Source of the DNA: an uncultured Lysobacterales bacterium
GTDB taxonomy: Bacteria > Pseudomonadota > Gammaproteobacteria > Xanthomonadales > Xanthomonadaceae
DNA length: 35,159 nucleotides
Direction of reading: 5' to 3'
Assembly: GCA_946886865.1 (NCBI GenBank)
Contig: CAMPJI010000019.1
Span: forward strand, 1-35,159
The position numbers were made by a program, and so were the translations under genes. Below the pieces are notes generated by a model. That model saw only the letters and a list, made by a program, of their open reading frames with translations, did no database searches and was not told where the DNA came from. Of the stretch, positions 1 through 35,159 are shown piece by piece (within the stretch, counting starts at the first letter, position 1; every line of letters starts with the position of its first letter).

Positions 1-824
1 AGACCAGCCATGTCTGGGACGGCGACCTCACCGAGTACAACAAGCCGCTGCCGCGATGGTGGATCAACCTGTTCTACCTGACGATCGTGTTCGGGATCGG
101 CTACCTGGTGTGGTACCCGGGGATGGGCGCGTTCGCCGGGTACGGCGGCTGGACCTCGCAGGCCGAGCACGGCCTGGAGAAAGCGCGGCAGGACGCGCGA
201 CTGGAGGAGACCTTCGCGATGTACCGCGACGTGCCGGTGCCGGCGCTGGCCGCCGACCCGTCGGCGCGTGCGCTGGGGCGCGGCATCTTCGCCAACACCT
301 GCGCGACCTGCCACGGCTCCTCGGCCCAGGGCGCCATCGGCTACCCCAACCTGGCCGACGACATCTGGCACTGGGGCGGTGACCCCGACCAGGTGCTGGC
401 CACCGTACTGGACGGCCGCGAGGGCGTGATGCCGCCCTGGGGCACGGTGCTGCGCGGGATGGGCGGCGAGCAGGCCATCGACCAGACCGCGCGCTACGTG
501 CTGGCGCTGGCCAGCCCGAACCCCGAGGCCCTGCGCGACTTCGACGCGGTGCGCGGCAAGAAGTATTTCGACGGCGTGTGCGTCGCCTGCCACGGCGCCG
601 ACGGCACGGGCAATGCGTCGCTCGGCGCGCCCGACCTCACCGACGACTACTGGCTGTACGGCAGGTCGATGGCGAGCCTGCGCGACACCATCGGCAACGG
701 GCGCCACGGCGTGATGCCGGCCCACCGTGGACGGCTGGGCGAGACACGCGCGCGGCTGGTCGCGGCGTACGTGTGGTCACTGTCCAACACGCCGGCGGCG
801 GGCGCGGGGGGCACCGCGGAATGA
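1..824 (+). CDS. ccoP: cbb3-type cytochrome c oxidase diheme subunit CcoP (5' end missing)
   Basis: Membrane-anchored diheme c-type subunit of cbb3 oxidase, passing electrons from cytochrome c to the CcoN/CcoO core. The reading frame is open from base 3, so the start lies outside the window; 273 residues are visible. They begin with the CcoP/FixP signature (HVWDGDL-EYN-PLPRWW) and one transmembrane helix, followed by two cytochrome c domains with heme motifs CATCH (C100, C103, H104 of the visible part) and CVACH (C193, C196, H197), each followed by a candidate Met ligand in GVMPPWG or GVMPAH. The stop TGA overlaps the next ATG (ATGA). ccoN/O/Q are expected just upstream, outside the window. 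Confidence 0.95.
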   Translation, partial: TSHVWDGDLTEYNKPLPRWWINLFYLTIVFGIGYLVWYPGMGAFAGYGGWTSQAEHGLEKARQDARLEETFAMYRDVPVPALAADPSARALGRGIFANTCATCHGSSAQGAIGYPNLADDIWHWGGDPDQVLATVLDGREGVMPPWGTVLRGMGGEQAIDQTARYVLALASPNPEALRDFDAVRGKKYFDGVCVACHGADGTGNASLGAPDLTDDYWLYGRSMASLRDTIGNGRHGVMPAHRGRLGETRARLVAAYVWSLSNTPAAGAGGTAE

Positions 825-1123
825 GCGCGCCGGGTACCCGTATCGGGATCGATATCCCGCCGCGCCCGCTCGCGCAACGGCTGGGCGCGATCCTGTGGCC
901 GAGCTTTTTTGCCGCCGGGGTCTCGACAATGGTGTTCTTCGCCTTCGTCGACCCGCTGCAGCTGCGCGACATGACGGCGCCCGGCTGGGCGGTGACCCGC
1001 GAACTCGGGTACACGGTCGGCTTTTTCATGTTCTGGGCGGCCACGGCCGCTTCCAGCCTGTTCACCTGGTGGTTGCTGCGCCCGGCCAGCCGGTTCAACC
1101 GGGCGTTGCCCCCGGAGGCGTGA
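821..1123 (+). CDS. 100-residue two-helix membrane protein inside the cco operon, function unknown
   Basis: I do not recognise a named family. The start ATG overlaps the ccoP stop, and ccoG starts 3 bp after this stop, so it is translationally embedded in the oxidase operon. The 100-residue product has a short polar N-terminus, a hydrophobic helix at about 22-43, an acidic-to-neutral linker (VDPLQLRDMTAPGW), a second aromatic-rich helix at about 62-87, and a basic tail. No cysteines and no CxxC or heme motif are present. Two histidine-free helices argue against a heme carrier. By position it could be a small structural subunit or an assembly factor for cbb3 oxidase; this is inference from context only. 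Confidence 0.8.
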   Translation: MSAPGTRIGIDIPPRPLAQRLGAILWPSFFAAGVSTMVFFAFVDPLQLRDMTAPGWAVTRELGYTVGFFMFWAATAASSLFTWWLLRPASRFNRALPPEA

Positions 1124-1126
1124 CGC

Positions 1127-2674
1127 GTGAACCGCCGCATCTCCCTGTCGGTCGTCGAGGGTGGCGACACCGGTGCCTACGTCAGCGAACGCAAGGTCTA
1201 CCCGCGCGGCGTGCACGGACCGCTGGACCGCCTGCGCCGGCTGGCGGTGGTGTGCCTGCTGGGCATGTTCTACGTCTTCCCGTGGCTGCGCTGGGACGGG
1301 CGGCAGGCGGTGCTGTTCGACCTGCCGGCGCGCAAGTTCCACGTCTTCGGGCTGACCTTCTGGCCGCAGGACTTCCTGTTCCTGGCGCTGCTGCTGATCA
1401 TCGCGGCGCTGGCGCTGTTCTTCTTCACCGCGCTGGCCGGCCGGTTGTGGTGCGGCTACGCGTGCCCGCAGACGGTATGGACCGAGGTGTTCCTGTGGAT
1501 GGAGCGCTGGACGGAGGGCGACCGCCACAAGCGCATGAAGCTGGACGCGGCGCCATGGTCAGGCGGGAAGCTCGCGCGCAAGGGCGCCAAGCACGCGCTG
1601 TGGCTGCTGTTCGCACTGTGGACCGGCTTCTCCTTCGTCGGCTTCTTCACCCCCATCACGGCGCTGGGCGCGCGCGCCGTGTCCTTCCAGTGGGGCGGCT
1701 GGGAGACGTTCTGGGTGCTGTTCTATGCCCTGGCGACGTGGGGCAACGCCGGCTTCCTGCGCGAGCAGGTGTGCAAGTACATGTGCCCGTACGCGCGCTT
1801 CCAGAGCGCCATGTTCGACCGCAACACGCTGCTGATCGCCTACGACCCGATGCGCGGCGAGCCGCGCGGCCCACGCAAGCGAGGATTGCCCAGCGTGCTG
1901 CGGCGCGCGCGTGGCCTGCTGGACACGCTCACCGCCTATGACCTGGTGTTCCGCGCGGCGCGCCACCCCACCGCCGCCGACAACCGCGCGCAGGCGCGCG
2001 GCACCATCACGTTCGACGGTGACGCCGGGCCGGTCGCCCCGCTCCCGAGGTTCGCACCCGACGAACTGGGCGACTGCATCGACTGCACGATCTGCGTGCA
2101 GGTGTGCCCCACCGGCATCGATATCCGCAACGGCCTGCAATACGAGTGCATCGCCTGCGGTGCCTGCATCGACGCCTGCAACGACGTCATGGACAAGGTG
2201 GGCTACCCGCGGGGATTGATCCGCTACACCACGCAGAACGCCATCGACGGCAAGCCGACGCGGGTGCTGCGTCCGCGCCTCGTGTTCTACGGCGTGGTGC
2301 TGTCGGCGCTGGTCGGTGCATGGGGCTGGGGCGTCACGCACCGGCAGCCGTTGCTGGCCGAGGTACTTCGCGACCGCAACGCGCTGTACCGCGAAACCGC
2401 CGGTGGCATCGAGAACGGCTACACGCTCAAGCTGGTCAACAAGACCGACGCGGACGCGGTCTACCACGTGAGCCTCGAAGACGCGGCAACGGGCCTGGTG
2501 CTGCAGCCGGTCGACCCGGTGACGGTGCGGGCCCAGCAGGTCGCCGAACGGCCGCTGGTCATCGAAGGCCCGGCCGGTGCCCGCGGGCTGCACGACCTCC
2601 GGATCGTGGTGCAGTCGCCGGACGGCGGGGCGCGCGCCGACGTCGCGACCACCTGGTTCGGACCGCTGCAATGA
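1127..2674 (+). CDS. ccoG: cytochrome c oxidase accessory protein CcoG (polyferredoxin-like)
   Basis: Membrane iron-sulfur protein needed for cbb3 oxidase maturation, thought to reduce Cu(II) for copper delivery. The 515-residue product has several N-terminal transmembrane helices carrying CGYACPQTVWTE and CKYMCPYARFQ cysteine motifs, then a cytoplasmic two-[4Fe-4S] ferredoxin region (C317, C320, C323, C327 and C341, C344, C347, C351), a last helix at about 383-400, and a C-terminal periplasmic Ig-like FixG domain. The start is GTG at 1127, 3 bp after the preceding stop; no upstream start fits without overlapping the previous gene. The stop overlaps the ccoH ATG (ATGA). Confidence 0.95.
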   Translation: MNRRISLSVVEGGDTGAYVSERKVYPRGVHGPLDRLRRLAVVCLLGMFYVFPWLRWDGRQAVLFDLPARKFHVFGLTFWPQDFLFLALLLIIAALALFFFTALAGRLWCGYACPQTVWTEVFLWMERWTEGDRHKRMKLDAAPWSGGKLARKGAKHALWLLFALWTGFSFVGFFTPITALGARAVSFQWGGWETFWVLFYALATWGNAGFLREQVCKYMCPYARFQSAMFDRNTLLIAYDPMRGEPRGPRKRGLPSVLRRARGLLDTLTAYDLVFRAARHPTAADNRAQARGTITFDGDAGPVAPLPRFAPDELGDCIDCTICVQVCPTGIDIRNGLQYECIACGACIDACNDVMDKVGYPRGLIRYTTQNAIDGKPTRVLRPRLVFYGVVLSALVGAWGWGVTHRQPLLAEVLRDRNALYRETAGGIENGYTLKLVNKTDADAVYHVSLEDAATGLVLQPVDPVTVRAQQVAERPLVIEGPAGARGLHDLRIVVQSPDGGARADVATTWFGPLQ

Positions 2675-3192
2675 GCACCCTCCTTTCCCATTGGCGCAAC
2701 CCGGTCATCTGGCTGGTCATCGGGCTGCCGCTGCTCGCCGTGGTCGCAGGTGCCGGGCTGATCGTGGTGGCGGTGCGCAGCGGCGGCAGCGATGCGGTGC
2801 CCGAACATGTGCGCCGCACCGCGCAGGTGCAGGACGCCGATGTCGGCCCCGACGCCCACGCCGCGCGGCTGCAGCTGCGCGCGGTGGTGCGCCTGGACCC
2901 CGACTCCGGGCGGCTCGAGGTCATTCCCGCGGCAGGCGATTTCGGTGCCGCCGATGCGCTGGTGCTGACGCTGGTGCACCCGGCGGCGCACGCGGCCGAC
3001 GTGCGCCTGCCCCTGGCCCGCACGCCGACCGGCTGGCGGTCGGACGCGTTCGATCCGGATACGGTGTCGGGTGCATCGTGGAACCTGGTGCTGCAGGACG
3101 CCGGCGGCCGCTGGCGCCTGCAGGGCCGGCTCGACCGGGGCACGTTGGCCGCCCTGGTACAGCCCGCGTTGCGGGGGTCAGGACCGGAATGA
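2671..3192 (+). CDS. ccoH: FixH-family cbb3 oxidase assembly protein CcoH
   Basis: Single-pass membrane protein of the FixH family, which associates with cbb3 oxidase during assembly. The 173 residues comprise a short N-terminus (SHWRNPVIW), a transmembrane helix at about 12-36, and a periplasmic domain with the family's typical pattern of residues that ends in W-L-QGRL (positions about 145-155). The ATG overlaps the ccoG stop and its own TGA overlaps the ccoI start, so translation is coupled on both sides. The sequence is divergent from model FixH proteins; the assignment relies on length, topology and its place between ccoG and ccoI. Confidence 0.88.
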   Translation: MSTLLSHWRNPVIWLVIGLPLLAVVAGAGLIVVAVRSGGSDAVPEHVRRTAQVQDADVGPDAHAARLQLRAVVRLDPDSGRLEVIPAAGDFGAADALVLTLVHPAAHAADVRLPLARTPTGWRSDAFDPDTVSGASWNLVLQDAGGRWRLQGRLDRGTLAALVQPALRGSGPE

Positions 3193-5603
3193 ACGCCCTT
3201 GCGCCCGGGGCGACATCGCCCGCGGCCTTCGCGCCGCCGGCGCTTGCACGCGAGGCGGCCTGCCACCACTGCGGCGAACCGCTGCAGGACACGGGGACAC
3301 CCTTCTGCTGTGAGGGGTGCGCGGCCGCGGCCGCGTGGATCGCCGAGGCCGGCCTGGAGGACTACTACCGGCTGCGTGACGCACCGGCTGGCCCGGTGGC
3401 GCCGGACGTGGATGACAGCCACTTCGCCCTGTGGGACCGCGACGAGATCCGTGCCGAACACGTGGTGACCCGGGAAGGCAAGGACGAGACGACGCTGCTC
3501 ACCGACGGCATGCGCTGCGCCGCGTGCGCGTGGCTGATCGACCGCGCCCTGCACCGCGAACCCGGCGTCCAGGCCGTGACCGCCAACGCGGTGACCGGTC
3601 GCGTGCGCGTGGCGTGGGACCCGGCGACGACGCGGCTGTCGACGCTGGTGCGGCGCCTGGCGGCGCTGGGCTACACGCCGTCGCTGGCCACGGGCGCGGC
3701 GCGCGAAGCCCTGCAGCGCCGCATGCGCAACCGCGACCTGCTGCGGCTGGGCATAGCCGGGCTCGGTGCGATGCAGGCGATGATGCTCGCCGAGGCGCTG
3801 TACCTGGATGTCAACGCATCCATGCCGCTGGCCACGCGCGACTTCTTCCGCTGGATCACCCTGCTGGTGTCCACCCCGGTGGTGTTCTACGCCGGCTGGC
3901 CGTTCCTGCACGGCGCCTGGCGCGAACTGCGACTGCAACGCCTGGGCATGGACACGCTGGTGGCGGGGTCCACCCTGCTGGCGTGGGGCGCCAGCGTGGT
4001 GGAGACCCTGCGCGGCGGTCCGCACGTCTGGTACGACGCGGCCGTCATGTTCGTGTTCCTGCTGCTGGGCGCGCGGATGCTGGAGCAGCGCGCGCGCCGC
4101 GTTGCCCGTGCGCAGGTCGACACCCTCGCCCGCGCCCGCCCGGCCTTCGCCCTGCGCGAACGCCCGGACGGCACCTGCGAACGTGTGCCCACGCCGTCGC
4201 TCGGGACCGGCGACATCCTGCGCGTGGCCGTGGGCACGGTGGTGCCCGCCGACGGCGTGCTGCTGGAGGCCGCACTGGTGGAGGAGTCGCTGCTGACGGG
4301 TGAGCCCGCGCCCGTTGCGCGCGACACCGGCGACACGGTGTACGCCGGCAGCTCGGCACGCCACCAGCCGGTGCGGATGCGCGTCACCGGCACCGGCAGC
4401 GCGACGCGCCTGTCGGAGCTGGCGAGGCTGGTGGAGCGTGCACAGGCCCTGCGCCCTGCGCTGGGCGAGGTCGGGGAACGCATCGCACACCGCTTTGTCA
4501 CCGCGCTGCTGCTGGTGGCCGTGGCCGTCTACCTGGGCTGGCACGCATACGCACCCGGGCTGGCGCTGGAGGTAACGCTCGCCCTGCTGGTCATCAGTTG
4601 CCCGTGCGCCCTCGCGCTGGCGGTGCCCGCTGCCCTGGCCACGGCGCAGGGGCACCTGTCGCGGCTGGGCGTGCTCACGCTCACCGACCGCGCCCTGGAC
4701 CGTCTGGCACGGGTCACCGACGTGGTGCTGGACAAGACCGGCACGCTCACGGTCGGACGTCCGGCCATCGTGCGCACGGACGTGTCGCCAGAGTTGACGC
4801 CCGCGTACGCGCTGGCACTGGCCGCCTCACTGGAGCACGCCAGCGGCCATCCACTGGCGGACGCGTTTCCCGCGCCACGGCCGGGCTGGGAGGCGCGCGA
4901 TCTGCGCCGCGTGCCCGGCGAGGGCGTGGCCGGCACCGTGGACGGCCGGCGCCTGCGCATCGGCCAGGCACCCTTCGCCACCGGGGGCGCGGACGACGGT
5001 GCGATCTGGCTGGGGGACGGCGCGCGGTGGCTGGCGCGGTTCGAGGTGCGCGATGCCGACCGCCCCGATGCACGTGCCGCGGTGGACGCCTTCAGGCGGC
5101 TCGGGCTGGATGTGCACCTCGCCAGCGGCGACGCGACCGATGCGGTCGCCGCGCTGGCGCGCCGCCTCGGGATCGCCGCGTCCGCCGCCCGCCTGGGACC
5201 GGACGACAAGCTGGCGCTCGTGCGCGGCCTGCAGGACGCGGGCCGCGTGGTCCTGATGGTCGGCGACGGACTCAACGATGCGCCGGTGCTGGCCGGCGCG
5301 GACGTGTCCATCGCCATGGGCCGCGGAGCGCCACTGGCCCAGCGCGCGGCGGACCTGGTGCTGCAGGGCGACACGATCGGCCGCATCGCCCCGGCCATCC
5401 AGGTGGCGCGCCGGACCCGCGCGGTCATGCGCCAGAACCTGGCGTGGGCGGCGGCGTACAACCTGATGGCCATCCCGCTGGCCGCCGCTGGCCTGGTGAC
5501 GCCGTGGCTGGCGGCGCTGGGCATGGCGGCCTCCTCGCTGCTGGTCGTCGGCAACGCCCTGCGGCTCACGCGGCCGGGGCGCGGGCCGGAGGTGGCGGCG
5601 TGA
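3189..5603 (+). CDS. ccoI: copper-translocating P1B-type ATPase CcoI
   Basis: Copper ATPase of the FixI/CcoI type that exports Cu(I) to the periplasm for insertion into cbb3 oxidase. The 804-residue protein has the CcoI-specific N-terminal cysteine cluster (C25-HH-C28, C40, C41, C44), a heavy-metal-associated domain with MRCAAC (C110, C113), transmembrane segments, an actuator motif LLTGEP, the ion-binding CPC in helix 6 (C471-P-C473), the phosphorylation site D515 in DKTGTLT, and the hinge GDGLNDAPVL. All catalytic motifs are intact. Start and stop both overlap neighbours (ATGA with ccoH; GTGA with ccoS). The N-terminal cysteine cluster separates it from housekeeping CopA. Confidence 0.96.
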   Translation: MNALAPGATSPAAFAPPALAREAACHHCGEPLQDTGTPFCCEGCAAAAAWIAEAGLEDYYRLRDAPAGPVAPDVDDSHFALWDRDEIRAEHVVTREGKDETTLLTDGMRCAACAWLIDRALHREPGVQAVTANAVTGRVRVAWDPATTRLSTLVRRLAALGYTPSLATGAAREALQRRMRNRDLLRLGIAGLGAMQAMMLAEALYLDVNASMPLATRDFFRWITLLVSTPVVFYAGWPFLHGAWRELRLQRLGMDTLVAGSTLLAWGASVVETLRGGPHVWYDAAVMFVFLLLGARMLEQRARRVARAQVDTLARARPAFALRERPDGTCERVPTPSLGTGDILRVAVGTVVPADGVLLEAALVEESLLTGEPAPVARDTGDTVYAGSSARHQPVRMRVTGTGSATRLSELARLVERAQALRPALGEVGERIAHRFVTALLLVAVAVYLGWHAYAPGLALEVTLALLVISCPCALALAVPAALATAQGHLSRLGVLTLTDRALDRLARVTDVVLDKTGTLTVGRPAIVRTDVSPELTPAYALALAASLEHASGHPLADAFPAPRPGWEARDLRRVPGEGVAGTVDGRRLRIGQAPFATGGADDGAIWLGDGARWLARFEVRDADRPDARAAVDAFRRLGLDVHLASGDATDAVAALARRLGIAASAARLGPDDKLALVRGLQDAGRVVLMVGDGLNDAPVLAGADVSIAMGRGAPLAQRAADLVLQGDTIGRIAPAIQVARRTRAVMRQNLAWAAAYNLMAIPLAAAGLVTPWLAALGMAASSLLVVGNALRLTRPGRGPEVAA

Positions 5604-5788
5604 GCAGCCTGCTGATGCTGGTACCGATCAGCCTGCTGCTGCTGGGCGTGGCGGTGTGGGCATTCGCGTGGGCCGTGCGCCACGGGCAGTTCGACGACCT
5701 CGACACGCCGGCGCTGGACGTCCTGTGCGACGACCCGGGCGAGCCGCTGCGCTCGCCCCGGCCGCAGGGGGACGGCAATGCCGGTTGA
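5600..5788 (+). CDS. ccoS: cbb3 oxidase maturation protein CcoS
   Basis: Small membrane protein needed for cofactor insertion into cbb3 oxidase. The 62-residue product has one N-terminal transmembrane helix (about 4-24) followed by the CcoS signature W-AVRHGQFDDLDTPA-DVL and a hydrophilic tail. I chose the GTG at 5600, which overlaps the ccoI stop as GTGA and keeps the translational coupling seen throughout this operon; an ATG at 5615 is the alternative and would remove five residues. The 3' end overlaps the next gene by 11 bp. Confidence 0.92.
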   Translation: MSSLLMLVPISLLLLGVAVWAFAWAVRHGQFDDLDTPALDVLCDDPGEPLRSPRPQGDGNAG

Positions 5789-6497
5789 CTGGCTCACACT
5801 CACGGCCGCCGCCGCGGCCGGCCTGCTCGGCGGCCTGCATTGCGTCGCGATGTGCGGCGGCCTGGCCACCGGCCTGTCGAGCCTGGGTGGTGGCGGGCTG
5901 GCGGCGGCGCTGCAGGCGAACCTCGGCCGCGTCGGCGGCTACGCGCTGGCCGGCGCGATCGCGGGGGGCGTGGGCCACGGCCTTGTCGACATCGCCCGCC
6001 TCGACGGCCTGGCGCCGGTGCTGCGCGGGCTGCTCGGCGTGTGGATGGTGCTGGTGGGCTGGGCACTCTGGGCGCGGCGGCCGGTAAGACCGCTCGGCGT
6101 GCGCCCGGCGGTCGCGGTGTGGGCGCGGCTGGGGCCGTTGCAGCAACGGCTGGTTCCCGCAGACCGGGCCTGGAAACGGGTCGGTCTCGGGGCGCTCTGG
6201 GGCTGGCTGCCGTGCGGCCTGAGCGGGACCCTGCTGGTCGCCGCGTGGCTGCAGGCCGATGCGCGCAATGGCGCGCTGACGATGGCGGCGTTCGGGCTCG
6301 GCACGCTGCCGTTGATGGTGCCGCTGGCCTGGACCGGGTCGCGCCTGCTGCAGGGCGCGCACGCGGGGGCGGCGCAGCGATGGGGCGGCGTGGGCATCAT
6401 GGGGATGGGCCTGCTGACGATGGCCGCCCCATGGCTGGTGGCGCTGCCGCGGGTCGGCCCGGTGCTGCATGCGCTGGGCTGCGCGCCGCCGGGATGA
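5778..6497 (+). CDS. TauE/SafE-like (UreH-type) membrane protein of the cbb3 locus
   Basis: Integral membrane protein of the 'sulfite exporter TauE/SafE' annotation group, more precisely the cytochrome-biogenesis/UreH-like transmembrane family. The 239 residues form about six helices. The first carries the motif GGLHCVAMCGG (H21, C22, M25, C26), and a later helix carries GWLPCGL, both typical of these proteins and plausible metal-ligating positions. A homologue follows ccoS in Pseudomonas, which supports a role in cbb3 oxidase maturation or copper handling, not sulfite export; that role is inference. It overlaps ccoS by 11 bp and ends 3 bp before the convergent regulator gene. Confidence 0.87.
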   Translation: MPVDWLTLTAAAAAGLLGGLHCVAMCGGLATGLSSLGGGGLAAALQANLGRVGGYALAGAIAGGVGHGLVDIARLDGLAPVLRGLLGVWMVLVGWALWARRPVRPLGVRPAVAVWARLGPLQQRLVPADRAWKRVGLGALWGWLPCGLSGTLLVAAWLQADARNGALTMAAFGLGTLPLMVPLAWTGSRLLQGAHAGAAQRWGGVGIMGMGLLTMAAPWLVALPRVGPVLHALGCAPPG

Positions 6498-6500
6498 ACC

Positions 6501-7274
6501 TCAGGCGCCGCGCCCGCGCCGTGGCGTGCGCGCCTCGTCCGCACCGTGGGCCATCCGCGCCAGCCGCGCGGGATCGCACACCTCGACCTGCCGCCCGGTC
6601 ACGTCGATCACGCCGTCGTCCTGCAGCCGTGTGAACCCGCGGCTGACGGTTTCCAGCGCCAGCCCGAGGTAACGCGCGATGTCCTCGCGGCTCATCGGCA
6701 GGCGGAAGCGCGTGGCCGAGTGGCCTGCGGTGCGAAGCCGCTCCCCCAGGCCGTGCAGGAACAGCGCCACCCGCTCGTTGGCCTGACGGCGCACCAGCAC
6801 GCCCAGATGGTCCTGGTCGCGGTCCACGCCCTGCCCGATCACGCGCATCAGCTGCTGCTGCAACGACGGCAACTGGGCAGCAACCGTCGTGAGCTGGTCG
6901 AACGGGATCTCGCACACTTCCGCATCGCCCAGCGCGATCGCCTCGCAGCGGTGCACGCCCGTGCCCATCGCATCCAGGCCGATCACCTCGCCCGGCAGGT
7001 GGAAGCCGAGCACCTGCTCCTCGCCCGACTCGTCCAGGACGGTGGTCTTGAACGCGCCATCGCGGGCGACGAACACGCCCGTAAGCGGTGCACCGGGCCA
7101 GAACAGGCGCTCGCCCCGCGCGATGCGCCGGTTGCGCTGGACGATCCGCTCCAGGCGTTCCAGTTCCTGCGCACTGACACCCGCGGGAACGCACAGCTGC
7201 TGGAGCGAACACCGCGCGCAGCTGCGCCGGAGACGTGCAAGGTCGAGCGGATCGGGAGCGGACATGGCGACCAT
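6501..7274 (-). CDS. FNR/ANR-type oxygen-responsive transcription regulator
   Basis: Crp/Fnr-family activator whose [4Fe-4S] cluster senses oxygen. In 257 residues it has the N-terminal cluster cysteines in C-x2-C-x5-C (C19, C22, C28), a cyclic-nucleotide-fold effector domain with the fourth ligand in VCEIPF (C121), a dimerisation helix at about 135-165, and a winged helix-turn-helix whose recognition helix ETVSRGF (E209, S212-region SR) matches FNR-type TTGAT-N4-ATCAA readers. All four ligands are present, so it should be oxygen-responsive, unlike the CRP-like Clp of xanthomonads. Starts at 7274 or 7265 are possible; neither has a clear ribosome site. Convergent with the cco operon, 3 bp away. 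Could be named fnr or anr. Confidence 0.93.
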   Translation of the reverse strand: MVAMSAPDPLDLARLRRSCARCSLQQLCVPAGVSAQELERLERIVQRNRRIARGERLFWPGAPLTGVFVARDGAFKTTVLDESGEEQVLGFHLPGEVIGLDAMGTGVHRCEAIALGDAEVCEIPFDQLTTVAAQLPSLQQQLMRVIGQGVDRDQDHLGVLVRRQANERVALFLHGLGERLRTAGHSATRFRLPMSREDIARYLGLALETVSRGFTRLQDDGVIDVTGRQVEVCDPARLARMAHGADEARTPRRGRGA

Positions 7275-7386
7275 GGTGCCATGCGCGCGCCGGCCACCCT
7301 CGGCATGCGCGCCCGGGCCCGATCTGGCCGCCCCCGGGGCCCGGGCCCCATACTGGTCGACCCTTCCGCATCACAAGGCGTGCTGC

Positions 7387-9384
7387 ATGCCGGGCACCCG
7401 CCGCAACCGCGGCCCACTCGCCGCTCCCATTGCCGCGTCCATCGCCATGGCGTCCGCCCTTGCCGGGCCGGCCGTGGCCGGCGGCGTGTCCAGCCAGGAC
7501 GTGGTGCGGCTGGCCAACATGAGCCTGGAAGAGCTGCTGCAGACCGAGGTCACCAGCCTGGCCGGCACCAGCGCATCGCAGTTCACCACGGCCGCGGCGA
7601 TGACGGTGCTCACCGGCGACGACATCCGCCGCTCCGGCCACCGCACCCTGCCCGAGGCCCTGCGCATGGTGCCGGGGATGTTCGTGGCGCGGGTCAATGC
7701 CAGCAGCTGGACGGTGGGGTCGCGCGGCCTGACCGGGTCCTCGCTCACGGCCAACCGGTACCTGGTGCTGATCGACGGCCGCCTGGTGTACGACCCGCTG
7801 ATCTCGGCCACCTTCTGGGACGCGGTCGACATCCCGCTGGCCGACGTGGACCGCATCGAGGTGATCCGCGGCCCCGGTGCCACGCTGTGGGGCGTCAACG
7901 CCATGAACGGCGTCGTCAACGTCATCACCCGGGACGCGCGCACCACCCTGGGCACGCTGGTGCAGGCCGGCGCGGGGACCCACGGCGAACAGCGTGCCCT
8001 GCTCCGCCACGGGGTCAGCACCGGGGACGACGCCGCGGTGCGGATGTGGGCGAGTTATGCCGCGTACGACGAGTTCCGGAACGCCGCCGGTGCCGGCATC
8101 AACGACGCCTGGTCCACGGTGCGCGCGGGCGTGCGCTGGGACGGCCGGGTCGACGACACGACGGACGCGTCGATCCAGGCGGCGGCGTACCGCCACCCCA
8201 CGGCCGACTTCACGGTGCGCGTCCCCGTACCGGACCAGCACAACACCTTCGAGGTCGTCAGCGGACAGGACACGGTCAACGGCGCGCACCTGATGGCCCG
8301 TATCGGCGCGGCCCCGTCGGCCGAGGCCGGCTGGTCGCTGCTGGCCTACGCGGACCAGTCCGAGCGCCGCAACCTGCGCTTCGGCGTGGAACGGGTCAAC
8401 ACCAACATCGAATACCGCCACTGGCGCCCCTGGGGCGCGCGGCAGCAGGTGATCTGGGGCGCCAGCTGGAACTGGACGAGCGACGACACCACCCCCGGGG
8501 CCTCGCTGCTGTTCGATCCGCGATCGCGGTCGTGGTCGACGCTCAACGTGTTCGCCCAGAACACGTCCGAGCTGGTCGAGGACACGTTGTTCCTGATGGT
8601 CGGCAGCAAGGTGACCGACCACGCGTTCGTCGGCGTGGAAGTCCAGCCCAGCGTGCGTGCCTGGTGGACGCCGTCCGCCGACCAGACGGTGTGGGCGGCG
8701 GTCTCGCGCCCGGTGCGCGTGCCGTCGCGCTTCGAGGAGGACGGCCTGCTGCTGTTCTCCTACGCCGACGCCGGCCTGCTGACCACCGGCCAGGCCAATG
8801 GCGTCATCGTGCCGCTGGGGCTCGCCGGCAACGATGCGCTGCCGGCCGAGGAGCTGCTCGCCTACGAGCTGGGCCACCGCATCCAGCTGTCGCCGCGGGT
8901 TGCCCTGGACACCACCGTCTTCTACAACGACTTCCGCCAGCTGGTGGGCGTACCGGCCACCATCGTCGGCACCTTTTCCGACCAGGCACGCGGCGCGACC
9001 TGGGGCGGCGACCTCAGCATCTCGGCGCGCTGGACCGAGCGCTGGCGCATGGAGGCGTCCTACAGCCGCCTGCAAACCGACATCACGGGCCCGGTGCTGG
9101 CGTTCGACGAGACCGGCACCCCCGGGCAGCAGGCGCAGCTGCGGTCGTACCTGGATGTGGCCGACACCGTGGAGTTCAACGCCGCGGCCTACTACGTCGA
9201 CGAGGTGCCGTTCCTGGGCGTCGACGACTACACGCGGCTGGACCTGGGCCTGACCTGGCGCCCGTGGCCGACCACCTCCATCGCGGTGTGGGGCCAGAAC
9301 CTGCTGGAGTCGCGGCATTCCGAAGCCTCCGGCGCGCAGGTGCCGCGTGGCGTGTTCGCCCAGGTCACGGTGGGCCTGGAATGA
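7387..9384 (+). CDS. TonB-dependent outer-membrane receptor of a YfiR/sensor-kinase operon
   Basis: Gated outer-membrane beta-barrel protein, 665 residues. An N-terminal signal peptide (about 1-33, ending AGPAVAGG) is followed by the short motif MSLEELLQTEVTS, then a plug domain (about 70-180) with VLTGDDIRRSG, ALRMVPGM, VLIDGR and IEVIRGPG-TLWG-NAMNGVVN, and a barrel to the C-terminus. No STN signalling domain is present and no fecIR-type genes are nearby, so classical sigma-factor signalling is unlikely. The TGA stop overlaps the ATG of the yfiR-like gene. Substrate is unknown: nothing in the sequence identifies a siderophore, cobalamin or sugar. In context it may act as an outer-membrane sensor. 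Confidence 0.93.
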   Translation: MPGTRRNRGPLAAPIAASIAMASALAGPAVAGGVSSQDVVRLANMSLEELLQTEVTSLAGTSASQFTTAAAMTVLTGDDIRRSGHRTLPEALRMVPGMFVARVNASSWTVGSRGLTGSSLTANRYLVLIDGRLVYDPLISATFWDAVDIPLADVDRIEVIRGPGATLWGVNAMNGVVNVITRDARTTLGTLVQAGAGTHGEQRALLRHGVSTGDDAAVRMWASYAAYDEFRNAAGAGINDAWSTVRAGVRWDGRVDDTTDASIQAAAYRHPTADFTVRVPVPDQHNTFEVVSGQDTVNGAHLMARIGAAPSAEAGWSLLAYADQSERRNLRFGVERVNTNIEYRHWRPWGARQQVIWGASWNWTSDDTTPGASLLFDPRSRSWSTLNVFAQNTSELVEDTLFLMVGSKVTDHAFVGVEVQPSVRAWWTPSADQTVWAAVSRPVRVPSRFEEDGLLLFSYADAGLLTTGQANGVIVPLGLAGNDALPAEELLAYELGHRIQLSPRVALDTTVFYNDFRQLVGVPATIVGTFSDQARGATWGGDLSISARWTERWRMEASYSRLQTDITGPVLAFDETGTPGQQAQLRSYLDVADTVEFNAAAYYVDEVPFLGVDDYTRLDLGLTWRPWPTTSIAVWGQNLLESRHSEASGAQVPRGVFAQVTVGLE

Positions 9385-9968
9385 CCGGCCTGCAGGGCGC
9401 GACTGCCCGCCGCCTGCGCCTGGGTGCCGCGTCGCTGCTGCTGGGCCTGGCGGTGGTCGGCGGCGCGAATGCGCAACCGGCACCGGACGCCGAGGTCCAG
9501 CTGGAGGCGGCGTTCCTGGTCAATTTCGTGCGCTTCACGCAGTGGCCGCCGCCGTCCGCGTCCGATGCGCCCTATGTGCTGACGGTGCTGGGCGACAGCG
9601 ACGTGGTGGACGCGGTGCGCGAGGTCGTCAATGCCGCCGGCGAGATCCAGGGCCGCCGCATCCGCGTGCAGCGGGTGTCGAGCCTGCGCCAGGGCAACGC
9701 CGCCGCCGAGCTGCGCCGCAGCCACGTGGTGTTCGTGCACCGCTCCACGCCGATCAAGCCGCAGCAGGCACTCGCCCAGGTCGATGGCGCCAGCGTGCTC
9801 ACCGTGGGTGAAGGCCATGACTTCACCCGCCTCGGCGGCATGCTCGGGCTGGCGCGATCGGGACGGAAGATGGAGTTCACCGCCAACGTCGCGGCGATCC
9901 AGGCCAGTGGCCTGACGGTCAGCGCAAAGGTGTTGAAGTTGGCCCGGCGGCCGGGGGGCCGCCCATGA
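9381..9968 (+). CDS. YfiR-family (DUF4154) periplasmic protein
   Basis: Exported protein of 195 residues related to YfiR, the periplasmic repressor that in Pseudomonas aeruginosa sequesters the periplasmic domain of the diguanylate cyclase YfiN. A signal peptide (about 1-31, ending ANA) is followed by the family pattern: AEVQLEAAFLVNFVRFTQWP, PYVLTVLGDS, an R-I-V-R motif, SHVVFVHRS, VLTVGEG-DF-R-GGMLGL and KMEFTANVAA. It contains no cysteine at all, whereas P. aeruginosa YfiR is redox-controlled through disulfides. ATG and TGA overlap the receptor and kinase genes. By analogy it would bind the CHASE8-like domain of the downstream kinase; that interaction is inferred. Confidence 0.9.
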   Translation: MTGLQGATARRLRLGAASLLLGLAVVGGANAQPAPDAEVQLEAAFLVNFVRFTQWPPPSASDAPYVLTVLGDSDVVDAVREVVNAAGEIQGRRIRVQRVSSLRQGNAAAELRRSHVVFVHRSTPIKPQQALAQVDGASVLTVGEGHDFTRLGGMLGLARSGRKMEFTANVAAIQASGLTVSAKVLKLARRPGGRP

Positions 9969-11884
9969 CGCACGCGCCCGTACGCGACGCCTCCCTCGCC
10001 GACCGCATCACGCTGCTGGTGCTGCTGACCAGCGCGTCGGTGATCCTGCTGGTGTCGGCCGCGCTGGCCGCGTCCAACCACGTGCAGGTCCGCGACACGA
10101 CGTACCAGTCGCTGCGCACGCAGGCGAGCCTGGCCGCCATCAACGCGGCCGCGCCGCTGGCGTTCGATGATGTCGCCACCGCGCGCGAGGTCGTGGAGGG
10201 CTTCAGCGCCTTGCCCGATGTGTCCTCGGCCACGCTGTTCGACAACGCCGGCGCCGTCTTCACCCGCTACGCCCGGGAGGGTTTCGTCGAGCGCATGCCG
10301 CTGGACACGCGCACCGGTGAACACCGGGCGCTGGGGGTGTACGTGGTCAGCCTGCCGGTGGGCGAGCGCCAGGACCAGCTGGGCACGCTGCAGGTCGTGT
10401 ACGACCTCGCCGGCCTGCGCCAGTTGCTGCTGCGCAACCTGCTGTGGGCCGCGGGGACGTGCGTGGTCGCACTGCTGTTGAGCGCCTTGGCGGCCCGCAA
10501 CGGCGCACGGCTGCTGGTGCGGCGCCTGGAGGTGCTGGACCAGACCGCGCGCGAGGTGTCGCAGACCCGCGACTACTCGCTGCGCGCCCAGGTCAAGGGC
10601 AACGACGAGGTGGCCCGCTTCACCGAGACGTTCAACGAGATGCTCGGCGAGATCCAGCGGCAGGACCGCGACCTGCGCGAATCCCGGCAGCAGGCGCTGA
10701 CCGCCAGCCGGTTGAAGGACGAGTTCCTCGCCACCGTCTCGCACGAGTTGCGCACGCCGATGACGCCGATCACGGGCTGGGCGCAGGTGCTGCAACGCAT
10801 CGCGCCGGACAACCCGCAGGTCACCGATGCCGCGCGCGTGATCGAACGCAGTGCCGCGGCCATGACCCGCATCATCGACGACCTGCTGGACATGAGCCGC
10901 ATCATCTCCGGCAAGGTCCGGCTCCACCCCGAGGACGTGGTGCTGGACACCGTGGTACGCGACGCGATCGCCGCCGTGCAGGTGGCCGCCGACGCCAAGC
11001 GGATCATCGTCTCCAATGCGGTGCCCGGCCAACTCACCCTGCACGCCGATCCGCACCGCCTGCAGCAGGTGCTGTGGAACCTGCTGTCGAATGCGGTGAA
11101 GTTCACCCCGGCCGGCGGGGTCATCCGCATCGAAGCCGTGGCCGACGCCGATCACGCGGAGCTGCGCGTGTCCGACACCGGCCCGGGCATCGCCCCGGAT
11201 TTCCTGCCCTACGTGTTCGACCGCTTCCGCCAGGCCGACAGCAGCGTCACGCGGCCGCATGGTGGCCTCGGCCTGGGCCTGGCGATCGTGCGTCAGCTGG
11301 TCGAACTGCATGGTGGCGAGATCCACGCGCAGAGCGCCGGCCTGGGCCATGGCGCCTGTTTCACGATCACGCTGCCCCGGCACGTCGACGCGGCAGGCGA
11401 TGCCACCGCCTCGCCCCGGTCCAGCGTGCTGCCGGAAGAACCGCTCGGCATCGCCGATGTCCCGCTCACTGACGTGCGCGTGCTGTCGGTGGAGGACAAC
11501 GACGACGCGCGCGAGTACCTGCGCCATGTCTTTGCCAGCCACGGCGCTGAAGTGGTCAGCGCGGCCAGCGCGGATGAGGCGCTCGCGGCACTGGAGCGCG
11601 TCCGCCCGGACGTGCTGGTCAGCGACATCGGCATGCCCGGGCGCGACGGCTATTGGCTGATGCGGCAGGTCCGGTCCCATGCCGACCCCGCTGTCCGTGC
11701 GCTGCCGGCCATTGCACTGACCGCCTTCGCGGCCGACGCCGACCGGCAGAACGCCCTGGACGCCGGCTACGACGGGCATGTCGCCAAGCCCGCCACCCAC
11801 GATGCCCTCGTGGCGGCGGTCAAGGAGGTGTTCGAGGCGTCGGCGGCCCGCGCCGCGGGTACCGACGCGCCGCCCTTGCACTGA
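9965..11884 (+). CDS. hybrid histidine kinase: CHASE8-like sensor, HAMP, HisKA, HATPase, receiver
   Basis: Inner-membrane sensor kinase of 639 residues. Order: helix 1 (about 15-36); periplasmic domain 40-150 with the CHASE8-type pattern seen in YfiN (NAAAPLAFDDVATAREVV, then LPDVSSATLFDNAGAVFTRY); helix 2 (about 155-177); HAMP (about 178-232); HisKA with phospho-acceptor H260 in SHELRTP; HATPase_c with N box NLLSN (372-376), D404 of DTGPG and GGLGLGL; C-terminal receiver with D510/D511 acidic pair, phospho-acceptor D554 and K608. No output domain follows the receiver. The ATG overlaps the yfiR-like stop, indicating a functional unit. The kinase catalytic residues all look intact. Confidence 0.93.
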   Translation: MTHAPVRDASLADRITLLVLLTSASVILLVSAALAASNHVQVRDTTYQSLRTQASLAAINAAAPLAFDDVATAREVVEGFSALPDVSSATLFDNAGAVFTRYAREGFVERMPLDTRTGEHRALGVYVVSLPVGERQDQLGTLQVVYDLAGLRQLLLRNLLWAAGTCVVALLLSALAARNGARLLVRRLEVLDQTAREVSQTRDYSLRAQVKGNDEVARFTETFNEMLGEIQRQDRDLRESRQQALTASRLKDEFLATVSHELRTPMTPITGWAQVLQRIAPDNPQVTDAARVIERSAAAMTRIIDDLLDMSRIISGKVRLHPEDVVLDTVVRDAIAAVQVAADAKRIIVSNAVPGQLTLHADPHRLQQVLWNLLSNAVKFTPAGGVIRIEAVADADHAELRVSDTGPGIAPDFLPYVFDRFRQADSSVTRPHGGLGLGLAIVRQLVELHGGEIHAQSAGLGHGACFTITLPRHVDAAGDATASPRSSVLPEEPLGIADVPLTDVRVLSVEDNDDAREYLRHVFASHGAEVVSAASADEALAALERVRPDVLVSDIGMPGRDGYWLMRQVRSHADPAVRALPAIALTAFAADADRQNALDAGYDGHVAKPATHDALVAAVKEVFEASAARAAGTDAPPLH

Positions 11885-11909
11885 CGCACCCGCGCCATCG
11901 CAAGCGCTA

Positions 11910-11938
11910 TTGGAAAACCCGGGACCCATGGCTATACT
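11910..11938 (+). promoter_or_regulatory. sigma-70 promoter of tRNA-Val
   Basis: A -35 element TTGGAA (11910-11915) and a -10 element TATACT (11933-11938) are separated by exactly 17 bp. The -10 lies 17 bp before the tRNA 5' end, with a GC-rich discriminator (GCGCGCC), as expected for a growth-rate-controlled stable-RNA promoter. Confidence 0.75.
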
Positions 11939-11955
11939 GCGCGCCCCGAATCACC

Positions 11956-12030
11956 GGGCGGTTAGCTCAGCGGTAGAGCATTGCCTTCACACGGCAAGGG
12001 TCGCAGGTTCGATCCCTGCACCGCCCACCA
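11956..12030 (+). tRNA. tRNA-Val (anticodon CAC)
   Basis: A 75-nt cloverleaf: acceptor stem GGGCGGT pairs with ACCGCCC, the D arm holds AGCTCAGCGGTAGAGC, the anticodon stem TTGCC/GGCAA encloses loop TTCACAC with anticodon CAC at 11988-11990, and the T arm contains GGTTCGATCC. The 3' CCA is encoded (12028-12030). It reads GUG valine codons, which are common in this high-GC DNA. Confidence 0.97.
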
Positions 12031-12041
12031 CGTTACAGACC

Positions 12042-12070
12042 AGGCCGGCGCAAGCCGGCCTTCGTCGTTT
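12042..12070 (+). terminator. intrinsic terminator after tRNA-Val
   Basis: Perfect 8-bp stem AGGCCGGC / GCCGGCCT (12042-12049 and 12054-12061) with a GCAA tetraloop, followed by a T-rich but interrupted tract (TTCGTCGTTT). It lies 11 bp after the tRNA. The tract is imperfect, so some read-through into the arsC-like gene is possible. Confidence 0.7.
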
Positions 12071-12083
12071 CAGGGAGCCCGCC

Positions 12084-12452
12084 ATGCCCGTCGACCGCCC
12101 CGACCTGACCCTGTGGCACAACCCGCGCTGCTCCAAGTCGCGCGCCGCGCTTGAGCTGCTGACCGCGCGCGGCATCGCGCCCCGCGTCGTGCAGTACCTG
12201 GACACGCCGCCGTCGCCTGACGACCTTCGCACCGCCACTGCCGCGCTGGGCATCGCCCCACGCGACCTGCTGCGCACGGGCGAAAGCGAGTACGCGGCAC
12301 TGGGCCTGGACGACCTGTCGCTGGACGACGACGCCATCATCGCGGCGATGCATGCGCACCCCAAGCTGATCGAACGACCGGTCCTGCTGCGCGATGACGG
12401 TCGCGCCGTGGTCGGGCGCCCTCCTGAACGCGTCCTCGAACTGCTGGTTTGA
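12084..12452 (+). CDS. arsC: ArsC-type arsenate reductase (glutaredoxin-dependent)
   Basis: Cytoplasmic thioredoxin-fold enzyme that reduces arsenate to arsenite using glutaredoxin/GSH. The 122-residue length fits the family. The catalytic signature H-x3-C-x3-R is intact (H12, C16, R20 in WHNPRCSKSR), and the later conserved segments LLRTGESEYAALGLDDL and HPKLIERPVLL match the ArsC arginine-bearing loops. Start ATG at 12084 is preceded by CAGGGAG. No arsR, arsB or acr3 gene is nearby, so it is an orphan; the weaker alternative is a Spx/MgsR- or YffB-like ArsC-family protein of different function, but the full HX3CX3R motif favours a reductase. Confidence 0.85.
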   Translation: MPVDRPDLTLWHNPRCSKSRAALELLTARGIAPRVVQYLDTPPSPDDLRTATAALGIAPRDLLRTGESEYAALGLDDLSLDDDAIIAAMHAHPKLIERPVLLRDDGRAVVGRPPERVLELLV

Positions 12453-12476
12453 CCCGGCCGCGCCTCGTGCACGGGC

Positions 12477-14102
12477 TCAGATCGACTTGCTCTCGCGCAT
12501 CCGCCGTACCTGCTCGGGCGGGGCGAACGACGCGCTGTGCGCGCTGGCCCAGAATGAGCGGAACACCGCGTGGTCGGGCACCGAATCGCCGAGCAGCTCG
12601 CCCGGCTGCAAGAACCGGTAGAGCGCGGCCAGCGAGCGCACCTCGGTCGGGTTGACGCGGCGCAGGATGTGCTCCGGCCCGATCTCCCGCGGGTGTTGCA
12701 GTCCGGCAGCGCAGATCAGGTCGCGCAGCGCCAGCAGCGTGTTGTGGTGGTAGTTGCGCACGCGCGCGCCCTTGTCGGGCACGTCCAGCGCGCGCCAGCG
12801 CTTGGGGTCCTGGGTCGCCACGCCCGTCGGACAGGTGTCGGTATGGCAGCTGAGCGACTGGATGCAGCCCAGCGCGAACATGTACCCGCGCCCGGCGTTG
12901 CACCAGTCCGCGCCCATCGCCATGGTCCGCGCGATGTCGAACGCGCTGGTGATGCGCCCCGCCGCGCCCAGGTTGATGCGGTCACGCAGCTCCAGCCCGA
13001 CCAGCGTGTTGTGCACCAGCATCAGCGCCTCGTGCATCGGCACGCCGACGTGGTCGATGAACTCCGCCGGCGACGCGCCGGTGCCACCTTCGGCCCCGTC
13101 GACGACGATGAAATCCGGGAGTTCACCGGTCTCGTGCATGGCCTTGGCGATGCCGAACCACTCCCATGGATGCCCGATCGCCAGCTTGAAGCCCACCGGC
13201 TTGCCGCCCGACAGTTCGCGCAGGCGCGACACGAACCGCAACAGACCACGTGGCGTGTCGAACGCCGAATGCCGCGCCGGCGAGACGCACTCCACCCACT
13301 CGGGCACGCCACGCGTCACGGCGATCTCGGGCGTGACCTTGGGCGCGGGCAGCACGCCGCCGTGGCCGGGCTTGGCGCCCTGCGACAGCTTGATCTCGAT
13401 CATCTTCACCTGCGGGTCGGTGGCGTTGGCGGCGAAGCGTTCCTCGCTGAAGCCGCCGTCGTCGGCGCGGCAGCCGAAGTAGCCCGAGCCGATCTCCCAC
13501 ACCAGGTCGCCACCGTGCTCGCGGTGGTAGGGCGAAATCGAACCTTCGCCGGTGTCGTGGTAGAAGCCGCCCAGTTTCGCGCCCTTGTTCAATGCGCGGA
13601 TGGCGTTGGCCGACAGCGAACCGAAGCTCATCGCGGAAATGTTGAACACGCTGGCCGAGTACGGCTGCGCGGTGCGCTCGCCGATGGTCACGCGGAAATC
13701 GTGGGTGTCGTGCGGTGTCGGCGCCATGGAGTGGTTGATCCACTCGTAGTCCACGCCGTACACGTCGTGCAGCGTGCCGAACGGACGGGTGTCGTTGACC
13801 GACTTGGCGCGCTGGTAGACGAGCGCCCGTTGCTGCCTGGAAAACGGGGTTTCGGCGGTGTCGGACTCGATGAAGTACTGCCGCATTTCCGGCCCGATCG
13901 ACTCCAGGCCGTAGCGGAAATGTGCCAGCAACGGGTACACACGTCGCAACGTGCTGCGCGTCTGGAGTAGGTCCCACGTGCCGATCGCCGCCAAGCCGCC
14001 GAAGACGACAACCGCCCACATCCAACGCGGATCGAACAGCGTCAAGCCGATGGCCAGGATCGCCAGCGCCACGCTGGCGGCATAGGCGGCGTATCGCATC
14101 AT
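12477..14102 (-). CDS. orphan GltB-like FMN-binding glutamate synthase family protein
   Basis: Stand-alone homologue of the FMN/iron-sulfur synthase domain of glutamate synthase large subunit, 541 residues. Two hydrophobic helices at the N-terminus (about 5-22 and 27-45) anchor it to the membrane. The TIM-barrel part shows FNISAMSFGSLSANAI, GEGSISPYHREHGGDLVWEIGSGYFGCR, the KLSQGAKPGHGG loop, DGAEGGTGASPAEF, and the [3Fe-4S] motif C-x5-C-x4-C in GCIQSLSCHTDTCPTG. There is no glutaminase domain and no GltD partner. The true substrate of this widespread family is unknown to me. ATG codons at 14102 and 14099 are both possible starts. Confidence 0.92.
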   Translation of the reverse strand: MMRYAAYAASVALAILAIGLTLFDPRWMWAVVVFGGLAAIGTWDLLQTRSTLRRVYPLLAHFRYGLESIGPEMRQYFIESDTAETPFSRQQRALVYQRAKSVNDTRPFGTLHDVYGVDYEWINHSMAPTPHDTHDFRVTIGERTAQPYSASVFNISAMSFGSLSANAIRALNKGAKLGGFYHDTGEGSISPYHREHGGDLVWEIGSGYFGCRADDGGFSEERFAANATDPQVKMIEIKLSQGAKPGHGGVLPAPKVTPEIAVTRGVPEWVECVSPARHSAFDTPRGLLRFVSRLRELSGGKPVGFKLAIGHPWEWFGIAKAMHETGELPDFIVVDGAEGGTGASPAEFIDHVGVPMHEALMLVHNTLVGLELRDRINLGAAGRITSAFDIARTMAMGADWCNAGRGYMFALGCIQSLSCHTDTCPTGVATQDPKRWRALDVPDKGARVRNYHHNTLLALRDLICAAGLQHPREIGPEHILRRVNPTEVRSLAALYRFLQPGELLGDSVPDHAVFRSFWASAHSASFAPPEQVRRMRESKSI

Positions 14103-14169
14103 GCGCGGTTGGATCCGGTTCCGGGGGTGAGATCAGCATACCGGCGCGGTGGCCGGGGTTGGTGCGACG

Positions 14170-15471
14170 TCACTCCGAGGGTCCAGCCGTCTCCGGTGCC
14201 GCGGCGCGCAACGCCCGGAGCATGCGTTGGCCGGCGCGCCCGTCGATGGGCATGATGCCGAGCTTCGCCTGCTCCAGCTTGATCGCCGCGCGCGATGCGC
14301 TGCCGATCATGCCGTCGACCTCGCCGATATCGTGGCCGCGCGCCAACAGCAGCGTTTGCACTTCGCGACGCTCGGCACGCGACAGTCCGGCGTCCGCGGT
14401 GGGCCACGCCGTCGCGAAGGCGCCGCCGCCCCTCAGCCGATCCGACAAATGGGCAATCGCCAGCGCGTAGCTCTCCGCGGCGTTGTAGCTGTAGATCGCG
14501 TCGAAATTCTTGAACACGAGGAACGAAGGGCCGGACACGCCGGCCGGCTGGAACAGTGCCGTGGGGGTGTCGCCCGCCAGCCCCATCGAGTCGCCGTCGA
14601 CACGGGCAATACCGCGTTGCTGCCACTCCGAGAGCGGACGCCGGTGGGTGCGCCCCGACGGGCCATCGAAACCTGGTGGCAGCCGGACCTCGAACCCCCA
14701 GGGCTGCCCGGTACGCCAGCCTGAGCGCTTGAGGTAATGGGCCGTAGAGGCCAGCGCGTCCGGGATGCTGCCGACCAGGTCGCGGCGGCCATCGCCATCG
14801 AAATCCACGGCGATGCGCCGGTAGGTCGACGGCATGAACTGGGTGTGGCCGAACGCGCCGGCCCAGGAACCCACCAGGCGGTCGGCCGCGACGTCCCCGG
14901 ACTGGATGATGCGCAGGGTGTCGATGAGTTCGCCGCGGAAGAACGACTGCCGCCGCCCCATGCACGACAGCGTAGTGAGCGAGGTCAGCAGCGGCCGCTT
15001 GCCGAACGTATTGCCGTAGTCGCTCTCCACGCCCCAGACGGCAACCACGGTTTCCGGATCGACGCCGTACTCGGCTTCGACGCGCGCAAGCACATCGGCA
15101 TGTTCGGCCAGCATGCGTCGGCCGTCATCAACGCGCTCCTCGTCGACCAGCCCGGCCAGGTAGTCCCAGATCGGCGTGGTGAATTCCGGTTGCGCATCGA
15201 GCAGTTCGAGCAGCGATGGATCGGGTGTCACGGTGCGCACGTGCGCATCGAACACGCTGGACGAAATGCCTTCGCCGCGAGCCCTGGTGCCCAGCTCGTC
15301 CAGGCAGCCATCGAACGCGGGATCGGCGTGCACCGACGGACACGCGAACGCTGCCGCCAATGCGAGGACAAGCCGTTGGACACGGGCGTGGCGTGGGGAA
15401 CGTGAGGGTTGGCGGCCGATCAAAGCGTCGGAATCGCGGCGGCGGGCGGTGCATGCGGGGGATGCGTTCAT
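14170..15471 (-). CDS. MltB-type lytic murein transglycosylase with C-terminal peptidoglycan-binding domain
   Basis: Exported peptidoglycan lytic transglycosylase of the SLT2/MltB group, 433 residues. The signal peptide has a long basic N-region (about 1-30), a hydrophobic core and an ALA/VHA-like cleavage near residue 49, with no lipobox, so it should be soluble in the periplasm. The catalytic domain holds VWGVESDYGNTFG (catalytic E149), the LTSLTTLS and GSWAGAFGHTQFMPSTY motifs, and DFDGDGRRDL. Residues about 360-425 form a PG_binding_1 repeat (VQTLLLARGHDIGEVDGMIG). An AAGGTG site precedes the ATG at 15471. It is monocistronic. Confidence 0.92.
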   Translation of the reverse strand: MNASPACTARRRDSDALIGRQPSRSPRHARVQRLVLALAAAFACPSVHADPAFDGCLDELGTRARGEGISSSVFDAHVRTVTPDPSLLELLDAQPEFTTPIWDYLAGLVDEERVDDGRRMLAEHADVLARVEAEYGVDPETVVAVWGVESDYGNTFGKRPLLTSLTTLSCMGRRQSFFRGELIDTLRIIQSGDVAADRLVGSWAGAFGHTQFMPSTYRRIAVDFDGDGRRDLVGSIPDALASTAHYLKRSGWRTGQPWGFEVRLPPGFDGPSGRTHRRPLSEWQQRGIARVDGDSMGLAGDTPTALFQPAGVSGPSFLVFKNFDAIYSYNAAESYALAIAHLSDRLRGGGAFATAWPTADAGLSRAERREVQTLLLARGHDIGEVDGMIGSASRAAIKLEQAKLGIMPIDGRAGQRMLRALRAAAPETAGPSE

Positions 15472-15563
15472 CGCATCACCTTATCGACCGATGCGCGGCG
15501 CACCACTCACGCAGCCTCAACGAAGCTGCATGTAGCGGCCGCGCATTTCCCTTGCGCCGACAT

Positions 15564-15845
15564 TCAGTACGTCACCACGTCGACCGGCCGGCCGGCGCTG
15601 TCATGGGTGCGTTCGATCAGGGCACGCCGGCCGTGGGCCACTGCCTGACCGTGCGGTAGCACCAGAGTGCTTTCCGCATCGGACCGGTTGCGGTCGTCCG
15701 CCGGATTGGCGCCCGTGGTCGTCCGATCGCGTTCGACGATTCGCAAGCCCACGCCCATGGCCGTGTCGGCCTGCTCGGCGCGCACAGGTACCGCGACGGC
15801 AAGCGCCGACATAAGCACCGCGGACAGCTGAATGGTTCGACGCAT
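15564..15845 (-). CDS. small exported protein of unknown function
   Basis: Predicted 93-residue protein that I cannot assign to a family. I chose the ATG at 15845 because AGGAGG lies 7 bp upstream and because it places a clear signal peptide at the N-terminus (MRRTIQLSAVLMSALAVAVPVRA, cleaved near residue 23). An upstream in-frame ATG at 15896 would bury the signal peptide. The mature part is about 70 residues, rich in charged residues, T, and N (TTTGANPADDRNRSD), with no cysteines, ending VDVVTY. It stands alone between the lytic transglycosylase and a gene-free stretch; function unknown. Confidence 0.6.
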   Translation of the reverse strand: MRRTIQLSAVLMSALAVAVPVRAEQADTAMGVGLRIVERDRTTTGANPADDRNRSDAESTLVLPHGQAVAHGRRALIERTHDSAGRPVDVVTY

Positions 15846-16250
15846 AACGCGCCCTCCTGGCCGGTCCAACGCATCACGTCGGACACGCCGGCCCATGGAT
15901 CCGCGAGGAGGCGGGGCGCCGGTTCCCGGGCCCGCAGAACGGGACCCGTCACGTCGACAGTGCGCCGGGTCGCGTCAAGACGACGAGACGTGGGGCGTGC
16001 ATTCCGCGTGTCGAGCGCTCTCCTGAGGGGCGGCGTTCCAGGCGATTGCGCAGGGTCCGAGCCGCGCGACCCGGTCATGCCTTGCGGCGCCACGTCCTGG
16101 AAGTCACGGTGCGTTCCTAGCTTTCGCTGGATGGACGGCGGCTGGAGGCCGACCCCGGAACTCGCGGCGGACAGCCAGCGCAGGCGCCGTTGCGCCGGCA
16201 TCAGGGGTTCGCCGGGCGCCCCATTCCGATGCGAGGACCTGAACCACCGG
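15846..16250. other. gene-free stretch
   Basis: About 400 bp between the small exported protein and tRNA-Leu. Open frames here are short, lack ribosome sites and have no family features. I see no convincing promoter, terminator, repeat or structured RNA; a few GC-rich palindromes (for example around 15925) are what base composition predicts. It must contain the promoter of the 93-residue gene near its left edge. Confidence 0.5.
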
Positions 16251-16337
16251 TGGTGCCCGGAGCCGGACTCGAACCGGCATACCCTTGCGGGTGGCGGATT
16301 TTAAGTCCGCTGCGTCTACCGATTTCGCCATCCGGGC
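16251..16337 (-). tRNA. tRNA-Leu (anticodon TAA)
   Basis: An 87-nt class II tRNA on the minus strand: acceptor GCCCGGA, D arm GGCGAAATCGGTAGACGC, anticodon stem GCGGA/TCCGC around loop CTTAAAA (anticodon TAA), long variable arm CACCCGCAAGGGT, T arm GGTTCGAGTCC, and encoded CCA. It reads UUA leucine codons, which are rare in this DNA. Confidence 0.97.
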
Positions 16338-16421
16338 CAAGCGGCGGGCGCTAGCTTACGACAGCCGTCAAGCGGCGACGGGTGCGGTCACGGCGTGACA
16401 CCGGCCCGGCCGCGCGTGGCG

Positions 16422-18140
16422 TCAGCCGCCGGGTGGGCGCGCCGCGTCGCCTTCCTGAAGGTGCGGCTTGAACGGGATGTCCGGCGGCGGGCGCGCGGTG
16501 GCGGGCTGCTCGTTGAGGTTGGGGTCGGAGATGCCGCAACCGCCGCCCAGCGCGAGGAATGCGATGCCGCAGATGATCCGCTTGTTGGTGCCCGGGATCG
16601 GGATCGCCACTTCCTTGTAGCCCTTGCGCACCCACTCCTCCAGCAGCGTTTCGCTGGGACGCCAGTACTTGTCGAACACGGTCGGCTCATAATCGGTCGG
16701 CGGCCGCCGCAGCCAGGTGCCGGCGCGATCGAGGTCGGCGATCTCTTCGGTGATGGCACCGGGCGGCCGGTTGGGCGAGGCCGATCCCGTTGGCTCGGCC
16801 AGCCGCACGCGACCTTCGCTGTCGTAGAGGCCGGGCGGCTGGCCCGGACGCCCGCGCTGACCACCGGGCTGCGCTTCGCGGGCCGCGCCCAGGTCGTCGC
16901 CGCGTCGCGGCGAAGGCCAAGCGCCGGGTGCGGGGTCGGGTCGTGGCCCCTGCCCTGCGAGGGTCGAAGGCGTGCCCGTCGCGGCGCGCTCGGATGTCGA
17001 CGAAGTCGACGACGGCGAAGAGGCGGGTGTCGTCGCCTGGCCGTTGCCCGCATCGGCGACGGTGTCGGCCGGCGGCGCGGGACGGGTGGGCATCGGGATA
17101 CTGCGCTCCCGGACCTCGGGCGTGTCGCTGCGCATGCCAGGGGCCGACGGCGTAGGCACCGCCACCTGCGGCAACGCGCGCGGCCGGATCGGCGCGGGAA
17201 TGTCGCGTTGGCCGACATCGGGCGTGCGCATCGGCAGGTCGGGCGAGGCCAGTTCCCCTACCGGCAATTCGCGCGGCGCCGGCATGCGCGCCTGCAGCGG
17301 CACGGGCACCTCGCGCACCGCGACCTCGGGCACCCGCGCGTCCAGTTCCGGCGACTGGAGGCTCGGTTGCGACGTGCGCCGGGTGGGCGGCAGCACGAAC
17401 TCCACGGTCGGCGTATCCGGCACCACCTCGCTGACGGCAATCGGCTGGTCAGCCGGCGGTGATGGCGTCGGAACGTCACGCTGGGCCACGTCCGGCACGG
17501 GCACGTCGAGCAGCGGCACGGGCGGCGCCGCGACTTCGGCCATGCGCGGCGCGCGCGGCGGCGCCGGTTCGGTGGGGTCTGCAGGCGCGTCCGTGCTCTC
17601 CGCATTGGCCGGCGCATCCGTCGGGGCCTGCTCGGACGGCGCGGGCGCGTCGGTCGCGACCGAAGGCGCCTCGTCGCCCGACGGCCCGCCCACCTCGGCC
17701 GGTGTGCCCTCGCCCACATACTCGACCTGCACCACCAGTTCGCCGGCGGCCGGGGGCGCATCGAAGCGCGGCGGGGCGAACAGCAGCCACAGCATGAAGA
17801 TCGCGAGCGCGATATGGACGATGGCCGAGCCGGCCGTCGCCACCCAGCGCAAGCCGCGCTGCTCGGGCTCGGGCGCCTGCCAGTGCTGGCGCCACACCGA
17901 TGAAAACGCCTGCCAGCGAGTGAGCTCCGCCGCGCGCCGCGGCGGATGCGCCAGCGGCCGCGCCACCAGCACCCCGACCATCGCATCCGCTGTTGCGCCT
18001 GTTACACGTCCCGGCCGGAGCGCGGCTTCGGCCAGCCAGGCCTTCCATCCCGGCGGGAATTCACCCGGTGGGTGGCCGCGACGCTGCACCAGGCGCAGCC
18101 GCCGCTGCACCGCCTCGATCAGCTCGCTGGCGGAATACAT
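16422..18140 (-). CDS. transmembrane repetitive protein (xanthomonad-type, proline-rich periplasmic)
   Basis: Function unknown; resembles proteins annotated 'transmembrane repetitive protein' in xanthomonads. The 572 residues divide into a basic cytoplasmic part (1-101, ending WRQHWQAPEPEQRGLRW), one transmembrane helix (102-121), and a long Pro/Ala-rich periplasmic region. Within this are four degenerate copies of P-[DE]-V-x2-R-x-[VI]-P (216-224, 271-279, 307-315, 341-349). A compact conserved-looking C-terminal domain (about 484-562) holds FDKYWRPSETLLEEWV, IPIPGTNKRI and two cysteines (C524, C535). The layout recalls TonB or TolA, but no TonB C-terminal motif is visible. It starts 9 bp after nfuA, so the two are probably cotranscribed. 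Confidence 0.85.
   Translation of the reverse strand: MYSASELIEAVQRRLRLVQRRGHPPGEFPPGWKAWLAEAALRPGRVTGATADAMVGVLVARPLAHPPRRAAELTRWQAFSSVWRQHWQAPEPEQRGLRWVATAGSAIVHIALAIFMLWLLFAPPRFDAPPAAGELVVQVEYVGEGTPAEVGGPSGDEAPSVATDAPAPSEQAPTDAPANAESTDAPADPTEPAPPRAPRMAEVAAPPVPLLDVPVPDVAQRDVPTPSPPADQPIAVSEVVPDTPTVEFVLPPTRRTSQPSLQSPELDARVPEVAVREVPVPLQARMPAPRELPVGELASPDLPMRTPDVGQRDIPAPIRPRALPQVAVPTPSAPGMRSDTPEVRERSIPMPTRPAPPADTVADAGNGQATTPASSPSSTSSTSERAATGTPSTLAGQGPRPDPAPGAWPSPRRGDDLGAAREAQPGGQRGRPGQPPGLYDSEGRVRLAEPTGSASPNRPPGAITEEIADLDRAGTWLRRPPTDYEPTVFDKYWRPSETLLEEWVRKGYKEVAIPIPGTNKRIICGIAFLALGGGCGISDPNLNEQPATARPPPDIPFKPHLQEGDAARPPGG
17094..17495 (-). repeat. degenerate protein-level repeats in the transmembrane repetitive protein
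   Basis: Four copies of the nine-residue unit P-[DE]-V-x-x-R-x-[VI]-P, spaced 34-55 residues apart and separated by proline-rich linkers (PDVAQRDVP, PEVAVREVP, PDVGQRDIP, PEVRERSIP). Divergence at DNA level shows they are old and held by selection on protein, not recent tandem duplications. Confidence 0.7.
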
Positions 18141-18149
18141 CCGCCCCGG

Positions 18150-18746
18150 TCAGGCCGCGCTGTCGCGGCTGATGTAGGGCGCCGTTCCCGTGTCGTGATC
18201 GGTCGCGTCCCGCACCGCCGTCACGCCGGGCACTTTTTCCAGCAGGGTCTTCTCGATGCCCTGCTTCAGCGTGACGTCGGCCATCCCGCACCCGTGGCAT
18301 CCGCCACCGAAGCGCAGCAGCACCACGCCATCGGCGGTCACTTCCTGCACGGCGACGTGGCCACGGTGCTGGGCGAGCTGCGGGTTGATCTCGTTGTCGA
18401 CCACCCACCGCACACGCTCCACCAGTGATGCGCCCGCCTCCGGCTCGTGGCCCTTGATGCGCGGCGCACGGATTTGCAACTGACCGCCCGTGTCGCGGGT
18501 TTCGTAGTCGATTTCGGCACCGTCGAGCCACTTCACGCTGGCCGACTCCAACCACAGCGTGAAGCCTTCGCAGTCGATCGCCCACTCGTCGCCCGCCAGT
18601 TCGGCAGGCTCGGCGAACTCCAGGCGCACGTCCGCGCGCGGCGTGCCGGCATGGACGGCGGACAGCTTCACCCCCAGACCCGGCAGGGCCTCGCGGTCGA
18701 GCAGGCGGCGGAAGTGGGTTTGTGCGGATTCGGAAATCTGGATCAT
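18150..18746 (-). CDS. nfuA: Fe-S cluster carrier protein NfuA
   Basis: Cytoplasmic iron-sulfur cluster carrier that delivers [4Fe-4S] clusters to apoproteins, important under oxidative or iron stress. The 198 residues have a degenerate A-type (HesB-like) N-terminal domain (about 1-95, [13 protein letters not shown]) lacking its cysteines, and a Nfu domain (about 105-185) with the cluster-binding C150-x2-C153 in [15 protein letters not shown]. Length and domain order match NfuA. A -10-like TAGAAT lies at 18753-18758, so the transcript may be nearly leaderless. It is followed 9 bp later by the transmembrane repetitive protein. Confidence 0.95.
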
Positions 18747-18846
18747 CCCGCTATTCTAACGGGGTCGGCGGCATGCTCTGGCGTCCGCTGCCTTGCGCCG
18801 CCGCCGTGGATGCGTGCGGTTCATCGTTCCGCAACCGAGGTGCCCC

Positions 18847-19188
18847 ATGTCCGATCTCGTCCCCCTCGCCCAGGCCCACTGCGTGCCACGGCGCGGCAGC
18901 GAACACCGCCTGACCGAAGCACGCGTCCGCGAACTGATGCCGGAGGTGCCGGGTTGGGAGGTCACCGAGGGCGGTCACGCACTGAGCCGTACCTTCACCT
19001 TCGACGACTACCACCGGACGATGGCCTTCGTGAATGCACTGGCCTATGTCGCCCACCGCGAGGACCACCACCCCGACCTAGGCGTGCATTACGACCGCTG
19101 CGTGGTGCGGTATTCGACCCATGATGTCGGCGGCCTGAGCGAAAACGACTTCATCTGTGCGGCCAAGGCAGCCGCCCTCGCCGACTGA
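18847..19188 (+). CDS. phhB: 4a-hydroxytetrahydrobiopterin dehydratase (pterin-4a-carbinolamine dehydratase)
   Basis: Dehydrates 4a-hydroxytetrahydropterin so that the cofactor of phenylalanine hydroxylase can be recycled. The 113-residue length fits. The signature [31 protein letters not shown] carries the catalytic histidines (H74, H75, H92), and W37 of PGWEV is the usual pterin-site tryptophan. GAGG sits 7 bp before the ATG at 18847. It is divergent from nfuA and followed 29 bp later by a co-oriented lipoprotein gene. phhA itself is not in the window. Confidence 0.93.
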
Positions 19189-19217
19189 CCCGTCCACTTC
19201 CGATGGAGGAGCGCCGC

Positions 19218-19631
19218 ATGAAGCTTCGACTCACCCTGACCGCGTTGGCCTGCACGGCGCTCGCCGCCTGCGCGCCCGCGCCCGAAGGCCCGCCGGCCCA
19301 AGCGCCGACGGACCTGATGGCGGTCGACACCCCGCCCCCCGCCTACCCGGAGGCGCTGGCCTGCGACGACATCGGCGGTCAGACGGTGCTGACCGTGACG
19401 GTCGGCCCCGAAGGCCGGCCGACCAATGTGCGCGTGAAGCAAAGCAGCGGCCAGCCGGAGCTGGACGCGGCGGCTGTCGAAGGGGTGAAGGTCTGGCAGT
19501 TCCGCGCGGCCACGCGCGCCGGACAGGCCGTATCAACGGACATTCAGGTCCCGGTGACGTTCAAGCCGCCGACCATGCGGCCGGACCGCTGCTTCGCCCT
19601 GGACGAAGAGCGGCGCGACAGCACGCTTTGA
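19218..19631 (+). CDS. lipoprotein with a TonB C-terminal-like domain
   Basis: Predicted lipoprotein of 137 residues. The ATG at 19218 is preferred over one at 19203 because GGAGGA lies 7 bp upstream and the product then begins with a standard lipoprotein signal MKLRLTLTALACTALAAC; the lipobox is LAAC with the lipidated cysteine at 18. Residues about 35-120 read as a TonB C-terminal domain: PPPAYPEAL, G-TVLTVTVGPEGRPTNVRVKQSSGQPELDAAAVEGVKVWQFRAA, then VPVTFKP. It lacks the TonB membrane helix and proline-rich stalk. A cysteine pair (C47 region and C near the end) may form a disulfide. Function unknown. Confidence 0.82.
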   Translation: MKLRLTLTALACTALAACAPAPEGPPAQAPTDLMAVDTPPPAYPEALACDDIGGQTVLTVTVGPEGRPTNVRVKQSSGQPELDAAAVEGVKVWQFRAATRAGQAVSTDIQVPVTFKPPTMRPDRCFALDEERRDSTL

Positions 19632-19632
19632 C

Positions 19633-20622
19633 TCAGCCCTGGAGGCGGTCGAGCACGTCGACCAGTTCCGGGACCAGCGGCGCGTTGAGCAGGTAGGGCG
19701 CACGACCGTCGTCCAGCGCGAATTCCAGCGTGGAGGCATGCAGGAACAGGCGCTTCAGCCCCACCTGCTCGCGCAGGCGCCGGTTGACCTCCGGATCGCC
19801 ATATTTCGCGTCGCCGGCCACCGCATGCCCGATGGACTGTGCGTGCACGCGGATCTGGTGGGTGCGCCCGGTTTCGATCCGCACCTCGCACCAGGACTGG
19901 CCGCCCCGCCGTTCAAGCAGCCTGAAGTGGCTCAACGAAGCCTTGCCTGCCGGGCTGGCGTGATCCACGACCTGCACGTGGCGCTCGCCCCCCTGCCGCA
20001 GACCCACGTGCAGCGGGGCATCCACGCTCATCACGCCATCGGGCATGCGGCCTGTGACCAGGGCCAGATAGCGCTTGCGGATAGCGCCGCCGGTGCCGGA
20101 CTCCTCCCGCATCAGCGCCTGCAGTTCCGTCAAAGCCGAACGCTTCTTGGCCACCAGCAGCAAACCGGACGTATCACGGTCCAGGCGGTGGACCAGTTCC
20201 AGCGACTGGTTGGGCCGCAGCGCCCGCAGGGTCTCGATCGCACCGAAGCTGATCCCGCTGCCGCCGTGGCTGGCCACGCCGGACGGCTTGTTGAGGGCGA
20301 GCAGCCGCGCGTCCTCGAAGACAATCGCCGCCTCCAGGGCGTCCAGGAAGCCTTTAGGAGGCGCGGCCGCATCGCCCGGCTCACTGAGACGCACCGGCGG
20401 GATTCGGACTTCATCGCCGCCGGCCAGCTTGCGCTCGGCCTTGGCACGTCCCCCGTTCACCCGGACCTGCCCTGACCGCACCAGCTTGTAGACAAGCGAG
20501 CGTGGCGCGCCTTTCAGCTGCCCGAGCAGGAAGTTGTCCAGGCGCTGGCCATCGCGGTCGTCGGGCACCCGTACGGTGCGGGCGCCGCCGCCGCGGGGGC
20601 CCGGGGTAGCTGAATCGGTCAT
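19633..20622 (-). CDS. rluC: 23S rRNA pseudouridine synthase RluC
   Basis: Converts uridines at about positions 955, 2504 and 2580 of 23S rRNA to pseudouridine. The product (329 residues from the ATG at 20622) has an S4 RNA-binding domain (about 15-75, RLDNFLLGQLKGAPRSLVYKLVRSGQVRVNG) and the RluA-type catalytic domain with HRLDRDTSGLLLVAK (catalytic D148) and the KYGD and FLHA motifs. A TTG at 20628 is an alternative start adding two residues. It is divergent from rne, the same arrangement as in Escherichia coli, which supports RluC over the related RluD. Confidence 0.95.
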   Translation of the reverse strand: MTDSATPGPRGGGARTVRVPDDRDGQRLDNFLLGQLKGAPRSLVYKLVRSGQVRVNGGRAKAERKLAGGDEVRIPPVRLSEPGDAAAPPKGFLDALEAAIVFEDARLLALNKPSGVASHGGSGISFGAIETLRALRPNQSLELVHRLDRDTSGLLLVAKKRSALTELQALMREESGTGGAIRKRYLALVTGRMPDGVMSVDAPLHVGLRQGGERHVQVVDHASPAGKASLSHFRLLERRGGQSWCEVRIETGRTHQIRVHAQSIGHAVAGDAKYGDPEVNRRLREQVGLKRLFLHASTLEFALDDGRAPYLLNAPLVPELVDVLDRLQG

Positions 20623-20637
20623 TCGCAAAGGGTTATC

Positions 20638-20646
20638 TGATACACT
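20638..20646 (+). promoter_or_regulatory. candidate extended -10 promoter for rne
   Basis: TGA-TACACT forms an extended -10 (TG-n then TACACT, 20641-20646). No good -35 is seen 16-18 bp upstream, as is common with extended -10 promoters. Use of this site would give a leader of roughly 525-530 nt before rne. Confidence 0.45.
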
Positions 20647-20651
20647 CGCGA

Positions 20652-21179
20652 CGCGAGATAAGGTTTTGATTTCGCAGGAAGTTGCCGGCTACGGCGCGTG
20701 CATGTCACGCCCCCGTTCCGGGAAGGGGCCGAAAGCCCCGTCCTGCGTTTCCGTACCGTGCCTGACCACTGCCCCGGGGGCAGCCATGTTAGCAGCGACG
20801 GTCCGGCGGAACCGACCCTCGTCCGGCGGGTCCAACCCGCCTGCGATGAACACCCCCGCGTGACGCCCCGGTGGCTGCCTTCTGGCGCCGGATGTGGCCC
20901 GCGGATTGCCCCGAGCGACGCCTGCGTCGCCGGCCCCCGAACCCGGTTTCAAGCAAAAACAAGAGAAGCGCTCCCGCGGTCCGCCGTGGTGTCGTAGCGC
21001 TGGAAGTTGAGGTCCAGTTGGCGCGTGCGGACGCAGTTGAATCCGCACCGCCCCACGGGTGGGAACGCCCCGGGGTGCAACCCGTGGCCCAGGCCGCGGG
21101 GTCCAGCCGACCGGACTTGAGTTCCCAGAGAGCGAAACGCCAGGGCGTTCCGCGCGGTAGAGCGCGCGAGGACGCAACA
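20652..21179 (+). promoter_or_regulatory. long structured 5' leader of rne
   Basis: The stretch before rne has no credible gene but many inverted repeats: GCGACG-CCTG-CGTCGC (20915-20930); AGCGCT (20967-20972) pairing with AGCGCT (20996-21001) around an inner CCGCGG/CCGTGG stem; GTGCGGA/TCCGCAC (21025-21031 with 21042-21048); CCACGGGT/ACCCGTGG (21053-21060 with 21080-21087) holding a small GGG-AACG-CCC hairpin; and short stems just before the start codon. In E. coli the rne leader is also long and structured and is how RNase E destabilises its own mRNA. I infer the same autoregulation here. Confidence 0.65.
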
Positions 21180-24100
21180 ATGAAGCGTATGTTGATCAAT
21201 GCGACGCAGGCCGAAGAGCTGCGCGTCGCGATCGTCGACGGCCAGAACCTGTACGACATCGATATCGAACAGCCGTCGAAGGAACAGAAGAAGTCCAATA
21301 TCTACAAGGGCAAGATCACCCGTCTCGAGCCGTCGCTCGAAGCCGCGTTCGTCGAGTACGGTGCTGCCCGCCACGGCTTCCTGCCGTTGAAGGAAATCTC
21401 CCGCGACTACTTCCAGGCCGGGGTCGACCACAACAAGGCCGGTCTGAAGGAACTGCTGCGCGAGGGCCAGGAAGTGGTCGTGCAGGTCGACAAGGAAGAG
21501 CGCGGCAACAAGGGCGCCGCCCTGACCACGTTCATCTCGCTGGCCGGCCGCTACATGGTGCTGATGCCGAACTCGCCCACCGCCGGCGGCGTCTCGCGCC
21601 GGATCGAGGGCGAGGACCGCGCCGAGCTGAAGAAGGCGATGGACGCGCTGACCATCCCCGACGACATGGGCGTGATCATCCGCACCGCCGGCGTCGGCCG
21701 CGATGCCGAAGAGCTGCAGTGGGACCTGGATTACCTGGTCAGCGTCTGGAAGGCCGTCACCGATGCCGCGCTGAGCAAGCCTTCGCCGTTCCTGATTTAC
21801 CAGGAGTCACGCCTCATCATCCGCGCCCTGCGCGACTACATGCGCCCGGACATCGGCGAGATCCTGGTCGACACCGACGAGATGTACGCCGAGGCGCGCG
21901 AGTTCGTCGAGCAGGTCATGCCGCACAACATGCGCAAGCTCAAGCACTACACGGACGACACGCCGCTGTTCAACCGCTTCCAGATCGAGTCGCAGATCGA
22001 GAGCGCGTACGAGCGCGAAGTGCGCCTGCCGTCGGGTGGCGCGCTGGTGATCGACCAGACCGAGGCACTGACCGCGATCGACGTGAACTCCGCGCGCGCC
22101 ACCAAGGGCAGCGACATCGAGGAGACCGCGTTCAACACCAACCTGGAGGCGGCCGAGGAGGTCGCGCGCCAGATGCGCCTGCGCGACCTGGGCGGCCTGG
22201 TGGTGATCGACTTCATCGACATGTCCTCCAACCGCCACCAGCGCGACGTGGAAAACCGGCTGCAGCAGGCGCTCAAGCAGGACCGCGCGCGCGTGCAGGT
22301 CGGCCGCATCTCGCGCTTCGGCCTGCTGGAAATGAGCCGCCAGCGCCTGCGACCGAGCCTGGGCGAGTCCAGCCAGATCGTCTGCCCGCGCTGCGAGGGC
22401 CACGGCCGCATGCGCAGCGTCGAGTCGCTGTCGCTGTCGATCCTGCGCCTGGCCGAAGAGCACGCCATGAAGGACAACACCGGCCAGGTGCTGGTGCAGG
22501 CCCCGATCGAGATCGCCACCTACCTGCTCAACGAGAAGCGCCGCGCACTGAGCGAGATCGAGCAGCGTCATGACGCGCCGATCGTGATCGTCGCCGACGA
22601 CCAGCTGCAGACGCCGCACTTCGAGGTCACCCGTATCCGCGAGAACGAACTGGGCGAGGAAACCACCAAGCCCAGCTACCACCGCGGCACACCGCGCAAG
22701 CTGCCGACGCATGCGCTGACCAAGGCGCACCTCAACATCCCGGCCGCGCCGGCGGTGACCAACGTCAAACCGGCCCACCCCGCCCCGCTGCGCGAGCCCC
22801 GCGAAGTGCAGGCCGCGCCGGTCGCGCCCGCGCCGGCACCGGTCGTGGTCGCGCCCACGCATTCGGGCGGCGTGGTCGAGCGCATCCTGCGCTTCTTCCG
22901 CGGCCCCGCCGCAGCCACCGAGACCCGCGAGAAGCCGGCCCGCGAAGCACGCAGCGAAGAGCGTGGGGATCGCGGGAACGGCCAAAGACGGGACGGCCGC
23001 AACGGCAAGTCCGGCGCGCGCGATGGCCGCGATGGCCGTCGAAGCGAAGGCCGCGGCAACAAGCAGGCCGAAGCCGGAGGCAACCGCCAGCAGAAGCAGA
23101 AAGCGCAGCCGAAGAACGAGCCGAAGCAGGAGCCGCGCGAGCCCAAGCGCGAGGCGAAGCCGGACGGTCGACAGGAGCCGCGCCAGGGCCGCAAGGGCGG
23201 ACGTGGCAAGTCCGAGGAGACGCCGGTCGACGTGAGCCGCACCGCGGCACATGCCCAGGAGGCACGCAGCGACACGACGCAATCGGAAGTTGCGGTGCCC
23301 GCAGCCGCGGCCGCCGCGGTGACCGTGACCACCCCGCACGACAGCGCGCCGGCGGCGGCTGACGACACCAGGGCGCAGACCGCCGCAGACGCGACGACCC
23401 AGCCGGGCGATGACACCGGTGCCGCTGGCGAAGGCACCGGACGCCGCCGTCGCGGCCGCCGTGGCGGCCGTCGTCGTCGTCGTGGAGGCGATGCTGCCAG
23501 CGGTGAGAACGGCCAGGACGGTACCGGCAACGACGTGCTGTCGGGCGACGAAGACGACCACGCCGCCATCGAAGAGCGCCCCACGGGTGACGCCCAGCGA
23601 CCGCAGCCCGAGTTCGACTTCGAGGACGACGCGGCACCCGCCCCGACCCCTGCCCGTCGTCCGGCGCCGCAGGCACCCCGGGCTGCCGCAGCCGACACCG
23701 CAGCACCGGTAGCACCGGCCGCTGCCGCGGCGGCCGCAGTCGGTGGTCATGCCGATGCCGGCGACAACGTCGACACGTCGATGAAGCAGGACGCGCGGAC
23801 GCCGGAGGCCCCGACCCCGTCCGCTGCCACGCAGCCGTTGACGGACACGCAGCCGCACGCCCCGGTCAGTTCGGACGTGTCCGAGCCGGCCGCCGTTGCT
23901 GCCCAGGCGCTGTCCACTTCACCGGCAGCGGCACCGTCGGACGCGCCTGAGGTGGAATCTGCACCGGCGTCCATCGCGAAGCCCGACGCGCCGCGTGCTG
24001 CCACCGCAGCCGCTGCCTCGGGTGCGGATGCGGATGCGGATGCGGTGCACGAGGACCGCGTGCCGGCCACTGCATCGCCCGGCGAGCGTGCGACGCCTAC

Positions 24101-24278
24101 CCCGGATGCGCTGCCGCGTACAGGCGGCCTCTTCGACGCCCCGCACGCGGACACCCCGGCCGGGACGGACCCGGCGGCGGATGGCGAAGAAGCCGGTGCC
24201 GCCTCGCAGGTCCAGCCGGACGCGGAGACCGCGGCGGTCGAAGGCGAAACCGGAAAGCCGGAAGAGCGCCACGCCTGA
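21180..24278 (+). CDS. rne: ribonuclease E
   Basis: Essential endoribonuclease and degradosome scaffold, 1032 residues. The catalytic half has the S1 domain (about 38-120, starting [21 protein letters not shown]), the 5' sensor and DNase I-like domain with Mg ligands D301 and D344 (TAIDVNSAR and VVIDFIDM), and the Zn-link C402-x2-C405. Residues 565-575 ([11 protein letters not shown]) look like the amphipathic membrane-targeting helix. The rest is disordered: a basic Q/K/R-rich part, an arginine-rich RNA-binding block near 754-770, and a long Ala/Pro/Asp-rich tail. Starts at 21180 or the ATG at 21189 are possible. A strong terminator follows. Confidence 0.97.
23469..23483 (+). repeat. CGT trinucleotide run in rne
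   Basis: Five perfect CGT copies encoding consecutive arginines inside the arginine-rich RNA-binding block of RNase E. A second simple repeat, TGCGGA hexamers (almost four copies, 24023-24046), encodes Ala-Asp repeats in the disordered tail. Both could vary in copy number between strains. Confidence 0.7.
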
Positions 24279-24304
24279 CCCGCGTCCGCACCGCGCACGA
24301 GAAG

Positions 24305-24336
24305 AGAGGGCCGCGCAATGCGGCCCTCTTTTTTTT
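24305..24336 (+). terminator. intrinsic terminator of rne
   Basis: Perfect 10-bp stem AGAGGGCCGC / GCGGCCCTCT (24305-24314 and 24320-24329), a 5-nt loop GCAAT, then an uninterrupted T tract ending at 24336. It lies 26 bp after the rne stop and 40 bp before the convergent regulator's stop. Confidence 0.95.
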
Positions 24337-24376
24337 CAGCAGAGTTCGCGCCATGGCCCGCAACGGGTCGCGCGCG

Positions 24377-25024
24377 CTACATCGAGTCGACCGACTCGAC
24401 CAGCCCGTGGCGCCCGGCCAGGCGCGCGAGCGTGATCGCATCGCGTATGCGCAGCTTCTCGAACAGCCGCGCCTTATGCGTGTTGACGGTCTTGGCGCTC
24501 AGGCACAGCCGGCGAGCGATTTCCTCCTGGCGCAAGCCGCGAACCAGCAGCATCGCCACCTCGGTCTCCCGTGGCGATAGCGCATCGAACGGGTTGCCGT
24601 GGCCGTCGATGCTGTGGAGGGCGAGGTTCTGCGCCACCGCACTGGCCAGGTAGCGGCGCCCGAGATGCACCTCGCGCACCGCATTCACGAGCTCGGCGGC
24701 ATCGCCCCCCTTGCCCACGTAGCCCGAGGCGCCGGCTTCCAGCAGGCGCCGTGGCATCGGCCCATCCTCCAGCACGGACACGATCACGACGCGGGTGGTC
24801 CGCCTGCCGCCGGTAATGCGCTCGGTCACTTCCAACCCGCTGATGCCGGGAAGGTTCAAGTCGCACAGCACCACGTCCGGCGCCAGTGCGCGGATCAACG
24901 GCAGTGCCTGCTCTCCGGTGTCGGCCTCGCCGACCACCTCGATATCGTCGGTCGACGACAGGATCATGGACATGCCGGCACGCACGAGCGCGTGGTCGTC
25001 CACGATGAAGACGCGAATGGTCAT
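24377..25024 (-). CDS. GacA/UvrY-like response regulator (NarL/FixJ family)
   Basis: Two-component response regulator of 215 residues. The receiver (1-120) has the acidic pair D9/D10, phospho-acceptor D54 in VLCDLNLPGISGLE, and lysine K105 region (GYVGKGG). The LuxR-type helix-turn-helix (about 145-205) reads NPFDALSPRETEVAMLL then LSAKTVNTHKARLFEKL. The match to GacA/UvrY runs along the whole protein (VGEADTGEQAL, GASGYVGKG, FDALSPRE, KTVNTHKARLFEKL). In other gammaproteobacteria this regulator activates the Csr/Rsm small RNAs and usually precedes uvrC; here no uvrC or kinase gene is adjacent. AAGGGG lies 7 bp before the ATG. Could be named gacA or uvrY. Confidence 0.9.
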   Translation of the reverse strand: MTIRVFIVDDHALVRAGMSMILSSTDDIEVVGEADTGEQALPLIRALAPDVVLCDLNLPGISGLEVTERITGGRRTTRVVIVSVLEDGPMPRRLLEAGASGYVGKGGDAAELVNAVREVHLGRRYLASAVAQNLALHSIDGHGNPFDALSPRETEVAMLLVRGLRQEEIARRLCLSAKTVNTHKARLFEKLRIRDAITLARLAGRHGLVESVDSM

Positions 25025-25159
25025 CCCTTTCCCCTTGGCGCCGTCCTGGCGCGGGCTGCAGGCTAAACGCCGGGGACCGGCGACGCAACCCGATGGATTC
25101 CGTCAGTGCCTCGACCGCACTTCATCGGTAGCGAACGCGGCGCGCCGCATACTCCGGCG

Positions 25160-25435
25160 ATGGCTACCCTCAACCAGTTGCAAATGCGACTCGACATGCT
25201 GGAAAACCGCGTGCCCGGGATGGCACGCCGGTCGGTCGGCCACGACGCGTTCTGGTCCGCGTTCGAGCTCTACACCGACAACATCCTCATCGACGCCGCT
25301 GGCCACCGCGACTACGTGCGCAGCCGGCTGGATGCGATGAGGACGGTCGCGTCGACACACCTCGTAGCAGGCGCGTCCGCCCTGCAATGCATCGAGGCCG
25401 AGGTGCCGGATGTGCTGGAAGCGTTGACCCGGTGA
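25160..25435 (+). CDS. 91-residue protein of unknown function
   Basis: Soluble, predicted mostly helical protein of 91 residues with no family I recognise. It begins MATLNQLQMRLDMLENRVPGM and contains a central FWSAFELYTDNILIDAAGHRDYVRSRLDAM segment; acidic residues and a single cysteine near the C-terminus are seen. No signal peptide or membrane helix is present. The ATG at 25160 lacks a strong ribosome site; CATACT lies 5 bp upstream of GGCG, so the message might be nearly leaderless. Codon third positions are GC-rich, as in real genes here, but the frame could still be spurious. Confidence 0.6.
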   Translation: MATLNQLQMRLDMLENRVPGMARRSVGHDAFWSAFELYTDNILIDAAGHRDYVRSRLDAMRTVASTHLVAGASALQCIEAEVPDVLEALTR

Positions 25436-25464
25436 ACCGCAGGCGCGCCGCGCGAGCGGCGGGA

Positions 25465-25554
25465 TGGCGGAGAGAGTGGGATTCGAACCCACGGAAGGTT
25501 TGACCCTTCGCCGGTTTTCAAGACCGGTGCCTTAAACCGCTCGGCCATCTCTCC
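25465..25554 (-). tRNA. tRNA-Ser (anticodon TGA)
   Basis: A 90-nt class II tRNA on the minus strand: acceptor GGAGAGA pairs with TCTCTCC, D arm GGCCGAGCGGTTTAAGGC, anticodon stem CCGGT/ACCGG around loop CTTGAAA (anticodon TGA), long variable arm CGAAGGGTCAAACCTTC, T arm GGGTTCGAATCCC, and encoded CCA. It reads UCA and UCG serine codons. Confidence 0.97.
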
Positions 25555-25559
25555 GAAGC

Positions 25560-25588
25560 ACTGTGTTCCGCCCGACCGCTGCCTTCAA
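25560..25588 (-). promoter_or_regulatory. candidate promoter of tRNA-Ser
   Basis: On the minus strand, TTGAAG (25583-25588) and CACAGT (25560-25565) are 17 bp apart, and the latter is 5 bp from the mature tRNA 5' end. Both elements are only partial matches to the consensus, so this is tentative. Confidence 0.4.
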
Positions 25589-25613
25589 CCCGCGGCGTGA
25601 TGCGCGTGGGATC

Positions 25614-26645
25614 TCATTTTGACACGGCGACCGTCGGCGCGGCACGGATTGGCGCGGGCATGGCGGCCTGCACGTAGGCATGCTGCTCGTGCTCGTGCTC
25701 GTTGCACGGCCCGCCCTTGATATCGCGGCACGACAGGCGCGCGGTTTCGACCAGACTTGGCACGCGCTCGGCCAGGAAGTCGATGAACACGCGCACCGCC
25801 GGGAGCATGCCGCGGCGTGAAGCGAACACGGCATGGAAGATGCCCTGCGGCAGGCGCCATTGCGGCAGCACCACCTCCAGCTCGCCGGCGCGCACGGCGT
25901 CGGAGCACACGGTTTCCGGCAGCAGCGTGATGCCCACGCCCTGTTTGGCGAGTGCCATCAGCATCGGGAAGTCGAAGCCCATCACGCGCGGCTTCAGGTC
26001 CACGCGTCGCACCTCGCCGTCCGGGCCGTGCAACTCCCAGCGCTGGCGCGCATCGTCCTCGCTCATGCTGAGCGTGACGTGGTCTTCCAGGTCGTCCGGG
26101 CCCGTTGGCCGGCCCTGCTTGCGCAGGTAGTCGGGGCTGGCGACCAGCAGTTCCTGCACCTGGCCGAAACTGCGCATGACCAGGCTGCCGTCATCGTCCA
26201 GCTTGGCGCGCACGCGCAACGCCACGTCGATGCCTTCGTTGATGATGTCGACGCGGCGGTTGCTGACCTGCAACTGCACGCGCACCTGCGGGTAGCGCGC
26301 GAGGAACTCCGGCAGCAACTGCGGCATCTGCTGTTGTGCCATGCCCACCGGCACGCTGACGCGGATCACGCCGCGCGGCTCGGCACTCAGCCGGTCGACC
26401 ACCTCGCGCGCGGCCTGTGCCTCGGCCAGCATCGACTGCGCATGCCGGTACACGCTGTTGCCGACTTCGGTCACCGCGAAGCGGCGCGTGGACCGTTGCA
26501 GCAGGCGCACGCCCAGGTCGGTTTCCAGCTGGCTGATGCGACGGCTCAGGCGCGATTTGGGGATACCCAGCGCGCGCTCGGCGGCCGCGAAACCGGAGTG
26601 CTCGACCACCATGGCGAAGTAGTAGAGGTCGTTGAGGTCGTGCAT
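25614..26645 (-). CDS. LysR-family transcription regulator divergent from an azoreductase
   Basis: DNA-binding regulator of 343 residues. The N-terminal winged helix (about 1-60, DLNDLYYFAMVVEHSGFAAAERALGIPKSRLSRRISQLETDLGVRLL) is a textbook LysR head, followed by a linker helix and a substrate-binding domain (about 90-300). About 40 extra residues follow, with a Cys/His-rich stretch (C306, C314, H317, H319, H322; CNEHEHEQH) not typical of the family. It is divergent from the azoR-like gene, with a palindrome 9-28 bp before its own start, so it probably controls both genes. Effector unknown; quinones or electrophiles are plausible because azoreductases detoxify these. Confidence 0.93.
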   Translation of the reverse strand: MHDLNDLYYFAMVVEHSGFAAAERALGIPKSRLSRRISQLETDLGVRLLQRSTRRFAVTEVGNSVYRHAQSMLAEAQAAREVVDRLSAEPRGVIRVSVPVGMAQQQMPQLLPEFLARYPQVRVQLQVSNRRVDIINEGIDVALRVRAKLDDDGSLVMRSFGQVQELLVASPDYLRKQGRPTGPDDLEDHVTLSMSEDDARQRWELHGPDGEVRRVDLKPRVMGFDFPMLMALAKQGVGITLLPETVCSDAVRAGELEVVLPQWRLPQGIFHAVFASRRGMLPAVRVFIDFLAERVPSLVETARLSCRDIKGGPCNEHEHEQHAYVQAAMPAPIRAAPTVAVSK

Positions 26646-26653
26646 GGCTAAGT

Positions 26654-26673
26654 TCCACTATCAGAACAGTGGA
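26654..26673. promoter_or_regulatory. LysR-type operator palindrome
   Basis: TCCACT-N8-AGTGGA is a perfect 6-bp inverted repeat lying 9 bp upstream of the lysR start and about 90 bp before the divergent azoreductase. A further CCACT lies near 26694. The placement fits autorepression and control of the divergent gene. Confidence 0.6.
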
Positions 26674-26760
26674 TCGCATTTGAACAGGTTTATCCCACTG
26701 AGGCAACGGCCCAGATTGGATGGCACCGGCGGCGCGACCGCCACCTGACGGACCCCAGCC

Positions 26761-27339
26761 ATGCACCTCCTCCATATCGACTCCAGCGCCCTGGGCGCGG
26801 CCTCCGTGACCCGTGAACTCTCGGCCGCGATCGTCGGCCGCTGGCGCGAGGCCCTGCCGGACCTGCGTGTCAGCTACCGCGACCTGGACCTCGACCCGGT
26901 TCCCCACCTCACGGGCCGCGGCCTGTCAGGGGCAGACGCGGACGAGGTCGCGGCGGCTTCGCGCGCGCTCGATGAATTTCTGGCCGCCGACGTCGTGGTG
27001 ATCGGGGCGCCGATGTACAACTTTTCCGTGCCTTCGACACTCAAGGCCTGGATCGACCGCATTGCGGTGGCGGGCAAGACATTCCGCTATACCGCCGATG
27101 GCCCACAGGGGCTGGCGGGCGGCAAGCAGGTGATCATCGCCAGTGGCCGCGGCGGACTGCACAGCGGCGCGCCGAGCGACTTCCAGGAACCGTACCTGCG
27201 TCAGGTCTTCGGGTTCCTGGGCATCGACGACATCACGTTCGTACGCGCCGAGGGCGTGGCCTACTCGCCGGCGCATCGCGCGCAGGCATTGGCGGCGGCG
27301 CATGCGTCGATCCCGGTGCCGGTGCGCAAGGCAGCGTGA
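26761..27339 (+). CDS. azoR: FMN-dependent NADH-azoreductase
   Basis: Flavodoxin-fold oxidoreductase of the AzoR family that reduces quinones and azo compounds with NADH, often a stress-defence enzyme. The 192 residues include the FMN-phosphate loop near the start (HIDSSALGAASVTREL), and the core signature APMYNFSVPSTLKAWIDRIAVAGKTFRYT (about 82-110), followed by ASGRGG and a C-terminal GFLGIDDITFVRAEGV. Length fits the family. No strong ribosome site is visible. It is divergent from the LysR gene and convergent with serS, so it is probably a single-gene unit controlled by that LysR. Confidence 0.93.
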   Translation: MHLLHIDSSALGAASVTRELSAAIVGRWREALPDLRVSYRDLDLDPVPHLTGRGLSGADADEVAAASRALDEFLAADVVVIGAPMYNFSVPSTLKAWIDRIAVAGKTFRYTADGPQGLAGGKQVIIASGRGGLHSGAPSDFQEPYLRQVFGFLGIDDITFVRAEGVAYSPAHRAQALAAAHASIPVPVRKAA

Positions 27340-27359
27340 CACCGGCAGGAGGCCCCGCG

Positions 27360-27432
27360 GCAGGAGCGACGTCCGTTGCGACCTCCGCGCCAGGCGGGAA
27401 TCCTCGCACCCCGCGACTCACGTCGCCCCTGC
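27360..27432. repeat. REP-like inverted pair in the azoR/serS convergent gap
   Basis: GCAGGAGCGACGT (27360-27372) and its inverted copy ACGTCGCCCCTGC (27420-27432) match at 12 of 13 positions and flank about 47 bp. The right copy holds a perfect GCGAC-TCAC-GTCGC hairpin; the left copy an imperfect one. The form (GGAGCGAC core, head-to-head pair, convergent 3' gap) is that of xanthomonad REP/REPIN elements. Confidence 0.5.
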
Positions 27433-27450
27433 AGAGGATGGACGGGCGTA

Positions 27451-28764
<1,314 letters not shown>

Positions 28765-28835
28765 TTATCGCCCGCGGGCGCCCGCTTTGCCGACCCGTGC
28801 CAGAATGCCGGCCCCGTCGTCCGCCCAGGTGTCCG

Positions 28836-29489
28836 ATGCCCCGACCCTCCTCCGATACGCCACGCCGCTCGTCCGCACTGGCCGCCTGGACGCCCGGACG
28901 CCGGGCCTGGGTGTGGGTGGTGGGCGCGTTCGCGGCCGGACTTCTGCTGTTCCTGCTGGTCCGTCCGGGCAACGAGGGCTCGCGGCCCGACGATGCGACA
29001 CGGCCAACGGCCTCCAGCCCCGACTATGCGCCGCTGCCTGCACCCTTGCCGGCCGGCGAGTCGGAGGCCAGCGGCATGGACGATGAGCGTCGCCGCCCGC
29101 CGGAACCGGACGAGCGTCCGCAGTTGGTCGAAACCGCGCCGCCACCGCCGCCGGAACCGCCGCCGGCGCCCGTCGCGCCCACGACGCCCGCCGGCGTGCC
29201 GCTGGCATCGGGCACGCGCCCGGAACCCTTGGAGGGGCGCATGCCCCCGCCGTCCTATCCCGCCCAGGCGCTACGCCGCGGCGAGAGTGGCACGGTGGTG
29301 GTGCGCGCCGAGGTCGGTCCCGACGGCGTGCCCACGTCCGTGACCGTGGCCCGCAGCAGCGGTTCGCGCACCCTGGACCGTGCCGCGGTCGACGCGGTCA
29401 ACCGCTGGCAGTTTCGCCCGGCGCAGCTCGAAGGCCGCCCCACGGTGGGCAGCGTGCTGGTGCCGATCGAATTCAAGCCGCAGCGCTAG
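28836..29489 (+). CDS. TonB energy-transducing protein
   Basis: Inner-membrane protein that transmits proton-motive-force energy to outer-membrane receptors. The 217 residues show a basic N-terminus, one transmembrane helix (about 24-42, WVWVVGAFAAGLLLFLLV), an acidic then proline-rich periplasmic stalk (about 90-130, PPPPPEPPPAPV), and a TonB C-terminal domain (about 133-215) with PPPSYPAQALRRGESGTVVVRAEVGPDGVPTSVTVARSSGSRTLDRAAVDAVNRWQFRPA. No exbB/exbD genes are nearby. The ATG at 28836 gives a proper topology. A small membrane protein follows after 14 bp. It could partner with the receptor at 7387, but nothing shows this. Confidence 0.9.
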   Translation: MPRPSSDTPRRSSALAAWTPGRRAWVWVVGAFAAGLLLFLLVRPGNEGSRPDDATRPTASSPDYAPLPAPLPAGESEASGMDDERRRPPEPDERPQLVETAPPPPPEPPPAPVAPTTPAGVPLASGTRPEPLEGRMPPPSYPAQALRRGESGTVVVRAEVGPDGVPTSVTVARSSGSRTLDRAAVDAVNRWQFRPAQLEGRPTVGSVLVPIEFKPQR

Positions 29490-29503
29490 GGGGACCTTCG
29501 GGA

Positions 29504-29779
29504 ATGAGCTCTGGTGCGCACCAGTTCGAGCGATGGGAACGGCTCCGCGGCAAGGGCATGCTTCGCTTCGTTGTCGTGCAGGGCGCCCTCGCGTGGGGGC
29601 TCTCGACCGCGGCGATCTTCAGCCTGCTGATGTGGCGGTTCTCGGACATGGACATCTCCCGGGTGGTGACCCTTTCGATGGTGGCCTTTCCTCTCGGCGG
29701 ACTGCTCTGGGGCGCTGCCATGTGGTGGATCGTCGAGTGGCGGTACCGCACGCATGACCCCGCCCGCGAACCTGACTGA
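29504..29779 (+). CDS. 91-residue two-helix membrane protein, function unknown
   Basis: Unrecognised protein with a charged N-terminus (HQFERWERLRGKG), two hydrophobic helices (about 20-44 and 55-78, the latter ending WWIVEWRYR) and an acidic C-terminal tail. Codon use matches real genes and it lies 14 bp downstream of tonB in the same direction, so the two are probably cotranscribed. GGGGGA precedes the ATG at a slightly long spacing. The layout resembles many small inner-membrane proteins; no function can be given. Confidence 0.72.
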   Translation: MSSGAHQFERWERLRGKGMLRFVVVQGALAWGLSTAAIFSLLMWRFSDMDISRVVTLSMVAFPLGGLLWGAAMWWIVEWRYRTHDPAREPD

Positions 29780-29920
29780 TCCGGATGGAGCGTTGCATGG
29801 CGCCACCGGCCCGCAACGCACGAATACCCGTGACCGCCACGCCGCCTCCTGCACTGCAACGAAAGCGGCCGGGCCGCGATGGCGAGGCTGTCGCATCGAC
29901 GCGGGACATCCCCGTCGACT

Positions 29921-31246
29921 TCAGGCCGCCGGACTGGCCTCTGTCAGGCCGAACCCGGCACCAGCGGCAAGATCGACGAAGCCGGGAAACGACGTCGCCA
30001 CGTTCGCCACGTCATTGATCGCGACCGGCGCATCGGCGAGCTGAGCCGCGACGGCGAAGCTCATCGCGATGCGGTGGTCGCCGCGGCTGTCGATGTGACC
30101 TCCCCGCAGGCGGCCGCCTTCGATCGCGGCGCCGTCGGGCGCCTCGTCCACCGACACACCGAGCGCCCGCAGGCCGTGTGCCATGGCGGCGATGCGGTCG
30201 GATTCCTTCACGCGCAGTTCCGCCGCGCCCCGCACCACGGTGCGTCCCCGCGCGGCCGCGGCGGCCACGAACAGCGCCGGGAACTCGTCGATCATGTCCG
30301 GCACCCACGCCTCCGGGACCTCGATCCCGTGGAGCGGTGCGTGGCGCACGAGCAGGTCGGCGACCGGCTCGCCGCCTGACGTACGCGGGTCGTGCTGGGT
30401 GATGTCGGCACCCATCGCACGCAGCACGTGCAGCAGGCCGATGCGGCGGGGATTCATTCCCACCGCCCGCAGGCGAAGCTCGGACCCGGGTACCACCGTC
30501 GCCGCAACGATGAAGAATGCCGCCGACGAAAAATCCGCGGGCACATGCACCTCGGTGGCGCGCAGGCGGTGTCCACCGTCGAGCGACGCATGGCCCGGCT
30601 CGAAGCGGACCGGCCAACCGAAGGCCGCCAGCATGCGCTCGGTGTAGTCGCGCGTCGGGTGCGGCTCGCGCACGGTCGTCCTGCCGCGCGCATACAGGCC
30701 CGCGAGCAGCAGTGCGGATTTGACCTGCGCACTGGCGACGGGGAGCGCGTAGTCGATCCCCTGCAACACTTGTCCGCCATGTACCTGAAGGGGTGGGCGA
30801 CCGCCATCGCTGGCCTCGATCCGTGCACCCATGCGCTGCAGCGGCTCGATCACGCGCGCCATCGGACGCGCCGACAGCGACGCATCGCCGGCCAGTACGC
30901 TGTCGAATTCCTGTCCGGCCAGCACGCCTGCCAGCAGGCGCATCCCGGTACCGGCATTGCCACAGTCGATCGTTCCGGCACCGTGCAGGCCGTGCAGGCC
31001 GACGCCGTGCACGATGCGCTCGGCACCGGCCGGCGCCTCGATCCGCACGCCCATGCGCTCGAAGGCGCGTGCCGTAGCACGCGTGTCCTCGCCCTCCAGG
31101 AAGCCATGGACGCGCGTGGTGCCCTCGGCCAGCGCGCCCAGCATGACCGCGCGATGCGAGACCGACTTGTCACCGGGGACGCAGACTTCGCCTCGGAGCG
31201 GACCGCCCCGCATGGCCCGCCAGGCATGCGGGTCGGCCGCGCTCAC
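29921..31246 (-). CDS. aroA: 3-phosphoshikimate 1-carboxyvinyltransferase (EPSP synthase)
   Basis: Sixth step of the shikimate pathway: joins PEP and shikimate-3-phosphate. The 441 residues from the GTG at 31246 include GDKSVSHRAVMLGALAEG, FLEGEDT, CGNAGTGMRLLAG, LSARPM, SAQVKSALLLAGL, PHPTRDYTERML, VPADFSSAAFF, PDMIDEFPALFVAAA, AAELRVKESDRI and GDHRIAMSFAVAA, covering the whole enzyme. I prefer this GTG because AGGG lies 7 bp upstream and the N-terminus then matches xanthomonad AroA; a GTG at 31279 adds 11 residues. It follows serC by 54 bp on the same strand, so the two are probably an operon. Confidence 0.95.
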   Translation of the reverse strand: MSAADPHAWRAMRGGPLRGEVCVPGDKSVSHRAVMLGALAEGTTRVHGFLEGEDTRATARAFERMGVRIEAPAGAERIVHGVGLHGLHGAGTIDCGNAGTGMRLLAGVLAGQEFDSVLAGDASLSARPMARVIEPLQRMGARIEASDGGRPPLQVHGGQVLQGIDYALPVASAQVKSALLLAGLYARGRTTVREPHPTRDYTERMLAAFGWPVRFEPGHASLDGGHRLRATEVHVPADFSSAAFFIVAATVVPGSELRLRAVGMNPRRIGLLHVLRAMGADITQHDPRTSGGEPVADLLVRHAPLHGIEVPEAWVPDMIDEFPALFVAAAAARGRTVVRGAAELRVKESDRIAAMAHGLRALGVSVDEAPDGAAIEGGRLRGGHIDSRGDHRIAMSFAVAAQLADAPVAINDVANVATSFPGFVDLAAGAGFGLTEASPAA

Positions 31247-31300
31247 GGCACCGCCCTGAGCGGCGTCGAACGCCCGCACGACGCGTTGGGCGCGCCCCGC

Positions 31301-32386
31301 TCACCCATGGCGCTGCTGGAAGTCGCGCATGAACGCGGCCAGTGCCTCCACGCCCGCTTCCGGCATCGCGTTGTAGATCGATGCGCGCATGCCGCCCAGC
31401 GCGCGATGGCCCTTGAGCGAGATCAACCCGGCGTCCTTCGCCTCGGCCAGAAACGCCTTGTCGAGCGCCTCGTCGCGCAGGAAGAACGGCACATTCATCC
31501 GCGAGCGCACCGCCGCCGCGACCTCGTTGCGGTAGAAGCCCCCGGACGCGTCGATCGTGCGGTACAGCAGCGCGGACTTGCGGGCGTTGCGCGCGGCGAA
31601 TGCCTCCACGCCGCCCTCGGCCAGCATCCACTTGAACACCAGTCCCGCCAGGTACCAGTTCCAGGTCGGCGGCGTATTGAGCATCGACTCGCCCTTGACG
31701 TGGCTCCGGTAGTCGAAGATGTCCGCGCGCGGCTGGCCGGCGCGCTCCAGCAGGTCGCGGCGGACGATCACCACGCTCACGCCCACCGGGCCCAGGTTCT
31801 TCTGCGCACCGGCGTAGATGACGCCGAAGCGAGAGACGTCCAGCGGCTCGGACACGATGGACGAACTGAAATCCGCGAACAGCGGCACATCGCCCACGTC
31901 AGGGATGTCGCGGAACTCGACACCGTGGATGGTCTCGTTGGCGGTGACGTGCACGTAGGCGGCGCCCGGCGTCAGCTGCCAGTCGGCGCGCGGCGGGATG
32001 TCGCGGAAGCCGCCGGCTTCTCCGCTGGCGGCGATGTGGGCCTGCACGTAGGGCTTCACCTGCTTGAGCGCGGTCTTGCCCCAGTGGCCGGTCACCACGT
32101 GGTCGGCAACCTGCCCCGGCCCGGCGAAGTTGAGCGCCAGCAGCGCCTGCTGCGTCGTCGCACCGCCCTGCAGGAACAGGACCGCATAGTCTTCAGGGAT
32201 CGACATCAGCGTCCGCAGGTCCGCCTCGGCTTCCGCCGCGACCTGCATGAACTCGGGGCCGCGGTGGCTGAGCTCGACGATCGACGCACCGACGCCGTGC
32301 CAGTCGAGCATTTCGGCCTGCGCCTGTTCCAGCACGGCCTGCGGGAGGGTGGCGGGACCGGCACTGAAGTTGAAGGCGCGCGACAT
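31301..32386 (-). CDS. serC: 3-phosphoserine/phosphohydroxythreonine transaminase
   Basis: PLP enzyme of serine biosynthesis, also acting in pyridoxal phosphate synthesis. The 361 residues begin [16 protein letters not shown] and contain [24 protein letters not shown], the ADFSSS motif, and the PLP-lysine K197 in [12 protein letters not shown], with the family C-terminus ([22 protein letters not shown]). The ATG at 32386 has GGAG 6 bp upstream and gives the normal length. aroA follows on the same strand. In many relatives pheA lies between serC and aroA; it is absent here. A candidate promoter lies upstream. Confidence 0.96.
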
Positions 32387-32415
32387 GGAACGCTCCGGCA
32401 GGATTGGGGTCCCAG

Positions 32416-32444
32416 AGTATGCCGCAGCGCAGCACACCTGCCAC
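32416..32444 (-). promoter_or_regulatory. candidate sigma-70 promoter of serC-aroA
   Basis: On the minus strand GTGGCA (32439-32444) and CATACT (32416-32421) are 17 bp apart, each matching four of six consensus bases. They lie 30 bp before the serC ATG, giving a leader of about 22 nt that contains its ribosome site. Confidence 0.45.
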
Positions 32445-32495
32445 CGGGCTGGAAGGAAGTCCGGGGCACGTGGCTTCGCCGCGCACGCCGGCCCG

Positions 32496-32525
32496 TGCAT
32501 CCTTTTCACCGGCCCGCCCGTCTAA
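32496..32525 (+). promoter_or_regulatory. putative ECF-sigma promoter of msrPQ
   Basis: TGCATCC-N16-CGTCTAA resembles the TGTAACC-N16-CGTCTAA type of promoter I recall for the oxidative-stress sigma factor SigF (ECF16-like) of Caulobacter: the -10 matches completely, the -35 five of seven positions. It lies 46 bp before the msrP ATG; no sigma-70 pair is evident there. The match is by eye from memory of the consensus. Confidence 0.45.
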
Positions 32526-32571
32526 TGCAGGACGCCCGCCGCTACTGCCCATTGCAACCCGGGAGACGCCC

Positions 32572-33543
<972 letters not shown>

Positions 33544-33559
33544 TGCGGGCGGTGCGCTG

Positions 33560-34231
33560 ATGGCGGGGCCCAAGCGGACGACGTCGGGGGCGATGCTGGC
33601 GGCCAAGGCGGTGGTGCATGCGCTGGCCCTGACCCCCGCGGCACTCCTCGCCTGGCAGATCCGGCAGGAATGGCTGACCGGCAGCGGCGGGCTCGGCGCC
33701 GATCCGGTTGCGGAAATCGAGCATCGGCTGGGCACGTGGGCGCTGCGGCTGCTGTTGATCACGCTGGCGGTCACGCCCCTGCGGCAGTGGACAGGCCAGC
33801 CGCAGCTGCTGCGCTTCCGACGGATGCTGGGGCTGTACGCCTTCTTCTACGCGACGCTGCACTTCGCCGCCTATCTCGTGCTCGACCTGCGCGGCTACTG
33901 GGCGCTGGTGTTCGAGGAGATCGTGAAACGGCCTTACATCACCGTCGGCTTCGCCGCCTGGCTGCTGCTGGTACCGCTGGCACTGACGTCCACGCAGGCC
34001 GCCATTCGCAAGCTGGGCCGGCGCTGGGGACAGCTGCACAAGCTGGTGTACGTCATTGCGGTGCTGGCCGTGCTGCATTTCTGGTGGATCGTGAAGTCCG
34101 ACATCCGCGAGCCCCTGCTGTATGCCGCGATCCTTGCGGTGCTGCTGGGTTGGCGTGCCCTGCGTGCGTGGCAACGGCGGCGCACGGCGTCGGGATCGCC
34201 GGCGGCGACCAGCGCTCAGCGGGTGCCGTAG
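33560..34231 (+). CDS. msrQ: heme-binding membrane subunit MsrQ
   Basis: Inner-membrane b-type heme protein that feeds electrons to MsrP. The 223 residues form about six helices with conserved heme histidines H101 (YATLHFAAYLVLDL), H160 (WGQLHKLVYVIAV) and H173 (LAVLHFWWIVKSD), in the same order as the E. coli protein. The N-terminus is short and basic. It starts 16 bp after msrP and its 3' end overlaps the convergent FHA gene by 16 bp. Confidence 0.95.
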   Translation: MAGPKRTTSGAMLAAKAVVHALALTPAALLAWQIRQEWLTGSGGLGADPVAEIEHRLGTWALRLLLITLAVTPLRQWTGQPQLLRFRRMLGLYAFFYATLHFAAYLVLDLRGYWALVFEEIVKRPYITVGFAAWLLLVPLALTSTQAAIRKLGRRWGQLHKLVYVIAVLAVLHFWWIVKSDIREPLLYAAILAVLLGWRALRAWQRRRTASGSPAATSAQRVP

Positions 34232-35007
34232 AGCAGCAGCAGGCTCAGGGCACCCGACAGCAGCAGCGCAGCCAGCAGCAGCCAAGGCAGCCGGCGGGCG
34301 GAATCACGCACGCGTTCGGGGGCTGCGGCCTGGGCCTGCAGGGGCATGTCGTCCGCCATGTCCTCCGACGGCCCGGCCCGTGCCGGCGCGCGCGGCGCCT
34401 CGATCACGAAGCGGCAGCCGTCGATCGTCAGCTGGTCCCCGGCCCGCAGCATGGCATGACGCACGGCGTGGCCGTTGACCTGGCTGCCCTGTTCCGAGCC
34501 CAGGTCACGCAGCACCGCCCCCCCCTCGCACGGCACCAGGCGCGCATGCCGTTCGGCCAGGGCCGGTTCGTCGATGCGCACCTCGCAGTCGCGCGCACGG
34601 CCAATGGTGACCGCCTCATCGATCGGGTGGCAGCGGCCGTGCAAAGGCCCGCCCACGCCACGAAGCGCGAGCCGGGTGTCACCCGCGGCGGCCTCGTCAC
34701 GGTCGGGTGCGGGCTCGGGCGGTGCGCCGACCAGCACCAGTTCGATGCCTTCGACGAACACCGCGTCGCCCGGACGCAGCATGGCCATGCGCCGGACCGG
34801 ACGGCCGTTGACGTGGACGCCGCGCACGCCTTCGGCGAGCTGCATCCAGATGCCACGCCGGTCGATGCAGAACTGCGCCAGCATCGGATGGCCGATGCCG
34901 ACCAGCGACACATCGCCGCGGCTGTCGCGACCCACGGCATGCACGCCCGGTGTCAGCACCAGGTCGGAGAGGTCACGGTCGGGGCGTCGCAGTCGGAGGT
35001 CGTTCAC
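34216..35007 (-). CDS. membrane protein with two FHA domains
   Basis: Phosphothreonine-binding scaffold by family, 263 residues from the GTG at 35007. The first FHA domain (about 15-95) is degenerate (PGVHAVGRDSRGDVSLVG, HVNGRPV); the second (about 120-195) is canonical, with TIGRARDCEVRI, ERHARLV, DLGSEQGSQVNG. One transmembrane helix at the extreme C-terminus (about 240-260, LPWLLLAALLLSGALSLLLLYG) would tail-anchor it with both FHA domains in the cytoplasm. No kinase, phosphatase or type VI secretion genes are near. Start is uncertain; the chosen GTG precedes the first family-like residues, and no clear ribosome site is seen. Confidence 0.8.
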   Translation of the reverse strand: MNDLRLRRPDRDLSDLVLTPGVHAVGRDSRGDVSLVGIGHPMLAQFCIDRRGIWMQLAEGVRGVHVNGRPVRRMAMLRPGDAVFVEGIELVLVGAPPEPAPDRDEAAAGDTRLALRGVGGPLHGRCHPIDEAVTIGRARDCEVRIDEPALAERHARLVPCEGGAVLRDLGSEQGSQVNGHAVRHAMLRAGDQLTIDGCRFVIEAPRAPARAGPSEDMADDMPLQAQAAAPERVRDSARRLPWLLLAALLLSGALSLLLLYGTR

Positions 35008-35112
35008 GCCGGCGCAATCTAGCACGGGGTCGCGTCCTTGCAGCCGCGATGCGGGCTTGGAGCACCGCGCCCGCGGCCGCACAATGGCCGCCCCACTTCC
35101 GCGGACCGCCCC

Positions 35113-35159
35113 ATGTCCAGCATCGACATCCGCCATGCCCACTCACTGCCTCCCGCACA
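35113..35159 (+). CDS. polyhydroxyalkanoic acid system family protein (3' end beyond window)
   Basis: Only the first 15 codons are visible: MSSIDIRHAHSLPPA. This start closely resembles the conserved N-terminus of small proteins annotated 'polyhydroxyalkanoic acid system family' (SIDI-R-H-L), which are about 90-100 residues and common in xanthomonads. The gene is divergent from the FHA gene. The call rests on this short stretch and would need the adjoining sequence to confirm. Confidence 0.6.
   Translation, partial: MSSIDIRHAHSLPPA

Follow-up and report, generated by a model that had tools for sequence, protein, structure and literature searches.

The closest known systems to the locus analysed here are YfiBNR of P. 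aeruginosa and HmsCDE of Yersinia. Signalling by a TonB receptor from its N-terminus through the periplasm is known from the cell-surface signalling system FecA-FecR-FecI. In YfiBNR, the OmpA lipoprotein YfiB captures the periplasmic protein YfiR on a surface that overlaps the YfiN-binding surface (PMC4655355, PMC4887326). YfiN relatives of kinase type are already known: YfiR homologues with YfiN-like proteins that have a sensor or hybrid histidine kinase output, for example in Thauera MZ1T, were described in 2012 (Malone 2012, PMC3375315). These YfiR-YfiN[PAS] modular systems resemble the present locus in joining a kinase output to a YfiR homologue; the main text of that paper makes no mention of TonB.

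The window, which is the whole stretch of 35,159 nucleotides analysed, carries a three-gene operon with the following features.

7387..9384, + strand: TonB-dependent receptor (TBDR), 665 aa, Plug and beta-barrel (Pfam; NCBIfam; AlphaFold2)
7510..7563, + strand: conserved receptor tail LANMSLEELLQTEVTSLA, residues 42-59, a short helix then TonB-box-like VTS; candidate YfiR docking site
7582..7914, + strand: receptor Plug domain, residues 66-176 (Pfam PF07715)
9381..9384, + strand: ATGA overlap of the receptor and YfiR-like genes (sequence)
9381..9968, + strand: YfiR-family periplasmic protein, 195 aa, signal peptide judged by eye (Pfam; PDB YfiR)
9965..9968, + strand: ATGA overlap of the YfiR-like and kinase genes (sequence)
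9965..11884, + strand: hybrid histidine kinase, 639 aa, CHASE8-HAMP-HisKA-HATPase-REC (Pfam)
10091..10396, + strand: CHASE8 periplasmic sensor domain, residues 43-144, PAS-like fold (Pfam; AlphaFold2; VIA-align)
10163..10165, + strand: sensor Phe67, invariant in the 70 sensors aligned, which were chosen from 141 ranked
11480..11824, + strand: receiver domain, residues 506-620, C-terminal in the kinase (Pfam)

The operon shares with YfiBNR a YfiR-family periplasmic protein adjoining a CHASE8-HAMP inner-membrane sensor, and an outer-membrane partner. It differs in having a TBDR in place of YfiB and HisKA-HATPase-REC in place of GGDEF. The three ATGA-joined genes given in a preliminary description of this DNA were confirmed from the sequence and Pfam. 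Its assignment of the sensor to CHASE8 was upheld by Pfam (PF17152, 50.6 bits), by the PAS-like fold of the AlphaFold2 model and by VIA-align. HAMP (PF00672) scored 26.1 bits, and HisKA, HATPase_c and receiver domains were all found in the same chain, making the protein a hybrid histidine kinase. Phe67 sits at the expected place of the Phe in the 'AAVVF' motif of YfiN (PMC3375315), an equivalence judged by eye. The YfiR-like protein matched Pfam PF13689 (DUF4154) at 119 bits and PDB YfiR at an E value of 3e-7, and contains no cysteine.

In NCBIfam, the first and second genes matched best to two named partner families, both under their equivalog cut-offs: NF053590 (TOL_0244 receptor) for the receptor at 476.8 bits (cut-off 645), and NF053591 (TOL_0243 YfiR-like) for the YfiR-like protein at 96.9 bits (cut-off 125). 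The receptor was modelled by AlphaFold2 with a pLDDT of 89. Plug and barrel were its only Pfam matches at E values up to 0.1, and an STN domain was not among them. A scan of 26 window ORFs, those of the operon among them, gave no FecR or sigma family above cut-off, in agreement with the preliminary description. A signalling role for the receptor N-terminus would resemble FecA-FecR-FecI in crossing the periplasm, and would differ in lacking both an STN match and an adjoining FecR or sigma gene. The operon is flanked by a CRP/FNR-type gene on one side and by tRNA-Val and then an ArsC-family gene on the other. No response regulator or Hpt gene was found by Pfam directly adjoining it; a LuxR-type response regulator gene lies 12.5 kb away on the opposite strand (24377-25024). 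Within about 7 kb of the YfiR gene, a purpose-built OmpA profile gave no match, the TBDR being there instead.

A sample of 398 Pseudomonadota genomes, containing 122 YfiR-family genes after two matches below the cut-off were dropped, was surveyed using purpose-built profiles for the domain labels, checked with Pfam on some proteins. One scoring step covered at most three candidates per genome, and 30 loci were retrieved from the rows of one listing. A TBDR was found beside 77 of the 122 YfiR genes (directly adjacent in 60 cases, separated by one gene in 14, divergent in 3) and a YfiB-like OmpA protein beside 16; no locus had both. The 45 loci with no receptor in reach comprised these 16, 22 with neither partner, and 7 that likewise had neither but lay close to a contig end. 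Textbook YfiBNR is thus the minority form in this sample. Clustering of the YfiRs at 50% identity, with one of the 122 left out as too short, gave 84 clusters, 52 with a TBDR, 10 with a YfiB-like protein and 22 with neither. CHASE8 lay within 6 kb of YfiR for 98 of 121 matches over the cut-off, a total that excludes four rows passing only with neighbours in frame and that comes from a listing which ended at a point below the cut-off. Under the rule applied, 11 of the 77 TBDR-linked loci had no sensor, and three of these (L119, L156 and L211) have a kinase gene directly downstream. Kinase outputs outnumbered GGDEF outputs, receptor plus kinase was the commonest form, and all 16 OmpA loci had GGDEF.

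On the two points examined that could have contradicted the preliminary description, adjacency beyond close relatives and the identity of the sensor, its reading stood: the trio is not local, and the sensor is CHASE8. Its view of the kinase form as unusual was overstated, given the kinase-output YfiN relatives described in 2012 (PMC3375315) and the prevalence of this form in the sample. Six YfiR-kinase fusions were also present in the phylum sample, four of them confirmed by Pfam, suggesting that kinases can respond to a YfiR domain. As a separate observation, such fusions leave no free YfiR to sequester, which speaks against a docking model.

A conserved N-terminal segment directly ahead of the plug, with the consensus LLxMSLEELMNVEVTSxS, is shared by YfiR-linked TBDRs and is new in this analysis. 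Of 123 linked receptors, three had no plug match and 120 were scored. The segment scored above 8 bits in 113 of the 120 (cross-validated over 41 plug clusters) and below 8 bits in the other seven; among 50 controls from 25 genomes, which were chosen as each genome's best plug matches rather than at random and from which 10 sequences identical to linked receptors had been moved out, it passed in three. YfiR genes are present in 22 of the 25 control genomes, which supplied 41 of the 50 control receptors, so the YfiR-bearing origin of the three high-scoring controls means little. Nine further receptors within loci were not counted as linked, and seven of these exceeded 8 bits; two of the nine are also among the controls (L287, high; L325, low). 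The window receptor, which belongs to the training set, scored 36.5 bits. Three named plasmid receptors outside that set scored 18.3 and 21.4 (Sphingobium) and 10.9 (Pseudoalteromonas). A helix-capping pattern, S/D/N/T/P at position 5 with E/Q/D at position 8, was found in 92 of the 120.

The YfiRs differ between the two kinds of locus at YfiB-contact residues, taken as those named in PMC4887326. Comparing YfiB-linked with TBDR-linked proteins, P178 was present in 16/16 and 0/119, R60 in 14/16 and 8/119, and S57 in 13/16 and 4/119; the YfiB-linked set is small and may be one lineage. Core positions were mostly kept (L181, 16/16 and 111/119; F162, 16/16 and 90/119), and the window protein retains the equivalents of F162, I169, V176 and L181. 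A difference like that of the contact residues is also seen at F151, where YfiN-related mutations occur (F in 16/16 and 3/119). Together with the receptor tail, the change at the contact positions would fit a receptor that sets the amount of free YfiR.

We favour, at even odds (a probability of roughly 0.5), an envelope signalling module on the YfiBNR pattern, with the TBDR in the place of YfiB, the hybrid histidine kinase in that of the diguanylate cyclase, and the tail capturing YfiR. By binding the CHASE8 sensor around Phe67, the YfiR-like protein would lock the kinase in a single state. Occupancy of the receptor, or a pull from TonB, would expose the receptor's tail, a short helix plus TonB box, in the periplasm. 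The exposed tail may then draw the YfiR-like protein to the outer membrane and hold it there, so that the kinase would be derepressed or switched, as YfiB does for YfiN. The switched kinase would presumably send phosphate through its own receiver domain to an Hpt protein or regulator encoded elsewhere. The analysis itself establishes the genes, their conserved linkage, the mutual exclusion with YfiB-like proteins in the sample, the receptor tail and the sensor fold; that the tail binds YfiR, that this depends on ligand or TonB, in which direction the kinase responds, and all later steps are what we infer.

Alternatively, the receptor could be a plain transporter and the YfiR-like protein a periplasmic ligand-binding protein that senses the ligand after import and signals this to the kinase, making no contact with the receptor. 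Vitamin B6 and Trp are bound by P. aeruginosa YfiR in the pocket into which F57 of YfiB fits, but with very low affinity (Kd 35 and 77 mmol/L; PMC4887326). In the fusions the YfiR domain occupies the sensor position, and TOL_0244, which names the nearest receptor family, was sevenfold up on n-C28 relative to Tween 80 and has been put forward as a receptor for the uptake of alkanes (PMC6304351). Import and sensing of this kind leaves unexplained both the change at the YfiB-contact positions and a tail N-terminal to the TonB box that is kept in linked receptors and missing from most controls; we consider it unlikely.

The tail could also be a mere variant TonB box or the mark of one receptor lineage, with receptor, YfiR and kinase interacting in another way, for example through the periplasmic face of the plug. 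By eye, its position is that of the TonB boxes in control receptors. On the tree most linked receptors fall together, with 10 label changes in 178 sequences, so that the tail may be a sign of common descent instead of docking, and YfiR-receptor coupling (0.234) was under the permutation maximum (0.282). YfiR-CHASE8 coupling (0.242) was over its maximum (0.185), an excess for which phylogeny can account. Against this reading, the helix ahead of VTS is retained even where the plugs have diverged strongly (41 clusters at 60% identity). L50 is invariant in 60 aligned receptors, the window's included, chosen from 110 ranked by likeness to it, although in the AlphaFold2 model residues 25-49 are unplaced (pLDDT <50) and the helix at residues 47-51 is of low confidence. 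A variant TonB box or lineage mark is rather improbable. That the genes are co-regulated neighbours with no common pathway, the receptor gene only travelling with a YfiR-kinase pair, is very improbable, since the genes lie together far more often than expected by chance, and do so with varied receptors, gene orders and outputs, even though 45 of the 122 YfiR loci have no receptor in reach.

More tentatively than for the window itself, YfiR-linked TBDRs may form a second, STN-less class of signal-transducing outer-membrane receptors. A short helix N-terminal to the TonB box would dock and sequester YfiR, and kinases, diguanylate cyclases and phosphodiesterases would be interchangeable outputs. 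On this view no other use of YfiR would be as common in Pseudomonadota, and YfiB would be a special case. If the docking reading is true, it would give a defined path from ligand binding at the outer membrane to a phosphorelay or c-di-GMP that needs no FecR or sigma factor, and a docking peptide open to testing. It would also give a reason for the many TonB receptors of unknown ligand in sensory operons, and would recast YfiBNR as a minority form within a broader receptor-linked family. The receptor-YfiR-kinase trio, widespread in related bacteria, looks like a candidate for a common route of signalling across two membranes.

The three genes had been described as a receptor, YfiR and kinase operon joined by ATGA overlaps; the overlaps are present in the sequence, and Pfam domains agree with the three gene identities. 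The Pfam scan covered 26 window ORFs, including the three operon genes; several ORFs had no match.

7387-9384, + strand: TonB-dependent receptor (TBDR) gene (Pfam Plug and barrel)
9381-9384, + strand: ATGA overlap of receptor and YfiR-like genes (sequence)
9381-9968, + strand: YfiR-family protein gene (Pfam DUF4154, YfiR/HmsC-like, 119 bits)
9965-9968, + strand: ATGA overlap of YfiR-like and kinase genes (sequence)
9965-11884, + strand: hybrid histidine kinase gene (Pfam CHASE8, HAMP, HisKA, HATPase_c, Response_reg)
Upstream of the operon, opposite (-) strand: CRP/FNR-type regulator gene (Pfam)
11956-12030, downstream of the operon: tRNA-Val
Downstream, after the tRNA-Val: ArsC-family gene
24377-25024, - strand: LuxR-type response regulator gene (Pfam Response_reg and GerE), 12.5 kb from the operon

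The preliminary description placed no FecR or sigma factor here, and neither family exceeded the cut-off in the ORFs scanned. No kinase gene was found beside the LuxR-type regulator among these ORFs, and this regulator may pair with a kinase whose gene lies elsewhere. For the YfiR-like protein, named relatives come from Lysobacter sp. A3-1-A15 (78%) and Lysobacter selenitireducens (77%), where the trio is also present.

Receptor-YfiR adjacency recurs across 398 evenly drawn Pseudomonadota genomes, 94 of which had a YfiR-family match, giving 122 genes over cut-off. A TBDR gene was adjacent to 60 of these, one gene off at 14 and divergent at three. YfiB-like OmpA genes accompanied 16, TBDR and OmpA occurred together at none, and neither was present at 22, with seven further such cases near a contig end. 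Clustering at 50% identity left 84 YfiR clusters (TBDR 52, YfiB-like 10, neither 22). TBDRs were found at 22/29 in the family sample and at 22/32 YfiR genes (30 loci) in the class sample. At five of the seven family-sample loci lacking a TBDR, a REC-GGDEF-EAL gene (L218, L219, L221, L227) or EAL gene (L225) lies immediately 5' of yfiR. The trio, likewise with a CHASE8 hybrid kinase, is carried on the mobilizable plasmid pSRL1 of the alphaproteobacterium Sphingobium indicum B90A. In Pseudoalteromonas sp. HL-AS1 (L335:3949-4917) an IS30-family transposase gene immediately precedes yfiR; at locus L336 the annotation splits the yfiR-adjacent receptor into two coding pieces. Genomes G571 and G032 hold many paralogues (seven and nine YfiR matches).

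The preliminary description had suggested tabulating outputs as GGDEF, EAL or kinase. TBDR-linked loci mainly carry kinases (49/77; GGDEF-type 10, fused 3, cut 4, none 11), and all 16 OmpA loci have a GGDEF output. Across the 122 YfiR genes the output was a CHASE8 hybrid kinase (50), CHASE8 kinase (14), CHASE8-GGDEF (23), CHASE8-GGDEF-EAL (7), a CHASE8 gene whose output is cut off or lies in a different frame (5), a kinase without a CHASE8 call (3), a YfiR-kinase fusion (6) or, by the rule used, none (14); three loci counted among the last (L119, L156, L211) have a kinase gene immediately 3'. At the 49 TBDR-linked kinase loci, 27 have no further profiled two-component or c-di-GMP gene in reach; in overlapping categories, a second hybrid kinase was in reach at 11, a receiver gene at 10, a GGDEF/EAL gene without receiver at four and a GGDEF/EAL response regulator at two. 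In the fusions (L188, L201, L206, L208, L209, L210; Pfam-confirmed in L188, L206, L209 and L210) the YfiR domain replaces CHASE8, and a TBDR is adjacent or divergent at three of six. A 1759-aa CHASE8 kinase adjoining a YfiR gene (L253:2976-8255) has receiver and Hpt repeats and a terminal adenylate/guanylate cyclase domain. The kinase of one TBDR-YfiR operon (L119:7457-9802) lacks a CHASE8 match and gave a weak NIT (nitrate/nitrite-sensing) match (23.4 bits; cut-off 24.9).

Comparison of pre-plug regions revealed a stretch common to linked receptors and absent from most controls, which by eye have a plain TonB box there. In cross-validation, with the 41 plug clusters held out fold by fold, an 18-residue model (consensus LLxMSLEELMNVEVTSxS) exceeded 8 bits for 113 of the 120 linked receptors; among 50 controls from 25 genomes, three did so. 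The three (L287, L296, L317) come from YfiR-bearing genomes, as do 41 of the 50 controls; L287 lies in tandem upstream of a YfiR-linked receptor. Leucine occupies position 9 in 115/120 (window Leu50, invariant across a 60-receptor alignment), and motif-to-plug spacing is 10 residues in 97/120. Three named plasmid receptors outside the training set were examined, from five YfiR hits in a plasmid collection: the two of Sphingobium scored 18.3 and 21.4, the one of Pseudoalteromonas 10.9. Variant tails occur in L257, L266, L267 and L269, with a longer helix-to-plug segment in L257, L267 and L269. The window receptor model (pLDDT 89 overall, below 50 at residues 25-49) has short helices at 37-43 and 47-51; a tail conserved yet unpacked in the model is what would be expected of a partner-binding segment. 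Since linked receptors mostly cluster on a tree of 178 receptors (10 label changes), common descent could account for part of the tail signal.

P. aeruginosa YfiR residues touching YfiB, as named in PMC4887326, were compared between 16 YfiB-linked and 119 TBDR-linked YfiRs. P178 (16/16 versus 0/119), S57 (13/16 versus 4/119), R60 (14/16 versus 8/119), and R185 (16/16 versus 34/119) are retained in the YfiB-linked group and mostly changed in the TBDR-linked one; F162 (16/16 versus 90/119) and L181 (16/16 versus 111/119) are largely retained in both. The pattern fits a swap of outer-membrane partner with the inner partner unchanged, but F151 differs as well, E163 varies within each group (5/16, 27/119), and the YfiB-linked set is small.

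A kinase form of YfiN was already reported in 2012 (PMC3375315), and NCBIfam models exist for both the receptor and YfiR-like families. In the literature searched, no report was found that YfiR systems chiefly take the receptor-linked form, that this linkage and YfiB are mutually exclusive, or that the receptors have the conserved tail. PMC6304351 and PMC5174103 describe a related Thalassolituus receptor, TOL_0244, that was sevenfold higher on n-C28 than on Tween 80, and OmpS, a receptor given as 40.3% similar to it, which according to other authors detects alkanes and triggers chemotaxis genes. These hint at function in a related receptor and are not evidence that alkanes are the window receptor's ligand. 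In known receptors, ligand binding releases the TonB box into the periplasm. Because the tail adjoins this box, it is proposed as a YfiR-sequestering element. Sequestration of YfiR by YfiB relieves YfiN, as described in PMC4655355 and PMC4887326; by analogy, the receptor tail would here take the role of YfiB and sequester YfiR.
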